The notes under the pieces are model-generated. The model was not told the DNA's origin, searched no databases, and was given only the letters and a program-made list of their open reading frames with translations. From Thermoplasmata archaeon (GTDB taxonomy: Archaea; Thermoplasmatota; Thermoplasmata; Lutacidiplasmatales; UBA184), in contig DASPVQ010000020.1 in NCBI GenBank assembly GCA_035622275.1, forward strand, positions 150,067 through 214,066: a stretch of DNA of 64,000 nucleotides, written 5' to 3'. Below, piece by piece: positions 1 through 64,000 of this stretch. Position 1 is the stretch's first letter, and every line of letters begins with the position of its first letter. The position numbers were made by a program, and so were the translations under genes.

Positions 1-137
1 GCGAGGACTGAGCCCGCTTCCGCGAACCGCGCGAACCCGTTCCTCCGCTCCCGAGGGTTTCCCCCGGGAGCGTTCTGCGTCCGTTTTCCGGCTAACCTTT
101 TGCGCCGGCCGACCTCCCGGGCCCGCGGAGCCGAGCG

Positions 138-1094
138 GTGGCGCGTCCGACCCGGGTGTTCTTCGTCGCCGACCTGCACGGCTCGGGCGTCTGCTGGCGC
201 AAGTTCGTCAACGCGGCCAAGGTCTACCGCGCCGACGTCCTACTGGTCGGCGGCGACATCGCCGCGAAGACGCTGACCCCGATCTTCTCGGGCCCGGACG
301 GGTGGACCGCGCGCGTGGAGGGGGTGCGCCGCTCCGCGGCGAACGACACGGAGCTCGAGCGGCTGGAAGCCGGGCTCCGCGACGCGGCGACGGTGCCGTT
401 CCGAACGACGCGCGCGGAGTGGGCGGAGCTCGAGGCCCGGCCCGGCGCGCTGGACGCGGTGTTCGTCCGGCGGGCCTGCGAGGAACTCGGACGATGGCTC
501 GACTGGGCGCGGCCGCGACTCGCGGGCAGCGGGGCCCGTCTGTTGCTCGGGCTCGGCAATGACGACCTCACGCCGATGGAGCGCGTGATCGAGGACGACC
601 CGGTCGCGGAGCTGACGGACCTCGAGATCCTCCGCCTGGACGAGCGACACGAGATGCTGACCCTCCCCTACAGCAATCCCACGCCCTGGGCGACCCACCG
701 GGAGCTGCCCGAGGAGGCGATCGCCCGGCAGCTCGACGACGGCTGGGCGAAGCTCGAGGACCCGGCCAACGCGGTCCTCAACGCACACGTGCCGCCGTTC
801 GGCGCCCCGCTCGACCTCGCCCCGAAGCTGGACGCCTCGCTCACGAAGGTGATGTCCCCCGGCGGCGATCCCGAGTTCGTCCACGTCGGGAGCACTGCCG
901 TGCGCGCCGCGCTCGAGCGGCACCAGCCCCTGCTCGGCCTCCACGGTCACATCCACGAGTCGCGCGGCACGACCCGCTTCGGGCGCACGCTGTCGATGAA
1001 CTGCGGGAGCGCCTACACGGAGGGGGCCCTGCTCGGCGCCGTGGTCGATCTCGGCGAGGGTGGGGTGCGTTCGGCGGTGCTGACCAGCGGCTAG
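138..1094 (+). CDS. Calcineurin-like metallophosphoesterase
   Basis: This 318-residue protein has the metal-binding motifs of the calcineurin-like phosphoesterase fold: D12-x-H14 in the first strand (VADLHGS), GGD ending at D40, a GNDD motif near residue 142, an NAHVPP motif near 218, and a closing GHIHES motif near 266. These residues normally hold a dinuclear metal centre that hydrolyses phosphate esters. No signal peptide or membrane segment is visible, so it is probably cytosolic. The start is a GTG. An AT-rich stretch at about 91-101 lies about 40 bases upstream and may be its TATA box, giving a short leader. The natural substrate cannot be read from the sequence. The family call is firm. 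Confidence 0.85.
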   Translation: MARPTRVFFVADLHGSGVCWRKFVNAAKVYRADVLLVGGDIAAKTLTPIFSGPDGWTARVEGVRRSAANDTELERLEAGLRDAATVPFRTTRAEWAELEARPGALDAVFVRRACEELGRWLDWARPRLAGSGARLLLGLGNDDLTPMERVIEDDPVAELTDLEILRLDERHEMLTLPYSNPTPWATHRELPEEAIARQLDDGWAKLEDPANAVLNAHVPPFGAPLDLAPKLDASLTKVMSPGGDPEFVHVGSTAVRAALERHQPLLGLHGHIHESRGTTRFGRTLSMNCGSAYTEGALLGAVVDLGEGGVRSAVLTSG

Positions 1095-1095
1095 C

Positions 1096-2136
1096 TCACG
1101 GTCCCGTCGAAACGGTCGCCGTGCCGTCGACGGCCGGCAGTGCGTCGACCTCCTCCCACCACGGCCCCCCGAGGAGCCCGAGCCGACGCTTCGGCACGAT
1201 TCCCCCCAGCCGGCGGACGAGGTCGTCCACCTGGGCCCGGGCTTTTGCCCGCTCGACCTCGGGCAATGCCGCGAGCAGCGGAGAGCGGAGGAGGAGCCCC
1301 GCGTTCAGCGATACGGTCCTCCAGAACCCGAAGTCCTTGCGCAGGAGCTCGTCGATCCGGCGCGGGGAGATCCCGTCGGCCGACTCGTCGATCGGATGAT
1401 CGAGCAGCAGGGCGAGCACGTCCCGCACGTCCTTCGCCTCGGGACCGATGAGGATCTCGTGTCGCCCGAACGGCTCTAAAAAGCGGTCGGCGACCGGACC
1501 CCTCGCCGTGTCGGGGACGCGCTGGATGTACTGCAACTTGGCGAGCAGGAGCAGCGCGGGCGTGAGGGTCCCGTGCTGCTCGGGCGCGCGCCGGACGTCG
1601 TCCCGAAGGTCGATCCGATGGCAGAACCGGAACTCGTCGGCCAGGAGGTCCACGCTTCCCACGGCCACGTTCGGCCCGTCCTGGCCGAGGACCATGTGGT
1701 AGCGCAGTCGGCGGCCCTCGCTCAGCGAGTTGAAGATCCGGTCGCCCGACGTCTCGAAGATCCGCAGGGCGCTGCCCTCGCGCTCGTGCGCCGTCTCCAG
1801 GAGCCGACGCACGGCGCGCAGCTCCTTGTGCAGACACGCGAGATCAAGGTCATGGAGCGCTCGTCGCAGCCCGAGCTCCGAGCGCTGGCTGGACGGGCAC
1901 CGCAGCCGATGGGCGGCGCCGCCCAGCACCGCGAGCGACACGGGGGGGTCGGCGCGGCGGGCCGCGCCAAGGAGCATCACGGCGCGGGCGACGATCGGGT
2001 CCGCGACGTCGACCCAGTCGGGCAGGCCCACTTCGGCCCGCGCCGCTTCCGGCGACGTGCGGCTCGTCAGGGGCAGCTCGAGCGAGACGCGTTCCCCGCG
2101 CAGCGGGTCGATCACCAGGCTGACGAGCTCGCCCAC
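1096..2136 (-). CDS. Nucleotidyltransferase-fold protein, uncharacterised
   Basis: This 346-residue protein was recognised only by fold-like motifs. Residues near 70-95 read LGGAAHRLR followed about 20 residues later by DLDLA, which resembles the G-[GS]...DxD signature of nucleotidyltransferases such as the AbiEii/MNT group. A further acidic motif (VDLLADEF) and a helical LLLLAKLQ segment follow, as in that fold. There is no antitoxin-like partner beside it, so a toxin role is not supported. The GTG start sits 28 bases downstream of a TATA-like box at 2162-2169, consistent with leaderless transcription. It converges on the phosphoesterase gene with one base between stop codons. The superfamily is likely, the function unknown. 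Confidence 0.5.
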   Translation of the reverse strand: MGELVSLVIDPLRGERVSLELPLTSRTSPEAARAEVGLPDWVDVADPIVARAVMLLGAARRADPPVSLAVLGGAAHRLRCPSSQRSELGLRRALHDLDLACLHKELRAVRRLLETAHEREGSALRIFETSGDRIFNSLSEGRRLRYHMVLGQDGPNVAVGSVDLLADEFRFCHRIDLRDDVRRAPEQHGTLTPALLLLAKLQYIQRVPDTARGPVADRFLEPFGRHEILIGPEAKDVRDVLALLLDHPIDESADGISPRRIDELLRKDFGFWRTVSLNAGLLLRSPLLAALPEVERAKARAQVDDLVRRLGGIVPKRRLGLLGGPWWEEVDALPAVDGTATVSTGP

Positions 2137-2161
2137 GAACGCGTCCGAGACGGCGAGGCCC

Positions 2162-2169
2162 CTTAACGG
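2162..2169 (-). promoter_or_regulatory. TATA-like box for the 2136 gene
   Basis: On the minus strand this reads GTTAAG inside a GC-rich setting, centred about 28 bases before the GTG at 2136. The spacing matches archaeal TATA boxes of leaderless genes. Confidence 0.45.
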
Positions 2170-2184
2170 GGCCCGTGGACCGAC

Positions 2185-3855
2185 TCAGTCCGGAGGTAAC
2201 TCCTTGCTGATGAGGTCGACCGGCACTCCCCGCGCCCGCTGGATGGCGTAGGAGACGAAGTAGAGCACGATCCCGATCACGAACACGATCGGAAGGAACA
2301 ACAGGTCGTTGACACTGTAGCCGCTGGTGATCCCGAGGTAGTTCCCGGTCGAGGACGCGTAGCTGACGAACCAGGACGAGGCGAACGCGGCGACGCCGAC
2401 GATCGTCAGCACGGGGACCGGGCCGACTCGCGCGCGCACGATCGCCGGCGCCTGGGCGTACATGCTCTTGCGGATGAACGGGAAGAGCGCGCCCGCGAGG
2501 CAGACGATCCCGATGGCGAACCAGAACCCGAAGTTCGAGTAGCCGAGCGTGGCGTAGTCGAAGTAGGTCGGGTAGAACGTCTGGATCACCAGCGCGAGGA
2601 ACGCGCCGACCGCGAGCGTGAGGACGGCGACCCACGGCACGCCGTTGCGCGTGACCCGGGTGAAGAACGACGGCAGGACCCGGTCGAACGACCAGGCGAA
2701 CAGGTTGCGGGTCGGTAACACGAAGTAGATCAGCGAGAAGCCGAAGAACGTCAGGACGAGGCCGAACGACAGGAACGCCGCGAGCAATGGGTCGTGTACG
2801 ATGTACGCGGCGAGGTACAGCGGGCCCGGCCAGGCCGTGCCGCCGACCGTGAAGTACTGCGAGCTGAGCCCGATGAGGAAGCCGCGGCCCATGCTGTAGT
2901 AGCTGGCGGCGTACAGTCCCGCGATGAGCGCGGCGAAGAGGAGCGGCGCGCCGAAGATCGCCAGCCCCTGCGCCCGCGTCGGGTTGCCTCGGATCTCCCC
3001 TCCGTAGTAGGAGCTGTTCGCGTAGCCGATGAAACTCAACATCGTGTAGACGACCCCGAAGAACGTGCCCGTGGTCGTGATCGGAACGTTCTGGACCAGC
3101 GACTGGTAGCTCATCCCGTAGAGCGGATTGGCGTTGTAATCGGCGGCGAACACCGACTGGGGCGTCGCGAGCAGGATGCCGATCATCAGGACGAAGACCG
3201 CTGCCGACCCGACGAACAGGCCGACCGAGACCCGGAAGATCCACTTGGTCGGGAGGAAGCTCACCGCGATCACGAGAAGGAGCACGAGCAGCCCCACCCA
3301 GAACACGTTGTTCGTCAGCCACCCGTTCGACGCCGTCCCGAGGAAGGTCGTGGCGGCGTTCAGCGCTCCCGCGCCACCGCCCGCGAGCGTGTACGCCGCG
3401 AGCATGGTCGGCACGGCGTAGAAGGCGGTAAAGTAGGCGAACAGGCCGGCCCACGTGATGAAGACCACCGAGAAGAGCAGGTTGACGCCGAGTCCCACGG
3501 ACGGATGGAATATCCGACCGACGAAGATGTAGTCCCCACCCGAGCGCGGCATCGCGCTCGCCAGCATCCAGTAGACGTAGCCCACGGCGACGTTGATCAC
3601 GACGCCGATCGCCACCGTTGTGATGAGGTTCGCGTTCGGGTAGAACGCGGACGCCTCCGTGATCCAGAAGAAGTTGACGATGATGCCCATGCCGACGAGG
3701 TTCGCGAGCAGAGCCGTTCGCGCGCTGACGGTCCGGACGAGGCCCGAGGACTGTCGCACGTAGAGGTCCTTCGAGCTGACGTCGCGCCGGACCGACTCGG
3801 CCGCCGGCAGATTCACTACGGTCCCCGCCGACTCCGCTCCCACGCTGGGCGACAC
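2185..3855 (-). CDS. APC-family amino-acid permease
   Basis: This 556-residue polytopic membrane protein has about 12-14 hydrophobic segments. The first begins near residue 46 after a soluble N-terminus; the sequence around residues 50-110 (GMGIIVNFFWI, MPRSGGDYIFVGR) contains the [SP]-x-SGG-x-Y motif typical of the amino acid-polyamine-organocation superfamily. It most likely exchanges or imports an amino acid or amine across the cytoplasmic membrane. Substrate is not predictable. The start is GTG at 3855; a second in-frame GTG at 3843 is better placed relative to a weak TATA-like element near 3865. It is transcribed away from the downstream cystathionine synthase gene and shows no operon partner. 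Confidence 0.85.
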   Translation of the reverse strand: MSPSVGAESAGTVVNLPAAESVRRDVSSKDLYVRQSSGLVRTVSARTALLANLVGMGIIVNFFWITEASAFYPNANLITTVAIGVVINVAVGYVYWMLASAMPRSGGDYIFVGRIFHPSVGLGVNLLFSVVFITWAGLFAYFTAFYAVPTMLAAYTLAGGGAGALNAATTFLGTASNGWLTNNVFWVGLLVLLLVIAVSFLPTKWIFRVSVGLFVGSAAVFVLMIGILLATPQSVFAADYNANPLYGMSYQSLVQNVPITTTGTFFGVVYTMLSFIGYANSSYYGGEIRGNPTRAQGLAIFGAPLLFAALIAGLYAASYYSMGRGFLIGLSSQYFTVGGTAWPGPLYLAAYIVHDPLLAAFLSFGLVLTFFGFSLIYFVLPTRNLFAWSFDRVLPSFFTRVTRNGVPWVAVLTLAVGAFLALVIQTFYPTYFDYATLGYSNFGFWFAIGIVCLAGALFPFIRKSMYAQAPAIVRARVGPVPVLTIVGVAAFASSWFVSYASSTGNYLGITSGYSVNDLLFLPIVFVIGIVLYFVSYAIQRARGVPVDLISKELPPD

Positions 3856-4034
3856 GCCCCCTTACCCCCGTCCCGGCCCGGCGCGCTCCGCGCTACGGCC
3901 TAGCACGCCCAATCGCGGCACCTATTAACCTCATCTGCGAGCGCAGGGCCGGCCGAGGGGGCGCCATTCCGGCCGCTGACGAGCGTCGCATCGAACGCTT
4001 GAAAGGGGAGGGCGCCTACGCCGACGCACCGGAC

Positions 4035-5171
4035 ATGCGCTGGGACACGCGACTGCTCCACGACGGCCAGGGACCCGATCCGCTGACCGGGGCGGTGAAC
4101 GTCCCGGTCTACCTGACATCGACGTTCGCCCAGCGCTCGCCCGGCGAGGCGAAGGGGTACGTTTACTCCCGCACCGGCAACCCGACCCGCGCGGCGCTGG
4201 AGCGGGTGCTCGGGCGGCTTGAGGGGGGCGCGGGGGCGCTCGCGTTCGGCTCGGGGTTGGCGGCGACCTCGACGCTCCTCATGGCCTACCCGAAAGGGAG
4301 CCGGATCGTCGCCGGCGACGATCTGTACGCGGGCACCTGGCGCCTGCTCCAGATCGCCCGGACCCACGGCGTCGACGTCGAGCTCATCGATACCACGGAT
4401 CTGGCCAACGTGCGGCGCGCGCTCGGGACCGCGCCGACGGACCTGTTGTACCTGGAGACCCCCACGAATCCGCTGCTCAAGGTGACCGATCTCCGCGGCG
4501 CGATCGGTCTCGCCCGACGGGCCCGGACCCGGGTCGCCGTGGACAACACCTTCGCCTCCCCCGTGCTGCAGCGACCGCTCGGCCTCGGAGCCGACGTCGT
4601 CGTCCACTCCACGACCAAGTATCTCGGCGGCCACAGTGACCTCATCGGCGGCGCGCTCGTCTTTCGTTCGCGGCGCTGGCTCGAGAAGTATCGATGGTTC
4701 CAGAACACCCAGGGCGGCATCCCGAGCCCGCTCGACTGCTTCCTGGTCTTGCGGGGCATCCACACGATGGGCCTGCGGGTCCGCGCCCACTGCGCGAATG
4801 CGCGTCGGGTGGCCCGGTTCCTCGCCTCCCACCCGCGTGTCCGCACCACGCTCTATCCCGGCCTGCCCGAGCACCCCGGACACGCGATCGCCCGGCGCCA
4901 GATGGACGACTACGGCGGCATGGTCTCGGCCGAGCTGCGCGGCGGCCTCCCCGAGGTGCGTCGGGTCGTGCGCCGGTTCCGGCTCTTCACTCTCGCCGAG
5001 AGCCTCGGCGGCGTCGAGTCGCTCGTCAACGTGCCCGCGCTCATGACCCACCGCTCGGTGCCGAAGGAGCTGCGGGAGCGACAGGGGATCCGCGAGGGGC
5101 TCCTGCGCTTCAGCGTCGGCATCGAGGACGGGAACGACCTCGTCGACGATCTCCGGCGCGCGCTCGGCTAG
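4035..5171 (+). CDS. Cystathionine gamma-synthase/lyase family PLP enzyme
   Basis: The protein is a fold-type I PLP enzyme of the Cys/Met metabolism family. The PLP-binding lysine lies in HSTTKYLGGHSD, the YSRTGNPTR motif binds cofactor phosphate from the neighbouring subunit, and LETPTNP and VDNTFASP are diagnostic. Members make cystathionine from an activated homoserine and cysteine, or cleave it; sequence alone does not separate these activities. I chose the ATG at 4035 because the family usually begins just before the TRxxHxGQ-like motif (here TRLLHDGQ). An upstream TTG at 3999 would add 12 residues, and a GGGGAGG stretch lies between the two. A TATTAA element near 3922 may be the promoter. 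Length (378 residues) is normal for the family. Confidence 0.9.
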   Translation: MRWDTRLLHDGQGPDPLTGAVNVPVYLTSTFAQRSPGEAKGYVYSRTGNPTRAALERVLGRLEGGAGALAFGSGLAATSTLLMAYPKGSRIVAGDDLYAGTWRLLQIARTHGVDVELIDTTDLANVRRALGTAPTDLLYLETPTNPLLKVTDLRGAIGLARRARTRVAVDNTFASPVLQRPLGLGADVVVHSTTKYLGGHSDLIGGALVFRSRRWLEKYRWFQNTQGGIPSPLDCFLVLRGIHTMGLRVRAHCANARRVARFLASHPRVRTTLYPGLPEHPGHAIARRQMDDYGGMVSAELRGGLPEVRRVVRRFRLFTLAESLGGVESLVNVPALMTHRSVPKELRERQGIREGLLRFSVGIEDGNDLVDDLRRALG

Positions 5172-5200
5172 CCGGACGGGCGCCGCGCTGCGCCAGCCAC

Positions 5201-5206
5201 AAATAC
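5201..5206 (+). promoter_or_regulatory. TATA-like box for the cupin gene
   Basis: The sequence ACAAATAC lies about 25 bases upstream of the ATG at 5228, a leaderless arrangement. Confidence 0.45.
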
Positions 5207-5227
5207 GGCACCCGCGTCGGGCGGCGC

Positions 5228-5584
5228 ATGCCGCTGTGGGAAGATGCCCCCGATGCCTGGCACGAGGTGCTGCCCGGGGTCCATCGTCGGATCCTCGCGC
5301 ACGCCCCCGATGTGATGATGGTGCTGTACCGGATCAGTCCGGGCGCCCACTTCCCGAGCCACACGCACCCCCACACCCAGAGCGGGACCGTGCTCGAGGG
5401 CGGCGGGGAGTTCCGCGTCGGGGACGAGGTCTGGCGGCTGCGGGTGGGCTCGTCCTACACCGTACCGGGGAACGTCCCGCACGAGCTCACGGCAGAGCCG
5501 GGCGGGCGCACGGTCGTGCTCGACGTGTTCACGCCGCGGCGCGAGGAGCTCCTGCACGAGGCGCAGCGCCCCCAGCGGGAGTGA
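5228..5584 (+). CDS. Small cupin-domain protein
   Basis: This 118-residue single-domain protein carries the cupin metal motif: SHTHPHTQSGTVLEG supplies two histidines and the following acidic residue of motif 1, and VPGNVPHEL supplies the motif 2 histidine. Such proteins bind a metal in a small beta-barrel and may act as dioxygenases, isomerases or ligand sensors. It starts at an ATG placed leaderless-style after a TATA box. The gene converges on the SDR gene with five bases between stops. Substrate and role are unknown. Confidence 0.8.
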   Translation: MPLWEDAPDAWHEVLPGVHRRILAHAPDVMMVLYRISPGAHFPSHTHPHTQSGTVLEGGGEFRVGDEVWRLRVGSSYTVPGNVPHELTAEPGGRTVVLDVFTPRREELLHEAQRPQRE

Positions 5585-5589
5585 ACCGG

Positions 5590-6396
5590 TCAGCCGATCG
5601 ATCGCAGGATGCCCCCGTCGACGGGGACCATCGCGCCGTTGACGTAGCTCGACCGTTCGCTCCCGAGGAAGACGATCACCCGGGCGAGCTCCGCCGGAGT
5701 CCCGATGCGCCGCATCGGGATCTCGGCCTCGATCTCCCGGGCGACCGACTCGGGCGCGACCCCGCGCCGGCGCGCCGCGTCCTCGAAGACCTCGTCGATG
5801 CGGGAGGTGCGGATGTAGCCCGGGAGGATGCCGTTCACCCGGATGCCGCGGGGCCCGAGCTCTCGGGCGAGGGTGCGCACGAGGCCGGCGACGGCGACCC
5901 GACAGACGCTCGAGAGCGCGAGGTTTCCGACCGGCTCGCGGATCGCGAACGAGGTCAGGAACACCATGCGCCCGCCGGTCGGCTGGGCGAGCATCGTCTG
6001 CGCGACGCGACGCGCGAGGTACGCCGGACTGACGACCAGAAGGCTCGCGGCCCGGGCCCAGTCCTCGTAGCCCTGCTCGAGGAACGTGCCGGGGCGCGGC
6101 GAGCCGGTCACGTAGACGAGCGTGTCGAGTCCGCCGAGATGACCGACCGCTTCGTCGACCAGCCGGTCGATCCCCGCGTGCGCCGCGAGGTCGGCCGCGA
6201 CGCCGTGGACCGGTCCGTGGGCGCGCAGACGCTCGACGGCACGGGCGAGGCGCTCCTCGTTCGACGAGTTCACGACGACCCGGGCCCCCTCCTGCAGAAA
6301 CGCCTCGGCCGCCGCGTAGCCGATCCCCTGGCTCGACGCGGTGACGAGCACTCGCGCGTCCGCGAGGCCCGAGCCCGACGGCACGAACGGGCTCAC
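5590..6396 (-). CDS. SDR-family oxidoreductase lacking the usual Tyr/Lys
   Basis: The 268-residue protein has a Rossmann fold with the nucleotide motif VTASSQGIG near residues 15-23, followed by DLAAH and a C-terminal VDGG motif, as in FabG-like short-chain dehydrogenases. At the usual YxxxK site the sequence reads LSSVCRVAVAG; aligning AVAG with the common KAAVAG places serine at the tyrosine and arginine at the lysine position. It may therefore bind NAD(P) without classical catalysis, as in the divergent BKR-like SDR subgroup. The chosen GTG start at 6396 overlaps the stop of the preceding cyclase gene (GTGA), indicating translational coupling; longer starts would only read through that gene in another frame. 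Confidence 0.8.
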   Translation of the reverse strand: MSPFVPSGSGLADARVLVTASSQGIGYAAAEAFLQEGARVVVNSSNEERLARAVERLRAHGPVHGVAADLAAHAGIDRLVDEAVGHLGGLDTLVYVTGSPRPGTFLEQGYEDWARAASLLVVSPAYLARRVAQTMLAQPTGGRMVFLTSFAIREPVGNLALSSVCRVAVAGLVRTLARELGPRGIRVNGILPGYIRTSRIDEVFEDAARRRGVAPESVAREIEAEIPMRRIGTPAELARVIVFLGSERSSYVNGAMVPVDGGILRSIG

Positions 6397-7052
6397 CCCT
6401 CGATCGCGAAGACGCGGGCCATCGCGCCGCTGCCGCCGGCGATCTTGAGCGGGCCGGCGACGAGCGTGTACTGGGCCCCCTCCCGTAGCTCGGCGAGATG
6501 GTCGAGCGCTTCGAGGATCCAGATCCCGCGGCCGAGCAGCACCTTGTGCGCCTCGAACTTGGAGTTCGAGTACGGGTCGATGCCCAGTGTGTCCGTGCCG
6601 ACGCCGCGGAGGCCCTGGCCGGCCAGCCACTCGGCCCCCGCCGGGTCGATGCCGGGGAACTCGTAGAGGTAGCGCCGCGTCGGGGCGCGCTCCCGGCTCC
6701 AGTCGGTCCGTAGGAGCGCGATGTCCGGCCGCCCGGCGCTCGGCCAGTGCCGCGCCAAGGCCTTCGCCGGGATCAGAGATCCCTCGATCTCGGATCGGAC
6801 GTCCAGCACGACCGCGGTCCCGACGAGGCGGTCCGCGGGGATGGCATCGACCGTTGCGCCGTTCTCGAGGAAATGCGACGGGGCGTCCAGATGCGTTCCG
6901 GTGTGCGTGAGGCAGCTCACCCGCTCGATCGAGTAGCCGTCGCGGGCGACGATCCCCACGGGCTCGAAGACCGGGAGCGGGGAGGACGGCCAGACCGGCA
7001 TGTGGGTCTGGAGCAACGCGGTCAGGTCGTGCACACGTCGGGGCGCCGACAT
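6393..7052 (-). CDS. Cyclase / kynurenine formamidase-like metal hydrolase
   Basis: The protein belongs to the cyclase family (Pfam Cyclase), whose hallmark HTGTHLDAPSHF is present near residues 50-61 and provides the metal-binding histidines and aspartate. Members hydrolyse N-formylkynurenine or related amides or lactones, or cyclise polyketides. The ATG at 7052 was preferred over an upstream TTG because a TATA-like box (7075-7082 on the minus strand) lies 27 bases before it. The gene overlaps the SDR gene by four bases, so the two are probably cotranscribed and may act on the same compound. No tryptophan-degradation genes are nearby to support a kynurenine role. Confidence 0.8.
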   Translation of the reverse strand: MSAPRRVHDLTALLQTHMPVWPSSPLPVFEPVGIVARDGYSIERVSCLTHTGTHLDAPSHFLENGATVDAIPADRLVGTAVVLDVRSEIEGSLIPAKALARHWPSAGRPDIALLRTDWSRERAPTRRYLYEFPGIDPAGAEWLAGQGLRGVGTDTLGIDPYSNSKFEAHKVLLGRGIWILEALDHLAELREGAQYTLVAGPLKIAGGSGAMARVFAIEG

Positions 7053-7074
7053 CGGGCGGGCGAGCGCCACCGGG

Positions 7075-7082
7075 TACAAAAC
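7075..7082 (-). promoter_or_regulatory. TATA-like box for the cyclase-SDR pair
   Basis: On the minus strand this reads GTTTTGTA, centred about 27 bases before the ATG at 7052. It supports the shorter start of the cyclase gene. Confidence 0.4.
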
Positions 7083-7106
7083 GGGTCGTCGGCGCCCGAC
7101 GGGGCG

Positions 7107-8258
7107 CTATCCCGAGCGGCCTCGATGGCGCCGCAGGAACCGGTCGAGTCGGTCGACCCCGTCGTCGAGCGCCGCGATCGGCGAGGTATAGGAGATGCGA
7201 ACGTGCCGCTCCCCGGAGGGGCCGAAGGCGATGCCGGGGACGACCGCGAGCCGCTCCTCCTCGAGCAGGCTCGCGCAGAACTCGACCGACGGCCGGGCGA
7301 GGTCGTAGCGCGGGAACACATAGAACGCCCCCTCCGGCCGGACCGTCGCCAGTCCCTCGACCGACGCGAGCCGGCGCACGAGGTGGTCGCGTCGCGCGCG
7401 GAATTCCTCACGGAACCGTGCCTCGTCCGGACCTGCATTTTCGAGCGCCCAGAGGCACGCCCGCTGGAGGAACGGCGGCACGCAGGTCAGCGCGTGCTCG
7501 ATCACCCGGACGAGCCGGCGGCGGATTTCTGGGGGGGCGACGGCATAGCCGACCCGCCAGCCGGTCATGGCGAACGCCTTCGAGAAGCTCCCGATCGTCA
7601 CGACGGGTATGTCGTCCGGCGCGATCGACGCGGGGCTGACGTGCGTGCCCTCGTAGACGAGCGACTCGTAGGTCTCGTCGCTCACGACGGTGAGTCGGTG
7701 TTCCCGGGCGATCGCGAGCGCGGCATCGATCTCTGAGCGGCGGAGCACGCGACCCGTCGGGTTCGCCGGCGAGACCAGGACCAGCAGGCGGGTCCGGGGA
7801 GTGACGGCCCGCCGCAGCCCCGGCGCATCGATCGAGAAGTCCTCGCCCAGCGGCGCGTAGCGGGGGCGGGCCCCCGCAAGTTCAATCGGCTGCTCGAACA
7901 GGTACGTCGGATCGGGCAGGAGCACCTCGTCCCCGGGTTCAACGCACGAGAGGAGCGTCGCGAAGATCGCGAACTTCGCTGGCAGGATGACCACGTCGTC
8001 CGCTCCGGCGCGAAGGCTGTGCCGGCGCGACAGCCGATCCGCGATGGCGGCACGCAGGTCCGGCATTCCCTGGGCCGAGGTGTAGTGCGTCAGGCCCTCG
8101 TTCATCGCGCGATACGCCGCGTCACGGATGCCCGCCGGAGTGTCGAAGTCCGGCTCCCCGATGTGCAGGCCGAGGATCGTGGCGCCCGCCTGGCGCATCT
8201 GGAAGATCTGGTCGATGAGGGCGAGGATCGGCGACTCGGAGATCTCGTCGACCCGCAC
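7107..8258 (-). CDS. Class I/II PLP aminotransferase (aspartate-aminotransferase-like)
   Basis: This fold-type I aminotransferase contains HIGEPDFDTP at the N-terminus, SPANPTGRV (substrate carboxylate-binding region), VVSDETYE and the PLP lysine motif SFSKAFAMTGWRVG. A C-terminal arginine in RISYT would bind the substrate alpha-carboxylate. It probably transfers amino groups between an amino acid and 2-oxoglutarate; specificity is not clear. Start choice is uncertain: GTG at 8258 fits a TATA-like TTAAC element at 8281-8286 about 26 bases upstream, and GTG at 8267 is the alternative. The gene follows RdgB on the same strand with a gap of about 23 bases that contains this promoter. Confidence 0.88.
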   Translation of the reverse strand: MRVDEISESPILALIDQIFQMRQAGATILGLHIGEPDFDTPAGIRDAAYRAMNEGLTHYTSAQGMPDLRAAIADRLSRRHSLRAGADDVVILPAKFAIFATLLSCVEPGDEVLLPDPTYLFEQPIELAGARPRYAPLGEDFSIDAPGLRRAVTPRTRLLVLVSPANPTGRVLRRSEIDAALAIAREHRLTVVSDETYESLVYEGTHVSPASIAPDDIPVVTIGSFSKAFAMTGWRVGYAVAPPEIRRRLVRVIEHALTCVPPFLQRACLWALENAGPDEARFREEFRARRDHLVRRLASVEGLATVRPEGAFYVFPRYDLARPSVEFCASLLEEERLAVVPGIAFGPSGERHVRISYTSPIAALDDGVDRLDRFLRRHRGRSG

Positions 8259-8281
8259 GGCCCGCACAGGGGCGGTGCGGG

Positions 8282-8854
8282 TTAAGCCCGTCGGGGTCGA
8301 CCGCCCCCGCGGCGTCGCAGGTGCTCGCCGACCTCGCGCATGGCGCGGGCCCGGTGCGAGATCGCGTTCTTTTCGGCGGGAGGCGCCTGCGCGAACGTCC
8401 GGGTCCATCCCGAGGGGACGAAGATCGGGTCGTAGCCGAACCCACCGGTGCCTGCAGCCTTGTGGGCGATCGAGCCGTGCACCTCGCCGGTGAACAGCCA
8501 GTGCTGCCGGCCGTACCGGAGTCCGGCGACCGTCCGGAAGAACGCGGCGCGGGGGCGGATCTCGAGCAGCTCGAGCAGGGGTCCGAACTTCCAGACCTTC
8601 AGGAAGTGCGCCGAGTAAACGCCCGGAAATCCATGGAGCGAGGGTACGAAAAGGCCGGAGTCCTCCACGAGAACGTAGCCCGGGAGATTACCGACCGCCT
8701 CGAGCTTGGCCCGCACGACCTCGGCCAGGCTGTCGGCCTGAGGCTCGGGCAGCGCGCGCCGCTCCCAGCGGACGCGGACGCCGTAGGGCCGCAGCACCGC
8801 GCGGACCTCGCGCAGCTTACCCGGGTTCGTGCTGACGAAGCTGACGTCGGTCAC
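8282..8854 (-). CDS. rdgB: RdgB/HAM1-family non-canonical purine NTP pyrophosphatase
   Basis: The 190-residue protein matches the XTP/dITP diphosphatase family from end to end. STNPGKLREV at the N-terminus binds the nucleotide, VEDSGLFVPSLHGFPGVYSA contains the catalytic aspartate and substrate pocket, and GTGGFGYDPIF plus EKNAISHRARA complete the active site. It hydrolyses ITP, dITP and XTP to the monophosphate and pyrophosphate, cleaning the nucleotide pool. It lies six bases after the nitroreductase stop on the same strand, so the two are probably cotranscribed. Length and motifs are typical. Confidence 0.92.
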   Translation of the reverse strand: MTDVSFVSTNPGKLREVRAVLRPYGVRVRWERRALPEPQADSLAEVVRAKLEAVGNLPGYVLVEDSGLFVPSLHGFPGVYSAHFLKVWKFGPLLELLEIRPRAAFFRTVAGLRYGRQHWLFTGEVHGSIAHKAAGTGGFGYDPIFVPSGWTRTFAQAPPAEKNAISHRARAMREVGEHLRRRGGGRPRRA

Positions 8855-8860
8855 GCCGCG

Positions 8861-9403
8861 CTAGCGCCACGGATAGTCGTCGTAGGCGATGATCTCGTCC
8901 GGGCTCTTTCGGCCGTCGTCGTCCGCCGGGACCGACGAGCCGTTCGCGTCCGCGGGGTAGCCGATCGGGACGATCGCGATCGGATGGATCCCCTCGGGCA
9001 CGCCGAGCACCGATCGCACCTTCTCCTCGTTGAACTCGATCAGCCAGCGCGTGCCCAGGCCCTCGGAGGTCGCGGCAAGCTGCAGGTGGTCGATCGCGAC
9101 CGCGACATCGAGCGGGTAGGCCGAGATGTACCCCCCGATCGTCACGGGGATGTCCTCTTCCACCGCGAACGCGACGATGACCGCCGGGGCCTCCGCGATC
9201 AACCGGCCCCGGTTCGATGCTTGGGCCAGGAGGCGCTTGCGCTCGTCATCCTGGACGACCACGAAGCGCCAGGGCTGCAGATTGTGTTGGCTCGGCGCCA
9301 GCCGGGCGGCGCCGAGCACTGACTTCAGCTTCTCGGGCGGGACCGGCCGCGACTGGAACTGGACGCATGGGCGGTAGGAGCGGATCGCGTCGATGACGTC
9401 CAT
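8861..9403 (-). CDS. Nitroreductase-family FMN oxidoreductase
   Basis: The protein opens with the family signature IRSYRPCVQFQ and continues with APSQHNLQPWRFVVV, the FMN-binding and dimer-interface region. EGLGTRWL and VPIGYP are further typical motifs. Members bind FMN as homodimers and reduce nitro compounds, quinones or related acceptors with NAD(P)H. At 180 residues it is one of the shorter members. It is the first gene of a probable nitroreductase-RdgB unit. No clear TATA box was found upstream, and the physiological substrate is unknown. Confidence 0.85.
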   Translation of the reverse strand: MDVIDAIRSYRPCVQFQSRPVPPEKLKSVLGAARLAPSQHNLQPWRFVVVQDDERKRLLAQASNRGRLIAEAPAVIVAFAVEEDIPVTIGGYISAYPLDVAVAIDHLQLAATSEGLGTRWLIEFNEEKVRSVLGVPEGIHPIAIVPIGYPADANGSSVPADDDGRKSPDEIIAYDDYPWR

Positions 9404-9564
9404 GGGGAGCGATCGAGCGAGAAACAGTCGGGCGAGGAAAGCCGCGGGGGCCTACCCCTCCGTCATGAGGTGGCGCATTCGTACTTCCGAGTGCGGACCT
9501 TGATAAAAGGGTTTGTGGCTCGAGACGGTCGAGGTCGACCCGTCGCCCGTTCCGAGACTCGATC

Positions 9565-9876
9565 CTACCACGAGCGCGACGAGCCGCTCCCCGTCGGGTT
9601 AGACGTCTCCGCCCAGCGCCCCCGAATCCGTTCGCGGTGACGCTCGGCCCGTCTGAGAAGCAACAGGCCGCCCACGAGCGTCACGACGAGGGCGGCGTTC
9701 AGGTAGACCCCGAGCTTGAACTCGACCAGATCCGCGGGTCCCCCGCTGTTCAGCACCAGAAAGGCGACCGCGCCCTCTCCTATGATGAACAGGCCGACGA
9801 TCCCCACGCGCTGGAGGTCGGACCGCTGCCGATCGTCGGACGCTGCCACCGCAGTCGGACCGCGAACGAACTTCAT
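9565..9876 (-). CDS. Small two-helix membrane protein, hypothetical
   Basis: This 103-residue ORF has two hydrophobic segments (about residues 26-45 and 55-74) separated by a short polar loop, an N-terminus rich in charged residues and an Arg-rich C-terminal tail. No family is recognised. It is preferred over overlapping ORFs on the other strand because of its membrane-protein pattern. It is divergent from smc. No convincing TATA box lies before its ATG. Confidence 0.45.
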   Translation of the reverse strand: MKFVRGPTAVAASDDRQRSDLQRVGIVGLFIIGEGAVAFLVLNSGGPADLVEFKLGVYLNAALVVTLVGGLLLLRRAERHRERIRGRWAETSNPTGSGSSRSW

Positions 9877-9938
9877 GAGAGTTGGGCCCGGACTCGCTGT
9901 GCGGAGAAGCTCGTGGATGGTCCGCTTGCAGTCGCGAG

Positions 9939-9974
9939 GCCTTCTGGGCCCCCACCGGCGGTGGGGTCGAAGGC
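9939..9974. other. Long inverted repeat in the smc upstream region
   Basis: GCCTTC (9939-9944) is complementary to GAAGGC (9969-9974), and nested inside it CCCCACC (9950-9956) pairs with GGTGGGG (9960-9966) around a GGC loop. It lies in the 292-base gene-free spacer between the small membrane-protein gene and smc, upstream of the smc TATA box. It may be a regulator site, an RNA hairpin or a short unannotated RNA; nothing else in the spacer resembles a gene. Confidence 0.4.
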
Positions 9975-10059
9975 GAACTCGCTCGTAGCCCGGCGAGTCC
10001 CTCCGGGACGGGGCCTGACGGGACAGTCCGAGGCCACGACCGCCGGTCGAACCATGCGG

Positions 10060-10067
10060 TTAAATAC
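10060..10067 (+). promoter_or_regulatory. TATA box of the smc-scpA-scpB operon
   Basis: GGTTAAATACC is a good archaeal TATA box. The expected transcription start near 10088 leaves a leader of about 80 bases before the smc ATG, longer than at most genes here. Confidence 0.55.
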
Positions 10068-10168
10068 CGGCGGACAGGACTCGGGACGCGCTGCTGACGA
10101 GTGTCTGACAAACGGGCACGAATCGGCGACGGGACTGGGGATCGAGGCCATCCTACGAGGAACGCTCG

Positions 10169-13100
10169 ATGTATCTCAAGCGGCTGAAACTTAGGAACTT
10201 CAAGTCGTTCGCGGGCGCGACCGAGATCCCCTTCCAGCCCGGGTTCACCGGGGTAGCCGGGCCCAACGGGATGGGCAAGTCGAACATCTCCGACGCCATC
10301 CTGTTCGTCCTAGGGCCGACGAGCTCCAAGGCGCTGCGCGCCGAGCGGCTGACCCACCTGTTCTTCAATGGCGGATCGTCGAAGAAGGCGGCCACCGAGT
10401 GCGAGGTGTCGCTCGTCTTCGACAACTCGGACAAGCTGCTGCCAAACGAGGCCGCGGAGGTCGAGATCACCCGGTACGTCAAGCTCGCCCCCAGCGACCC
10501 GGACGGCTACTACTCGTACTTCTACGTCAACGGCAAGCGGACGACCCAGACCGAGATCGACGGCCTGCTCGCCCACGCACGCCTGTCGGGCGACGGCTAC
10601 AACCTCGTCCAGCAGGGCGACGTCAACAAGATCGTTACGATGGGTCCGGTGCCCCGACGCGGACTGCTCGAACGGCTGGCGGGCATCAGCCAGTACGACG
10701 AGGAGCTCGATCGGGCCGCCACGAAGCGCGCGAACCTCGACCAGAACCTCGCCCGCATTCAGACCCTGCTCGGTGAGATCAAGAGCCATCTCGCCGCGCT
10801 CGAGAGCCAGCGCCTGCAGGCGATCCAGTACAAGCAGCTCCAGGACGAGAAGCGGAGAAGCGAGGCGCGTCTCGCCCGCGCCGGCCACCGCATGGCGGAG
10901 CAGGAGCTCGCGACCTGCCGCAAGCAGGTGGAGTCGGTGCGCTCGGAGATCGGCCGGCTCGACGCGGCGCGTACGGAGCTTTCGGCTCACCAGGAGGAGC
11001 TCGCGCGCCAGGTCGAGGCGGTCGACCGAGAGATCGCGGAGGCCGGCGGCGCGGCCGCGGTGAAGTTCAAGGCCGAGCTCGACGACAAGCGCATGGCGTT
11101 CGCGCGGCTCGACCAGAGTCTCTCCCATCTGCGCGAGGAGCTCGGGGCGATGAGTCAGCAGTCGAAGGAGCTCGACGGCTCGCTCGCCCAGGACGACACC
11201 CACCGCGTCGCGCTCGAAGAGCGACAACGGGAGCTCGCCGAGCGGCTCGCAACACTCGCGAAGGACGCGGAGGCCCACACCGAAGGGATCCGGACCGCGA
11301 CGGGCGGCACGGGGAAGTCGAACGATCGTCTTGCGGCGGCCCGGCGCCAGCAGCTCGATCTCCAGCGCCAGCACGACCTCAAGCAGAAGGGCTGGCAACA
11401 GGCGGTCCAGGACCGAGAGGCCGCGAAGGCGTCGCGGGAGGCCGCGGAGCGAACGCTCGCGCAGGCCGAGGACGACAGCCGCGAACGCGGGGTCGAGGTC
11501 AAGGACCTCGAGCTTCGCCTCCGCGAGGCCGGGGGTCCGAAGGCGGCGGGGCCGTCGACCGGGGATCTCCAGAAGGAGCTGTTCTCGCTCAAGAATCAGG
11601 ACAAGCAGCTCATTGCCGAGGCCGAACGCCTCGCGCGCGAGGTCGGCGAGCTCAACCGCCGCTACCTCGCCCTCGACGCCCGGCTGAAGGCCCGTACGGA
11701 GGGCGGTGCCCGACCGAACGCCCTCGCCGCGGTCGACTACCTGCTATCGCAGCGTAACCTCGGCAAGATCGAGGGCATCCGCGGCACGGTCGAGGAGCTC
11801 GCCGCGTTCGATCCGAAGCTCAAGACCGCGCTGCAGGTCGCCGGCGGCAGCCGCTTCCAGGCGCTGGTCGTCGAGACGGACCGGGTCGCCGAGGAGTGCA
11901 TCCGGCTCCTGCGGGAAGAGAAGCGGGGCCGGGCGACGTTCCTACCGCTCAACAAGATGCTCGCCGGCCGGCCGCACGGCAAGTCCCTCGTCACCGTGCG
12001 GAGCACGGGCGCGGCCGGTTTCGCCATCGACCTCGTGAAGTTCGACGAGGCGCTGCGCCCGGCGTTCTGGTACGTCTTCGGCGAGACCGTCGTCATGAAC
12101 GACCTGGCGAGCGCCCGCTCGGAGATGGGCGGGGTCCGGCTCGTCACCCTCCAGGGAGACCTGATCGAAGCGACGGGCGCCATCAGCGGCGGCTACCTGG
12201 ATCCGACCGCCCAGGGTCGTGGAGCGGACAGTGCGATCGAGCTGAAGCGACTCGGCGACGAGTTGCGGGAGAAGGGCAGCGCGGAGACCGCCGCCCGCGA
12301 TCAGCTGACCCAGGTCAGCGAGCGGATCCGCACGGTCAGCGAGGAGCTCGCGACGCGATCGATCCGCGACCAGTCGCGCGAGTCGACCCAGAAGATCCTC
12401 GACAAGGACATCGCCACCGCCCGGGGGCGCCTGAAGAGCGCCCAGGAGCTGATCGCCTCGGCGACGGGAGAGGAGAAGCGGGCCGGCGCCGCGTTCGAGG
12501 CGGCGGAGGAGACGGTCCGTTCCCTGGCCGCCGAGATCGCCACGCTCAAGGAATCGATCGCCAAGGCTCAGGAAGCCTACCTCGGCCAGCTGCCCGAAGC
12601 GCTCGGCGCCCGGCTGCGGGGCCTGCAGGAGGCGGCCCAGAAGACCAGCGAAGAGCGGGTCCGGGTGAACGGGGAGCTCGAGGCCGCGCGGGCCTCCCTT
12701 GCGGCGCTCGTCAGCGGCCTCGCGGCACGACGCACCGAGGGGAAGGCGGCCCTCGACGCGATCGCGGCGAAGCGCAAGGAGATCACCAAGACCGAGAAAG
12801 CGGTCCACGACGCCAAGGCCGCGCTCGACGCCCTCAAGTCGGTGGAATCCAAGCAAACCGAGTCGCAGAAGGCGCAGACCGAGACGAAGCGCGGGCTGGA
12901 GGAGCAGCGCCTCGAGGTCACGCGCAAGCTCGGCGAGACCGGGGCGAACCTCGACACTCGGCGCGCGCTGCTCACGCAGGAGGAGACGCGTCTCGCCGTG
13001 GCCGAGTCCAAGTTCCACGAGCTCGAGGAGGCCCTCCACCAGTTCCCCGAGCCCGAGCCCGACGAGAAGCCGATAAGCATCGAGGAGCTCAAGCGGAAGA

Positions 13101-13795
13101 TCACGGCCCTCGAGCAGCAGCTGGGCACGATGGGCGACGTCAATCTGAGGGCCGTCGAGGAGTACGACGGGGAGAAGACCCGCCTCGACGAGTTCACGGG
13201 CGAGTCGACCCGCCTCACGAGCGAGAAGGACGAGCTCGTCGCGCTCGTCAACGAGATCGAGAAGAAGAAGCGGGAGAAAATCCAGCAGGTCGTCGTCCAG
13301 GTCAACGGCAATTTCCGGGAGATCTACGGGGAGCTGAGCGCCGGCGGCGAGGGCGAGATCGCGCTCGAAAACCCGGACGACCCGCTCGCCGGCGGCCTGC
13401 TGATCAAGGCCCGCCCGGTCGGCAAGACCGTCGCCCGCCTTGAGCAGTTGAGCGGTGGTGAAAAGTCGCTCGCGAGCCTCGCCTTCATCTTCTCGCTGCA
13501 GCGCTACGATCCGAGCCCGCTCTACGTGTTCGACGAAGTCGACATGTCGCTGGACGGGCTCAACGCCGAGTACGTCGGTCGGCTGCTGCGCCACAACGCC
13601 GAGCGCGCGCAGTTCGTCGTCATCTCCCTGCGCAAGGTCACGCTCAAGTTCGCGAGCCACCTCTACGGCGTGACGATGCACGGGGACGGCTGTTCCCGGG
13701 TCGTCGGCATCCACCTGGACGACATCCACGACGTCGAGAGCCGCGAGGGCGCCCGGGGGGCCGAAGCCGCACCCCCCGCGCTGGAGGCGCGATGA
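10169..13795 (+). CDS. smc: Chromosome segregation protein SMC
   Basis: The 1208-residue protein has the full SMC layout: an N-terminal ATPase lobe with Walker A GPNGMGKS at residues 31-38, a long coiled coil, a hinge at roughly 515-670, a return coiled coil, and a C-terminal lobe with the ABC signature LSGGEKS near 1094 and Walker B YVFDEVD near 1118. SMC dimers with ScpA and ScpB form a ring that extrudes DNA loops and compacts and separates chromosomes. An ACGAGGAA stretch just before the ATG may act as a weak ribosome site. The stop overlaps the scpA start (ATGA), so the three genes form an operon. Confidence 0.97.
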   Translation: MYLKRLKLRNFKSFAGATEIPFQPGFTGVAGPNGMGKSNISDAILFVLGPTSSKALRAERLTHLFFNGGSSKKAATECEVSLVFDNSDKLLPNEAAEVEITRYVKLAPSDPDGYYSYFYVNGKRTTQTEIDGLLAHARLSGDGYNLVQQGDVNKIVTMGPVPRRGLLERLAGISQYDEELDRAATKRANLDQNLARIQTLLGEIKSHLAALESQRLQAIQYKQLQDEKRRSEARLARAGHRMAEQELATCRKQVESVRSEIGRLDAARTELSAHQEELARQVEAVDREIAEAGGAAAVKFKAELDDKRMAFARLDQSLSHLREELGAMSQQSKELDGSLAQDDTHRVALEERQRELAERLATLAKDAEAHTEGIRTATGGTGKSNDRLAAARRQQLDLQRQHDLKQKGWQQAVQDREAAKASREAAERTLAQAEDDSRERGVEVKDLELRLREAGGPKAAGPSTGDLQKELFSLKNQDKQLIAEAERLAREVGELNRRYLALDARLKARTEGGARPNALAAVDYLLSQRNLGKIEGIRGTVEELAAFDPKLKTALQVAGGSRFQALVVETDRVAEECIRLLREEKRGRATFLPLNKMLAGRPHGKSLVTVRSTGAAGFAIDLVKFDEALRPAFWYVFGETVVMNDLASARSEMGGVRLVTLQGDLIEATGAISGGYLDPTAQGRGADSAIELKRLGDELREKGSAETAARDQLTQVSERIRTVSEELATRSIRDQSRESTQKILDKDIATARGRLKSAQELIASATGEEKRAGAAFEAAEETVRSLAAEIATLKESIAKAQEAYLGQLPEALGARLRGLQEAAQKTSEERVRVNGELEAARASLAALVSGLAARRTEGKAALDAIAAKRKEITKTEKAVHDAKAALDALKSVESKQTESQKAQTETKRGLEEQRLEVTRKLGETGANLDTRRALLTQEETRLAVAESKFHELEEALHQFPEPEPDEKPISIEELKRKITALEQQLGTMGDVNLRAVEEYDGEKTRLDEFTGESTRLTSEKDELVALVNEIEKKKREKIQQVVVQVNGNFREIYGELSAGGEGEIALENPDDPLAGGLLIKARPVGKTVARLEQLSGGEKSLASLAFIFSLQRYDPSPLYVFDEVDMSLDGLNAEYVGRLLRHNAERAQFVVISLRKVTLKFASHLYGVTMHGDGCSRVVGIHLDDIHDVESREGARGAEAAPPALEAR

Positions 13796-14742
13796 CGATC
13801 AGCGGACCGGAGGCGAGCGAGCTCGCGGCGCCGAACGCGGTGCCACGCGACGCCGCCGAGAAGGTGCTGCGCTACCTCGTCTTCCACCGCTCCCTGCTCG
13901 GAGAGGCCGAGGACACGGGCGTCCTTCTCGAGCGCTACCTCACGCTCGTGCGGGACCTCAAGGAAGGGGTCCACATCGTCATCCCCGACCCGTTCCAGAA
14001 GGCGATGGCCCTTCTCTTCGAGCTCGTCATGGAGGAGGAGTTCGACCCGTGGGAGATCGACCTCGTGAAGTTCACCCAGTCGTACCTCGAGCGCGTGCGC
14101 GAGGACGGGGCCGTCAACTTCGCGATCGCCGGCCGGCTCGTCTACATGGCGTGGAGCATCCTCTACCTGCAGTCGGAGGTCGTGCTGAAGACCCGGGACG
14201 TCCCCGCCCCGGGAGATGGGCCGGACGCGGAGGGGCCCGCCGACGACGGCTATCTGCCGCTCCTCGAGACGCCCGAGGCGGTCGACGTCACCACCGCGGT
14301 CCTCGACGGCGCCGAGCCGCCGCCGCTGCTGGAGATGGTCCGCCACCCCGAGACCCGACCGGTCTCCCTGCTCGAGCTCGTCCGGGCATTCGGCGAGGCC
14401 GAGGCGGACGCCCGACATGCGATCCGGGTCCAGGAGCTACGGGAGCGGCTCCGCGAGGAGCAGCAGGCCCCGCCCGAGGTCCTTGTCCACGGCGACCTCC
14501 CCGAGCACGATCTCGTCGACACCTGGGAGGCCGCGCGGCGCCACCCGATCGGCGAAGCGTTCGCGCTCCTCGAGCTATGGAACCCGCTCAGCGGCCGCGA
14601 GCAGCTCGTGGCGCTGTTCCTCGCCGCGCTGTTCCTCGCCCGGGAGGGTTCGATCGAGCTGCGACAGTCCACGCTCGGCGAGTCGCCCGTGCTCCTCGTG
14701 CGGTCGCTCGACGCGCGTCCTGCGCCGGTCGCGGAGGCCTAG
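13792..14742 (+). CDS. scpA: Segregation and condensation protein A (kleisin)
   Basis: This 316-residue kleisin links the two SMC heads. The N-terminal region contains the acidic FDPWEIDLVKFTQSYLERV motif near residues 84-102, typical of ScpA, followed by helices and a C-terminal winged-helix segment (HPIGEAFALLELW and SIELRQ). It overlaps smc by four bases and is followed three bases later by scpB. The middle section (about 140-180) is Pro/Glu-rich and probably disordered. Family and operon context agree. Confidence 0.93.
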   Translation: MTISGPEASELAAPNAVPRDAAEKVLRYLVFHRSLLGEAEDTGVLLERYLTLVRDLKEGVHIVIPDPFQKAMALLFELVMEEEFDPWEIDLVKFTQSYLERVREDGAVNFAIAGRLVYMAWSILYLQSEVVLKTRDVPAPGDGPDAEGPADDGYLPLLETPEAVDVTTAVLDGAEPPPLLEMVRHPETRPVSLLELVRAFGEAEADARHAIRVQELRERLREEQQAPPEVLVHGDLPEHDLVDTWEAARRHPIGEAFALLELWNPLSGREQLVALFLAALFLAREGSIELRQSTLGESPVLLVRSLDARPAPVAEA

Positions 14743-14745
14743 GCC

Positions 14746-15399
14746 ATGCCCTCCAAGCTCGACGAGCTGGTCCTGCAGGTCGAGGCGGTCCTCTTCGCGG
14801 CGGGCCGACCGCTCAGCGTGAAGGAGGTCACGACCGCGCTGAACCTCGAGGACTACCGGCCCGTGCTCAAGGCGATCCGGACGCTCGAGCAGACCTACGC
14901 GAACCGCCAGTCGGCGCTCGAGGTGCGGCGGGTCGGCGATCGTTACGCGCTGCAGCTCGAGGAGCGGTTCGTCCCGACGGTCCACGCGGTCACGCCCGTC
15001 GAGATGGCCCCGCGGACCCTGCGGGCGCTCACGCTGATCGCCTACCACCAACCGATCCTCCAGAGCGTGCTGGTCCGCATGATCGGCGACGTCGCCTACG
15101 AGGAGGTCCAGCACCTGCGGGGCCTCGGCCTCGTCCGGACCGAACCGAAGGGATCGACCCTCGAGCTCACGACGACCCGCCGCTTCGCCGAGTACTTCGG
15201 CATCGCGTCGACCCGCCCCGAGGAGATCCGCCGATTCCTCGAGCAGAAGCTCGGGGTCGCGGCCCCCGAGGCGAGCGCGCCCGACGCGAGCGCGGCGGCC
15301 GCCCCCCCGCCCGACGCGGCCCCGCTCGCGCCGGCGCCGCCGAGCGCGCCGGCGGCCGAGGCCCCCCTCGCGGCGCCGGAAGCCAAGCCATCGCTCTGA
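14746..15399 (+). CDS. scpB: Segregation and condensation protein B
   Basis: The 217-residue protein has the tandem winged helices of ScpB: VEAVLFAAGRPLSVKEV starts the first, and LTLIAYHQPI followed by GLVRTEPKGS lies in the second. ScpB binds ScpA and regulates the SMC ATPase cycle. The last 45 residues are an Ala/Pro-rich tail and probably disordered. It follows scpA by three bases and ends the operon. Confidence 0.92.
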   Translation: MPSKLDELVLQVEAVLFAAGRPLSVKEVTTALNLEDYRPVLKAIRTLEQTYANRQSALEVRRVGDRYALQLEERFVPTVHAVTPVEMAPRTLRALTLIAYHQPILQSVLVRMIGDVAYEEVQHLRGLGLVRTEPKGSTLELTTTRRFAEYFGIASTRPEEIRRFLEQKLGVAAPEASAPDASAAAAPPPDAAPLAPAPPSAPAAEAPLAAPEAKPSL

Positions 15400-15439
15400 T
15401 CGGCCGCGGAGCACCGGCCCCGGCCCGGCGGCGTGCGGA

Positions 15440-17758
15440 CTAGAACGCGCCGCACCGCGGACAGCGCACCGGCTCGGCCGGTCGCGGCGTGCCACAGTAC
15501 GGGCACAGGAACGTCGCGTACGAGCCGGGCGGCGGTGGCACGGCCGCGAGCGAGCTTCCCGGCGCCGGTGGGGGAGGCGCGGCCCCGAACGGCGGCGGCG
15601 GGGGTGACCGCTCGCGACGGCCGGGACGGGCGAGGGCGATCACGAGGATCACCGCGACCGTGATCCCGATCCCGAAGATCAGGAACAGCTCCGTCCACGG
15701 GACCGGCGGGCTGGGGGCCGCCGCGGGAAGTCCGGGCGTCGGGCCCGTGTAGACGTAGTCGCGGATCGTCGCGTTCGCGTCGACGCGGTAGAGCGACGGG
15801 CCGAGCGGGACCCCCCAACCGGTCGTGGGGTCCCAGCCGGGGCCGGCCGAGAAAAAGTAGTTCGAGCCGTTCTCGACGTCGAGGTACGGGTCGGAGGGAC
15901 CCGGATGGGCCCAGAAGTAGCTGCCGATGCGGTAGAGCTCGGGGTCGAGGAAGCCGAAGGCGTGGTGCGAGACCGCGATCTCGTCGGTAAGCAGGCCCGC
16001 GAACGCGGGGGCGGCGATGCTCGTCCCTTCGAGCACCTCGTAGTAGACGTTCCCTTCGGCATCGGCGTAGACGAAGGCGATCGTCGAGTTCCCCGGGAAC
16101 GCGATGTCCGGCTCGGCCCGGTTCAGGGTGCCGACGCCTTGCTTGACGGTCGCATTGGCGATCGGCCACTGCGCCGCGGAGTGGAACTGCCAGTCCGGCT
16201 CGGGGTAGACCGTGCTGATCCCCCCCTCCGTGCCGGCGTAGGTCCCGGGCCCCCCGGTCGTGTCCCACCAGGTGTCGAGGGCGACGATGCCCGAGGCGTT
16301 CGCGTCGTACTCGATCGTCAGCGACGTCTCGTTGATCCAGCCCGCCGGGGCACCGCCGAGGTCGAGGGAGACGCCGCCGACCGCGACCGAGCCCGAGAGG
16401 TTGAACGCCGCGGAGGCGGGCCACAGCGGCCAGGGTCCGGCGCTGCGCATCGTCAGCTGGTTCGGCGCGTTGCCCTGATCGCCGCTGGCCGCGATCACCG
16501 TGACCCCCATCGCTGCCGCCTCCTCGAGCTCCTGGTCCCAGAGCGTGTCGTTGAGGTCCGCGATCCCGAACGAGCAGCTGATCGCGCCGAGCACCTGCGA
16601 GCCGTAGTCGTAGGCGAGCGCGCTCGCAAGGTCCTGGTCGAAGAACGACGCGACGTCGGCGTCGGTCTCGGCCGAGGCCAGCAGGCTGCCGGCGAAATAG
16701 AAGTTGTAGAGCCCCGCCCCCGGCGCGAGGCTGCCGGCCATCTCGAGGTCGAGCGCGTTCTCGATCGAGTCATCGGTCGTGTCGTTGATCGTGCCGAACG
16801 GTCCGGGTAGCGGCGGCGTCACCCCGCCGACGGTGACGGGCACCCCGACGAGCGGCGCGGCCCGAGAGACCGGCAGCCAGGCGGGAGCGAGGGTCGCGTT
16901 GAAGTACGTCTCGACGACGTTCGGGTCCCACGGCGGCGTGTTGACATTGTCGGTCTGGTTGTAACCGCTCGCGAGCAGCGTGGCGATGGCGAGCCCCGTC
17001 GGGAACGTGGCGTTGGCGATGCTCGAAACGTTGCCGGGCAGCAGCTCGTCCGCCCCGAAGGCGTTGGTGAAGTCGGAGCCGACGAAGAAGTTGAACCCCG
17101 TGTCGTTGTCGTGGGCGAACAGCCCGTCGCCGAGCCGTCCGACCGGCCCCCCGGACCGGATCGCGAGGTTATCGGTCGTCCGTGCGTCGGGCGCGTTGGT
17201 GAGCCCATCGATCCCCGAGACGAGCCCGCGCAGCCCGGTCGGCAGCTGCGGGGTGCCGACCGCTGTGTACACCGGGCCGCCCTCGGAGGGGAACTCGACC
17301 ATGCGGACGCCGAACAGCGCGTCGACCTCCGCGACGCTCAACGTCGCGCTCACGGACAGACCGTCCGGCGCTACGCGGACCTGGGCGGCACCGGCTCCGG
17401 CGAGCGTGGCCGCCACCGACGCGGCGGCACTCGGCGACGGGGCGAACCGCGCTTCGAACTCCGCATGGGACAGGAACTGTCGGTACGCGCTCGACGCGGG
17501 ATCCTCGACGGAACGCAGGAAGGCATCGAGGCCGGCGGGATCCGGGTAGGCGAGTGCGACGGTGATCTCGAGCGGCTCGCTGGCCGCCATGCTGCGGGCT
17601 TGGACGGACGGCGGAACGGCGACCGCGTCGGTGGTGAACCCGTTCGTCGCGGTCGGGTCCGGTGACGACGCTCGCCCGACGGTCGACGCCAAGCTGGTGG
17701 GAGAAAGTGCCACGACGACCGCGAGCGCCAGCACGACGGGCGCGAGGGGCAGACGCAC
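15440..17758 (-). CDS. Membrane-anchored S53 (sedolisin) protease with zinc-ribbon tail
   Basis: This is a sedolisin (peptidase S53). After a signal peptide (VRLPLAPVVLALAVVVAL) comes a pro-kumamolisin domain, then the catalytic domain with SIENALDLEMA (Glu and Asp of the triad), AASGDQGN (oxyanion Asp) and EGTSIAAPAFAGL (nucleophilic Ser), and a GWDPTTGWG calcium-site region. Such proteases cleave proteins outside the cell, best at low pH. Uniquely placed after it are one transmembrane helix, a Pro-rich linker and a C-terminal CPYC...CPRC zinc ribbon, which should face the cytoplasm. I chose the GTG at 17758 because it starts the signal peptide directly and lies 27 bases from a TATA-like box; an upstream start would add 19 residues. 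Confidence 0.9.
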   Translation of the reverse strand: MRLPLAPVVLALAVVVALSPTSLASTVGRASSPDPTATNGFTTDAVAVPPSVQARSMAASEPLEITVALAYPDPAGLDAFLRSVEDPASSAYRQFLSHAEFEARFAPSPSAAASVAATLAGAGAAQVRVAPDGLSVSATLSVAEVDALFGVRMVEFPSEGGPVYTAVGTPQLPTGLRGLVSGIDGLTNAPDARTTDNLAIRSGGPVGRLGDGLFAHDNDTGFNFFVGSDFTNAFGADELLPGNVSSIANATFPTGLAIATLLASGYNQTDNVNTPPWDPNVVETYFNATLAPAWLPVSRAAPLVGVPVTVGGVTPPLPGPFGTINDTTDDSIENALDLEMAGSLAPGAGLYNFYFAGSLLASAETDADVASFFDQDLASALAYDYGSQVLGAISCSFGIADLNDTLWDQELEEAAAMGVTVIAASGDQGNAPNQLTMRSAGPWPLWPASAAFNLSGSVAVGGVSLDLGGAPAGWINETSLTIEYDANASGIVALDTWWDTTGGPGTYAGTEGGISTVYPEPDWQFHSAAQWPIANATVKQGVGTLNRAEPDIAFPGNSTIAFVYADAEGNVYYEVLEGTSIAAPAFAGLLTDEIAVSHHAFGFLDPELYRIGSYFWAHPGPSDPYLDVENGSNYFFSAGPGWDPTTGWGVPLGPSLYRVDANATIRDYVYTGPTPGLPAAAPSPPVPWTELFLIFGIGITVAVILVIALARPGRRERSPPPPPFGAAPPPPAPGSSLAAVPPPPGSYATFLCPYCGTPRPAEPVRCPRCGAF

Positions 17759-17780
17759 GATGTCGTTACACCCGGTGCCC

Positions 17781-17790
17781 CTAATGATAC
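17781..17790 (-). promoter_or_regulatory. TATA-like box for the S53 protease
   Basis: The minus strand reads GTATCATTAG, centred 27 bases before the GTG at 17758, supporting that start and leaderless transcription. Confidence 0.4.
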
Positions 17791-17817
17791 CGACCGCCGC
17801 GCGGCACTCCGCCAACC

Positions 17818-17826
17818 CCTTTATCC
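17818..17826 (+). promoter_or_regulatory. TATA box for the HIT gene
   Basis: CCTTTATCC is centred about 27 bases before the ATG at 17848, a leaderless spacing. It is divergent from the protease promoter 30 bases away. Confidence 0.5.
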
Positions 17827-17847
17827 CGCCTCGAGGTCCCGACCGAG

Positions 17848-18270
17848 ATGGTCCCGGCCGACGGGCGCGACCCGAACTGCGTGTTCTGCGCGATCGTCGA
17901 AGGTCGCGCGCCGGCGTACAAGGTCTACGAGGACGAGGCGACCGTCGCCTTCCTCGACCTGTTCCCGTTCACGCGGGGCCATCTGCTCGTCGTGCCGAAG
18001 CGCCACGCCCCCCGGCTCACCGACTACGCGCCGGAGGACCAGGCGGCGCTCGTGCGCACGCTCTCGGTCATGTGCCGACGGGCCGAGCGGCTCACCGCCG
18101 ACTACAACGTGGCGATGAACGCCGGCGCCCGGGCCGGCCAGATCGTGTTCCACCTCCACTTCCACGTCATCCCGCGCTATGGGGAGGCGAATCCCTTCCA
18201 CCCCACCCAGCGTCATCGCATCCGCGAGGACGAGGCGGGCCAAGTCGTCGCGGAGCTGTCTCGCCCCTGA
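17848..18270 (+). CDS. HIT-family nucleotide hydrolase/transferase
   Basis: The 140-residue protein has the histidine-triad motif HLHFHVIPR near residue 105 and the N-terminal CVFCAIVEG motif with two cysteines of the usual zinc site. HIT (Hint-like) proteins hydrolyse AMP-linked substrates such as adenosine phosphoramidates or dinucleoside polyphosphates. It lies six bases before the MEMO gene on the same strand, so the two are probably cotranscribed. Motifs and length are normal. Confidence 0.93.
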   Translation: MVPADGRDPNCVFCAIVEGRAPAYKVYEDEATVAFLDLFPFTRGHLLVVPKRHAPRLTDYAPEDQAALVRTLSVMCRRAERLTADYNVAMNAGARAGQIVFHLHFHVIPRYGEANPFHPTQRHRIREDEAGQVVAELSRP

Positions 18271-18276
18271 GCCCCC

Positions 18277-19143
18277 ATGAGTCCCTCCCCCGTCCGGGCC
18301 CCGGCGGTCGCCGGCCAGTTCTACCCAGCCGACGGGGCCGAGCTCGCGCGCGCCGTCGAGACCTGCTTCCTCGACCCCCGCGGACCGGGAGCGCTCCCCC
18401 CCCGTCAGCGGGCCCCGGGCCGCACGCTGCGGGCGGCGGTGGTCCCCCACGCGGGGTACGAGTTCTCCGGAGCGATCGCGGCCCTCGCCTACTCGCTCGT
18501 CGCGGCGCAGCGGCCCCCGGCCACGGTGCTCGTGCTCGGGGTCGACCACTACCGCCTCGGCGCCGGGCCGTGCCTTTCGAATCGGGACTGGTTGACGCCG
18601 CTCGGACCGACGGCGTCCGACCACGATCTGGTGCGGGCGCTCGATCGACCGCCGCTGCGGATCGACGAGCGCGCCCACGCGCGCGAGCACTCGATCGAGG
18701 TCCAGCTCCCGTTCCTCGAGTACGTGCTGCCGCAACCCCGCTTCGTGGCGCTGCAGGTGCGCTTCGCTCCCTTCGACGACCTCCTGGAGACCGCCCGCGT
18801 CCTCCGCGACGCGATCGACGGACGGGACGTCCTCGTCCTCGCCTCGACGGACCTCTCGCACTACGTGCCGGCACGGACCGCCGAGCGCCTGGATCGCCTC
18901 GCGATCGACGCGATCCTCGCGCGGGACCCTCGGCTCCTCTACGACACGGTCGAGCGCAACGACATCTCCATGTGCGGCATCGCACCGACGACCGTGCTGC
19001 TCGCCGCGCTCGCGGACGAACCGCTCGAGGCGCGCCTGTTGCGCTGGGGGCATTCGGGCGAAGCGCAGCCGATGCGCGAGGTGGTCGGGTACGCCGCCGT
19101 CGCCCTCGAGTCCGCCCGCCCCCGGTCGCCGTCGGTTAAATAG
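18277..19143 (+). CDS. MEMO1 family protein (AmmeMemoRadiSam system protein B)
   Basis: The 288-residue protein starts with the family hallmark VRAPAVAGQFYPAD and contains VVPHAGYEFSG, GVDHY, EHSIEVQLPFLEY and STDLSHYVP, which together bind a metal in an extradiol-dioxygenase-like fold. In many archaea MEMO proteins sit beside AMMECR1 and a radical SAM enzyme (AmmeMemoRadiSam), but neither partner is in this window. Biochemical role is unresolved. Its stop codon lies inside the TATA box of the following dCTP deaminase gene. Confidence 0.92.
   Translation: MSPSPVRAPAVAGQFYPADGAELARAVETCFLDPRGPGALPPRQRAPGRTLRAAVVPHAGYEFSGAIAALAYSLVAAQRPPATVLVLGVDHYRLGAGPCLSNRDWLTPLGPTASDHDLVRALDRPPLRIDERAHAREHSIEVQLPFLEYVLPQPRFVALQVRFAPFDDLLETARVLRDAIDGRDVLVLASTDLSHYVPARTAERLDRLAIDAILARDPRLLYDTVERNDISMCGIAPTTVLLAALADEPLEARLLRWGHSGEAQPMREVVGYAAVALESARPRSPSVK
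19136..19142 (+). promoter_or_regulatory. TATA box for dcd
   Basis: GGTTAAATAG overlaps the MEMO stop codon and lies about 38 bases before the dcd ATG, predicting a leader of about 12 bases. Confidence 0.5.
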
Positions 19144-19176
19144 CGCGTCCGACTCGCGGCCGCCGGCCCGGCCCAC

Positions 19177-19734
19177 ATGATCCTCTCCGACGTGAAGATC
19201 CGCGAGGAGATGCGCCGGGGTCGCATCGTGATCCGCCCGTTCCGGGCCGGCTCGCTCGGGACGAACTCCTACGACGTTCACCTCGGGCCGTACCTCGCGG
19301 TCTACGAGTCGGGGGCCCTGGACGCGCGGCGACCGAACCCGGTCCGCGAGTTCCGTATCCCGAAGGACGGGGTCGTCCTCGTTCCCGGCCAGCTCTACCT
19401 CGGGGTCACCGAGGAGTACACCGAGACCCACGGCTTCGTGCCGTTCCTCGAGGGAAAGTCGAGCGTGGGGCGCCTCGGGCTCGACATCCACTCCACGGCG
19501 GGCAAGGGCGACGAGGGGTTCTGCAACTACTGGACGCTCGAGATGAGCGTGAAGGTGCCCGTCCGCATCTACGCCGGCATGCCGATCGGCCAGTTGATCT
19601 ACTTCGAGATCTCCGGACGCGTCCAGCACAGCTACTCCGGCAAGCGTTCGGCGAAGTACCGGGCGGTGTCGGCGCACCCGACGCCGTCGCGGATGTACCT
19701 CAACTTCCCGCGCCGGGCGCGGCGGTCGCCCTAG
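19177..19734 (+). CDS. dcd: dCTP deaminase
   Basis: The 185-residue protein follows the dCTP deaminase family: MILSDVKIREEM at the N-terminus, GTNSYDVHLG, LEGKSSVGRLGL with the catalytic glutamate and nearby arginine, STAGKGDEGF, and the C-terminal YSGKRSAKY that closes over the triphosphate. It converts dCTP to dUTP for thymidylate synthesis, or directly to dUMP in bifunctional forms; the sequence does not decide which. It has its own TATA box and converges on leuS with a four-base overlap. Confidence 0.92.
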   Translation: MILSDVKIREEMRRGRIVIRPFRAGSLGTNSYDVHLGPYLAVYESGALDARRPNPVREFRIPKDGVVLVPGQLYLGVTEEYTETHGFVPFLEGKSSVGRLGLDIHSTAGKGDEGFCNYWTLEMSVKVPVRIYAGMPIGQLIYFEISGRVQHSYSGKRSAKYRAVSAHPTPSRMYLNFPRRARRSP

Positions 19735-22625
19735 TCCCCGCGCGGCGGGCGTCCCACGAGGTAGAAGGCGGGCCGCGCCGGTCGCGCTCGGTCCCGCCGC
19801 CCGAGCGGGTCGAGCGCCTCGCCCTCGTCCTCCGCCACGATCGTCACCGCGCGGAAGCCGAAGCGGTGCGCGAGGTATCCCTCGGCCCGGCGAAGCACCT
19901 CGAGCTCCTCCACCGACGCCCCCGGCGCCGGTTCGGAGCGAAGCCCGGGCGCGACCCGCTCGACATAACGCGGGATCTGGGCGAGACGGGCGGCGAGCTC
20001 GGGATGTCCCTTCGCCCGCTCCATCACCGAGCGCACGCTCGGGCTGGCGCCGCGGGCCAGGTCCTCCCGCATCCATGCCTCGACGGTCGACTTCCACGGT
20101 GCGGCGACGAAGAAGACGACCTCACCGGGGGCCGCCGAGCCCCGCTCGCCGCCCGCGCGCAGCACGGCGCGCAGGTCGTCCTCGGTCCGCTCCACGAGGG
20201 CCTCACTGGCCTCGGCCGTCGGAGAGGGCGCGAAATCGTCCGCCGAGGGGAACGGCTCGACGGCCACGAGGCCGCCGAAGCGGCCGTCGCCGAGCTCCTC
20301 GGCGAGATGCGGGGCGAACGGAGCGAGGAGCCCGATCCAGGTCCTGCCGACCCGGTCGGTCATCGCGCCCGCGCTCCCTCCCCGCGCGTAGTACCGCCGG
20401 AGCGCGGCCGGCAGCGCCACGAACGCCTCCTCGGCGGCGGTCCGCAGATCCGCCGCGTCCAGCGACACGCGGACGCGCGCCACGATCCGGTGGAGGACCG
20501 ACGAGAGCCACGCGTCGAGATCGGGAGGTCCCCGGCCGTCGCCCCGTGACTCCCGCACGAGGCGCTCCACGTCGGCCAGGCGGCCGGCGGCCGCCTCGAC
20601 GTCCTCGGCGTCCCACTCGACATCGGAGGGACCGGCGGCGACGGTGATGTAGTACAGGCGCAGGGCGTCCGGGCCCCAACGCTCGAGCGCGTCGTCGATC
20701 GGCGGGATCGGCGTCCCCGTCCCGGACATTCCCTTCTTGGACAGCTTGGTCCCGGAGGCGCCGGTGATCCAGCCGTTGACGAAGATGCCGCGGGGTCCGA
20801 GCTCGGGGGGGAGCAGCTTGGCGTGCGTGAACAAAAAGACGGGGAAGTGCACGCTCTTGTGCTCCTTGCCGCCGAGGTTGATGTCGAGCGGGTACCAGTA
20901 GCCGAACTCCGCGCGCACCTCGGCGCGCAGCTCCGCCGGGACCGTCGGCTCGCCCGTACCGAGGCCGAGGAAGATCTCGTCGAAGAACGCGTCGGTGAGC
21001 TGGGCCGGCGTGAGACGGCCGGCGCTCACGAAGCGGCGCACCACGAAGTAGGCCATGTAGAAGGTCGAGTCCGCGATCGGCTCGACCACCCACGCGGGGT
21101 CGAAGGGGAGCGGCGTTCCGAGCCACGGCCCCTTGCGAGCGCACGGCCGGTCCTGGAACCAGTCCAGGATCCCGGGCAGCTCGCGCGCGTACTCCGTGGG
21201 CACCGTGGTCAGCCGCTCGAGGCTCGCTCGCGTCGCCGCCTTCCAGCCCGGGTCGCTGTAGCGGAGGAACCACTGGTCCGAGACCCGTCGGATGATGACC
21301 GCATGCCCGTTGCGGCAGATCACGGGCTTCGAGAACTCCTGGAGCTCGAAGGAGCGGCCCAGCGCCGCGAGCTCCCGGCTGACGCGATCGCGGGCGTCGC
21401 GCACGGGGACCCCGGCGAGGGGGGCCACCGTCATCCGTCCGCGCGCGTGCTCGAGGCGGTAGAGCCGCTCCGTGGCCTCGGCGAGGGCGGCGGCATCCGA
21501 AAGGCCCGTCGCGCCCGTCGCGCGGAGCGCCCGCTCGGCCGGCGTGCCCGGACCCTCGAGCAGGCGCTGTTCGGAGGCCGTGAAGGCCGCGTCGCCGGCG
21601 ACCGCGATGAGGACCGGTGGGGGGAGCAGCCCGGCGCGCGCGCTCGGCGCCAGCGACACTAGCGCGGCCGCGTCCGCGGGCGAGTGGGCCGGCACGCTCA
21701 TCACGACGCCGGTCCCGACCGCGGGATCTACGAGCGGGCTCTCGAGGATCGGCACATCGCGCTCCACGAACGGAACTCGGACCGTACGACCGAGGACCTC
21801 GCGGGCCGCGACGGTGTGTCCGACGTGCCCGCCGTGCTGCTCGACCAGCCGCTCGGCGCCGGGCCGAGCCAGCACGTACTCGTGGTCGCCACGGTGCCAG
21901 ACGACGAGCTCCTCCTCGGGCGCGAGCCATAGGTTCGTGACGCCGTAGACCGTCTCGGGTCGGAGCGTGGCGGCGAGCAGCTCGCGCCCGTCGGCGAGCC
22001 GGAACGGCACGGTGACGAAACGCAGGGTCTCGGCGTCGCCGCCGCTCGAGAGGTCCGTCTCGGACGGATCGACCGCCACCGGCCCGCATACCGGACACAC
22101 CGAGGCATAGTACGAGCCCTGCGCGAACGCGCCGCGCTCGCGCAACCGGCGCATCTGCCAGCGGACGAACGCCGCGTAGTCTTCGTCGATCGTCGTGACG
22201 AACGTGGCCTCGTCGAACAGCACCCCCATCCGGCGGAGCACGCGCCGGTACTCGTCGGAGAGGAAGCGGACCGCGGCCGCGGGATCGGCGAGGCCTGCGA
22301 TCTCGCCATCGGTGAGTCCTCGCTCCGAAAGCTGCGCGATCGTCGCCGGGTCCCGGTCCTGAACTCGGTGGGCCCACGTGACCGCCGGGAGGCCCGAGGC
22401 GTGGACGCCGAACGGGAGCAGCACCGCGCGCCCGCGTGCACGATGGTAGCGGTGGAGCGCGTCGACGTACGCGTAGCCCCGAAGGTGTCCGAGGTGGAAG
22501 AAACCGCTCGAACCCGGGTAGGCGACGAGCGCGAAGAACTTCTCCCGGTTGGGGGCGCGCTGGCCGGTCGCGAGGCCCGCGTCGGCCCAGATGCGCTGCC
22601 AGTGCTGGGGCCGGCGGCCCTCCAT
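19731..22625 (-). CDS. leuS: Leucyl-tRNA synthetase (archaeal/eukaryal type)
   Basis: The 964-residue class Ia synthetase charges tRNA-Leu. The HIGH motif appears as HLGH in GFFHLGHLRGY near residue 41, the CP1 editing domain contains the TLRPETVYGVTN motif, and the KMSKS loop is the variant KLSKK in GTKLSKKGMSGTG. Overall order and the C-terminal extension match archaeal LeuRS. The ATG at 22625 fits a TATA-like box 26 bases upstream (leaderless); upstream in-frame codons would extend into the opposite queE promoter. The serine at the last KMSKS position is replaced by lysine, but the two catalytic lysines remain. Confidence 0.93.
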   Translation of the reverse strand: MEGRRPQHWQRIWADAGLATGQRAPNREKFFALVAYPGSSGFFHLGHLRGYAYVDALHRYHRARGRAVLLPFGVHASGLPAVTWAHRVQDRDPATIAQLSERGLTDGEIAGLADPAAAVRFLSDEYRRVLRRMGVLFDEATFVTTIDEDYAAFVRWQMRRLRERGAFAQGSYYASVCPVCGPVAVDPSETDLSSGGDAETLRFVTVPFRLADGRELLAATLRPETVYGVTNLWLAPEEELVVWHRGDHEYVLARPGAERLVEQHGGHVGHTVAAREVLGRTVRVPFVERDVPILESPLVDPAVGTGVVMSVPAHSPADAAALVSLAPSARAGLLPPPVLIAVAGDAAFTASEQRLLEGPGTPAERALRATGATGLSDAAALAEATERLYRLEHARGRMTVAPLAGVPVRDARDRVSRELAALGRSFELQEFSKPVICRNGHAVIIRRVSDQWFLRYSDPGWKAATRASLERLTTVPTEYARELPGILDWFQDRPCARKGPWLGTPLPFDPAWVVEPIADSTFYMAYFVVRRFVSAGRLTPAQLTDAFFDEIFLGLGTGEPTVPAELRAEVRAEFGYWYPLDINLGGKEHKSVHFPVFLFTHAKLLPPELGPRGIFVNGWITGASGTKLSKKGMSGTGTPIPPIDDALERWGPDALRLYYITVAAGPSDVEWDAEDVEAAAGRLADVERLVRESRGDGRGPPDLDAWLSSVLHRIVARVRVSLDAADLRTAAEEAFVALPAALRRYYARGGSAGAMTDRVGRTWIGLLAPFAPHLAEELGDGRFGGLVAVEPFPSADDFAPSPTAEASEALVERTEDDLRAVLRAGGERGSAAPGEVVFFVAAPWKSTVEAWMREDLARGASPSVRSVMERAKGHPELAARLAQIPRYVERVAPGLRSEPAPGASVEELEVLRRAEGYLAHRFGFRAVTIVAEDEGEALDPLGRRDRARPARPAFYLVGRPPRGD

Positions 22626-22645
22626 CCGGCGGTTCGACACGTCCT

Positions 22646-22655
22646 CTCTATTTGA
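22646..22655 (-). promoter_or_regulatory. TATA-like box for leuS
   Basis: The minus strand reads CTCAAATAGAG, centred about 26 bases before the ATG at 22625. It selects that start over GTG at 22640. Confidence 0.5.
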
Positions 22656-22722
22656 GCAGGACCGAGCGCCGGGGCGGCGGTCGGCCTCGCACGCGAAAGC
22701 GTAAACGTCCGCCGCGGGAACG

Positions 22723-23370
22723 GTGGAGCCGAGGGTCGACGTGCGAATCATCGAGGTCTTCCACTCGATCCAGGGCGAGGGTCCGCTCACCGGGGTGCGC
22801 ACCTCGTTCGTGCGGACCGCTCGCTGCAACCTGCGTTGCAGCTGGTGCGACACCACCTACTCGTTTGGGCCGGGCCACGAGCGCTCGATCCCGTCGCTGC
22901 TACGCGAGATCGCGGGCCATCGCACCCGCTACGTGTGCCTGACCGGCGGGGAGCCGCTGCTCCAGACGGCGTCGGTCGAGCTCGTGCGCGCCCTTTCGAG
23001 CCAGGGCCTCACCACCGTGATCGAGACCGGAGGCTCGCTGGACGTACGACCGTACCTCGCCATCCCTCGGGTCGTGCTCAGCGTGGACGTGAAGTGCCCC
23101 GCGTCCCGGATGGAGGCCCACAACCGATGGGCGAACCTCCCGCTCCTGCGCCCGGGCGACGTGCTGAAGTTCGTGGTCGCGGACCGCCGGGACTACCTCT
23201 ACGCGCGCCGCGTCCTCCGATCCCGGCCGTGCGCGGCGCAGGTCGTCTTCCAGCCGGTGTGGGGCACGGATGCCGGCCGGCTCGCCGACTGGGTGCTCGC
23301 GGACCGGCTCGACGCGCGGGTGATGCTCCAGGAGCACAAGGTGCTCTGGGGGGATGTCCCGGGACGGTAG
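22723..23370 (+). CDS. queE: 7-carboxy-7-deazaguanine synthase (radical SAM)
   Basis: The 215-residue radical SAM protein has EVFHSIQGEGPLTG and then CNLRCSWCDT, in which the three cysteines bind the 4Fe-4S cluster, followed by LTGGEPLLQ. QueE rearranges 6-carboxy-tetrahydropterin to 7-carboxy-7-deazaguanine, the precursor of archaeosine in archaeal tRNA. The GTG at 22723 lies about 22 bases after a GTAAAC element and gives a complete N-terminus; a second GTG at 22741 is possible. No other archaeosine gene is nearby. Confidence 0.92.
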   Translation: MEPRVDVRIIEVFHSIQGEGPLTGVRTSFVRTARCNLRCSWCDTTYSFGPGHERSIPSLLREIAGHRTRYVCLTGGEPLLQTASVELVRALSSQGLTTVIETGGSLDVRPYLAIPRVVLSVDVKCPASRMEAHNRWANLPLLRPGDVLKFVVADRRDYLYARRVLRSRPCAAQVVFQPVWGTDAGRLADWVLADRLDARVMLQEHKVLWGDVPGR

Positions 23371-23440
23371 TCCGGTCGGCCCGCCGGCACGCCCACGCAT
23401 AGGCTAATGAGGCCGCTCCCCCCGTGCGGCGTCTTGGTCC

Positions 23441-24550
23441 ATGTCGGTCGAACCGTCGGCGGCCCGAGCGGCGGCGGTCGGCGCGGACTCGCCGTTCGGC
23501 AAGGCCCGCGGCATGGTCTTCCCGCGGATCGTGCTCGCGGGCCACGGAGTGCTCAACGAGCTGGGGGCCGCCTGCCACCAGTTCGACTTCGCGGACACGG
23601 GCGCCGTCGTGACCGGCTCGACCACCGCGCTGCTCGCGGGGAACCGGGCCGTCGAGATCCTGCGCGCCGACGGCTTCCGGGCCGAGGCGGTCCTCGCGGG
23701 TGAGGCGACCGAGGCGGAGGTCGACCGGGTTGCCGCCGAGGTGCGCGCGAAAGGCGCCCGGTTCCTGATCGCCGCGGGCGGCGGCAGCAAGATCGACATC
23801 ACCAAGGTCGTGGCCTACCGGCTCCGGATCCCGTTCGTGAGCCTCCCCACGTCGGCCGCGCACGACGGCATCTCCTCGCCGCGCGCGACGCTCCACGGCA
23901 GCGAGCGGACGACGAGCATCGAGGCGGCGGTGCCGATCGGGATCATCGCTGACACCGAGGTGATCGTCCGGGCGCCGTTCCGCCTGCTCGCTTCCGGCTG
24001 CGCGGACGTGATCTCGAACGTCACCGCGGTGCTCGACTGGCATCTCGCGGTGCGGCTCAAGGGCGAGGAGTTCTCGAGCACGGCGGCGACGCTCAGCGAG
24101 TACGCGGCCCGCGAGATCATGGACCACGCGAGTTCGATCAAGCCCGGGCTCGAGGAGTCGGTCTGGATCGCGATCCGTCCGATGATCGTCGCGGGGATCG
24201 CCATGAGCGTCGCGGGCTCGTCGCGCCCCTGCTCCGGTAGCGAGCACCTGTTCAGCCACGCGCTCGACCGCGTCGCCCAGCATCCGAGCCTGCACGGCGA
24301 GCAGTGCGGGGTCGGTGCGATCATGATGATGTACCTGCACGGCGGCGACTGGCAGCGCGTGCAGTCCGCGCTCCGAAGCGTCGGCGCGCCGATCACCGCG
24401 GACCAGCTCGGCGTGTCGGCCGACGAGGTGGTCAAAGCGCTCGTCCTCGCGCACACGCTGCGCCCCGAGCGCTACACGATCCTGGGCGACAACGGCCTCA
24501 CCCGCGAGGCCGCCGAGCGGCTCGCGACGCGGACCGGGGTGATCGGTTGA
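23441..24550 (+). CDS. egsA: sn-Glycerol-1-phosphate dehydrogenase
   Basis: The 369-residue protein reduces dihydroxyacetone phosphate to sn-glycerol-1-phosphate, the backbone of archaeal lipids. AAGGGSKIDITK binds NAD(P)H, LPTSAAHDGISSPRA is the substrate loop, and the zinc ligands come from SGCADVISN, GSEHLFSHAL and LHGEQCG. Length and motifs are normal. The ATG lies about 37 bases after a CTAA-containing TATA-like element near 23402. Its TGA overlaps the ATG of the UPF0179 gene, so the two are coupled. It is one of the strongest signs that this DNA is archaeal. Confidence 0.96.
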   Translation: MSVEPSAARAAAVGADSPFGKARGMVFPRIVLAGHGVLNELGAACHQFDFADTGAVVTGSTTALLAGNRAVEILRADGFRAEAVLAGEATEAEVDRVAAEVRAKGARFLIAAGGGSKIDITKVVAYRLRIPFVSLPTSAAHDGISSPRATLHGSERTTSIEAAVPIGIIADTEVIVRAPFRLLASGCADVISNVTAVLDWHLAVRLKGEEFSSTAATLSEYAAREIMDHASSIKPGLEESVWIAIRPMIVAGIAMSVAGSSRPCSGSEHLFSHALDRVAQHPSLHGEQCGVGAIMMMYLHGGDWQRVQSALRSVGAPITADQLGVSADEVVKALVLAHTLRPERYTILGDNGLTREAAERLATRTGVIG

Positions 24551-24978
24551 TGCCGGACATCACGCTGCTCGCGGTCGGGGAAGCGCGCGAGGGCTTCGAG
24601 TTCGTCTACCAGGGGGGCGGCCCGGTCTGCCGCACCTGCCCGTACCGGCACGCGTGCCTGACGCTCGACGTCGGACGTCGCTACGCGGTGTCGAAGGTCC
24701 GGGCCGTGACCCACCCCTGCGCGCTGCAGGAGTCGCCGGCCCACGTGGTCGAGGTTCGAGCGGTCCCGCGGGCGCTGCTCGTCGAGAGCCGGAGCGCGGT
24801 CGTCGGGAGCTCCGTCGAGGCGGCGCGCTACCCGTGCCGGCGCCTCGACTGCCCGAACTGGTGGGACTGCGCGGGTCCGACGCTGCCGTCGAAGCAGCGC
24901 TTCCGCATCGAGCGCGTCGAGCCCGAGCCAGCGGAGTGCCGGATCGGCCGAACCCTCAAACGGGTGGAAGCGGTCTAG
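24550..24978 (+). CDS. UPF0179 cysteine-rich protein
   Basis: This 142-residue protein matches archaeal UPF0179. It has two cysteine clusters: CRTCPYRHAC near residues 27-36 and CRRLDCPNWWDC near 95-106, with a further HPC in between, which could hold a metal or Fe-S cluster. The start ATG shares one base with the G1P dehydrogenase stop (TGATG), so translation is probably coupled. Function is unknown. tRNA-Pro begins ten bases after its stop. Confidence 0.85.
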   Translation: MPDITLLAVGEAREGFEFVYQGGGPVCRTCPYRHACLTLDVGRRYAVSKVRAVTHPCALQESPAHVVEVRAVPRALLVESRSAVVGSSVEAARYPCRRLDCPNWWDCAGPTLPSKQRFRIERVEPEPAECRIGRTLKRVEAV

Positions 24979-24988
24979 GTCCCGCTGT

Positions 24989-25097
24989 GGGGCTGTGGGG
25001 TAGCTACGGACGCGAGGCCCGAACCTCCGTCCGCTCTACTGGTCCATCCTTCGGGCTTTGGGAGCCCGGGACCCCGATTCAAATTCGGGCAGCCCCA
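24989..25097 (+). tRNA. tRNA-Pro (UGG) with a 34-nt D-loop insertion
   Basis: The acceptor arms GGGGCTG (24989-24995) and CAGCCCC (25090-25096) pair perfectly, with discriminator A25097 and no encoded CCA. The anticodon stem CGGGC/GCCCG (25052-25056, 25064-25068) holds the loop TTTGGGA, anticodon TGG at 25059-25061. The T-arm is CCCGA-TTCAAAT-TCGGG. The D-arm is split: GGGGTAGCT ends at 25005 and TGGTCCATCC resumes at 25040. The 34 bases between fold as CGGACG/CGTCCG plus GAGG/CCTC with one bulged C. Removing 25006-25039 gives a 75-nt tRNA. The ends are not certain because CTAC occurs at both borders and no strict bulge-helix-bulge is seen. Confidence 0.85.
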
Positions 25098-25168
25098 GGC
25101 GGCCGGACCCGCGCGCCGGCGCGCCCGTTAACTCCGTCGGGCGCTCGGGCGACGCCGGGGAGGCAGGT

Positions 25169-26074
25169 ATCTCGCTGACCGTCAGCGCCGTCGTGATCGC
25201 GCACGATCCGGCCCGGCGGCCGCTGCTGGAGGCCGCGGTCGCCTCCGCGGCGGCGGCGGGCGCCGACGAGATCGTCGTGGTGCGCCCGTACGATGCCCCC
25301 CTCGGCCCCTGGGAGGGGCGCTACCGCGACGTCCGCACGTCCGCGAGCTCCACCGGCGGCAAGCACGCGGACGGCGTCGAGGCGGCCCGGGGGGACGTGG
25401 TGGCGCTGCTCGATGACGACGACACCTGGAAGCCGGAGAAGGTCGGCGTCGTTCGCGACCGCTTCGCGGCCCGCCGAGACCTCGTCCTGCTCAATCACGG
25501 CTACGACATCGTCGACGAGCACGACCGGTTCCTGCGAGCGGGCACGCCGTCGGGCGGCCGCTGGGCCCTCTCGTCGAATCTCGCCCTGCGCCGCGCCTGG
25601 GCCACTGCGCGGACGTCGCTCCTCCGGGCGGCGGGATGGCAGGCGGACGAGGTCTGGCTGCTCCTCGCCGACGTCGATGCGCCGAACGGGATCGAGGTCC
25701 TCGACCGCTCGCTGACCCGGTGGCGCTACCACGCCGGGAACATCTCGCGCTCGCACCGGACGAGCGAACGGGAGTTCCGGGCGCGGCACTCCGCCCTGTA
25801 CGACCGCTGGGCCCAGGCGGAGGAGGCGATGCTGGCCTACGCGCGCCAGCGTGGCGTTCCCGACGGATCCCCGATCGCGGCGCTCCACCTCCGGCGCCGC
25901 TCCGAGTTCCGCTTCCTGTCGGCCCTCGAGCACGACCGCGCGCCCCGGGCGGCGGCCCGGACGTTCCTCGCCGAGGGGGAGGGCCAGCCGCCGTTGCGCC
26001 GCCTCGCGCGGCTCGCCCGCCTGTCTCCGGGGCTCGCCCGCTACCTGCTCTTCCGCTTCAATCGGTTCCACTGA
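25169..26074 (+). CDS. Family 2 glycosyltransferase with unclear start
   Basis: The protein begins with the beta strand TVSAVVIAHD and carries ALLDDDDTWKPEKV, the GT-A nucleotide-sugar and metal-binding motif, so it is a family 2 glycosyltransferase, likely adding a sugar to a lipid or polymer. No membrane segment is evident. The start is unusual: the only in-frame standard codons are a TTG inside the tRNA-Pro gene (25058) and a GTG at 25193 that would remove most of the first strand. A GGGGAGG ribosome site at 25157-25163 points to ATC at 25169 or CTG at 25175. A GTTAACT box near 25131 fits a start of transcription about there. I place the start at 25169 provisionally. Confidence 0.75.
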   Translation: MSLTVSAVVIAHDPARRPLLEAAVASAAAAGADEIVVVRPYDAPLGPWEGRYRDVRTSASSTGGKHADGVEAARGDVVALLDDDDTWKPEKVGVVRDRFAARRDLVLLNHGYDIVDEHDRFLRAGTPSGGRWALSSNLALRRAWATARTSLLRAAGWQADEVWLLLADVDAPNGIEVLDRSLTRWRYHAGNISRSHRTSEREFRARHSALYDRWAQAEEAMLAYARQRGVPDGSPIAALHLRRRSEFRFLSALEHDRAPRAAARTFLAEGEGQPPLRRLARLARLSPGLARYLLFRFNRFH

Positions 26075-26086
26075 CGGGCCGACAAC

Positions 26087-26095
26087 GGAATAAAG
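26087..26095 (+). promoter_or_regulatory. TATA box for the second glycosyltransferase
   Basis: GGAATAAAG is centred 28 bases before the ATG at 26119, fitting leaderless transcription. Confidence 0.5.
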
Positions 26096-26118
26096 CGGGC
26101 CCCCGCTCCGAGGGGGCG

Positions 26119-26982
26119 ATGGCCGCGCCGACCCCGCCGGTGGGGGAGCGACCCCGCTTCGCGCTCACGCTCACCGTGCGCAACAACGCGCCGACGATCG
26201 GGGCGAGCCTCGCGAGCCTCATGCCCGAGCTCGACGCCGGTGGCGAGCTCGCGATCGCGGACGCCGCCTCCACCGACGGCACGCTGGACGAGATCCGACG
26301 CGCGATCGGGAACGATCCGCGCGTCCACGTCCGGTCCGAGCCGTGCAATCGGGGGGAAGGTCGGAACCGAGCGGTCGCGCTCACGAGCGCGCCGATCATC
26401 GTCTCGCAGCTCGACGCCGACAACCGCTACGCGCCGTCGGTCCTTCGCAGCGCGGTCGCGGCGCTCGAGCGGACCCCGACGGCCGAGGTCCTGAACGCGA
26501 TCGGGCTGTCCGACGCGAACCCGTCGTCGACCCGGTTCTTTGTTTGGCGCCGGGCGACGCTCGAGCGGCTCGGCGGCTATCCGCCGAGCCAGGTCGCCGA
26601 GGAGCTCGGGCTGATCCTGAAGGCCTACCGCGCCGGCCTGCACTTCCGGCGGTTCCCCGTGGACGCCATTGCCGTCGACCTCAAGGAGCGCCACGCTGGG
26701 CATGGCGCCACGCGCCCCTGGTGGCAGCGCGGTCGTGTGTCGATCCGAGCCGCCAAGAAGTTCGGTCTCCTCGGCTACCGGTACGCCGAGTTCGTCCGCT
26801 ACCTGGCGATGACCCGGCGGACGACGCCTCGATTCCTGGCCGGGCTCGCGCTCAGCGCGGTGGGGTACGTCTCGCTCGCCGCGTCCGGCCGGGACGCTCG
26901 ATTCCTCGACGATGGGCTCGGGGAGACCTCGGCAGATGTCGCGCGGGCCGTGGCCACGCCCGGTTGGCCCCGCACCCGCTAG
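26119..26982 (+). CDS. Family 2 glycosyltransferase
   Basis: The 287-residue protein has a GT-A fold: LTLTVRNNAPTIG at the N-terminus, IADAASTDGT, and the metal-binding QLDADNRY (DxD). A VAEELGLILKAY motif matches the acceptor-side ED region of the family. A weakly hydrophobic segment near the C-terminus (about 240-260) may contact the membrane. It is in the same orientation as the preceding glycosyltransferase but has its own promoter. The sugar and acceptor are unknown. Confidence 0.82.
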   Translation: MAAPTPPVGERPRFALTLTVRNNAPTIGASLASLMPELDAGGELAIADAASTDGTLDEIRRAIGNDPRVHVRSEPCNRGEGRNRAVALTSAPIIVSQLDADNRYAPSVLRSAVAALERTPTAEVLNAIGLSDANPSSTRFFVWRRATLERLGGYPPSQVAEELGLILKAYRAGLHFRRFPVDAIAVDLKERHAGHGATRPWWQRGRVSIRAAKKFGLLGYRYAEFVRYLAMTRRTTPRFLAGLALSAVGYVSLAASGRDARFLDDGLGETSADVARAVATPGWPRTR

Positions 26983-27028
26983 CCCGGCGGCGGGAACGCT
27001 CAAGGCCCCGCCGGCGTCGTGGGAGTTC

Positions 27029-27850
27029 GTGCCGCCCTCCGAGACGAGCGCTTCCGAGGAGCGCGCGTCGGACCTGCGCGTCGAGGCGGCGATGCTCGAG
27101 TGCCCCAACTGCGGCCGTCCGACCCCGCACCGGATCCTCCGGGTCGACCGGACCTCGGCACCGCGACGGGGCCGGGTCCGAGGGATCGCGCGTTGCCGGA
27201 ACTGCCGATTGACCCACCCGTTCGCGTCGGCCCCGGCCGAGCGCGCCGACGTGGAGCTGATCGTGTCGGACGGCGCGGTGAGCGAACGGTCCCGGCTGCC
27301 GCTGCCCCGACTCGCTCGGCTGACGGTGGGCGCGACCGTGCCCGTCGCGGGAGACCCGCTGACGGTGCGGCGGTTGGACGGCCCCGATGGCCGTTCCGTC
27401 CGCTCGGCGCGCGCCGCCGAGCTGCGAACGATCTGGGCGGTGCGCGATCGCGGTACGGTCGTGGCCGTCTCGATCGTCGAGGGACGTCGCACGCGCTCCG
27501 CGTCGCTGGCCCTTCCTCACGGGACGCTCCTCGGGATCGGCGATGCCCTCTCCGTGGACGACCGGCCGCACGCCATCGTGGCGCTGCGCGCAAACGGCCA
27601 CACCTGGAAGCGCCTCGGCGATCGCTTCCGGGCGGAGGAGGTAGGTCGGGCCTACGTGCGCCGGACCGACAGGCCCCCCGCCGGTAGGAGCGCCTGGAGC
27701 CGGGGACGCGTCAGTCCGAGCTCGCGCGCGAGCGCGACCTCCGTCGGCTCGCGCTCCCGCTCCTCGCCCGGAACCAGCACGACACGCAGGCGTCCCCGGG
27801 CCCGCAGCGCCGCCGGCGGGGCGGCCGACCAGAGCTCCTCGCCGTCGTAG
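27029..27850 (+). CDS. HVO_0476-like zinc-ribbon protein
   Basis: The N-terminal part has a zinc ribbon, CPNCGRPTPHRILR then CRNCRLTHPF, followed by a beta-rich domain ending around VGRAYVRR, which matches the archaeal HVO_0476 zinc-finger family of about 190-200 residues. The frame then stays open to 27850, adding some 60 Ser/Arg-rich residues antisense to the end of rqcH. Either the true stop is lost, or the genes overlap by 199 bases. GTG 27029 lies 27 bases after a weak CTCAAGG element; ATG 27092 directly before the zinc ribbon is the alternative. Function is unknown. Confidence 0.7.
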   Translation: MPPSETSASEERASDLRVEAAMLECPNCGRPTPHRILRVDRTSAPRRGRVRGIARCRNCRLTHPFASAPAERADVELIVSDGAVSERSRLPLPRLARLTVGATVPVAGDPLTVRRLDGPDGRSVRSARAAELRTIWAVRDRGTVVAVSIVEGRRTRSASLALPHGTLLGIGDALSVDDRPHAIVALRANGHTWKRLGDRFRAEEVGRAYVRRTDRPPAGRSAWSRGRVSPSSRASATSVGSRSRSSPGTSTTRRRPRARSAAGGAADQSSSPS

Positions 27851-29550
27851 TCGATCGTCCCGATCCCGATCTCGAGGGGCAGGTCCCGCAACGGGTGCTT
27901 CGTTCCCGAGATCACCCAGGCGCCCCGCGCCACGAACTCGCCGCTCGCTGCGGTCTTCGACACCTGGTCGGGCTCGACCCAGAAGGCCGAGGCCGAGGCG
28001 AGACCCGCCCGCCACGCCTTCGAAAAGACGACCGCGAACTGTCCGGCCTCCTGCAGCGTCGCCTCCCCCACCGTCGCCCCGGCCGCCGCCGGGTGCTTCA
28101 CGACGACGCTCGCGGCGCCGTGGAGGTCGGCATGCACATACCGGTCGCCGTCCTTGAGGTGCCGTCGGACGAGCGCGTCGTTCGAGGCGGCGTCCCGGCC
28201 CGCGACGACGACCGTCCCCTCCGAGCTCAGGAACCAGCGGAACCGCTCGAACCAGTGGGCGCGGCCGGCCCGGGGCGACACCGTGGAGCGGGCCGGGGGC
28301 CGGGCCACCCCCGGCGGCGCGGCGCGCCTCGCCTCCGTCTCCGCGAGCGCGGCCTGCGCGCCGGCGAGTTTCGCCTGGAGCCGCTTGGCCTCCTCGAACA
28401 GCTCGCGCGCCGACTCGCGGGGCGTGGCATCCGCGCGGAGGGGTACGGCGCGCCCGCCGAGGATCGCTTCGACGATCCGGCCCTCGTGCCGGTCGAGGCG
28501 AGCCCGCTCCAGCGCCGCCTCGGCCTGCGGATAGTGCGCCAGGACGGCGTTGGCCATCTCCTGGAGACCGCGGACCCCTTCGCCCAGGGTGGTGACCGCG
28601 GCCGACTGCTGCTCGAGGAGTCGGTCGAGCTCGCGCCGCCGACGCGCCGCCTCCGCTTCCGCCGGCGAGGGTGGCGCGACGACGAGCGACGAGAAGAACT
28701 CGTGCGCGGCGGCCGAGAAGGTCGGCCGCTCGACGACCTCGATGCCCGGGGTCCCGGACCAGCGCTGCGAGGCGTACGGGGTCGCGTCCACGGCGCTACC
28801 GTCCCGAGTGTAGAGGAAGCCACGCGGCCGGTCCCCGACCTCGTCGATGAGCCGGGCGAGGGCCGCGTGGATCCCGGGCGCCAGCGCGGCGGCTCGGGCC
28901 GACGCCGCCTCCGAGCCCACCGCGCCGGCGCGCGCGATCACCTCCTCGGCGACCGGCCCTCCGAGGGAGAGGCGCGCGGCCAGCGTGCTCGCGAGGTCCG
29001 TCCGCGATCGGGCGAGCTCACCGTCGAGCTCGCGGACCGCGAGCTTCCACGGGTCGAGGCGCGTCGGCGGGCGAGAGTACTCGCTGCCCACCCGGAGCTG
29101 GCGGTGGGCCCAGCGTCGGGTCTCGGCGACGGCCGCGATCCGCCCGCCGCGCGCGACGATCAGGTTCCCCTTGCCGAACATCTCGAGCGCGAGCACGTAC
29201 GGATCCGGCTCGTCGGTCCGGCCGAGGGTGACCTCGAGGTAGCGCTCGCCGGCCGGATCCGCGACCGAGCGGAGCGACGCTCCCGAGAGGAGGCGACGCA
29301 TCTCGCGCGCCAGCGGCGAGAGCTCGTCGCGGTGCTCGGGCGCGTCATCGAGGAGCGCCGCGAAGCGACCGGGCACGAGCTCGAGCTCCCGTCGCCCCTC
29401 GCCGGGGACCCGGAAGGCGAGCGACCACCCGCCGCTCGGAAGGTCGAACGCCTTGTCGACCCGGGCCCTCGGGACCGCCCGGAGCTCGCGGACGAGCGCG
29501 AGCGTGTCGAGCGAGGTGAACCGGTCCTTCGGGGTCGGCTCGCCGGCCAT
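27652..29550 (-). CDS. rqcH: RqcH/NFACT-family ribosome quality-control protein
   Basis: The 632-residue protein has the NFACT layout. The NFACT-N domain contains GKGNLIV near residue 125, then HhH and coiled-coil regions (RRRRELDRLLEQQ near 310), and the NFACT-R domain contains VHADLHGAASVVVK near 480, the RNA-binding signature. A C-terminal domain ends with a LPAGG segment. RqcH binds large ribosomal subunits carrying stalled peptidyl-tRNA and adds C-terminal alanine tails. The start ATG follows AGGGAACGGGCG and lies about 43 bases from a palindromic TATA box shared with the acyl-CoA dehydrogenase. Its last 199 bases overlap the opposite zinc-ribbon ORF. Confidence 0.9.
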   Translation of the reverse strand: MAGEPTPKDRFTSLDTLALVRELRAVPRARVDKAFDLPSGGWSLAFRVPGEGRRELELVPGRFAALLDDAPEHRDELSPLAREMRRLLSGASLRSVADPAGERYLEVTLGRTDEPDPYVLALEMFGKGNLIVARGGRIAAVAETRRWAHRQLRVGSEYSRPPTRLDPWKLAVRELDGELARSRTDLASTLAARLSLGGPVAEEVIARAGAVGSEAASARAAALAPGIHAALARLIDEVGDRPRGFLYTRDGSAVDATPYASQRWSGTPGIEVVERPTFSAAAHEFFSSLVVAPPSPAEAEAARRRRELDRLLEQQSAAVTTLGEGVRGLQEMANAVLAHYPQAEAALERARLDRHEGRIVEAILGGRAVPLRADATPRESARELFEEAKRLQAKLAGAQAALAETEARRAAPPGVARPPARSTVSPRAGRAHWFERFRWFLSSEGTVVVAGRDAASNDALVRRHLKDGDRYVHADLHGAASVVVKHPAAAGATVGEATLQEAGQFAVVFSKAWRAGLASASAFWVEPDQVSKTAASGEFVARGAWVISGTKHPLRDLPLEIGIGTIDYDGEELWSAAPPAALRARGRLRVVLVPGEEREREPTEVALARELGLTRPRLQALLPAGGLSVRRT

Positions 29551-29587
29551 CGCCCGTTCCCTCCGCGCGCCGCCGACCCGGCGTCAC

Positions 29588-29597
29588 TCCTTAAGGG
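29588..29597. promoter_or_regulatory. Palindromic TATA box shared by rqcH and the acyl-CoA dehydrogenase
   Basis: TCCTTAAGGG has a perfect CCTTAAGG palindrome. It lies 27 bases before the plus-strand ATG at 29620 and 43 bases before the minus-strand ATG at 29550, so one element may serve both directions. Confidence 0.5.
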
Positions 29598-29619
29598 TTC
29601 GGCGGGGTCCCCCGATCGG

Positions 29620-30756
29620 ATGGCCGAAGCAGCGACGGGCGCGACGGCCTGGCGGAGCCGCGCTCGCGCGTTCGCGGACCGGGAGATCCGCCCGGTCGCG
29701 GCCGCGATCGATCGGGACGATCGGATCCCCGACGGGATGCTCGCCGCCCTGGCCCGGGAGCGCTTCGTCGGGCTCGGGATCCCGGGCCGATGGGACGGCG
29801 CGGGGGGCGACGTGCGCGCGACGGCGGCCGTGCTGGAGGAGCTAGCCCGCGCGAGCGCCGCGGTCGCGGTGACGCTCTCCGTTCACCTGGCGGTCTGCGC
29901 GCGGCCGATCCTCGATCACGGCTCCGACGCGCAGCGCGAGCGCTACCTGCGGCCGCTCGCCCGGGGGGAGCGCATCGGCGCATTCGCGCTCACCGAGCCG
30001 GGCGCGGGCTCGGATGCGGCCCACATCGCGACCCGGTACCGGCGCGACGATGGGGACTTCGTGCTGCGCGGCACGAAGATGTTCACCTCGAACGCGGTGA
30101 GCGCCGGCACGATCCTCCTGTTCGCCACGCACGATCCCGCGCTCGAGGGTCGCGGGATCTCCGCCTTCATCGTCGCGCCCGGGACCCCGGGCTTCTCGGT
30201 CTCCCAGCGCCTGGACAAGCTCGGCCTGCGGGGCAGCGAGACGACCGAGCTCGTGCTCGACGAGGTCCGCCTGCCGGGGGACGCCCTCCTCGGGTCGGAG
30301 GGCTCCGGGCTGAGGATCGCCCTCGGCGCGCTCGCCGGCGGCCGCGTGGGCATCGCAAGCTGCGCCCTCGGCGTCGCCGAGGCCGCCTTCGAGACGCTGC
30401 GCGACGCGGTCCGGGACGATCCGGTCGACTGGAAGCGGATCCGGCTCGCGCGGGCCTTCGCCGAGCTCTCCGGCGCCCGGGCGCTCGTCGCGCTCGCGGC
30501 CGAGCGCGCGGACGCCGGGGCCTCCTCGGTACCCGACGCCTCGGTGGCGAAGCTCGTCGCCTCCCGGGCCGCGGTGTCGATCGCGTCGGCCGGCGTCGAG
30601 ATTGCCGGCCCGAGCGGTGCCCGGGCCGATGCCCCGGCCGGCCGCCTGTATCGCGACGCGCGGGTGTTCCCGATCGTCGAGGGGACCACCGAGATCCAGG
30701 AGCTCATCCTCGGGCGCGCGCTCGCCGGTCCCCCCGACGAACCAAACGATAACTAA
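29620..30756 (+). CDS. Acyl-CoA dehydrogenase
   Basis: The 378-residue flavoprotein has the family signatures GAFALTEPGAGSDAAH (FAD and substrate site), KMFTSNAVSA, KLGLRGSETTEL and the C-terminal VEGTTEIQ, whose glutamate matches the catalytic base of short-chain-type enzymes. It oxidises acyl-CoA to the 2-enoyl form, passing electrons to an electron-transfer flavoprotein. The ATG at 29620 is 27 bases from a palindromic TATA box. No other beta-oxidation gene is in the window, so the chain length and pathway (fatty acid or amino acid) are open. Confidence 0.9.
   Translation: MAEAATGATAWRSRARAFADREIRPVAAAIDRDDRIPDGMLAALARERFVGLGIPGRWDGAGGDVRATAAVLEELARASAAVAVTLSVHLAVCARPILDHGSDAQRERYLRPLARGERIGAFALTEPGAGSDAAHIATRYRRDDGDFVLRGTKMFTSNAVSAGTILLFATHDPALEGRGISAFIVAPGTPGFSVSQRLDKLGLRGSETTELVLDEVRLPGDALLGSEGSGLRIALGALAGGRVGIASCALGVAEAAFETLRDAVRDDPVDWKRIRLARAFAELSGARALVALAAERADAGASSVPDASVAKLVASRAAVSIASAGVEIAGPSGARADAPAGRLYRDARVFPIVEGTTEIQELILGRALAGPPDEPNDN
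30749..30755 (+). promoter_or_regulatory. TATA-like box for hel308
   Basis: GATAACTAA overlaps the acyl-CoA dehydrogenase stop and is centred 25 bases before the hel308 ATG at 30777, a leaderless spacing. Confidence 0.45.
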
Positions 30757-30776
30757 CGCGCCGGGCTCCTGGGCGC

Positions 30777-33068
30777 ATGGCGCGCCGCCGCCGGCCCGAA
30801 GCCCCGTCGCCGGAGACCGGCGGACGAGCGTCGACCCTGGCGCCGATCGAGCTGGCCGCGCTCGACGAGGGCGTGCGATCGGTCCTGGAGGAGGACGGCG
30901 TCCGGGCGCTCTATCCGCCGCAGGCCGCGGCGCTGCCATCGGTCCTCGCCGGCGAGAGCGTGCTCCTTTCCTGCCCGACCGCGAGCGGGAAGTCGCTGGT
31001 CGCCTACCTCGCCCTCCTGCGGGCCGCCCGTGCCGGGCGCACCGGCCTCTACCTCGTCCCGCTGCGCGCGCTCGCCCACGAGAAGGCCGAGGAGCTCGCC
31101 CGCTTCGAGCGGCTCGGGCTCAAGGTGGGCCTCTCGATCGGCGACTTCGACCTGCCGGCGGAGAAGCTCGAACGGCTCGACGTGCTCGTCGCGACCAGCG
31201 AGAAGGCGGACGGACTGCTGCGACGCGGCAGTCCCTGGCTCGATCGCCTCGGGGTGGTCGTGGCCGACGAGGTGCACCTGATGCGCGACCCCGAGCGCGG
31301 CCCGACGCTCGAGGTCGGCCTGACGCGGCTGCGGCGCGCGTACCCCGACCTCCAGGTCGTGGCGCTGTCGGCGACCGTCGGCAACTCCGAGCAGGTCGCG
31401 GCGTGGCTGCGCGCGCGGCACATCGGCAGCGACTTCCGACCGGTGCCGCTGAAGCTCGGCGTCTACCACGACGGCCGGATCACCTTCACCGACCTATCGA
31501 CGCGCGAGATACCGGGGAGCGGCGAGGCGGTCCCCCGGCTGGTGGGCTCGATCCTGGCCGAGGGCGGGCAGGCGCTCGTCTTCGTCAGCACCCGTCGCGC
31601 GAGCGAGCAGCTGGCGGAGGCGCTCGTTCCGACCGTCCGCTCCCGGCTCGCGCCCGAGGAGCGCGCGCGGGCCCGCGCGGCCGTCGAGGAGCTCGGCGAG
31701 TCGAGCGACGAAGAGACGGAGGGCATGCGCCGACTCGCCGCGCTCATGCCCCACGGGGTCGCCTACCACAACGCCTCGCTCACGAATCCGGAGCGCCGCG
31801 CGGTCGAGCGCGCGTTCCGGGACCGGGTGCTGAAGGTCCTCACCGCGACGCCGACGCTCGCCGCCGGCATCAACCTGCCAGCGCGCCGGGTCATCGTGCG
31901 CGACACGACCCGCTACGACGACCGCCTCGGCATGCAGGCCCCGATCCCCGCGACCGAGGTCCACCAGATGCTCGGCCGCGCCGGGCGGCCCCGCTTCGAC
32001 GCGTACGGGGAGGCGCTGCTCCTCGCCCGGACGCCCGAGGACGAGGACCGCCTCCTCGACCGCTACCTCTCCGCCCCCCCCGAGGCGGTCGAGAGCCGAC
32101 TCGCCGCCGAGCCGGCACTGCGGATGCACGTGCTCGCCCTCGTCGCGAGCGGCGCCGTCCGGGACGAGGCCGAGCTCGAATCGTTCTTCGCCTCGACGTT
32201 CTACGGCTACTGCCGGCCGCTGGACGAGCTAGAGGGCACCGTCGCGACCGTGCGGCGCTTCTTGGAGGAGAACGACTTCCTCGTGCGCGGGTCCGAACTC
32301 CGGGCCACCCCGTTCGGGGCGCTCACGAGCGAGCTGTACCTCGACCCGCTGAGCGCGCTCGTCCTGCGCCAGGTGCTCGAGCGCGCCCCGCTGGGGGTCG
32401 GCGCCTTCGCGCTCCTCTCGGCGATCGCCGCCACGCCCGACCTCCCTCCGCTCTTCCTGCGGACGGCCGAGGAGCCGGAGCTGCTCGGGCGTTACACCGA
32501 CGAGGCGGAGGAACTGCTCGTCAAGCCGGAGGAGCCGCCGCTCGAGCTCGACCTCGAGAGCTACCTCGCGACCCTGAAGACCGCGAGCGTACTGGAGGCG
32601 TGGGTCAACGAGGTCCCGATCGTCGAGATCACCGAGCGCTTCGGCATCGGCGCCGGCGACCTCCGTTCGAAGGTCGAGGACGCCGAGTGGCTGGCGTTCG
32701 GCCTCGGGCGGCTCGCGAGCCGCTTCCAGCGCCGGCTCGCGCGGCCGATCGACGACCTGTCGCTGCGGATCCGCTACGGCGCGACCGAGGAGCTGCTCGA
32801 CCTGGTCCGGCTGAAGGGCGTCGGCCGCGTGCGCGCGCGCCAGCTCTTCCGCGCGGGCTACCCCGACCGCGAGGCACTGCACCGGGCCCCGTTCGACCGC
32901 ATCGAGCACGCGCTGCGCTCGGCCCATCTGGCGGAGATGGTGCTCAGCCAGCTTCGGCGTCCCGGGCCGTCGGCGCCGCCAGCGGCGGTCCCGGCGCCGG
33001 CGCGCCGCCCACCGGCGGCACGTCCCACGGTGCGCCCGCTCGAGGAATTCCCCGAGGATTCGGGCTGA
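30777..33068 (+). CDS. hel308: Hel308-family DNA helicase
   Basis: The 763-residue superfamily 2 helicase has motif I PTASGKS near residue 68, motif II ADEVHLM near 163, motif III ALSATV, and motif VI QMLGRAGRPRFD. A winged helix, a ratchet domain and a helix-hairpin-helix (LVRLKGVGRVRARQLF near 680) follow, the Hel308 order. Hel308 unwinds 3-prime tailed DNA at blocked forks. The last 40 residues are Pro/Ala-rich and overlap the 3-prime end of the opposite Orc1/Cdc6-like gene by 125 bases. Motif II reads DEVH instead of the more common DEIH or DECH. Confidence 0.9.
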   Translation: MARRRRPEAPSPETGGRASTLAPIELAALDEGVRSVLEEDGVRALYPPQAAALPSVLAGESVLLSCPTASGKSLVAYLALLRAARAGRTGLYLVPLRALAHEKAEELARFERLGLKVGLSIGDFDLPAEKLERLDVLVATSEKADGLLRRGSPWLDRLGVVVADEVHLMRDPERGPTLEVGLTRLRRAYPDLQVVALSATVGNSEQVAAWLRARHIGSDFRPVPLKLGVYHDGRITFTDLSTREIPGSGEAVPRLVGSILAEGGQALVFVSTRRASEQLAEALVPTVRSRLAPEERARARAAVEELGESSDEETEGMRRLAALMPHGVAYHNASLTNPERRAVERAFRDRVLKVLTATPTLAAGINLPARRVIVRDTTRYDDRLGMQAPIPATEVHQMLGRAGRPRFDAYGEALLLARTPEDEDRLLDRYLSAPPEAVESRLAAEPALRMHVLALVASGAVRDEAELESFFASTFYGYCRPLDELEGTVATVRRFLEENDFLVRGSELRATPFGALTSELYLDPLSALVLRQVLERAPLGVGAFALLSAIAATPDLPPLFLRTAEEPELLGRYTDEAEELLVKPEEPPLELDLESYLATLKTASVLEAWVNEVPIVEITERFGIGAGDLRSKVEDAEWLAFGLGRLASRFQRRLARPIDDLSLRIRYGATEELLDLVRLKGVGRVRARQLFRAGYPDREALHRAPFDRIEHALRSAHLAEMVLSQLRRPGPSAPPAAVPAPARRPPAARPTVRPLEEFPEDSG

Positions 33069-34149
33069 CGACCCACTCGTCGATCGGGGTCATCACCCGC
33101 ACGAGCGAGCGGGTCCCCCCCAGGCCCCCCGTGCGGACCTCCCGCCGGACGTAGCCGGCCTGCTCGAGCCGAACGATACGCCGCCAGAGCGTCGTGGGCG
33201 GCAGCGGCGAGAGCCCGAGCGCCCGCGCGTAGCGCGCCTCGAGCCGGCGCACGTCGCCGACGACGGCCTCGGCCCCCCGAGCTGCGTCCTCGATCGCCCG
33301 CACGACGCTCGATTCGATCGAGATCGAGAGCAGGCGCCGCCGACCGGCCGGCGCGCGGGGACGCAGGGTAGGAGACGGTCCCAGAAGCGCCCGCCGCAGA
33401 AGATCGATCGCGCGGACCGCGCCGCCTCCCTCCTCGACCGCCCGGTGGACGAGTCGTCCCACGAGCTCGACCGGAGGTTCTCGCCCGAGGGCCCGCTCGG
33501 CCCGGTCGTCGACGATCGCCCGGAGCTCCTGCGTCGTATACGGTGACAGCGCGACGAACGGGGCGATCCTCCAGCGACCGGATAGCGCCCGCTCGGCCTG
33601 GGCGAGCGCGGACGGACTGCCCGCGAGGACGGTCCACAGCGGCGGCAGTCCGGATTCTCCCTCGGGGAGGAAGCGGTCGGGTTCGCCGAAGGCGCGCAGG
33701 ATGGGCCCGAGCTCGGGCCCGCCGGAGTAGAGGTCGTCGAGCACGATGACCGTGGGCCGCCCCTCGCGCCGCAGCCGTCGCAGGAAGCCGGCCAGGATCT
33801 CCGCCACGGGAAAGCCGCGGCCGTCGAAGCCCTCGTCGAGGGCCGTGAGGAGCGCGCTCGCGACCCCGTGCGTGCCCCGGGCGCCCGCGACCCGCAGCGC
33901 GAGATAGCGCGGGGCGCGCGGTCCCCCGGACGCCCGGAGGCGTTCCGCGAGCTCCCGGGCCGCACGCCGGGCGCAGGCGCTGGTGCCCGACCCGCGCTCG
34001 CCGACCGCCGCCACCACCCACGGCGGGGGGGCCCGCGGGCTCGGCGGATCGAGGCGGCGCAGCAGCTCGGCGACCGCCCGCTCCCGGCCGAGCACTACGG
34101 GCGGCAGCCAGTCCCGGGCGAGTACCTCGGCATGCGCGACCGGCAGCAT
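32944..34149 (-). CDS. Orc1/Cdc6-like AAA+ protein with degenerate Walker A
   Basis: The 401-residue protein has the Orc1/Cdc6 layout: a GRERAVAELLRRL motif at 21-33, an ATPase domain with Walker B VIVLDDL at 134-140, and a C-terminal winged helix (TTLWRRIVRLEQAGYVRR). The Walker A region reads GERGSGTS at 50-57, with threonine where the ATP-binding lysine should be, and the usual sensor-1 asparagine is not evident. It may bind DNA without normal ATPase cycling, for example as a regulator or an inactive initiator paralogue. The ATG follows a CTTATATT TATA box by 25 bases. The last 38 residues are Pro/Ala-rich and overlap hel308. A STAND-type ATPase regulator is an alternative. Confidence 0.7.
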   Translation of the reverse strand: MLPVAHAEVLARDWLPPVVLGRERAVAELLRRLDPPSPRAPPPWVVAAVGERGSGTSACARRAARELAERLRASGGPRAPRYLALRVAGARGTHGVASALLTALDEGFDGRGFPVAEILAGFLRRLRREGRPTVIVLDDLYSGGPELGPILRAFGEPDRFLPEGESGLPPLWTVLAGSPSALAQAERALSGRWRIAPFVALSPYTTQELRAIVDDRAERALGREPPVELVGRLVHRAVEEGGGAVRAIDLLRRALLGPSPTLRPRAPAGRRRLLSISIESSVVRAIEDAARGAEAVVGDVRRLEARYARALGLSPLPPTTLWRRIVRLEQAGYVRREVRTGGLGGTRSLVRVMTPIDEWVVSPNPRGIPRAGAPWDVPPVGGAPAPGPPLAAPTARDAEAG

Positions 34150-34156
34150 CCGGTGG

Positions 34157-34196
34157 CTGTATAACTCACGAATATAAGAATTCTAATAATCGCACC
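34157..34196. promoter_or_regulatory. AT-rich divergent control region with near-palindrome
   Basis: This stretch is strikingly AT-rich for this DNA. It contains the minus-strand TATA box CTTATATT (34171-34178) for the Orc1/Cdc6-like gene and the palindrome AGAATTCT (34177-34184), extended imperfectly to 14 bases. It could be an operator for that protein or a small unwinding element. No repeated origin-recognition box was found. MscS on the other side has a weaker CTATGCGA element near 34214-34221. Confidence 0.5.
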
Positions 34197-34241
34197 GTTC
34201 AGCCGCAAAAGCGCTATGCGAATCCCCCGCTGACACGAGCG

Positions 34242-35153
34242 ATGGCCGCGCCGCAAGAGAGCCGGCCGCTCCGCCTCCTCTTCCGCAACCTATTGCTCGT
34301 CGTCCTGCTCGCGACGGGGATCTACCTGCTCTTCAGCGTCTTCAATGCGACGCTGCTCCACCGGCTGACAGGGCTGCAGATCCTCCTGCTCGAGGCGGGA
34401 GCGATCGTCCTGCTCGCCTACGCGGTCGCGAAAGCGTTCACGGGCGCCGCGAATGCGGTCATGCGACAACAGGGCCAGCTCGCGCACGGCGCGGCGGTCC
34501 GACTCTTCTTCAACATCCTCATCGGCATCGCCGCAGTCTTCGCGCTCGCCCACCTCGCCGGGGTCTCGATCGAGTCGATCTTCCTCGGGAGCGCCTTCGC
34601 CGGGATCGTCCTCGGCCTCGCGGCCCAGACGGTCCTGTCCAACGTCTTCGCGGGCCTCCTGCTCGTCGTGGCGAGCCCGTTCCGCCCGGGCGACCGGGTC
34701 GGGATCATCTCCTCGAGCTACGGGGCGTTCGCGCCGAGCTACCCGCACGAGCTCGTCTACCCCGCCTACGCCGGGACCGTCGAGGACATCGAGCTCATCT
34801 ACACGGTCCTGCGCCTCGACACCGGCGGCGTCGCCAAGGTGCCGAACTCGGTCGTCCTGAGCGCGCTCACCGTCCTCCCCCGGCCGGATGTGCCCCGCGT
34901 GCACCGGGTCCGCATGACGTTCCCGCTCGCGGTCGACGTCCACCGCGTCGAGGCCGCGCTCGCCGACGTGCTTGCTGCTTTCCCCGACGACGCGGGGCGC
35001 CTTCCGCCCAAGCTCGAGGTGACCGACATCTCGGTGGCCAGCTGGGACGGGGTGATCCTCGTCGCCTCCCGCATCCAGGACGATGGGCTCGTGCGCGACC
35101 GCGTGATGCGTGCCGTGCTCGCCCGGCTGCCGTCGGCCGGCCCGCCGGCCTAG
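34242..35153 (+). CDS. MscS-family mechanosensitive channel
   Basis: The 303-residue membrane protein has three hydrophobic helices (about residues 15-35, 44-65 and 85-105), then the pore-lining helix and beta domain: GSAFAGIVLGLAAQTVLSNVFAGLLLVV and FRPGDRVGI are typical of MscS. It opens under membrane tension to release solutes in osmotic downshock. An insertion of about 15 residues (SYGAFAPSYPHELVYPAYAG) follows the GD motif in the beta domain and is less usual. The gene diverges from the Orc1/Cdc6-like gene. Confidence 0.9.
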   Translation: MAAPQESRPLRLLFRNLLLVVLLATGIYLLFSVFNATLLHRLTGLQILLLEAGAIVLLAYAVAKAFTGAANAVMRQQGQLAHGAAVRLFFNILIGIAAVFALAHLAGVSIESIFLGSAFAGIVLGLAAQTVLSNVFAGLLLVVASPFRPGDRVGIISSSYGAFAPSYPHELVYPAYAGTVEDIELIYTVLRLDTGGVAKVPNSVVLSALTVLPRPDVPRVHRVRMTFPLAVDVHRVEAALADVLAAFPDDAGRLPPKLEVTDISVASWDGVILVASRIQDDGLVRDRVMRAVLARLPSAGPPA

Positions 35154-35165
35154 CGGCCCGACGCG

Positions 35166-35173
35166 GCTTTAAG
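35166..35173 (+). promoter_or_regulatory. TATA box for isocitrate dehydrogenase
   Basis: GCTTTAAG lies about 34 bases before the ATG at 35203, predicting a leader of about eight bases. Confidence 0.5.
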
Positions 35174-35202
35174 TTCGTTCGCCGCTCGGGCCGCCCGAAA
35201 GC

Positions 35203-36309
35203 ATGCCCTACCGGGTCACGCTCATCCCGGGCGACGGGATCGGTCCCGAGGTCACGGCGGCCGCCCTGAAGGTCGCGGAGTCGACCGGGGTCGGCTTCGA
35301 CTGGGAGGTCGTCGAGGCGGGCGAGAAGGCGATCAAGCGGACGGGCAACCCGTTGCCCGACGCGGTCCTCGACTCGATCCGCAAGAACCGCCTCGCGCTC
35401 AAGGGGCCGATCACGACACCGATCGGCAGCGGGTTCCGCTCGGTGAACGTCGCGCTGCGCCAGCAGCTCGACCTGTTCGCGTCGGTCCGACCCGCGCGCG
35501 CCATCGCGGGTGAGGGCACCCGCTTTCCCGAGACCGATCTCATCGTCGTGCGCGAGGCGACGGAGGGACTGTACTCCGGCGTCGAGCACTGGGTCGACCG
35601 CGACCACAACGCGGCCGAGACGGTCAACATCATCACGCGCAAGGCGTCCGACCGGATCATCAAGTTCGCGTTCGAGCTCGCGCGTCGCCAACGGCGCAAG
35701 CGCGTGACCGCGGTCCACAAGGCGAACATCATGAAGACGACCGGGGCGCTCTTCCAGACCGCGTTCCGCGAGCTGGCGGTGAAGTACCCGGACATCCAGT
35801 CCGACGAGCGCCTGATCGACAACATGTGCATGCAGCTCGCCAAGAAGCCCGAGGACTACGACGTGCTGGTCACGACGAACCTCTTCGGCGACATCCTCAG
35901 CGACCTGACCGCCGGCCTCGCCGGCGGGCTCGGCGTGGCGCCGGGCGCCCTCTACGGCGACGAGCTCGCGGTCTTCGAGCCGGTCCACGGCTCGGCACCG
36001 AAGTACGCGGGCCTCGACAAGGCCGACCCGGTCGCGGAGATCCTGTGCGTCGAGCTGCTGCTGCGGCATGTGGGCGAGAGCGAGGCCGCCGACCGGGTCT
36101 TCCGCGCGGTCTGGGAGACGATCGCCGAGAAGAAGGTCGTCACCTACGACCTCGCGCTTCCCGGCTACACGCTACGACCGGTCCCGCCGTCGTCGTGCTC
36201 GGCGATGGCCGCCGAGATCGCCCGCAAGGTCCCCGAGGTCGACCTCGACGCGCCGCTCCCGCGCCCGGCGGCGGTCGCGGCGGGCGCGGACGGCCAGCTC
36301 GACTCCTGA
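35203..36309 (+). CDS. NAD-dependent isocitrate dehydrogenase (beta-decarboxylating dehydrogenase family)
   Basis: The 368-residue enzyme has LIPGDGIGPEV at the N-terminus, TPIGSGFRSVNVALRQQLDLFASVRP (substrate site), the catalytic lysine/tyrosine regions REATEGLYSG and HKANIMKTT, and the magnesium motif NLFGDILSDLTAGLAGGLG. The serine-asparagine substrate loop resembles isocitrate dehydrogenases more than isopropylmalate dehydrogenases, though homoisocitrate dehydrogenase is possible. It would oxidise isocitrate to 2-oxoglutarate, next to aconitase at 54.8 kb in the same pathway. A short Ala/Pro tail follows residue 350. It converges on the YjbQ gene with four bases between stops. Confidence 0.85.
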   Translation: MPYRVTLIPGDGIGPEVTAAALKVAESTGVGFDWEVVEAGEKAIKRTGNPLPDAVLDSIRKNRLALKGPITTPIGSGFRSVNVALRQQLDLFASVRPARAIAGEGTRFPETDLIVVREATEGLYSGVEHWVDRDHNAAETVNIITRKASDRIIKFAFELARRQRRKRVTAVHKANIMKTTGALFQTAFRELAVKYPDIQSDERLIDNMCMQLAKKPEDYDVLVTTNLFGDILSDLTAGLAGGLGVAPGALYGDELAVFEPVHGSAPKYAGLDKADPVAEILCVELLLRHVGESEAADRVFRAVWETIAEKKVVTYDLALPGYTLRPVPPSSCSAMAAEIARKVPEVDLDAPLPRPAAVAAGADGQLDS

Positions 36310-36313
36310 GGCC

Positions 36314-36724
36314 CTAGTCGCCGACGACCTTCACGATCACGCGCTTGGGGCGCTCGCCGTCGAACTCGGCGTAGTAGACCTGCTCCCACGGCCCGAGATC
36401 GAGATCGCCACGGGTCACCGGCAGAACGACCTGGTGGCCGAGCAGTAGGTTCTCCAAGTGCGCGTTGCCGTTCGACTCGCCCGTCCGGTGGTGCTCGTAG
36501 TCGCCGGGGGGCGCGAGCCGGTCCGCCCAGGCTGCGATGTCCTTCAGCAGGCCGGACTCGGCGTCGTTCACGTACACGGCGGCGGTGATGTGCATCGACG
36601 AAACGAGCACGAGGCCGTCGTCGATGCCGCTCGAGCGCACGATCGCGCGAACGCGTTCGGTGATGTTGACGAACTCGCGGGGCGCCCGCGTATGCAGGAC
36701 CAGGTACTCGGTCCGGCTCGGCAC
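36314..36724 (-). CDS. YjbQ/UPF0047 family protein
   Basis: The 136-residue protein matches YjbQ (secondary thiamine-phosphate synthase family): [46 protein letters not shown] and [11 protein letters not shown]. Some members have weak thiamine-phosphate synthase activity; the physiological role is unsettled. The GTG start is 26 bases from the TTTAAG box at 36747-36754. It is far from the thiamine transport operon at 58.6-62.5 kb. Confidence 0.9.
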
Positions 36725-36746
36725 GCGCCGAAGACTCCGAGGACAG

Positions 36747-36754
36747 GTTTAAGG
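36747..36754. promoter_or_regulatory. TATA box shared by yjbQ and the 36787 gene
   Basis: GTTTAAGG (minus strand CCTTAAAC) lies 26 bases before the minus-strand GTG at 36724 and 36 bases before the plus-strand GTG at 36787, so it may drive both genes. Confidence 0.45.
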
Positions 36755-36786
36755 TCGCAGGACGACCCTCGACGGCCGAGGCGATC

Positions 36787-37332
36787 GTGGCGAGCCCCCG
36801 CGCCGTCCGCATCCCCCGCAGCCGCGGTGTCGCCGAGGCAGCGGGCGCGCCCGGTCCCGGGGTCGTGGCCTCCGAGGCCACCGTGCCGGCACCGGGCGCG
36901 GAGATTCGGCGGAACCGGGCGGGTCGACAGCGGGCGATCCGGATCGCGACGATCTACCTGCTCGCGCTCGTCGCGCTGTACCTGTTCTTCGTGGGCCTCG
37001 ACCGGATCGCGCCGGGCGGCTCCAGCGCGACCGCGGCGACCGGGCTGCTCTACTTCAGCGCGATCGCCGCGGGCCTCGCGCTCGCGGGCCTGTACGTGAC
37101 GCTGTCGCCGGCGCCGCGGACGATCGAGGTTTCGGCGTCCGCCGTGACCGTCGTCGAGTGGACCGGGCGGCGCCGGGAGTTCCCGCCGCTGGAGAACCTG
37201 CGCGTCGCCGTGCGGCGACGATTCCCGCCGAGCTTCCTCGCCTCCGAACCGGTCGAGGCGGTCGAGCTCACGGTGGGCCGGCGCCAATTCACCTACCAGG
37301 TCGCTGAGGGGCTCCTGTCGACCGGCCGCTAG
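36787..37332 (+). CDS. Two-helix membrane protein with a PH-like C-terminal domain, hypothetical
   Basis: This 181-residue protein has a basic, Ala/Pro-rich N-terminus (1-45), two transmembrane helices (about 53-72 and 82-104) and a C-terminal beta-rich part (APRTIEVSASAVTVVEW... and VELTVGRRQFTYQV) that resembles small bacterial PH domains seen after two membrane helices. The start is GTG. No named family is recognised; the membrane topology is clear, the function is not. Confidence 0.6.
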   Translation: MASPRAVRIPRSRGVAEAAGAPGPGVVASEATVPAPGAEIRRNRAGRQRAIRIATIYLLALVALYLFFVGLDRIAPGGSSATAATGLLYFSAIAAGLALAGLYVTLSPAPRTIEVSASAVTVVEWTGRRREFPPLENLRVAVRRRFPPSFLASEPVEAVELTVGRRQFTYQVAEGLLSTGR

Positions 37333-37351
37333 GCCGCGCCGACCACGCGAT

Positions 37352-37693
37352 TCACTCGAGCAGGTCTTCGAGCTCGCTCGCGACCAGCGTCAGCAGCTGG
37401 TCCAGCGATCGGTTCTTGAGCTCGGTGATCTGGCCGCCGTCGGTCTCGAGCCGGGCCATGAACTCGTCGCCATCGCGGACGAACGACAGGGACAGGACGT
37501 GCACGCGGCCGAGCGGGCGCGCGGGCGTCGGGGTCTCCGCGGTCGCCTTGGGCGCGCTCGGGGCCTTCGGGGCCGGGCGGGGCCTCACCGGGGCGCGCGC
37601 CGGGGCGGGCCGATGGGCCGGTCGCTTCGCCGCCGGCTGGGGCCGGGCGGGCCGGGCCTTCGCCTTCGTCTTCTGACGGCGGGACGACGGCAT
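37352..37693 (-). CDS. Basic Lys/Arg/Pro/Ala-rich protein, possibly DNA-associated
   Basis: The first 60 of 113 residues are almost only Lys, Arg, Pro and Ala, with repeats such as ARPARPQPAAKRPAHRPAP, like histone H1 tails or bacterial histone-like proteins. The last 50 form a small folded-looking domain (VHVLSLSFVRDGDEFMARLE then a C-terminal helix SLDQLLTLVASELEDLLE). A good TATA box (TCATAAATAG) precedes it by about 41 bases. Nucleic-acid binding is an inference from composition only. It converges on the 36787 gene. Confidence 0.6.
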   Translation of the reverse strand: MPSSRRQKTKAKARPARPQPAAKRPAHRPAPARAPVRPRPAPKAPSAPKATAETPTPARPLGRVHVLSLSFVRDGDEFMARLETDGGQITELKNRSLDQLLTLVASELEDLLE

Positions 37694-37729
37694 CGCTCGG
37701 CGCCTCGAAGCGGGCGCACCAAGCCCCCC

Positions 37730-37738
37730 TATTTATGA
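37730..37738 (-). promoter_or_regulatory. TATA box for the basic protein gene
   Basis: The minus strand reads TCATAAATAG, among the best TATA boxes in the window, about 41 bases before the ATG at 37693 and predicting a leader of some 15 bases. Confidence 0.5.
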
Positions 37739-37790
37739 GTATGGTCGCCGAGAGCGGTCGCCGGTCGCCGCCGGCGACGCTGGAGCGACA

Positions 37791-37798
37791 GGTATAGG
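37791..37798 (+). promoter_or_regulatory. TATA-like box for the GT-C-like gene
   Basis: AGGTATAGG is centred 29 bases before the ATG at 37824, fitting leaderless transcription. Confidence 0.45.
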
Positions 37799-37823
37799 TC
37801 GGACCGCCGCTCCGGACGGGCCG

Positions 37824-39650
37824 ATGAACGGCGCCGGCCGGGGCGCGGAGGCGACGGGCGAGGGCCCGCGCGCCGAACCCGCGCTGCGCCCCGAGACCGC
37901 TCTGCTGCTCGCCGGACTCGCGCTGATCCTCGTCTTTCTCGCGCTGGAGCCGTTCCTGTCCTATGCCCTGTTCGGCTCCGACACCGGCGAGTACTACGGG
38001 CTCACCGCGGCGCTCGTCGCGAGCGGTCACGTGCCGACCGGGGCCGCCTACGGGGGCTGGGGGACCGCCTACCCCGACTTCCCCGGCATCTTCGTGCTCA
38101 GCGGCGCGGGGTCCGGCGCCCTCGGCCTGAGCCCGTTCACGGCGCTGACCACGATCGTGCCGGTGGTCGCGGTGCTGTCGGTACTCCCGCTCTTCCTGCT
38201 GTTCCGCCGGCTCTACCCGCACGACGGGGTCGCGCTGCTGGCGGCGGCGGTCGCTTCCCTCGCGATGCCGCGCCTGTTCTCGATCGCGCACCCGGCCCCG
38301 CTCGCGCTCGGCGACTTCCTCGCCGTCGCGGCGATGTGGATCTTCCTCGAGACGCGTCGGGATGTCCGCTGGTACCTGCCGCTCGCCCTGGTCTCGGGCG
38401 CTCTCATCGTCACCCACCACCTGTCGACGTATTTCTTCGCGGTCGGGGCGCTCGGCGGTCTCGTCCTCCTGGAACTGTGGCGACCGGCCCTGTGGAGCCG
38501 CCGGTTCCCAACGCGCGAGTTCGTCTACCTCGGCGCGCTCGCGACCGCCACGTTCGCGTTCTGGTGCTTCGGCACCGTCGAGTTCGTCGCGAAGGTGATC
38601 GATCCGATCTTTCCGCATCCGCCCGCGGTCGCCGTCGTGTTCGCGCTCCTCGAAGCGGGCGCGCTGAGCGCGCTCGTCCTCCTCGGGCTGCTCCTGCGAT
38701 GGCGCCGCGCGCGCTTCCGCCCGACGCGGGCCTGGGTCCGCCGGCCCAGCGACCCTAGCGTCCTGCGCGACGCCCTGCTGATCGCGGTCGGCGTCTTCGG
38801 CGGGATCGCGGCCCTGCTCGTGGTCCCGATCCCGGGCACCACCCAGACGACGAGCGCCGCGGCGATCCTGTGGTTCTCCCCGCTCCTCGCGCTCGTCGTG
38901 TTCACGACCGGGACCCGGCGCGCGACGCGGACCGCCCGCCTGGGGCCCCTCGGCCTGACCTGGCTCGGCACGATCGCGCTCAGCGCGATCGCGACGCTGG
39001 GCGCGGGCGTGGTCTTCGGGACCGCGGGCAGCAGCCTGGCGGCCGCGATCCCTCCGTCGCGCCATGCGGAGTACCTCTTCCTGCCCCTCGGGCTCCTCAT
39101 CGCCGTCGGGGCGGCCCGATTGCTCGCCCGGCTCGGCGACCGCGCCGGCCGCCGGGCGTTCGTCGCCGGGGCGATCGGGCTGGTCGCGATCCTGGGCGCC
39201 AACGCCGCGATCGTGTACCCACCGCAGTCCGACCTCGGCGGGTTCGAGGAGGGATTGACCCACGCGGACGCCGGCATCTGGTCCTGGATCGGGATCGCGG
39301 AGCCGCCGACCTCCGTCGTCGCGAGCGACCACCGGCTCAGCTCGATGATCTTCGGCTTCGACGGGAACCCCGCCACGTGGGACTCGACGCCCGCGCTCTT
39401 CACGGGATCGAACTGGTCGAACGCGCGGGCCGAGCTGCTGTCGTCGGGGGCCCCCTACGTCCACCACCCGATCGACCTGGTCGCCGTCGATTCGGTCATG
39501 TACGGCGGCGTCGCCCTCGATCCGAGCTCCGCGGCGCTTCCGCTGAGCGCCGCGGCGATCGCCTGGCTGGGCGGGATGCCGTTCGTCCCGCTCTACGAGA
39601 GCGGAGCAAACGACGTCTATCTCGTCGACGCGAGCGCGCTGTCGGCGTAG
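37824..39650 (+). CDS. Polytopic membrane protein, GT-C glycosyltransferase-like
   Basis: The 608-residue protein has about 11-13 transmembrane helices and a C-terminal soluble part of about 120 residues (from about 480). The first external loop contains FGSDTGEYYGLT, an acidic motif in the place of the catalytic DxD/ED of GT-C enzymes, and the second half holds further loops with AHPAPLALGD and THHLSTYF. This suggests a lipid-linked-sugar transferase at the outer membrane face, as in protein O-mannosyltransferases or oligosaccharyltransferase-like families. No oligosaccharyltransferase WWDxG motif is seen. The end overlaps mptE by 34 bases on the other strand. Confidence 0.65.
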   Translation: MNGAGRGAEATGEGPRAEPALRPETALLLAGLALILVFLALEPFLSYALFGSDTGEYYGLTAALVASGHVPTGAAYGGWGTAYPDFPGIFVLSGAGSGALGLSPFTALTTIVPVVAVLSVLPLFLLFRRLYPHDGVALLAAAVASLAMPRLFSIAHPAPLALGDFLAVAAMWIFLETRRDVRWYLPLALVSGALIVTHHLSTYFFAVGALGGLVLLELWRPALWSRRFPTREFVYLGALATATFAFWCFGTVEFVAKVIDPIFPHPPAVAVVFALLEAGALSALVLLGLLLRWRRARFRPTRAWVRRPSDPSVLRDALLIAVGVFGGIAALLVVPIPGTTQTTSAAAILWFSPLLALVVFTTGTRRATRTARLGPLGLTWLGTIALSAIATLGAGVVFGTAGSSLAAAIPPSRHAEYLFLPLGLLIAVGAARLLARLGDRAGRRAFVAGAIGLVAILGANAAIVYPPQSDLGGFEEGLTHADAGIWSWIGIAEPPTSVVASDHRLSSMIFGFDGNPATWDSTPALFTGSNWSNARAELLSSGAPYVHHPIDLVAVDSVMYGGVALDPSSAALPLSAAAIAWLGGMPFVPLYESGANDVYLVDASALSA

Positions 39651-40357
39651 CGCGCGATCGAGCCGTCCCGGGCCCAGGCGTCGATCGGGACGGGGCTCTC
39701 GGCCGCGAGGTCCGCGAGGATCCGACGGGCCCAATCGAGCTTCGCGAGCTTGCGCCGGCGCGCAGCCGGATCCGGCTCCTCGACGGAGCCGAAGTCGAAG
39801 CCCCAGAGCAGGACTCGCCGGGCCCCCACGTGCTCGGCGAGGTAGGCGGCCCGGTCCCCGTCCGTGAATCCGCCGACGTCGAACAGACCGGCGCGCGGCG
39901 GCCCCGACCAGCTGCCGGCGAGCTCGCCGGGGAACTGGGGGACCCACTGCTCCAGGGCGGGCCGGTTGTCGCCGTGCGCGTGCACGACCACGAGGCTGCC
40001 CCGCCGGTTGGCCGCCACCTCGGCGGCGACCGGCCCGTCCAGGTCGGACGCGATCACGGACGGCACGAGCCCGGCATCGAGGCAGGTCGCCGCGGCGCCG
40101 TCGGCGGCCACCACCACCGGCCCCGCCGCGTCCGCGGGCAGCCGCCACAGCGGCGGCGGCCCCGCACCCGGGGCGAGGCCGACGACGACGACCTCCCGCC
40201 CGCGCAGGCGCCGGGCGACGCGCTCGAGCGGCTCGGCGCGGGCCGCGGCCGGCAACAGGTCGACGAGGCGCTCGGCCGCCCGCTCCTCGGCATCCAGCGG
40301 GAAGCCGAACGCCTGCCGGAGGCGCTCGTACTGCGGCGCCCAGCGCGCGTACTCCAC
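39617..40357 (-). CDS. mptE: 6-hydroxymethyl-7,8-dihydropterin pyrophosphokinase, MptE type (DUF115)
   Basis: The 246-residue protein matches the archaeal DUF115/MptE family: VVVGLAPGAGPPP, AADGAAATCLDAGLVPSVIASDLDG, VVHAHGDN and GGFTDGDRAAYLAE. MptE transfers pyrophosphate from ATP to 6-hydroxymethyl-7,8-dihydropterin in making pterin cofactors. I chose GTG 40357 because it lies 29 bases from the strong ATTATAAA box at 40383-40390, which would itself be translated from the ATG at 40405; the shorter protein also starts like the family. It diverges from ftsZ and shares that box. Confidence 0.88.
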   Translation of the reverse strand: MEYARWAPQYERLRQAFGFPLDAEERAAERLVDLLPAAARAEPLERVARRLRGREVVVVGLAPGAGPPPLWRLPADAAGPVVVAADGAAATCLDAGLVPSVIASDLDGPVAAEVAANRRGSLVVVHAHGDNRPALEQWVPQFPGELAGSWSGPPRAGLFDVGGFTDGDRAAYLAEHVGARRVLLWGFDFGSVEEPDPAARRRKLAKLDWARRILADLAAESPVPIDAWARDGSIARYADSALASTR

Positions 40358-40382
40358 TTTGCGCCGAAAGTCCGGCGGACGC

Positions 40383-40390
40383 TTTATAAT
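40383..40390. promoter_or_regulatory. TATA box between mptE and ftsZ
   Basis: TTTATAAT (minus ATTATAAA) reads well in both directions. It is 29 bases from the mptE GTG at 40357 and about 40 bases from the ftsZ GTG at 40426, so it could start both transcripts. Confidence 0.55.
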
Positions 40391-40425
40391 GGAGCCCCTG
40401 CTCATCGGCCGATAGGGTTACCGCC

Positions 40426-41553
40426 GTGATGCGACCGCTCGCTCAGGAGATCCTGTCCCACCTGCCCGGAGACTCGAGGCGCGCCTCCGAGGCCCCTCCG
40501 CCCCCGTCGAGCGACGACGCCGAGCTCGAGGCGGTGCTGGCGTCGCTGAAGACGAACATCAAGGTCGTCGGGTGCGGCGGTGGCGGCTGCAACACGATCA
40601 ACCGGCTCGCCGAGGAGGGCCTCGCGGGCGCGGACATGGTCGCCTGCAACACCGACGCCCAGCACCTGCTCACGATCCACGCGCCGAAGAAGATCCTGCT
40701 CGGCCGGCGCCTCACGCGCGGCCTCGGCGCCGGGGCGCTGCCGCAGGTCGGCGAGCAGGCGGCGCGGGAGGCGGAGGAGGAGATCAAGAAGGCGCTGCAG
40801 AACTCCGACATGGTGTTCATCACCCTCGGGCTCGGCGGCGGTACGGGGACCGGCTCGGCCCCGGTCGTCGCGCAGGCCGCCAAGGACGCGAACGGCGGCA
40901 ACCCGCTGACGATCGCGGTCTGCACGCTCCCGTTCGCCTCGGAGGGCCTCGTGCGCGCCGAGAACGCGATGTGGGGGCTCGAGCGCCTGCGCTCGACGAT
41001 CGACACCGTGATCACGATCCCGAACGACCGGCTCCTGGAGCTCGTGCCGCGCCTCCCGATCCAGACGGCGTTCAAGGTCGCCGACTCCGTCCTCGCGCGC
41101 GCGATCCGGGGGATCACCGAGATCATCACGCGGCCGGGGCTCGTCAACCTCGACTTCAACGACCTGCGCACGATCATGAAGGGCGGCGGGGTCGCCCTGA
41201 TCGGCATCGGCGAGTCCGAGAGCGACAACCGCGCCGAGGACGCGGTGCTCGAGGCGATCAACTCCCCGCTCCTCCACGTCGACATCGCCGGCGCGACCGG
41301 CGCGCTGATCAACGTCACCGGCGGGCCCGACATGACCGTGAGCGAGGCGCAGAAGGCCGCGGAGGTCGTCCAGAAGGCGATCAGCCCCACCGCACGGATT
41401 ATCTGGGGTGCGGCCGTCGATCCCACGATGCAGAGCACGATCCGGGTGATGCTGGTGGTGACCGGTGTTAAATCCCCCCAGATTTTCGGCACGACCTCGT
41501 CGGGGAAGGGACCGGTGAGGCCCTCCGGGCCGGACCTCGACGTCGTGCGGTAG
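40426..41553 (+). CDS. ftsZ: Cell division protein FtsZ
   Basis: The 375-residue tubulin homologue has [15 protein letters not shown] at residues 47-61, the GTP-binding tubulin signature [13 protein letters not shown] near 142, [10 protein letters not shown], and the T7 loop [11 protein letters not shown] near 243 whose aspartate activates GTP hydrolysis in the next subunit. FtsZ polymerises at mid-cell to organise division. The start is GTG, directly followed by ATG. It leads an operon with secE, spt5 and rpl11. The N-terminal 40 residues are Pro/Ser-rich and probably flexible. No SepF gene is nearby. Confidence 0.96.
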
Positions 41554-41562
41554 GGAACCCCC

Positions 41563-41808
41563 ATGGCCTTCCTCGATCGGGCGCGGCGCGCGCAGGAGTC
41601 GTTCGACGGGCGACTGCGCACCTTCGGGCACGGCCGCTACGGGCGGATCCTGCGCATGGCCCGCCGGCCGACCTCCGAGGAGTACGTCAAGGTCCTGGAG
41701 GTGACCTGGCTCGGCGCGGTGCTGATCGGCCTCACGGGCTTCGCGCTCTACATCTTCTTCTCCCAGGTCGGCCCCTGGCTGTGGGTAAACGTATTCTCGG
41801 GGCTCTAG
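41563..41808 (+). CDS. secE: Preprotein translocase subunit SecE/Sss1
   Basis: The 81-residue protein has a conserved amphipathic segment RMARRPTSEEYVKVLEVTWLG followed by a single transmembrane helix (about residues 52-72), the Sec61-gamma pattern. It clamps the SecY channel in the membrane. It begins nine bases after ftsZ and is followed by spt5, the common archaeal secE-spt5 pairing. Confidence 0.93.
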   Translation: MAFLDRARRAQESFDGRLRTFGHGRYGRILRMARRPTSEEYVKVLEVTWLGAVLIGLTGFALYIFFSQVGPWLWVNVFSGL

Positions 41809-41833
41809 GTTCGCCGCCGGCCCCACGGACCCC

Positions 41834-42832
41834 ATGACCGACCCTTCGGACGACGACGACGGCATCGGCCTACTCTCCGGTGGGCCGACGGACGCGCCGC
41901 CCAAGCCGGTCCCCGCGGTGAGCGCGCCCGCACCGGCACCGCCCGCGGCGAGCGTCCCAACCCCTCCGAAACCCGAGGTGACGAGCTTCCTTTCCCTCAA
42001 GGCGGCGGACGACACGGCGCGGGAGGTCACGGCCGGCACCGTGACGACGCTCTCGGCCGTGCTCTCCAGCCGTGCCGGCGAGTCCCTCACCGTCCCGCTC
42101 GGGATCGAGGTCGCGTACACCTCCACCTACCCCGGCGAGGGCGCGGAGTGGCCCGTGCGCTGGACGCCGCCCGGCAAGAAGACGAGCGTGGAGCTGTTCG
42201 CCCGCAAGGTGACGTCGCCCGTCGCGATCGCGGCCGGCACCGGCGTCCCCCTCTCGTTCGAGATCACCGCGCCGGTCGGCGTGCGTTACGGGGACCGGGT
42301 CGAGGTCCGCCTTTCCGTCGCCGACCCGGACGGCGGCACGCCCGTCCGCCTCACGCTCGCGTCGGTGGCCCGCCAGGCGGTGCTCGCGATCAAGACCTCC
42401 CGCGGGTACGAGCGCGAGGTCGCCGACACGCTCTTCGCGCGGAACGACGACAAGCCGGACGTCGTCTTCGCGCTGCTCGTGCCGAGCGCCCTGCGCGGCT
42501 ACGTCTTCGCCGAGGGGATGAGCTTCGAGGGCGTCCGGGAGATGCTCAAGGGGATCCGCAAGGCGCGCGGCCTCGTCGAGGGCGAGACGACCCTGAAGGA
42601 GGTCGAGCCGCTCCTCGTGCCCAAGATCACGGTCGAAGGGTTCGTCGAGGGGGCCATCGTCGAGCTCATTAGCGGGCCGTTCAAGGGCGAGAAGGCCCGC
42701 GTCAAGAAGATCGACCAGACCAAGGAGGAGATCACGGTGGAGCTGATCGAGGCCGTCGTGCCGATCCCCGTCACGGTCCGCGGCGACCACGTCCGGATGC
42801 TCGAAAAGGGAGGCGGCAAGAGTGGCGGTTGA
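41834..42832 (+). CDS. spt5: Transcription elongation factor Spt5 with extra N-terminal domain
   Basis: Residues 180-332 form archaeal Spt5: an NGN domain (VLAIKTSRGYEREVADTL... GYVFAEGMS) that binds RNA polymerase with Spt4, and a KOW domain (VEGAIVELISGPFKGEKARV). Before it come an acidic and Pro/Ala-rich tail (1-48) and a beta-sandwich-like region (about 50-175; SLTVPLGIEVAY, VPLSFEITAPVGV, DRVEVRLSVADPDG). Typical archaeal Spt5 is about 150 residues, so more than half of this protein is additional. The gene lies between secE and rpl11 and overlaps rpl11 by 11 bases. Confidence 0.9.
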   Translation: MTDPSDDDDGIGLLSGGPTDAPPKPVPAVSAPAPAPPAASVPTPPKPEVTSFLSLKAADDTAREVTAGTVTTLSAVLSSRAGESLTVPLGIEVAYTSTYPGEGAEWPVRWTPPGKKTSVELFARKVTSPVAIAAGTGVPLSFEITAPVGVRYGDRVEVRLSVADPDGGTPVRLTLASVARQAVLAIKTSRGYEREVADTLFARNDDKPDVVFALLVPSALRGYVFAEGMSFEGVREMLKGIRKARGLVEGETTLKEVEPLLVPKITVEGFVEGAIVELISGPFKGEKARVKKIDQTKEEITVELIEAVVPIPVTVRGDHVRMLEKGGGKSGG

Positions 42833-43289
42833 GGTGAGCGTCCTGGTCGAGGGCGGCAAGGCGGCGGCCGGCGCGACGCTCGGCAGCGCCCTCGGGCCGC
42901 TCGGGGTCAACGTGGGCCAGGTCGTCGCGAAGATCAACGAGGAGACCCGCCAGTTCGCCGGCATGCGGGTGCCGGTGGTCATCCGCGTCGACCCGGGGAC
43001 CCGCGCCTTCACGCTCGTCGTCGGCCGGCCGCCGGTCGCGGCGCTGCTGCTCAAGGAGGCCGGCAAGGAGAAGGGCTCGGGCAAGCCCAAGGGCGAGGTG
43101 ATCGGCGACGTCAGCCTCGCCGCGGTGCAGCGGATCGCGGACGCGAAGGGGGACGACCTGTTCGGCCGGTCGATCGAGGAGCGGATGAACCAGGTCATCG
43201 GCACGTGCGTCTCGCTCGGTCTCACGGTCGGGGGCGAGGACCCGCGCACGCTGCTGAAGACCCGCGTCGCCGCCCGGGGCGCCCGATGA
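42822..43289 (+). CDS. rpl11: Ribosomal protein L11 (uL11)
   Basis: The 155-residue protein shows uL11 features: LVEGGKAAAGATLGSALGPLGVNVGQVVAKIN at the N-terminus and a C-terminal rRNA-binding domain (GEVIGDVSLAAVQRIADAK, VIGTCVSLGLTVGG). It binds the GTPase centre of 23S rRNA. The start GTG lies within the last codons of spt5, and its stop overlaps the next ATG. The usual partners L1, L10 and L12 do not follow here. Confidence 0.95.
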   Translation: MAVEVSVLVEGGKAAAGATLGSALGPLGVNVGQVVAKINEETRQFAGMRVPVVIRVDPGTRAFTLVVGRPPVAALLLKEAGKEKGSGKPKGEVIGDVSLAAVQRIADAKGDDLFGRSIEERMNQVIGTCVSLGLTVGGEDPRTLLKTRVAARGAR

Positions 43290-43582
43290 TGGCCGGCGCG
43301 CCGGGGCAGCCGCCGGACCTCGCGAACGCCGAGATCGTCGACTACGAGACCGTCGGGGGGGACGGCAAGCTGCGCCTGAAGCTCAAGGACGGATCGATCG
43401 TCGAGATCCGTCTCGAGATCATGAACATCCTGCGGGCCGGCAACGACCCCAACACCGGTCTCCCCGCCTACGTGGTCCAGTCCGCTCCGCTGGTGCGCCT
43501 GGTCGAGTGCCCCAAGGAGCTGCGCAAGCCGCCGCTCCGCCCGGGCGCGAAGGACCCGAAGGCGATCGCGGGCTTCGGCTAG
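43286..43582 (+). CDS. Small conserved-looking protein after L11, unknown
   Basis: This 98-residue protein begins at an ATG overlapping the L11 stop (ATGA), so it is translationally coupled to it. It is beta-rich (VDYETVGGDGKLRLKLKDGSIVEIRLEI) with a C-terminal Pro/Lys tail ending in KAIAGFG. A TGLPAYVVQSAPLVRLVE segment suggests a folded core. No named family is recognised. Being the last gene of the ftsZ-secE-spt5-rpl11 operon, it may act in translation or transcription, but that is an inference from position. Confidence 0.7.
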   Translation: MMAGAPGQPPDLANAEIVDYETVGGDGKLRLKLKDGSIVEIRLEIMNILRAGNDPNTGLPAYVVQSAPLVRLVECPKELRKPPLRPGAKDPKAIAGFG

Positions 43583-43595
43583 GCGGCCGCCCGCC

Positions 43596-44036
43596 TCAGC
43601 GCCCCCGGCGCGCCGGCAGGTAGCGCGCGGCCGCCTCGTCCGCCTCCTCGTCGGACGGAGGCGCGATGGCGGCGCCCGCCCGGGCGGCGGTCCGCAGCGA
43701 CGCCTCCAGCGCCTTGACGCGGAGCGTGAGCAGCCGGTTGTCGTTGAAGTATCGCTCGGCCATGACCGTGAGACGCGCCCGCTCGCGCGCGCAGTCCACG
43801 AGGTCCCGGGCGAGCGAGCGCCACCGGTCCGCGTCCCGATCCGACCCCGGGTGCGTCGGATCGCCCGGCGCGGGCAACAGTGCGAGCACGGTGCCCAGCC
43901 ACATCCAGAGACCTTCCGCGCCGACCTCCCGCACGTCGATCCACGGCGCGAGCCGGCGACCCAGATCCTCCGGCAGCGAGAGATCGGGGGGTCGGTCGGC
44001 GGTTCGCTTCGTGCGACCGGCGGTAGGCTCGACCAC
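43596..44036 (-). CDS. Hypothetical protein
   Basis: This 146-residue protein has no recognised family. It is predicted largely helical: a WLGTVLALLPAP segment near 50, a SLARDLVDCARERARLTVMAERYFNDNRLLTLRVKALEASL helix-rich stretch around 75-115, and a charged C-terminus. The GTG start at 44036 follows GGGAGGCAGGAAC, a good ribosome-binding site. It converges on the L11 operon with 13 bases between stops. Confidence 0.55.
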   Translation of the reverse strand: MVEPTAGRTKRTADRPPDLSLPEDLGRRLAPWIDVREVGAEGLWMWLGTVLALLPAPGDPTHPGSDRDADRWRSLARDLVDCARERARLTVMAERYFNDNRLLTLRVKALEASLRTAARAGAAIAPPSDEEADEAAARYLPARRGR

Positions 44037-44300
44037 GTTCCTGCCTCCCAGGGGTCATCGGCAGCGTGCTGCGGTTCCCGCTCGCGTGGCGCGGGCGGAG
44101 GCTGACCCCACAGCCGAGAACGCGAACCTCACCGGGTATAAGGCGCCGCTCCGGTGCCCGGCGGCGCCGGGGGTCCGCGCCGCGGGGAGGGGCGGGGGAC
44201 CAACGGGGGCTCTGGGCGAAGGGCTCGAGTCGGGCTTCCCTCCGCCCGCTCCTCGGCCGGACCGTCCCCGGGCGCGGCGTCTCACGGATGCGGGGAAAAG

Positions 44301-44308
44301 CCTATACC
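44301..44308 (+). promoter_or_regulatory. TATA-like box for the 44329 gene
   Basis: CCTATACCCC is centred about 25 bases before the GTG at 44329. The 264-base stretch from 44037 to here shows no gene. Confidence 0.45.
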
Positions 44309-44328
44309 CCCCGGGTAGAGACCCCGCC

Positions 44329-44646
44329 GTGGTCGACCTTCAGGAGACTCCGGCGGTGCCGCCGACCGACTATGGGGGAGACGATCGCGCCGGCTGCTTC
44401 GTCGCCTCCGGGCTCCTGATCTTCCTCGGCTGGGGCCTGGGCGTCTTCCTCAACGTCACCCTCCACATGTTGGCCGCCGCGAGCGGCACGATCGTCGCCG
44501 GCATCTGGTTCGGCCCGACCCTCGGGACGTACGCCTGGGCGGCCGTGGGCTTCGGGATCCTGACAGGCGGGATCGGCGTCGGCCTCCTGTTCGTCGCGCG
44601 AGCGACCCCGAAGGGGCGCCTCGTGCTGCCGGGCACCGACTACTGA
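44329..44646 (+). CDS. Small two-helix membrane protein, hypothetical
   Basis: The 105-residue protein has two hydrophobic segments, about residues 24-46 (CFVASGLLIFLGWGLGVFLNVTL) and 65-90 (LGTYAWAAVGFGILTGGIGVGLLF), separated by a short loop. GTG 44329 was selected by its TATA spacing. No family is recognised. It overlaps the opposite zinc-finger gene by seven bases at the stop. Confidence 0.6.
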   Translation: MVDLQETPAVPPTDYGGDDRAGCFVASGLLIFLGWGLGVFLNVTLHMLAAASGTIVAGIWFGPTLGTYAWAAVGFGILTGGIGVGLLFVARATPKGRLVLPGTDY

Positions 44647-44858
44647 ACGCGGCCGACGCGGGCGTGCGCGCGGGCCGACAGGCGCCGGGACGGCGGCACC
44701 CGGGCGGCCACCGGGCTCTTCGCGTTGCGCTGGCCCGTCTGGCAGTCCGAGCACATCCGCTCCTCGCTGTCGAGGCACGCGCGGCAAAACGTGCGTCCGC
44801 ACACGGTGCATCCCAGCGAGGCGGGGGCTCCGCATCGCGCACACTGGCCGACGAGCAC
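44640..44858 (-). CDS. Small zinc-finger protein (two CxxC pairs plus CxxC)
   Basis: The 72-residue protein begins GQCARCGAPASLGCTVCGRTFCRACLDSEERMCSDC: eight cysteines arranged like a B-box or AN1-like double zinc site, followed by a basic, Arg-rich tail. It lies 24 bases after the phosphatase gene and is probably the last gene of the gatD-gatE operon. The start is GTG. The zinc binding is very likely; the partner (protein or nucleic acid) is unknown. Confidence 0.75.
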   Translation of the reverse strand: MLVGQCARCGAPASLGCTVCGRTFCRACLDSEERMCSDCQTGQRNAKSPVAARVPPSRRLSARAHARVGRVQ

Positions 44859-44882
44859 GCTCAGTTCCCTCCCGGTGAGGAA

Positions 44883-45611
44883 CTACGGCCGTGCCAACAC
44901 GGTGCTGGCCTTAAGCCCTTCGACGAAGCCGTCCGCGAACGTCGCCTTCGTCACGTACCGGGCGGCCCGGCGCGCCCGCGCGCTCGCCGAAGCGAAGCTC
45001 ACTCCGAATCCCGCGGCCCGCAGCATCTCGACGTCGTTGTCCCCGTCGCCGAGTACGACGCAGTCCGCGAGCGATAGGCCGAGCGGCGCGAGCGCCCGCT
45101 CGAGCGCGATCCGCTTCCCCGTGCCCCGCTGCATCAGGTGGATCGCGTAGCCGGTCGACTCGACGCGCACCCCCCGGCGCCCGAGCGCCCGGCGGATGCG
45201 CGCGACCGGCACGGTCGGTTCGATCGCCACTTCGCTCTCCCGCCAGCGATCCGTGAACAGGCGCCGGACCGGCAGCCCGGCCGCCCGCAGGGCGCGGAAC
45301 GCGGCGAGCGCCGGCCGGCGGTCGGCGAGGCGCTCCACGCGCTCGTGCCCGGCCTCCCGGCGGAAGAGGATCCCGCCGTTCTCCGCCACGATCGGACCCG
45401 AGAGGCCGAGCGAGCGGTGGAGCGCGAGCGCGATCGGCAGCACGTTTCCCGTCGCGAGCACGACCGGGATCCCCGCTCGCTCCAGGCGACGCACCCAGCG
45501 GATCGCCCCGGGGTCGAGGCGACGCTCCGGGTCGGTCAGGGTGCCGTCGACGTCGGTCACCACGGCACGGAGTCGGCTCGGGCGGCGCCCGCGTTCGCGC
45601 GGGAGGTTCAC
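44883..45611 (-). CDS. HAD-family phosphatase (archaeal phosphoglycolate phosphatase-like)
   Basis: The 242-residue protein has HAD motif I TDVDGTLTD at 19-27, motif II VLATGN near 51-56 and motif IV GDGDNDVEML near 196-205, with a C2-type cap, matching archaeal phosphoglycolate phosphatases (Cof-like). Substrate may be phosphoglycolate or another small phosphate ester. The GTG start overlaps the gatE stop (GTGA), so it is translationally coupled to the GatDE genes. The link to tRNA amidation is positional only. Confidence 0.85.
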   Translation of the reverse strand: MNLPRERGRRPSRLRAVVTDVDGTLTDPERRLDPGAIRWVRRLERAGIPVVLATGNVLPIALALHRSLGLSGPIVAENGGILFRREAGHERVERLADRRPALAAFRALRAAGLPVRRLFTDRWRESEVAIEPTVPVARIRRALGRRGVRVESTGYAIHLMQRGTGKRIALERALAPLGLSLADCVVLGDGDNDVEMLRAAGFGVSFASASARARRAARYVTKATFADGFVEGLKASTVLARP

Positions 45612-47476
45612 GGAGCGGGTTCCCCGACGGCGCGATCGATCGCGAGCCGGAGCACCTGGGCGACCTCTTGGCCGTCGCGGCGACCGCGCACCTCCCGCAT
45701 CACGTCGCCCATGAGGGGGGAGAACGCGTCGCGCCCGCGGTCGTGCACGAGGGAGGCGTTCGTCGCCACCACCCGGTCGATCAGCGCCGCGAGGTCCTCG
45801 GCGCTGAAGCCCGCGAGCCCGGCCCGCGTGACGGCCGCCTCAACGCTCGGGGCCCCGCGCGCCAGCTCCGCGAGCACCCGGGGGATCCCTTCCTTGGCGA
45901 ACCGACCGTCGCGCGCGCCCGCGAGGATCTCGCCGAGGACGCGGACGCCCGGCTCGAACTCTGCCGCGCCCTCCTCGCGGGGGACCGCGGGGAGGTCCTG
46001 GATCAGCAAGCGCGCGACCAGGGCCGGGGTATGTCCCTTTCCGACCAGCTCCTCCAGGGCTGCTATGTGGTCCCCGGCCACGAGCTGGCGGACGACCTCG
46101 GGGGCGAGCCGTGTCTCGCGCGCGAGCCGCTCGCGCAGCGCGCCGGGCCGTTCGGGGAGCGCCTCGCCGAGGCGAGCGAGGTGCTCGGCCGTGACCGCGA
46201 TCGGTGCGATGTCGGTCTCGGGGTACATCCGATCGCGTCCGGGCAACGGCCGCGAGTAGCGGGTCCGCCCGTCGGGCAGCGGGTCCCGGGTCTCCCCGGG
46301 GATGCCCTCGAGCGCCGCCGCCGCTCGGGCGGCAACGCGGCGGAGCGCCTCCTCCGCTCGGGACCGCTGCGGATCCGCGACCAGGACGAAGGCGTCGTCG
46401 CGCCCGAGGCCGAGCGACTCCCGCAGGCTCGCCACGGTCGCCTCGTCGAGCCCGTAGCCGGGCAGCTCGTCCGAGTGGAGCAGCCCTTTGAGACCCGCCG
46501 CTCGGGCCTGGTCGGCGAGCTCGCGGCCCAGCCGTTCCTCGCTGCGTCCGGGGGCCGCGAGGAGACCCGCGAAGCCGGGGAGCCGCAGGGCGAGGACGGG
46601 ACCGCCCCGGCGGGCGGGGGCCGATAGCGGGCCGGTCGTCGGCGCTCGGATCCGCTCGCTCACGTCAGCCACCTCAGAGGCCGGGGCGCGAGCCGAGCGT
46701 CGCCGCAGCTCGTCCCGCACCGCGAGCAGGGTCTCCTGGCGGGCGACCTCCCGCTCGACGTACTCCTGGATCTTCCGTAGTTCCTGGACCCCCTTGATCT
46801 CGATGCGCTGGCCTCCCTCCGCGGAGACGTTGAGGTCCTCGCGGATCGATCCGATCCCGCGGCGCGTACGACGGGTCGAGCGCAGCAGCGCCCCCAGCTC
46901 TTCCGCGACCTCTCGCGCCTGGGCACCGCTCCCGATCTCGGGTCCCGTCGCGATCTCGACGAGCGGTATCCCGAGGCGATCGAGTCGGTACGTGACCTCG
47001 GTCGCCGACTCCTTGACCTTGCGGGCGGCGTCCTCCTCGAGGCAGATCGAGAGGATCGACACCGAGCGGCCGCCGACCTCGAGCCGCCCGTCGACGGCGA
47101 CGAGCGCGGTCCGCTGGAAGCCGCTCGTGTTCGAGCCGTCCACCACGATCTTGCGCATCACCTCGATCTCGTCCACCGGACGGGCGTCGAGCAGGAGCGC
47201 GAGCGTCAGGGCGACGTCGAGCGCGGCCGGGTTCAGGGGATGGGGCGGCTCCTCGTCCATCTCGACCAGGCAGCTCGCCGGCGAGACCTCGTAGCGATAG
47301 GCGAGACCCCGCGCCGCCTGGAACTCGGTCGCCGCGTCCACGCGGGTCTCCTCCCCGCGGGCCGGACGCAGCCGGCGCACGAACACGCCGCGGACCTCCT
47401 CGGAGAGCTCGCTCGGGCACGAGCAGAACAGCTTGCCGACATCGAGCTGCTGGTGAACTTCGAGGCCGGCCCTCAC
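45608..47476 (-). CDS. gatE: Glu-tRNA(Gln) amidotransferase subunit E
   Basis: The 622-residue protein is archaeal GatE: GLEVHQQLDVGKLFCSCP at the N-terminus, VDGSNTSGFQRT, SICLEEDAARKV, EIATGPEIGSG and DLNVSAEGGQRIEIKGVQEL, an AspRS-like insertion (about 270-400, with GRDDAFVLVADP) and a C-terminal tail domain that binds tRNA. With GatD it turns Glu-tRNA(Gln) into Gln-tRNA(Gln), showing the absence of direct glutaminylation in this organism. The GTG start overlaps the gatD stop (GTGA). It lacks the usual 15-20 leading residues. Confidence 0.95.
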   Translation of the reverse strand: MRAGLEVHQQLDVGKLFCSCPSELSEEVRGVFVRRLRPARGEETRVDAATEFQAARGLAYRYEVSPASCLVEMDEEPPHPLNPAALDVALTLALLLDARPVDEIEVMRKIVVDGSNTSGFQRTALVAVDGRLEVGGRSVSILSICLEEDAARKVKESATEVTYRLDRLGIPLVEIATGPEIGSGAQAREVAEELGALLRSTRRTRRGIGSIREDLNVSAEGGQRIEIKGVQELRKIQEYVEREVARQETLLAVRDELRRRSARAPASEVADVSERIRAPTTGPLSAPARRGGPVLALRLPGFAGLLAAPGRSEERLGRELADQARAAGLKGLLHSDELPGYGLDEATVASLRESLGLGRDDAFVLVADPQRSRAEEALRRVAARAAAALEGIPGETRDPLPDGRTRYSRPLPGRDRMYPETDIAPIAVTAEHLARLGEALPERPGALRERLARETRLAPEVVRQLVAGDHIAALEELVGKGHTPALVARLLIQDLPAVPREEGAAEFEPGVRVLGEILAGARDGRFAKEGIPRVLAELARGAPSVEAAVTRAGLAGFSAEDLAALIDRVVATNASLVHDRGRDAFSPLMGDVMREVRGRRDGQEVAQVLRLAIDRAVGEPAP

Positions 47477-48792
47477 GGTCGCGCCTCGGCCGGATGCCGC
47501 CAGCGGAACTCGCCGGCGACGTCCGAGAGCATCAGCGCCTCGACCGCCCGCGGGTCCGTCGCGTGACCGAGCGCCCAGAGGAGCTTCGCGTACGCGGTCT
47601 CGGGCATGAGGTCGCCGAGGTAGAGCACCCCGGCGCGCTGGAGCTCGCGGCCGGTCGCGTAGACGAACGGGTCGACGTTGCCCGCGAGGCACTGCGTGGT
47701 CATCGCCACCACGCTCCCGCGCCCGATCGCCTCGCGGATCCAGGGCAGGTGGGCGGCGCCGACGTGACCGAGGCCGGTACCGGAGAGGATCACGCCGCGG
47801 AGCCCTGCGGCGAACGCGGCCGCGCGCTCGGGCGATAGGCCCGGGTAGGACCAGAGAAGGCCCCCCCGATCGTCCAGCGGTCCGTCGACCCGAGCTGGGC
47901 CCGTCGCGGCCGCCCTCGGCGCCCGGTCCCAGTGCAGTCCGCGGGCGTCGAGCGCGCCCAGGGGCGTGGCGTTGCGGCTCTCGAACGCGTCGCGCCGGCT
48001 CGAATGCATCTTGCGTACGTCGCTCGCGCGGTGGATCGCGAATCGCTCGTCGCTCGAGCCCGCGTGCATCACCACGACGACCTCGCCGAAGCCGCCGTCG
48101 CGGGCCACACGCACCGCGGCCGCCAGGTTGGACGGGCCGTCCGAGGAAGGGCGGTCGGGGGACCGCTGCGCGCCCACCACCACGACGGGACCGGGAAGGT
48201 CGGCGAGCAGGAACCCGAGCGCCGCGGCCGTGAACGAGAGCGTGTCGGTGCCGTGCGCGATCACCACACCGCGCGCGCCGTCCCGGAACTCCGCCGCCAC
48301 CCGCTCGGCGAGCCGCAGCCAGTCGGCCGGAACGATGTCCTCGCTCAATCGGTCGAGGACCGGAACGATCCGGACCCGCCCGCCCTGCCGCAACTCCGGG
48401 TAGAACGACAGGATCTCCGACTCGTCGCGCACCGGGCGGACCCCGCCGGTCTCGTAATCGATGCGCGAGGCGATCGTGCCGCCGGTGGTCAGCAGCGAAA
48501 CGCTCGGGCCGTCCCGGACCGTCGAGCCCGTCGGAGCGACCGGCGCCGGTCCGCGCATCGCCGGCGCGTCCGCCGCCCGCAGCCGGCGGAATCGCGAGCC
48601 CCGCTCGACCCGAACGCCGACGTTGTAGCCGGACGCGAGCTTGAGCGGCAGGATCCGCTCGCCCGACATCTCGTGGCGAGGAACGACCGTTCCGATCCAG
48701 CGCTTTCCCCGGGCGTCGGTGAGCTCGATGCGCTCGCCCATCGGCAGCGCTCGCAGCTCTTCCCACGGGTCCGAGTCCGCCCGCTCGCTCAT
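47473..48792 (-). CDS. gatD: Glu-tRNA(Gln) amidotransferase subunit D
   Basis: The 439-residue protein combines an N-terminal beta domain (1-95, with SGYNVGVRVERG) with an L-asparaginase-like domain. LTTGGTIASRIDYETGGV (from 101) and AHGTDTLSFTAAALGF hold the two catalytic threonines and aspartate that release ammonia from glutamine for GatE. ATG 48792 follows a CTTAATAG TATA box by 44 bases and a GGGAGCC stretch. The tRNA-Arg gene begins 134 bases upstream on the other strand. Confidence 0.95.
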   Translation of the reverse strand: MSERADSDPWEELRALPMGERIELTDARGKRWIGTVVPRHEMSGERILPLKLASGYNVGVRVERGSRFRRLRAADAPAMRGPAPVAPTGSTVRDGPSVSLLTTGGTIASRIDYETGGVRPVRDESEILSFYPELRQGGRVRIVPVLDRLSEDIVPADWLRLAERVAAEFRDGARGVVIAHGTDTLSFTAAALGFLLADLPGPVVVVGAQRSPDRPSSDGPSNLAAAVRVARDGGFGEVVVVMHAGSSDERFAIHRASDVRKMHSSRRDAFESRNATPLGALDARGLHWDRAPRAAATGPARVDGPLDDRGGLLWSYPGLSPERAAAFAAGLRGVILSGTGLGHVGAAHLPWIREAIGRGSVVAMTTQCLAGNVDPFVYATGRELQRAGVLYLGDLMPETAYAKLLWALGHATDPRAVEALMLSDVAGEFRWRHPAEARP

Positions 48793-48830
48793 GGCTCCCG
48801 TGGGTCCTCGGCGGGCCGGGGAGGCGTGTG

Positions 48831-48840
48831 CACTATTAAG
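48831..48840 (-). promoter_or_regulatory. TATA box of the gatD-gatE operon
   Basis: The minus strand reads CTTAATAGTG, about 44 bases before the gatD ATG, leaving a leader of about 18 bases. Confidence 0.5.
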
Positions 48841-48874
48841 TCGCGCTCGAGAGCGCACGCCGACCGGCTCCGCG

Positions 48875-48882
48875 CTTTTATA
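48875..48882 (+). promoter_or_regulatory. TATA box for tRNA-Arg
   Basis: GCTTTTATACC is a strong TATA box about 47 bases before the mature 5-prime end of tRNA-Arg, consistent with a short 5-prime leader removed by RNase P. Confidence 0.55.
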
Positions 48883-48926
48883 CCGGACCCTGCTCGCGGC
48901 ACGCGGACAGGGCAAGAGACCTGGAT

Positions 48927-49032
48927 GCCCGTGTGGGGTAGCTACGAGCTGGGACCGCTTCCCGCTCGCTGCACTGGATTATCCTAGAGGCCTGCGGAGC
49001 CTCAGACCTGGGTTCGAATCCCAGCACGGGCG
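48927..49032 (+). tRNA. tRNA-Arg (GCG) with a 31-nt D-loop insertion
   Basis: Acceptor arms GCCCGTG (48927-48933) and CACGGGC (49025-49031) pair, with discriminator G49032 and no CCA. The anticodon stem GAGGC/GCCTC holds the loop CTGCGGA, with GCG at 48994-48996. The T-arm is CTGGG-TTCGAAT-CCCAG. The D-arm breaks after GGGGTAGCT (ends 48943) and resumes at TGGATTATCC (48975). The 31-base insertion folds as CGAGC/GCTCG plus GGGA/TCCC with a single bulged T, and ends CTGCAC. Removing 48944-48974 gives a 75-nt tRNA. Location, border bases and architecture match the tRNA-Pro insertion at 25006-25039. Confidence 0.85.
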
Positions 49033-49357
49033 GGTTTCCGTCCTGAGCCGACAGGCCGTCTGCCGGAGCCGAGCGTCCCCTGGCTCGGGACGTGTCCGAA
49101 GTCGCCCTACGGGCTGTGGGCAGGCCTCTTGCCAGAACCGCCGGCGGAGGACTCGACCACGGGCATTTCGATCGCGTCCCGCCGAGCTCGGAGGAAGCTC
49201 GTCTGCTCGAGGGCCGTTCCGGGATCGATCGAGGCGCTCGCTCGGGTAGGGAGTTACCCGCTACGCCTTCGCATCCGTGGCCCGCGAGTTCCGGCTCGAT
49301 CGGGCGGACGCGTCCACAGATTCATGCGGCCGTTCCCGTCCCGTACCTCGCCCTCGG
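49033..49357. other. Gene-free spacer after tRNA-Arg
   Basis: No convincing gene is seen in these 325 bases. They hold a TTT stretch right after the tRNA, a small hairpin (CCGAGC 49069-49074 with GCTCGG 49083-49088), and a weak AGTTACCC element near 49250. Its base composition is visibly less GC-rich than the surroundings, like the esterase gene that follows. Confidence 0.5.
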
Positions 49358-50635
49358 ATGATTGCCAGCACGGACCCTTCCAGTCCTGCTCTTCGTGACC
49401 TTCTTCGTTCGGTCCATCGCTCCGGGCCGTCGGCGGAACGACGCTGCTGGACCCGGTGGGCCGCTTCGGGAACGCCGCTGATCGAGGCGATCCCTCGAGA
49501 TCGGTCGCACTCGTGGGTCACCTACGTCTGGCACGGAGTTCCCAACACCCGGGCGGTCGCGCTCGTGTGTCCCCAGCTGGGGTACGGGAACGTGGGCGGC
49601 CTCGAACGTCTTCCCGGAACTCATGTCTGGTTTCGGACGTTCAAGACGAAGAACGCGTGTTTCGGCGGGTACCGATTCGTCGTGAATCCCCCGAGGACCC
49701 TTCCCACCGACATGCGGGAGACGCTTCGTCTATTGCGACGGCGCGCCAAGTTGGACCCACTGAATCCGTCGACCTGGACACGATCGATCGATCCGGAATG
49801 TCCATCGAACCCCCTGTTCGGCGTGACCGTCTCGGTTCTGGAGCTGCCCGGGGCCCCCCGTCATCGGGAGCTCGAAGAGCAGCCGAACGTGCCGAAGGGT
49901 CGACTCGTACTCCATCGCTTTCGGAGTCGGAATCTTCGCAACTCGCGCCGGGTCTGGATCTACACCCCGGCGACGGCACGGCGGCTCTCCTCCCGCACGC
50001 CCCTGGTCGTCTTCTTCGATGGCTTTGGGTACACCTCGGCGTCTCCCACGCCCACGATCCTGGACAATCTCATCGCCACGGGGCAGATTCCACCGGTCGT
50101 GGCCGTATTCGTCGACTCGATCGATCTCGCGGTCCGGGATCGAGAGCTGCCCGGCTACGCCCCGTTCGGTCGCTTTCTGGCCCGAGAGCTCCTGCCGTGG
50201 ATTCGGACGACCATCGGCTACACCCCGAGACCCCGGAACACCGTCCTCGCGGGGCTCAGCTACGGAGGCCTGGCCGCGTTGTACTGGACCGTCCAGAAGC
50301 CGAATCTGTTCCAGCGAGTTCTCGCCCAGACCGGGGCCTTTGGGTGGAGCCCCAAAGGCGTTGACGAACCGGAGTGGCTGGTGAGGGAGCTCATGCGACA
50401 CCCCCGACTCCCGCTGAGAATCTATCTCGATGGGGGACGCTGCGAATACCAGTCAGATGTCGAGAACCGGGTCGGGCACCTGGCCGCGATTCGACACTTG
50501 CGGGACGTTCTGAGGATGCGGGGGTACCCGCTGCTCTCCCAGGAATTCTGCGGCGCCCACGATCTGTATTGCTGCCGGCAGACCCTGGTGGACGGTCTGC
50601 GTTGGGTGCTCTCCGACCAGCGCTCGGCGAGCTGA
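49358..50635 (+). CDS. Enterochelin-esterase-like hydrolase
   Basis: The protein resembles Fes-type esterases: an N-terminal beta domain (SGTPLIEAIPRDRSHSWVTYVWHG) and a C-terminal alpha/beta hydrolase with TPLVVFFDGFGY, the nucleophile elbow LAGLSYGGLAALYW, and a C-terminal GAHDLYCC histidine motif. It would hydrolyse an ester, possibly of a catecholate siderophore, but no siderophore uptake genes are nearby and other acyl esters are possible. ATG 49358 precedes the N-terminal domain; GTG 49277 would add 27 residues. Third codon positions are less GC-rich than in neighbouring genes, which hints at transfer, next to a tRNA gene. Confidence 0.78.
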   Translation: MIASTDPSSPALRDLLRSVHRSGPSAERRCWTRWAASGTPLIEAIPRDRSHSWVTYVWHGVPNTRAVALVCPQLGYGNVGGLERLPGTHVWFRTFKTKNACFGGYRFVVNPPRTLPTDMRETLRLLRRRAKLDPLNPSTWTRSIDPECPSNPLFGVTVSVLELPGAPRHRELEEQPNVPKGRLVLHRFRSRNLRNSRRVWIYTPATARRLSSRTPLVVFFDGFGYTSASPTPTILDNLIATGQIPPVVAVFVDSIDLAVRDRELPGYAPFGRFLARELLPWIRTTIGYTPRPRNTVLAGLSYGGLAALYWTVQKPNLFQRVLAQTGAFGWSPKGVDEPEWLVRELMRHPRLPLRIYLDGGRCEYQSDVENRVGHLAAIRHLRDVLRMRGYPLLSQEFCGAHDLYCCRQTLVDGLRWVLSDQRSAS

Positions 50636-51081
50636 CGGCGCCCAGCTGGACTTCTCCGCATTCGGGCGGCCCGGTGACGGGCCCGATCCGGTTGCGAGCC
50701 ACATGACCCGGCGACGCCGGGGGAGATCCCACGGTCGGAACCTGGACCCGACACCGGCACGTCGAGTCCGCCCCAGGGTCGGCTCGTGGATCGATGCCGG
50801 GGGCCTGCTCGACCGTCACCTCCCCAAAGGTCCGCCGTCGGGCATTCCCGGGCCGGGCGAGGTTCCCGTCGCCAGAAGATGCGTATTCCAACCCCGGAGG
50901 CGTTCGAGGCCCGGCGAGGGGGGCCCGCCGACGCCCGATCTCACCGGATTCGAGCCACGAGCCGTTCGCATCGCACCACCGGCGCCCGCTCGCGGCCGCG
51001 CGCGGGCGAATCGCGAGAGCGCTGGGGTCGGCAATCGACAGGTATTTTCGTCCCGCGAAGCGTCCCGGACGCGGTCGCGAC
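50636..51081. other. Gene-free spacer before the HTH regulator
   Basis: These 446 bases contain overlapping open frames on both strands, but none has a recognisable domain, ribosome site or TATA-linked start. GGTATTTTC at 51041-51049 lies about 37 bases before the regulator GTG at 51082 and is its probable TATA box. Nothing else is recognised. Confidence 0.45.
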
Positions 51082-52038
51082 GTGGACGAGATCGATCTTC
51101 GCATCTATCGGTTCCTCTCGGGCGACGGGCTCGTGCGGTTCTGGGGTTCGCGGCGCGTCCTCGACCCACGGGTCTCCGCGCGCGAGATCGCGGAACGGGT
51201 CGGGCTCAGCGAAGCCGGGGTGCGCGCTCGCCTCAAGGCGCTGAAGGACCGGGGGTACTTGCGCGGCCGCGAGGTCTGGCTTAATCCGTCGCTCTTCGGA
51301 GGGTCCCTCGCGTACGTCGAGATCCCGATCCATGGCCCGGAGGAGGCCGCGCGGCTCTTCGACGAGCTCGCGCTCGTGGACGCCGTCACCTTCGCGCGCG
51401 ACCTGCTCGACGAGGAGGACCGCAAGCTGCGGGCCTACTTCGTCACGGAGAGCGAGGCGTCGAGCGCCCGTCGCGTCGCCCTCCTGCGTCGGCTCGCCGC
51501 CGGCGCGCCGATCCGGGGTCCGAGCGCGTACTGGGTGCCTCCGTGCGATCGAGCGCTCACCTCGCTCGATTGGAAGCTGTTGGGAGCGCTCCGCGCGCGA
51601 CCCGACGCGACCCTCGCGGGGGTCGCGCGGGCGGCCGGCCTCGGTCTGAAGACGACCGCCCGGCGCTTCCGTCAGCTCCTCGACTCGCGGGCCTGCTGGT
51701 GGACCGCGAACAGTGCGAGCGAGGAGCTGCCGCTCGCGCTCCTGTCGATCGGCATCGCCGACGCGCCGAGCCGCGCGCCGGTCGCGGCCGCGATCGCGCG
51801 GGCCGAAGCGTCCTGGATGCCGGTCGCCCCGGACGGGCTCGGCGTCCCGCCCGGGAGCCCGGCTCCGCTCGCCGGGCTGTTGCCGGCGGAAGCGCCCGCG
51901 TCGCTCGAACGCTCCGTGCGCCGCGTGCTCGGTCTGCCCGGCGTCACCGGAGTGCGCCGCACCTTCGCGCTGGGCTCTCGCAGCTACCCGGGCTGGTTCG
52001 ACGAGCGACTCAGCGGACGGGCGGCCCGATCGGGATAG
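51082..52038 (+). CDS. Two-HTH transcriptional regulator (Lrp/AsnC-like halves)
   Basis: The 318-residue protein has two winged-helix DNA-binding segments: residues 4-55 (EIDLRIYRFL, SAREIAERVGLSEAGVRARLKALKDRGYL) and about 155-205 (SLDWKLLGALRARPDATLAGVARAAGLGLKTTARRFRQL). Each is followed by a small alpha/beta region that may be a ligand or dimer domain, as in Lrp/AsnC duplicated proteins. GTG 51082 removes an unlikely Arg-rich lead from upstream frames. The end of the gene is open in two frames with the phosphatase that follows, and the two ORFs are separated by a single-base frame change. Confidence 0.75.
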   Translation: MDEIDLRIYRFLSGDGLVRFWGSRRVLDPRVSAREIAERVGLSEAGVRARLKALKDRGYLRGREVWLNPSLFGGSLAYVEIPIHGPEEAARLFDELALVDAVTFARDLLDEEDRKLRAYFVTESEASSARRVALLRRLAAGAPIRGPSAYWVPPCDRALTSLDWKLLGALRARPDATLAGVARAAGLGLKTTARRFRQLLDSRACWWTANSASEELPLALLSIGIADAPSRAPVAAAIARAEASWMPVAPDGLGVPPGSPAPLAGLLPAEAPASLERSVRRVLGLPGVTGVRRTFALGSRSYPGWFDERLSGRAARSG

Positions 52039-52039
52039 G

Positions 52040-52489
52040 ACCACGACGGCGGATCCCGGCGTCGATCGCACCGAGGTCTGGCCCGGGCTCTGGGTCGGCG
52101 GGCTCGGAAGCGACCTCGATTTCGACGGGGTTCGGATCTCCGTGCTCGAGTCCCCCTGCCCTGGCGGTTGCCGACAGTTCCGGGCGTTCACCGCCTCCCT
52201 GGTCGGGAAGTGGCGGCCGAACCCGATCGAGGCCGGGGCCGCGGTCGAGGCGATCGCCGCCGGCCGGCGAGAGGGACGGCCGGTGCTGGTCCACTGCGCC
52301 TCGGGCGTGGAGCGATCGCCCGCGGTCGCCGCGCTCTACCTCCTCCGATGCGAGGGCCTCGCCCTTTCCGAGGCCTACGCGGTGATCCGGCAAGCGCGGC
52401 CGCAGGTCCGCTTCGCGCCGGAGCTCCTCCGGGTGGACGGCGCGGACGGCGAGCCGTCGCCCGATGCTCAGCGCAGCGCCGAGCCGTAG
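52040..52489 (+). CDS. Dual-specificity/tyrosine phosphatase-like protein, start unresolved
   Basis: The C-terminal part carries the CX5R phosphatase signature LVHCASGVERSPAVAALYL, with catalytic Cys and Arg, and the start EVWPGLWVGGL is typical of dual-specificity phosphatases. No ATG, GTG or TTG precedes EVWPGLW in this frame after the regulator stop at 52036-52038; the first is a GTG inside the domain. The frame is +1 relative to the regulator and open back to 51713, so a frameshift, a sequencing indel or a non-standard start are all possible. The ORF overlaps the end of the opposite GT4 gene by 22 bases. Confidence 0.7.
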   Translation, partial: TTTADPGVDRTEVWPGLWVGGLGSDLDFDGVRISVLESPCPGGCRQFRAFTASLVGKWRPNPIEAGAAVEAIAAGRREGRPVLVHCASGVERSPAVAALYLLRCEGLALSEAYAVIRQARPQVRFAPELLRVDGADGEPSPDAQRSAEP

Positions 52490-53850
52490 CGACCGCGCGA
52501 GCGCAGCCCCGTGTACTCGTAGACCTGGATCGTCCGCTCGAAGATCTCCCGCAGGCGAGGGACCGCGCGCTCGACGAAGCAGCGTCGGGCCGTCAGGCTC
52601 CCGATCTCCCCCATGCGTCGCGCGGCCTCGGGCCGGTCGAGCAGTTGAACGATGCGGCGCGCGAGCGACGCCGCCGAGCCCGGCGGGACCGCAAAGCCGT
52701 TCACCTCGTCGTCGACGAGCTCGGCGACGCCGGCGCCCGTGCTGACGAGGACGGGCAGACGGTGGCACCAGGCCTCGACCACCACCAGGCCGAATCCCTC
52801 CCAGGGCGCGGGGTGCACGAAGACCGACGCCGCGGAGTAGGCGGTCTGGACGTCAGCCTCCGAGAGGCCGCCCGCGAAGACGACGGCGTCGGAGAGGCGG
52901 CGCGCCGCGACCCGCTCGCGCAGTCGCTCGCCCCAGTCGTCGGCCTTCGAGCGCGCCCCCGAGCCGGTGAGCGTGCGGGTCGAGAAGCTGCCGCCACCGA
53001 CGAGGAGCAGGACCGCGTCCGGGTGGCGGCGGCGCACGCTGGCGAAGGCGTCGACGAGCAGGTCCTGTCGCTTCACGGGATCGAGCCGCGATACCGAGAG
53101 CACGATCGGCGCGTCCGGCCCGATCGAGAAGCGCTCGCGCAGCTCGTGGACGGCCGCGTGGGAGGCGGGCCGCTGGGTGGCGGGGTCGAGGTAGGGGTAC
53201 TGCTGGAAGGCCCGGCCGTGGAAGCCGGCCCGGATCAGCTCCTCGAGGCCGGAGCGGGTGCTCACGACGATGCCGTCGAAGCCCTCCATCGCCTTGATGA
53301 AGAAGCGGCGGACCGGTTCGGGGTAGCCCTTCAGGTCCACCGGGATGTGCCAGCGCAGGAGCGCGGGAGCTGCGGAACCGACCAGGCCGCCGACGAGCAG
53401 CTGCTGGAAGTCGTGGATGTAGAACAGGTCGTAATCGGTCGCGTGGCGGAGCAGGCAGTCCGCGGTCCGGTAGCTGTACTCGACGAACTCGCGGTAGTCG
53501 CCCATCGAGAAGCGGTAGGTGAACGGGCTGTGGAACGAGTGCCAGACCGACTCCTTGAAGCGGCCGTACGCCGCGAGCGTCGTGGCGTCGAGCCGGTAGG
53601 TCTCGACGACGTAGCCCTCGTCCGTCGCGACCTCGCGGGGGAGCTCGGGAGCGCCGAGCGCGATCCAGCGCGGCGAACGCGCGACGAAATCGCCGACGGT
53701 CGCCTTGAGCAGGGCGCGCATCATCGGCACCACGCCCCCGACGTTCGGCGCGTAGTCCCGGCCCTCGCGCCAGCGCACCCCGGGCCGATGGGGAGCGCCG
53801 GGGAGCGGATGGATCGGAGGCGTCTGGGTGTTGATGCAGAGCCGGATCAC
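52468..53850 (-). CDS. Family 4 glycosyltransferase
   Basis: The 460-residue protein has a GT-B fold. Residues from about 230 contain PIVLSVSRLDPVKRQDLLVDAF, LLLVGGGS, and PWEGFGLVVVEAW, the EX7E motif region that binds the nucleotide sugar. The N-terminal half (VGDFVARSPRWIALGAPELP, LFYIHDFQQLL) resembles the acceptor domain of trehalose-synthase-like and other GT4 enzymes. GTG 53850 begins the first strand VIRLCINTQTPP. A TATA-like AGTATATGG lies about 72 bases upstream. The end overlaps the phosphatase ORF on the opposite strand. Confidence 0.85.
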   Translation of the reverse strand: MIRLCINTQTPPIHPLPGAPHRPGVRWREGRDYAPNVGGVVPMMRALLKATVGDFVARSPRWIALGAPELPREVATDEGYVVETYRLDATTLAAYGRFKESVWHSFHSPFTYRFSMGDYREFVEYSYRTADCLLRHATDYDLFYIHDFQQLLVGGLVGSAAPALLRWHIPVDLKGYPEPVRRFFIKAMEGFDGIVVSTRSGLEELIRAGFHGRAFQQYPYLDPATQRPASHAAVHELRERFSIGPDAPIVLSVSRLDPVKRQDLLVDAFASVRRRHPDAVLLLVGGGSFSTRTLTGSGARSKADDWGERLRERVAARRLSDAVVFAGGLSEADVQTAYSAASVFVHPAPWEGFGLVVVEAWCHRLPVLVSTGAGVAELVDDEVNGFAVPPGSAASLARRIVQLLDRPEAARRMGEIGSLTARRCFVERAVPRLREIFERTIQVYEYTGLRSRGRYGSALR

Positions 53851-53962
53851 GGGTCCCTCCGGCCGCGCCGGCGGTCCTGGGTCCGTCGGCCGCCGCGCCC
53901 CCCCTGCGCGCGGCCCACCATATACTTTGGTCCGTCCGGCGGGGCGAGGTCGGCACCGGGGG

Positions 53963-53970
53963 CGAAAATA
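53963..53970 (+). promoter_or_regulatory. TATA-like box for the methyltransferase gene
   Basis: GCGAAAATAG is centred 26 bases before the ATG at 53993, a leaderless spacing. Confidence 0.45.
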
Positions 53971-53992
53971 GTCCGGCCGACCTGGCGATCGC

Positions 53993-55003
53993 ATGAACGA
54001 TTCCGAGGTCGCCGCTTCGTTCGACGAGATCTCGGGGGTGTACGACGAGACCCGCGACCCGCTTCCGCCGGCCGCCCTCGACCGGGTGAGCGAGCGCCTG
54101 CGGGCGGCCGGGATCGACTCCCTCCTCGAGATCGGCGTGGGGACGGGGCGGATCGCGCTCCCCCTGATCGCGCGCGGCTTCGCGGTGACCGGCGTCGACC
54201 TCTCGCGCGGGATGCTCGCCCGGGCGCGGGCGAAGGGCCTCGAGCGCATCGCGCGCGCGAGCGGCTACCGCCTGCCGTTTTCCGATCGAACGTTCGATGC
54301 GACGCTGCTCGTCCACGTCCTGCATCTGCTGGAGCGCCCGGGCGCCGTGCTCCGGGAGGCGGCCCGGGTCAGCCGTCGCGGGACGTTCGCCATCGTCGCT
54401 CCCCGCCGCCGGCGCGATCCTCGCCGCGCGGAGCCGGGGATCCGAAAGCTGCTTGGCGAGCTCCTGGCCGCCCAGGGCTATCCCGCCCCAGGCCGCGCCG
54501 ACCTGCCGGCGCGGGAGCGACGGTTCCTCGAGCGATTCCCACCGGACGCGCTCGACGTGGTCGACGAACGGGACGTCACGACCACCCTCGCCTCCCGCTT
54601 GGACCGGCTCGCGAAGCGCGGTCAGCGCCATCTCCGCAGCGTCCCGCCCCGGGCCCTCGCCCGCGCGATCGCCGAGGCGCGTTCGCGCGTCGGCGACCGG
54701 ACCGTGACCGTCCACCGGGTCGAGGCGCTCGCGCGCTGGGACCGCCGGACGGCACGCGCCGCCCCCCTCGCTCGGGCGACGGCGGCCCCACGGGCACCGC
54801 TCAGCGCGCGAACCGGTGGTCCATCACGAACGGCAGCACCCCGCCGGCCGAGTAGTAGTCGACCTCGGTCGCCGAGTGCAGCTCGACCCGGGCGCGGAAG
54901 ACGATCGGGGCGCCGCCGTCGGCCCGGCCCGTCACCTCGACCGGCGCCCCGGGGGCGAGGACGCCGCCGGGCAGCCGCAGCGAGAAGCGCTCGCGGCCGG
55001 TGA
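53993..55003 (+). CDS. SAM-dependent methyltransferase (class I) with long antisense tail
   Basis: The Rossmann-like methyltransferase core shows YDETRDPLP, LLEIGVGTGRIALPL (motif I, SAM site, residues about 43-56), VTGVDLSRGMLARA and FDATLLVHVLHLLERP. The family targets small molecules, lipids or proteins; its substrate is unknown. The recognisable domain ends about residue 255, but the frame remains open to 55003, so the last 203 bases overlap the aconitase gene on the other strand and encode an Arg/Pro/Ser-rich tail. That tail may not be a real conserved part. Confidence 0.8.
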   Translation: MNDSEVAASFDEISGVYDETRDPLPPAALDRVSERLRAAGIDSLLEIGVGTGRIALPLIARGFAVTGVDLSRGMLARARAKGLERIARASGYRLPFSDRTFDATLLVHVLHLLERPGAVLREAARVSRRGTFAIVAPRRRRDPRRAEPGIRKLLGELLAAQGYPAPGRADLPARERRFLERFPPDALDVVDERDVTTTLASRLDRLAKRGQRHLRSVPPRALARAIAEARSRVGDRTVTVHRVEALARWDRRTARAAPLARATAAPRAPLSARTGGPSRTAAPRRPSSSRPRSPSAARPGRGRRSGRRRRPGPSPRPAPRGRGRRRAAAARSARGR

Positions 55004-57476
55004 GACCGAGCGCCTTCCATCCCGCGCCCGGCGCGAAGGTGATCGGGAGGACGCCCATCTCGATCAGGTTGGACCGGTGGATCCGCTCGAAGCTCTCCGC
55101 GATCACCGCTCCGATCCCGAGCAGCCGCGGACCCTTCGCCGCCCAGTCGCGCGAGCTGCCCTGGCCGTAGCTCTTGCCCGCGAGCACGATGAGCGGCACG
55201 CCCTCGGCGCGGTAGCGCTCGGCGGCCTCGAACACGCTGAGCAGGGCGGCGTCGGGCAGGTGGACGGTGAACCCGCCCTCCTTCGGCGCGACGAGCTCGT
55301 TGCGCAGGCGGACGTTCGCGAACGTCCCCCGGATCATCACCTCGTGGTGGCCGCGCCGCGTGCCGTACGTGTTGAACTCCGCCACCGGCACGCCATGGGC
55401 GATCAGCCACTGGCCGGCCGGCGTGCGCTCGGGGATCTCGCCGGCCGGCGAGATGTGGTCGGTCGAGACCCGGTCGCCGAGGGCGAGCAGCGCGCGCGCC
55501 TCCGCCACCAGCGCGCCGTCGCGCGGGAGCCAGGGGGGCGATAGGTCGAGGTAGGGAGCGCGGGCGAGGTACGTCGAGTCCGCGGACCAGGGGTAGGCGA
55601 GGCCCGCCGGGACCTCGAGCCCCTCCCAGTGCGCGTCCCCGACCTCGATCGCGCGGTACTTCTCGGTGAACATCGCGGGCGCGAGGCTCGCCTCGACGAG
55701 CCGGCGGACCTCCTCGGGCGCGGGCCAGAGGTCGCGCAAGTAGACCTCGCGGCCGTCGCGCGCGCGACCCAGCGGCTCGCTCGTCAGGTTCACCTCCATC
55801 CGCCCGGCGAGCGCGTAGGCGACCACGAGCATCGGCGAGGCGAGGTAGGCCGCGCGCGTGTCGATGTTGATCCGGGCGTCGAAGTTGCGGTTGCCGCTGA
55901 GCACTGCGGCGACGTAGAGGTCGCGCTCGCGGACCTGCTGCGACACGGCGGCGATCAGCGGCCCGGAGTTGCCGATGCACGTGGTGCAGCCGTAGCCGAC
56001 GATCGCGAAGCCGAGGCGCTGGAGCGGCTCGAGCAGCCCCGCGCGCTCCAGGTAGGCCGTGACGACCTTGGAGCCCGGCGCGAGCGAGGTTTTCACGTGC
56101 GGGGGGACCGAGAGCCCGAGCGCGAGCGCCCGCTGCGCGATCAGTCCCGCGCCGACCATCACGGCCGGGTTGGAGGTGTTGGTGCAGCTCGTGATCGCCG
56201 CGATCACCACGGCGCCGTCGTCGATCGTCGGGCTCACCGTGGGTGGGGCCGCCGGCGGCGACCGCCCCTGTCGGTAGGCGTCCCGCGAGCGACGGAACGC
56301 CTCCGGGGCGTCGGCCAGCGCCACGCTCTCGTCCGGGTTGCGCGGACCGGCGATCGTCGGGACGATGTCCTCGAGATCGATGCGCAGCTCCTCGTCGTAG
56401 TCGATCGAACCGGGCGCCGGTGTGCCCCAGAGCCCGGTCGCCCGGGCGTAGGCCTCGACGCGGGCCACGAGCGCCGGATCGCGCCCGGTACCCCGCAGGT
56501 AGGCGATCGTCGCGTCGTCGATCGGGAACAGGGCCGCCGTCGCACCGTACTCCGGGCACATGTTGGAGATCGTGGCCCGGTCCGGCACCGAGAGCAGCGG
56601 CACGCCCGGGCCGAAGAACTCGACGAACCGGTCGACGACGCCGTGCTCGCGCAGGCGCCGGGTCACCGTGAGCACGAGGTCGGTCGCGGTCGCGCCGCGC
56701 GGGAGCGCTCCGGTGAGCTCGACGCCGACCGTCGCCGGCCGGGGCAGGAAGTATGGCTCGCCGAGCATCACGGCCTCGGCCTCGATGCCCCCGACGCCCC
56801 AGCCGAGCACGGAGGCGCCGTTGACCATCGTCGTGTGCGAATCGGTGCCGATCACGGTGTCCGGGAAGGCGACCGCACCGCCGTCGACCGCGCGTCGCGA
56901 GATGACGCTGGCAAGGTACTCGAGGTTGACCTGGTGGCAGATCCCGTTGCCCGGGGGCACGATGCGCTCGTTGCGGTAGGCATCCCGGGCCCAGCGCAGG
57001 AACCGGTAGCGCTCGCCGTTGCGATCGTACTCCCGGTCGAGATTGATGCGCAGCGAGCCCGGGCTCCCGAAGCTGTCGACCTGGACCGAGTGGTCGACGA
57101 TCAGGTCCACAGGCACGACCGGGTTCACTCGGTCGGCCGGCAGCCCGCGCGCGACGGCCGCGTCGCGCAGGACCGACAGGTCGACCAGGACCGGCACCCC
57201 GGTGAAGTCCTGCAGCAGGATCCGCTCCGGGTAGTACGCGAGCTCCCGATCGGCGCCGAGGCGCTCGCCGTTCGCGACGGCCAGCACCGCGCCGAGGTCG
57301 CTGCGCGACGGATCGTGGTGGCGCAGGACGTTCTCGAGGACCACCCGGACCGTCCGAGGGATACGCGCATAGCGGGACGGATCGATCCCCTTCAGTCGCT
57401 CGGGTCGGACGACGCTCAGCGTCTCGCCGGCGAGCGGCATCGCCTGGTAGAGGCCGAGCGGATCCGGCACGCTCAT
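54801..57476 (-). CDS. acnA: Aconitate hydratase A
   Basis: The 891-residue protein is a full AcnA/IRP-type aconitase: NGICHQVNLEYLA, TVIGTDSHTTMVNG, the Fe-S cysteines in AITSCTNTSNP and GYGCTTCIGNSGP, and the C-terminal swivel domain with AGKSYGQGSSRDWAAKG. It interconverts citrate and isocitrate and feeds the isocitrate dehydrogenase at 35.2 kb. The ATG start at 57476 gives the standard N-terminus. Its 3-prime end overlaps 203 bases of the opposite methyltransferase ORF. Confidence 0.95.
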   Translation of the reverse strand: MSVPDPLGLYQAMPLAGETLSVVRPERLKGIDPSRYARIPRTVRVVLENVLRHHDPSRSDLGAVLAVANGERLGADRELAYYPERILLQDFTGVPVLVDLSVLRDAAVARGLPADRVNPVVPVDLIVDHSVQVDSFGSPGSLRINLDREYDRNGERYRFLRWARDAYRNERIVPPGNGICHQVNLEYLASVISRRAVDGGAVAFPDTVIGTDSHTTMVNGASVLGWGVGGIEAEAVMLGEPYFLPRPATVGVELTGALPRGATATDLVLTVTRRLREHGVVDRFVEFFGPGVPLLSVPDRATISNMCPEYGATAALFPIDDATIAYLRGTGRDPALVARVEAYARATGLWGTPAPGSIDYDEELRIDLEDIVPTIAGPRNPDESVALADAPEAFRRSRDAYRQGRSPPAAPPTVSPTIDDGAVVIAAITSCTNTSNPAVMVGAGLIAQRALALGLSVPPHVKTSLAPGSKVVTAYLERAGLLEPLQRLGFAIVGYGCTTCIGNSGPLIAAVSQQVRERDLYVAAVLSGNRNFDARINIDTRAAYLASPMLVVAYALAGRMEVNLTSEPLGRARDGREVYLRDLWPAPEEVRRLVEASLAPAMFTEKYRAIEVGDAHWEGLEVPAGLAYPWSADSTYLARAPYLDLSPPWLPRDGALVAEARALLALGDRVSTDHISPAGEIPERTPAGQWLIAHGVPVAEFNTYGTRRGHHEVMIRGTFANVRLRNELVAPKEGGFTVHLPDAALLSVFEAAERYRAEGVPLIVLAGKSYGQGSSRDWAAKGPRLLGIGAVIAESFERIHRSNLIEMGVLPITFAPGAGWKALGLTGRERFSLRLPGGVLAPGAPVEVTGRADGGAPIVFRARVELHSATEVDYYSAGGVLPFVMDHRFAR

Positions 57477-57522
57477 GCCGGTCGCAGAGAGCGAGGGTTC
57501 TTGGGCTCTTTGGGCTCGGCGG

Positions 57523-57807
57523 TCAGGCGGTGCGGATCCAGAGGCTCGCCAGCACCGCGCCGAAGCCGGCCGCCATGGCGACGCAGGCCCCGACGTCAGC
57601 CAGGATCGGATCGTCCCCGATCGAGTAGGCGCCCATCCACACCCCGCCCGCGGCGACCGAGATCAGGACGAAGCCGACACCGAGGAGCAGGAGGCTCGAC
57701 GAGTGGCTCGAGCGGGCCGCCCGGAACGCGTAGAGGGCGACGGCGGCGCCCAGCGCGATGATGACGATCCACAGCGCGTAGGCGAGACTCGCGTCGCCGT
57801 AGGTCAT
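57523..57807 (-). CDS. Three-helix membrane protein (DUF7521-like) paired with HTH gene
   Basis: The 94-residue protein has three hydrophobic segments (about 8-28, 38-58 and 66-88) and little else. ATG 57807 overlaps the stop of the upstream winged-helix gene (ATGA), so the pair is translationally coupled. Similar small three-helix proteins follow ArsR-like HTH genes in many archaea (the DUF7521 arrangement). That name is given by resemblance and gene order, not alignment. Function is unknown. Confidence 0.6.
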   Translation of the reverse strand: MTYGDASLAYALWIVIIALGAAVALYAFRAARSSHSSSLLLLGVGFVLISVAAGGVWMGAYSIGDDPILADVGACVAMAAGFGAVLASLWIRTA

Positions 57808-58262
57808 GGCCGCCCCGCCTCCGTGCGCACCGTGTGCCACATCTCTTTGAGCCGCTCCCCCGCGAGGTCCCGGAAGCGCACCTCGATCCGCAGTCGGCCG
57901 CCGCGCATCTCGACCTTGAGCTCCTCGAGGCGGCTGCGGTACAGCTCCACGCGCTTACCGTCCGCGGAGATCGAGCTGCGCTGGACGCCCACGAGACCGA
58001 TCTCGCTGAGGTCGTGGAGCTTGCGGTAGAGCGTGCTCTGGGGGATCCGGTTCGACGCCTGGATCTCGAGGGCCGAGTGCGGAGCGTCGTTCAGCATCAG
58101 CAGGATCTCCCGGGACCACCGGTCGCCGAGCGCTTCAAGGATGCGCTCGCGTCGATCCGTCGGCGGCGGGCTCGTCCCTTCGCCACCGGCCGGCGCGACA
58201 CCTCCCGCCTCCGGCATTCCCGAGGGGGGCGGCGCGGGCGTAGGGTCTCGCGCGTTTCCCAT
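57804..58262 (-). CDS. Winged-helix transcriptional regulator
   Basis: The 152-residue protein has a low-complexity N-terminus (1-35) followed by a winged helix: RRERILEALGDRWSREILLML, SALEIQASNRIPQSTLYRKLHDLSEIGLV, and a beta wing around SISADGKRVELYRSRL. It resembles ArsR/PadR-type archaeal regulators. Coupled with the membrane protein downstream it may sense or control a membrane state. It is divergent from the small ORF at 58339. Confidence 0.8.
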   Translation of the reverse strand: MGNARDPTPAPPPSGMPEAGGVAPAGGEGTSPPPTDRRERILEALGDRWSREILLMLNDAPHSALEIQASNRIPQSTLYRKLHDLSEIGLVGVQRSSISADGKRVELYRSRLEELKVEMRGGRLRIEVRFRDLAGERLKEMWHTVRTEAGRP

Positions 58263-58338
58263 GCCTGGGAATCACCCCTGAGAATCGAGCGGAGGTCGAT
58301 GAGACCCCGCGGCGGTGGCGCTGCCGAGGCGACGGACG

Positions 58339-58635
58339 ATGAACGAACTCGAGCCGCTGACCGAGGCGCCCTCCCCGGACCTCGGGCCACGTGGCGGCGC
58401 CCTGCCCGACTCGGTCGACACGGATCCTAGCGCGGGCGCCGAACGCTTCCCCCTCTACGTCGCCGCGCGAGGGGAGCGCGGCCATTATCCTTTCCATCCG
58501 GCCGGCGCCGCCGGCCCCGGCCGGCCGGTCTCTCCGTTCCGGCTCCCGCCCGACCTCGAGACCGCGCTCTGGGCGCGCGCTCCGTTCCCGACGGTCCTCC
58601 CCGGGACCCTGCTGCCGGAGCGCCCGAGCCGCTAG
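58339..58635 (+). CDS. Small Pro-rich hypothetical ORF
   Basis: This 98-residue frame starts at an ATG (MNELEPLTEAPSPD) and is rich in Pro, Gly and Ala with no recognised domain. It is listed because it fills an otherwise empty 370-base gap and the opposite strand offers nothing better. No TATA box was found and it overlaps the stop of thiQ by four bases. It may be spurious. Confidence 0.3.
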   Translation: MNELEPLTEAPSPDLGPRGGALPDSVDTDPSAGAERFPLYVAARGERGHYPFHPAGAAGPGRPVSPFRLPPDLETALWARAPFPTVLPGTLLPERPSR

Positions 58636-59609
58636 TCCGACGGACCGGGCGGGAGCGGCATCGACCGATCCCACCGGGCGTGCTGGCGCTGGCCGACCGC
58701 GATCCGGCCGATCGGCCCGGTCCATCGGGCCTCGAGCCGATGACCTGCTTCGTCCGCGAGCAGCGCGACGCTCTCGCGGCCGACGCTGCCGACCGCGAGC
58801 ACGGTGAACGCGGGGCCGGGCCCGTCGGGCGCGAGGCGCACGTCGCGCGGGTCGACGGCGACCTCGCCGGCGACGTCGGGCCATAGGTTGTAGCCGAGGA
58901 ACCGGGCGGCCCGGGGGGTGGCGGGGCGGTCGTAGACCTCGGAGGGCGTCCCGACCGCCTCGAGCTCCCCCGCGAACAGCAGCCCAACGCGGTCGCCCAG
59001 GAACAGCCCCTCCTCGCGGTCGTGCGTCACGTGGATCGCGGCGGTGCCCAGGCCGCCTAGCACGCGGCGGAACTCTCCCCGCAGCTCCGCCTTGAGCTCG
59101 GGGTCGATCGATGCGAACGGCTCGTCCAGCAGCACGAGACGCGGGCGGGCGGCGAGCGTGCGGGCGAGCGCGACCCGCTGCCGCTCGCCGCCCGAGAGGG
59201 TCGTGGGGTCTCGGTCCTCCAGCCCGTCGAGGCGCAATAGCGCGACGAGGCGGGCCACCTCCTCGTCGACCTCCGCGCGGGTCCGCCGCTGGAGCAGCGG
59301 CGCATAGGCGATGTTCTCGAGGACGCTCCGGTGGGCGAAGAGGGCGGGGTCCTGGAACATGAGCCCGATCCCGCGCCGGTGAGCGGGGCGGTCGGTCAGA
59401 TCGGCCCCATCGAGGATGACGGAGCCGGCGCGGGGCCGCTCGAGGCCCGCGAGGCACCGTAGGAGGGTCGTCTTGCCGCTGCCGTTCGGGCCGAGCAGCA
59501 CGAAGTACTCGCCGGGGGCTACCGTCAGCGAGATCGATCGAAGGACGGGGGTCCTCTCCCAGGCGGCCGACAGCCCCCGCACCTCGAGGCCCGCTCTAGA
59601 GCTCGACAC
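58632..59609 (-). CDS. thiQ: Thiamine-type ABC transporter ATP-binding protein
   Basis: The 325-residue ATPase has Walker A LGPNGSGKTT near 40, the Q-loop MFQDPALFAHRSV, signature LSGGERQRVALARTLA near 140, Walker B LVLLDEPFASID, and an H-loop (HVTHD). After the ATPase core comes a C-terminal regulatory domain of about 100 residues. Together with the permease and binding protein it forms an importer; the TPP riboswitch upstream identifies the substrate as thiamine or a precursor. It overlaps thiP by 14 bases. Confidence 0.9.
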   Translation of the reverse strand: MSSSRAGLEVRGLSAAWERTPVLRSISLTVAPGEYFVLLGPNGSGKTTLLRCLAGLERPRAGSVILDGADLTDRPAHRRGIGLMFQDPALFAHRSVLENIAYAPLLQRRTRAEVDEEVARLVALLRLDGLEDRDPTTLSGGERQRVALARTLAARPRLVLLDEPFASIDPELKAELRGEFRRVLGGLGTAAIHVTHDREEGLFLGDRVGLLFAGELEAVGTPSEVYDRPATPRAARFLGYNLWPDVAGEVAVDPRDVRLAPDGPGPAFTVLAVGSVGRESVALLADEAGHRLEARWTGPIGRIAVGQRQHARWDRSMPLPPGPSD

Positions 59610-61215
59610 GCCGGCCTCCGAAGGCGATGAGCGCGAAGACCCCGAGGCTGAGCAGGAGCAGGAGTCCGGCCGCCGCGTCGGCCAGCGCGACGAGCCGGGT
59701 GTTCGCGAGATCGTAGAGCGCGACCGGGAGCGTCGTGAAGCTCGGGGTGACGAGGAAGTAGGTCGCGGTGAACTCCCCTAGGCCGAGGGCGAAGGCGAAC
59801 AGGGTCGCCGTGACGAGGCCGGCCCGCACGCGCGGCAGATCGGCATCGACGAACGCGCCCCACGGGGACGCGCCGAGGACGCGAGCGGCGTCGCGCGGCT
59901 CGGACGAGAGGCCCGACAGCGGGATCTCCAGGCTCTGGAGCGCGAGCGGCAGAGCGAGGATCGCCTGGCTTACGATCACGAGCGCCCAGACGGTCGACTC
60001 ACCGCCGAGGAGCGGCCGCCAGAAGTCGGCGAGAGCGAAGGCGAGTACGATCGGCGAGATCAACAGCGGCAGGAATAGTAGCATCCCGACCGCCCGCGCG
60101 CGCCCGGCGCGGCGGGCGATGGCGAAGCCGGTCGTGATTCCGAGGACGAGCGCGATGCCGGCCGCGACGCTCGCGAAGAACAGCGTGTTGAGGATCGCGC
60201 CCGTCGCCGAGATCCCGAGCCGCGCGCTGGTGGCGGGCGCGAAGAGCTCGGCGAGCGCCGCCCCGGGCGCCGACGGGCCGCCGGGCACGATCGCTCGGAA
60301 CAGCACGGCCCCTAGAAGGCCCACCGACGCGCCCAGCATCAGCGCGGTCTCGGCCGCGAGGGCGATGGAGCCGGGCCGGCGCCAGTCGACCGGACGCGCG
60401 CGCACCGTGCGGGTCGTCCGCGGCGCGCGCAGACGCCCGAGGACGATGAGGTAGGCCGCGGTCGGCACCGCGAACAGGGCGACGAGCGCGACGGAGAGCA
60501 CGCCGGCGGCCGTGGGCGCGAGCCCGAAGGTGTCGAGGAACCAGACCTGCGCCTCCACCGTGTAGCACCCCGGACCGCACAGGAGGAGCGGAGGCGCGAA
60601 CGAGAGGGCCGAGAACAAGAAGGTGAGCAGGCCCCCGGCCGCCGCCCCGACCCAGGACGGGGCGGCCCACACGTCGCGGTAGGCGCGCCCGGGGGAGCCG
60701 CCCAGCGTCGCGACCGTCTCCTCGAGATCGGCGGAGCTGCCCTCGGTCGCGGCCGCGGTGAGCAGCACCACGATCGGGACGTTGAACAGCAGGTTCGCGA
60801 CGACGATCGCCGGCAGACCGCTCCCCAGCACCGCCAGAGCGGGGAGCCAGCCCGCGAGGATCCCCGAGCGACCGAACAGGTCCTCGACACCGAGCACGAC
60901 GACGAGGCTGGGGAGGAGGAATGGCACGAGCAGGAAGGAGCGGACGAGCGATCGGCCGGGCCAACGGTAGCGGGCGAGGAAGACGCCCGCCGGGTACCCG
61001 AGCGCGATCGCGAACCCGGCGGAGAGCCCGCCCTGCTCGACCGAGTTGTCGACCGCCCGGACGTTCGCCGGGTTCGCGAGGATCCCGAGCGCGCCCGCGC
61101 TCCCGGTGCGCACCAACGCCTCCCCGAACAGCAGGGCGACCGGGACGAGCGCGAACAGGGCGACGAACGCGAGGACGGGTACCAGCAGGGCCGACTCGGT
61201 CCCGAGGCGTCTCAT
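59596..61215 (-). CDS. thiP: Thiamine-type ABC transporter permease
   Basis: The 539-residue protein contains two fused permease halves with about 12 transmembrane helices; each half has an EAA-like loop (the first around LEETVATLGGSPGRAYRDVW, the second near AARVLGASPWGAFVDADLPRV). This is the ThiP/FbpB layout. ATG 61215 overlaps the stop of the binding-protein gene (ATGA). Its place in the riboswitch-controlled operon supports thiamine import. Confidence 0.9.
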   Translation of the reverse strand: MRRLGTESALLVPVLAFVALFALVPVALLFGEALVRTGSAGALGILANPANVRAVDNSVEQGGLSAGFAIALGYPAGVFLARYRWPGRSLVRSFLLVPFLLPSLVVVLGVEDLFGRSGILAGWLPALAVLGSGLPAIVVANLLFNVPIVVLLTAAATEGSSADLEETVATLGGSPGRAYRDVWAAPSWVGAAAGGLLTFLFSALSFAPPLLLCGPGCYTVEAQVWFLDTFGLAPTAAGVLSVALVALFAVPTAAYLIVLGRLRAPRTTRTVRARPVDWRRPGSIALAAETALMLGASVGLLGAVLFRAIVPGGPSAPGAALAELFAPATSARLGISATGAILNTLFFASVAAGIALVLGITTGFAIARRAGRARAVGMLLFLPLLISPIVLAFALADFWRPLLGGESTVWALVIVSQAILALPLALQSLEIPLSGLSSEPRDAARVLGASPWGAFVDADLPRVRAGLVTATLFAFALGLGEFTATYFLVTPSFTTLPVALYDLANTRLVALADAAAGLLLLLSLGVFALIAFGGRRVEL

Positions 61216-62384
61216 CCGGTCCCCGGGGCGAGCCCGAGCCACGTCGCGATCCAGCCGGGCAGGTCGGCGGCGAGCTCGGCGGAGCTGACGTCGGCGTTCA
61301 GCGGATCGATCGTCGCCGGGTCGATCGCCGCGTCGAAGACCGCGGGCAGCGGGATCGTTGCGTTCGCGGGATACTCCCACTCGTTCTCGGGGATCTCGGA
61401 CTGGACGGCCCCGCCCAGGAACCAGTTCTCGAACGATTCGTCGAGCGCGATCTGTCGGCTGCCGTTCACGATGCCGATGCCGTAGATCGTCCGCCAGCCG
61501 TAGGCGGTCCCGTTCCACCAGGAGACCGTCGAGTTGAACTCGCCCGACTCACCGGAGGCGGCGGCGTAGGCCGGGTCGGTGGAGTAGCTGACCACCATCG
61601 GCGGGTTGCCGCTCGGCGCGGAGAACTCGCCGAAGGCAGCCCCCCAGCTCGGCGCCGGGGCGGGCAGTCCTTCCGCCCAGACGCTCCGCCAGAAGCTCGT
61701 CCAGTTCTGGTGGAGGACCGCCTCGTAGAACTCGATCTGCCAGGCGAGGAACTCCTCGCCGGTGATGTCGTACTCGGGGTCCTCCGTCAGGAGCCCGCGA
61801 GCCCAGCTCGCGTTCGCGGTGAAGTCGGAGAAGGTCGCGTGCGCCACCGCGCCCTGGGTGCTCGCCGCGAACGAAGCGTTGTAGTCGATCGCGAGGTAGC
61901 CGTACTCGTAGGGGACCGCCGCGTCGTCCGCGCTCAGCTCGCTAACGAGCGGTGCGGGCACGTCCGCGAGCGCCGGCGGTCGGTATGGCACGAGGAGGTG
62001 GTCGGCCTCGGCGACCGGGGTCGTCAGCTCGTCGAGCCCGATGACGAGATCGGCGCCCGGCGCCCCGGCCTGCGCTAGCAGCGTCTCGAGCAGGGTGCCC
62101 GCGGGGCACTCGACCTCGATGCGGACGTGGTGGGTCGCCTCGAACGCGCCGAAAACGGTGGCGAACGCGGGAGCGCCGCAGTTGATGCCGCCGAACAGGC
62201 TCGGATAGGTGTAGACGACGAGCGTGGGCTCGCCGGCAGGGCCGAGCTGGCTCGCGTACTCGACGAGCCCGAAGCCGGTGACGGCCACGAGGAGGGCGAT
62301 CGCGATCGCCACCACCGCGCGCCCGAGTCGCCCGGGTCTCCGCAGCCTCCGGCGGACCCCCGCCCTGCCCTCCGCGCGGCTCAC
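61212..62384 (-). CDS. thiB: Thiamine-type ABC transporter substrate-binding protein
   Basis: The 390-residue protein has an N-terminal membrane anchor or signal (VVAIAIALLVAVTGFGLV, about 24-41) followed by an extracellular periplasmic-binding domain: LVVYTYPSLFGG, LLETLLAQAGAPGADLVIGLDE, VPYEYGYLAIDYN and Trp-rich WTSFWRSVW. It matches ThiB-like iron/thiamine binders. The N-terminus is very Arg-rich (RRRLRRPGR). GTG 62384 follows GGAGGGC. The TPP riboswitch starts 38 bases upstream and makes thiamine the likely ligand. Confidence 0.88.
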   Translation of the reverse strand: MSRAEGRAGVRRRLRRPGRLGRAVVAIAIALLVAVTGFGLVEYASQLGPAGEPTLVVYTYPSLFGGINCGAPAFATVFGAFEATHHVRIEVECPAGTLLETLLAQAGAPGADLVIGLDELTTPVAEADHLLVPYRPPALADVPAPLVSELSADDAAVPYEYGYLAIDYNASFAASTQGAVAHATFSDFTANASWARGLLTEDPEYDITGEEFLAWQIEFYEAVLHQNWTSFWRSVWAEGLPAPAPSWGAAFGEFSAPSGNPPMVVSYSTDPAYAAASGESGEFNSTVSWWNGTAYGWRTIYGIGIVNGSRQIALDESFENWFLGGAVQSEIPENEWEYPANATIPLPAVFDAAIDPATIDPLNADVSSAELAADLPGWIATWLGLAPGTG

Positions 62385-62422
62385 GCCCTCCGCGGGTCAG
62401 CGCTGAGACGCTCTACTCCCTG

Positions 62423-62527
62423 CATCGCGTTCCCTTCGCGGGCATTACCCCGATCAGGTTCCTGGGGTCGACGGGGCGCACCCCGTCCTCTCAGCCGGTG
62501 ACCAGCTCCCCCTTACCCGACCGCGAA
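62423..62527 (-). ncRNA. TPP riboswitch (THI element)
   Basis: On the minus strand the conserved THI-box pieces appear in order: GGGGAGC and GGCTGAGAGG, then AACCTGATC, GGGTAATGCCCGCG and AAGGGAACG, with a variable hairpin GACGGGG/CCCCGTC between. TCGCG (near 62522-62527) can pair with CGCGA (near 62424-62428) to close the outer stem. It lies between a minus-strand TATA box and thiB, and should reduce thiBPQ expression when thiamine pyrophosphate is bound. Confidence 0.92.
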
Positions 62528-62540
62528 GAGGGCCCGGCGC

Positions 62541-62550
62541 GATAACGTTT
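62541..62550 (-). promoter_or_regulatory. TATA box of the riboswitch-thiBPQ operon
   Basis: The minus strand reads AAACGTTATC, about 26 bases before the first riboswitch bases, so transcription would start right at the aptamer. Confidence 0.5.
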
Positions 62551-62567
62551 GTCCCGCGGGCCGCTCC

Positions 62568-62574
62568 GCTTAAG
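62568..62574 (+). promoter_or_regulatory. TATA box for pdxS
   Basis: GCTTAAG lies 38 bases before the pdxS ATG at 62609, predicting a leader of about 12 bases, and is only some 20 bases from the divergent thi promoter. Confidence 0.45.
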
Positions 62575-62608
62575 GGCGCAACGGTGCTCCCCCGCGCGTA
62601 CCGTTCTC

Positions 62609-63547
62609 ATGGCCGACCCGATGGAGAAGCTCCGCTTCGGCACCGAGCTCGTCAAGCGCGGTTTCGCGCGGATGCAGCAGGGGGGCGTCATCATGGACGT
62701 CACGACCGCCGACCAGGCGGCGATCGCGGAGGAGGCCGGGGCGGTCGCGGTGATGGCGCTCGAGCGGGTGCCCGCCGACATCCGCGCGGCCGGCGGGGTC
62801 GCCCGCATGGCCGACCCCGTGAAGATCCGCGAGATCCGCGAGCGGGTCTCGATCCCGGTGATGGCGAAGTGCCGGATCGGGCACACGGCGGAGGCCCGCG
62901 TGCTCGAGGCGCTCGCCGTCGACATGATCGACGAGTCGGAGGTCCTCACGCCCGCGGACCCGTTCCACCACGTGGACAAGCGCGCGTTCCGCGTCCCGTT
63001 CGTCTGCGGCGCTCGCAACCTCGGCGAGGCCCTGCGCCGGATCGACGAGGGGGCCGCGATGATCCGCACGAAGGGCGAGGCGGGCACCGGCAACGTCGTG
63101 GAGGCCGTGCGCCACATCCGCCAGATCTCCGGGGAGGTCGCCGAGGTGGTCAAGCTGCCGAAGAAGGAGCTCGGCGCCTGGGCCCGGCGCGAGCGCGTCA
63201 GCGAGAAGGTCCTCGGCGAGGTCCGGAGCCTCGGGCGTGTGCCCGTCGTCAACTTCGCGGCCGGCGGCATCGCGACCCCGGCCGATGCGGCACTGTGCCG
63301 CCTCCTGGGCGTCGATGGGATCTTCGTCGGGAGCGGGATCTTCAAGGCGCAGCACCCGATGAAGGTCGCGCGAGCGATCGTAGAGGCGTCGATGCAGTAC
63401 GACCGCCCCGACGTCGTCGCGCGGGTCTCGAGCGGCCTCGGCGAGCCGATGAAGGGCATCGAGATCGCGACGATCTCGCCGTCCGATCTCCTCCAGACGC
63501 GCGAGTCGGAGGTCACCCTCCGTCGCCGACCGGCGACCGAGGCGTGA
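62609..63547 (+). CDS. pdxS: Pyridoxal 5'-phosphate synthase subunit PdxS
   Basis: The 312-residue protein matches PdxS/Pdx1: [41 protein letters not shown], the active-site lysine in VMAKCRIGH, a second lysine in [13 protein letters not shown], and [19 protein letters not shown] at the phosphate site. With PdxT it makes PLP from ribose 5-phosphate, glyceraldehyde 3-phosphate and glutamine-derived ammonia; no pdxT is in this window. ATG 62609 gives the usual N-terminus. It is divergent from thiB, pairing vitamin B1 uptake and vitamin B6 synthesis. Confidence 0.95.
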
Positions 63548-63614
63548 GCCCGCGCCCGAGGCCGCCCGTCCGGGCGCCCGCGAGGATCGCCGAGCGGCCG
63601 GAGGGAGGACGTTA

Positions 63615-64000
63615 GTGCGGATCGTCCAGGTCTCCCCATTCTTCCATCCGCACGCCGGCGGCGTGGAGTCGCACGTGCGCAGTCTCGCGCGCGAGTTCGC
63701 CCGGGAGGGCCACGACGTGACGATCGTAACGTCGCGCTACCGGCCCTCGCTGGCGGCCGAGGAGACGATGGAGGGCTACCGGGTCGTGCGCACGCGCACG
63801 CTTGGCGTGGCACTGAACACGCCGTTCGATGTCGGGGAAATCGGCGCCCTGCGCGACGCACCCGCGGACGTCGTGCACCTGCACTATCCGCCGCCGTTGA
63901 CCTCGTTCTTCGCGACGCGGCCGCTCGCGCGGCGCAAGGTGCCGGTCTGCCTCACCTACCACTGTGACCTCTTCCTCGCCGGCATCCCCGGCCGCCTGCT
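63615..64000 (+). CDS. Family 4 glycosyltransferase, truncated by the window edge
   Basis: A GTG at 63615, preceded by GGGAGG, begins VRIVQVSPFFHPHAGGVESHV, the classic N-terminal strand and glycine-rich loop of GT4 enzymes, followed by LAREFAREGHDVTIVTSRY and DVVHLHYPPPLT. The frame is open to the end of the window, so the catalytic C-terminal half is missing. It probably transfers a sugar in glycolipid or polysaccharide synthesis. Confidence 0.85.
   Translation, partial: MRIVQVSPFFHPHAGGVESHVRSLAREFAREGHDVTIVTSRYRPSLAAEETMEGYRVVRTRTLGVALNTPFDVGEIGALRDAPADVVHLHYPPPLTSFFATRPLARRKVPVCLTYHCDLFLAGIPGRL

Follow-up and report, generated by a model that had tools for sequence, protein, structure and literature searches.

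This locus raises the question of how a tRNA gene that is interrupted within its D-loop could still give rise to a working tRNA. The gene, a tRNA-Pro(UGG) on the plus strand, lies at positions 24989-25097 of the 64,000-nucleotide stretch of DNA analysed here (the window), and a direct reading of the sequence bears out the earlier note in placing a 34-nt insertion at 25006-25039. The host, a soil archaeon of the Thermoplasmata (Lutacidiplasmatales), has a genome of 1.73 Mb in 29 contigs that is 97% complete; a glycerol-1-phosphate dehydrogenase gene at 23441-24550 of the window matches MAGs labelled Thermoplasmata. Lutacidiplasmatales are archaea of acidic soils with about 69% G+C, and introns are not mentioned in the main text of the paper on this group (PMC9287336).

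Apart from the D-arm, the acceptor (GGGGCTG/CAGCCCC), the anticodon arm (loop TTTGGGA) and the T-arm (CCCGA-TTCAAAT-TCGGG) are all standard. The 5′ exon stops at GGGGTAGCT (25005) and the 3′ exon resumes with TGGTCC (25040), which puts the intron site between nt 17 and the residue preceding G18, with a predicted spliced junction GGGGTAGCT^TGGTCCATCC. The parts of the gene are given below; within the bulges and at the borders the caret marks a predicted cut.

24989-25097 (+): tRNA-Pro(UGG) gene with D-loop intron; precursor of 109 nt, 75 nt after excision
24989-25005 (+): 5′ exon GGGGCTGTGGGGTAGCT (nt 1-17); same D-arm in intronless tRNA-Pro(CGG) L024 and tRNA-Pro(UGG) L279
25000-25003 (+): central helix H, 5′ strand (GUAG)
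25004-25006 (+): 5′ bulge CU^A; predicted cleavage after 25005, layout conserved in relatives
25006-25039 (+): predicted 34-nt intron, from the empty-site comparison of GTAGCT^A...C^TGG with GTAGCTTGG and from covariation
25007-25033 (+): intron hairpin h′ (CGGACG/CGUCCG, bulged C, GAGG/CCUC)
25034-25037 (+): central helix H, 3′ strand CUCU (G-C, A-U, U.C mismatch, G.U)
25038-25040 (+): 3′ bulge AC^U; predicted cleavage after 25039, A25038 invariant in 73/73 distinct introns
25040-25097 (+): 3′ exon TGGTCC..., including anticodon arm and T-arm
25059-25061 (+): anticodon TGG

In its intact form the gene was missed by ARAGORN and by Rfam at the gathering threshold, and a permissive scan with the Rfam tRNA model gave no match in the 300-nt locus, a silence caused by the D-loop insertion. 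When 25006-25039 was removed, ARAGORN called a tRNA-Pro(tgg) of 75 nt, in agreement with the earlier claim that excision leaves a tRNA of this length with a normal D-loop. This acceptance could not be taken as proof of the exact splice site, since 197 of the 218 distinct deletion products that the program accepted were also called tRNA-Pro; the borders therefore rest on comparison with empty sites. Intronless tRNA-Pro(CGG) (L024) and tRNA-Pro(GGG) (L115) genes are found in the same genome, and the sequence GTGGGGTAGCTTGGTCCATCCTT of the former equals the window gene minus 25006-25039. In relatives, tRNA-Pro(UGG) itself is found devoid of the insert in a sister genus (g4; L106-L108 and L111) and in another family of the same order (f3; L279, GTAGCTTGGTCCATCC). 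The D-arm left by excision is identical to those of L024 and L279, and the empty site GTAGCT-TGG can be derived from GTAGCTA...CTGG in one way only. Exact excision thus leaves a standard tRNA with empty-site homologues (L024, L279 and L106-L108, besides the ARAGORN call), and the borders 25006-25039 proposed earlier hold, both by these homologues and by the covariation of the hairpin that they delimit.

The hairpin read by eye in the earlier note, CGGACG/CGTCCG plus GAGG/CCTC with one bulged C, proved to be the minimum free energy (MFE) structure, and the whole pre-tRNA folds with z = -2.99. A helix next to the junction with at least 3/4 pairs, combined with a 6/6 outer stem, arose in 0.016% of shuffled 34-mers. 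The search for the same insert in related genomes, which the earlier note had proposed, was carried out in 101 genomes of the family, from which the loci were retrieved, and yielded 75 tRNA-Pro(UGG) loci that carry the intron, in 73 distinct versions of 30-36 nt, all at one site. These distinct introns fall nearly all within one family, and within the genus the insert is nearly always present; the exons are near-invariant across relatives, with G18, G19 and A21 kept. A covariance model of the precursors, applied to 300 genomes of the class, recovered full-length genes with the intron in the family and in two families besides (G200 = L268 and G172 = L269); in the rest of the class the best-scoring matches listed were 73-75 nt long. 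By lineage code, carriers of the Pro intron are f1, f28 and f13, and g4 and f3 are without it.

Among 22 diverse sequences the hairpin shows 91.9% paired cells, with two-sided changes in 9 of its 10 pairs. None of 500 shuffles reached any of the five covariation measures, and sliding the partner by one column abolished the signal. When all 73 introns are taken, the six outer pairs form in 89% of cells, against 72% with shuffled partners (maximum 76% in 1000 shuffles). Given the rarity of such a structure among shuffled sequences, its retention at one position in about 75 genomes and its strong covariation, a chance origin of the insert structure is excluded. Judged by these alignments, the compensatory changes reflect selection acting on the insert. 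Conservation and covariation together indicate a spliced non-canonical tRNA intron rather than a retained loop or a pseudogene, and the insert almost certainly has to be cut out for the tRNA to work.

An archaeal bulge-helix-bulge (BHB) motif reads, from the 5′ side, as the exon strand of the central helix H, a bulge of 3 nt, the helix of the intron, the other (3′) strand of H and a further 3-nt bulge; cleavage takes place in each bulge after its second base, ahead of the third. The strict hBHBh′ form, with a 4-bp central helix, two 3-nt bulges and helices on both sides, is absent from the Pro gene of the window, as had been noted before. The same note had gone on to regard the splice sites, or even the route, as unclear, and here a correction is due, for the junctions of the intron conform to the relaxed HBh′ form with a central helix, two 3-nt junction bulges and an intron-side helix. 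Here GUAG/CUCU makes 3/4 pairs between the bulges CU^A and AC^U, the intron-side helix is present and the exon-side helix has 0 bp, and the cuts placed by the HBh′ rule coincide exactly with the empty-site borders. In 68 of the 73 introns H makes three or more pairs, and the A at position 1 of the 3′ bulge and the C at position 1 of the H 3′ strand are invariant; H reaches 4/4 (GUAG/CUAC) in genus g3 and in the Pro gene of family f28. A second register is possible because the conserved CUCUAC of this genus also allows GUAG to pair with CUAC at 25036-25039. This register is chosen by single-sequence MFE and makes 4/4 pairs in 60/73 introns, and it leaves the 3′ site without a bulge.

The Pro gene is not the only interrupted tRNA gene of this genome. 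A tRNA-Arg(GCG) gene in the same window (48927-49031, plus strand) carries a 31-nt D-loop intron (48944-48974) at the same site as that of tRNA-Pro(UGG), with H = GUAG/CUGC at 4/4 pairs and the bulges CU^A and AC^U. It is conserved in the genus and in g4. Relatives of it are L270-L276, L278 and L280-L282, and in the 12/12 tRNA-Arg(GCG) introns examined H is 4/4 as CUAC, CUGC or CUAU. When the weak Rfam tRNA matches of the own genome were read individually, further tRNAs with insertions were recognized. D-loop insertions occur in Pro(UGG), Arg(GCG), initiator Met and Lys(UUU), and T-loop insertions near 59/60 occur in Lys(UUU) and in eleven further genes (L199, L201-L204, L206, L208, L209 and L028-L030), namely Ala(GGC), Ser(GCU), Ser(GGA), Ser(CGA), Gln(CUG), Gly(UCC), Arg(UCG), Arg(UCU), Asp(GUC), Asn(GUU) and Glu(CUC). 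A full hBHBh′ with the T-stem as exon helix is formed with 4/4 pairs by the T-loop introns of Lys, Gly and Arg(UCG), and with 3/4 pairs by those of Ala, Ser(GCU), Ser(CGA) and Arg(UCU). The motif scan gave no borders for Gln, Ser(GGA), Asp, Asn and Glu, and it overlooked the initiator Met motif, which was read by eye. In initiator tRNA-Met and tRNA-Lys(UUU) (L198 and L207; C17 and C13 of the own genome) the D-loop insertions lie after G18G19, with 4-bp H helices that read by eye as CAGG/CCUG and UAGG/CCUA, respectively; tRNA-Lys(UUU) has its T-loop intron in addition to the D-loop one. Anticodon-loop introns were found in Met (L021), Tyr (L022), Leu(UAA) (L027) and Trp (L205), so that of the approximately 44 tRNA genes detected about 15 have non-canonical introns and 4 have an intron in the anticodon loop. 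The tRNA-Trp intron (C27 of the own genome) is long, and in other archaea an intron of this kind in tRNA-Trp holds a C/D-box guide RNA. The window of this archaeal genome also contains a TPP riboswitch aptamer (62414-62522, minus strand) scoring 57.6 bits, above the Rfam cut-off.

Both enzymes that such introns would call for are encoded in the genome, a splicing endonuclease and an RtcB-type ligase (L267). A single EndA gene (L061:1471-2535, minus strand) predicts a protein of 354 aa with two N-domain/catalytic-domain units per chain, which by this organization is of the fused alpha′2 type, with the layout of the A. fulgidus enzyme; its catalytic Tyr/His/Lys are conserved in aligned relatives. 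Longer EndA frames of about 540 aa, considered as a fusion with the upstream pyrE, were dismissed as out-of-frame read-through of GC-rich DNA. By sequence comparison, the catalytic unit of this EndA, like that of its aligned relatives, runs from the YG motif to the LxLS strand without a CSL/ASL insertion; in A. pernix the CSL site is K44, between YYG and LRLS, and the equivalent position here is devoid of any insertion. A KTGRAV insert in the catalytic half, relative to A. fulgidus, was rejected as a broad-specificity loop, since it sits after the LxLS strand and has equivalents in M. jannaschii and M. kandleri. The predicted protein thus appears to be distinct from the broad-specificity enzymes, which are (alpha-beta)2 or epsilon2 with CSL/ASL, or have a Lys loop or extra units. 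The N-terminal unit bears a strongly conserved, family-wide insertion, LPRGGxLxKTPSxYWV, relative to A. fulgidus.

According to reviews, alpha′2 and alpha4 EndA cut strict BHB only, and relaxed sites need an (alpha-beta)2 or epsilon2 EndA with the CSL/ASL loop (PMC6379350, PMC12397907). The alpha′2 enzyme was likewise described as narrow, acting on strict BHB motifs only, and in 2014 no alpha2 archaeon other than the loop-bearing Korarchaeum was known to have non-canonical introns (PMC4033280). The A. fulgidus enzyme itself can, nevertheless, remove relaxed (BHL) 37/38 introns from full-length pre-tRNA (cited in PMC6379350). The T-loop introns of our genome are close to strict BHB and may need no relaxed enzyme, while its D-loop introns would.

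Taken together, the insert is very probably a non-canonical archaeal D-loop tRNA intron of the HBh′ form, cut by EndA and ligated by RtcB, in the sole tRNA-Pro(UGG) gene found. Transcription, cleavage at these phosphates and ligation are here deduced from sequence. In the transcript, base pairing between the exon GUAG and the terminal stretch of the intron, adjoining the intron hairpin, would build the HBh′ motif; the cuts of the fused two-unit EndA would then fall in the bulges CU^A and AC^U, and the exons would be joined by RtcB into a normal 75-nt tRNA-Pro. The fit of the junctions to the relaxed BHB makes this ordinary EndA plus RtcB route likely. Counting against it are the one mismatch and one G.U of H in this genus, the second register with its 4/4 pairs in 60/73 introns, and an alpha′2-type EndA devoid of the CSL/ASL insertion, a type described as cutting strict BHB only.

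Could the hairpin instead simply be retained, the tRNA-Pro(UGG) of this group having an expanded D-loop with an extra stem-loop? The conserved structure, its near-constant presence within the genus and the general variability of D-loop length among tRNAs would agree with this, yet a rigid 10-bp stem just before the invariant G18G19 would be expected to disturb the D-loop/T-loop contacts, and the insert sequence is unconserved whereas the exon bases are near-invariant. Furthermore, the sister genus and the sister family do without the insert in an otherwise unchanged tRNA, a retained loop would have no need of the conserved junction elements (the GUAG complement and the 3-nt bulges), and a BHB-type layout recurs where other tRNAs of this genome have insertions in the D-loop or T-loop, all of which makes retention very unlikely. 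Still more remote, to the point of being hardly credible, is a pseudogene, a disrupted gene or an assembly artefact, with tRNA-Pro(UGG) supplied by another gene. The absence of the gene from the ARAGORN and Rfam results would be in keeping with it; however, the insert recurs in about 75 separate genomes, the exons are intact and near-invariant, and the compensatory changes point to selection on the insert. Another complete tRNA-Pro(UGG), which the earlier note had named as the sign of a pseudogene, was looked for, and the tRNAs detected in this genome, which is 97% complete, include no further UGG gene.

Somewhat more room, while still improbable, is left for splicing by a route other than EndA at the HBh′ site, either by another nuclease or by an EndA that reads the GUAG/CUAC register or the whole intron hairpin. 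The 4/4 pairing of that register in most of the introns, as well as an EndA type reported to be narrow (PMC6379350) and devoid of CSL/ASL, speak for it. On the other side, the register with two proper 3-nt bulges suits the introns of other lineages and every Arg(GCG) intron tested, the invariant A and C occupy the first positions of the 3′ bulge and of the H 3′ strand in that register, and full hBHBh′ motifs are seen in several T-loop introns of this genome. Self-splicing offers no alternative route: the insert is only 34 nt long and has no Rfam match at the locus, and it does not qualify as a group I or group II intron.

The preferred reading, an intron of the HBh′ form, finds its closest parallels in the Thermoproteales, where short introns at D-arm and T-arm sites with relaxed HBh′/hBH motifs also affect tRNA-Pro(UGG). 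Those introns belong to a different phylum and lie at different sites, as in Pyrobaculum islandicum tRNA-Pro(UGG) at 25/26 and 56/57 (PMC4090602). The Thermoproteales EndA is (alpha-beta)2, in Crenarchaeota with the CSL loop, whereas here the Pro intron lies in the nt 17/18 region and the predicted EndA is a fused alpha′2 form devoid of the loop. Korarchaeum likewise combines a homodimer-type (alpha2) EndA with non-canonical introns, but its EndA is reported to have the specific loop (PMC4033280), where the Lutacidiplasmatales EndA has no insertion. The canonical 37/38 introns of Euryarchaeota, with the same presumed enzymes, are strict BHB, unlike the relaxed HBh′ of our D-loop intron, and anticodon-loop introns are present here too. 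Atabeyarchaeia and Freyarchaeia are, like our host, soil or wetland archaea with many introns at non-canonical positions, but they are Asgard and the introns affect 92-95% of their tRNA genes (PMC11291895), compared with about 19 of the 44 detected here. The earlier reading as a D-loop intron is supported. The same note gave Thermoproteota as the main known source of D-loop introns; the host is a thermoplasmatal lineage outside that phylum. In the literature searched there is no description of a D-loop intron for this lineage, and the insert has the hallmarks of a known kind, the spliced-type non-canonical tRNA intron, new for the lineage within that literature.

At the practical level, such genes call for caution in annotation, as the tRNA finders used miss or under-score them, and genomes can consequently appear to be without tRNA-Pro(UGG), initiator Met and others. 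With regard to the biology of the family, reviews tie relaxed or displaced tRNA introns to special EndA architectures outside most Euryarchaeota, and here a soil Thermoplasmata family whose single-copy tRNA genes carry conserved D-loop introns has an alpha′2 enzyme of ordinary appearance. Owing to this mismatch, one recombinant protein and a handful of short RNAs would allow a direct test of how enzyme loop and intron type are linked. Perhaps, and we offer this tentatively, at somewhat under even chances, a loop-less fused alpha′2 EndA processes D-loop HBh′ introns in Lutacidiplasmatales, in which about a third of the tRNA genes would bear non-canonical introns. If this is true, there would be an exception, with a solution of its own, to the rule that introns spread through acquisition of the loop; the conserved LPRGGxLxKTPS segment in the N-terminal unit of EndA, or a reading of the pre-tRNA as a whole, would be candidates for that solution.
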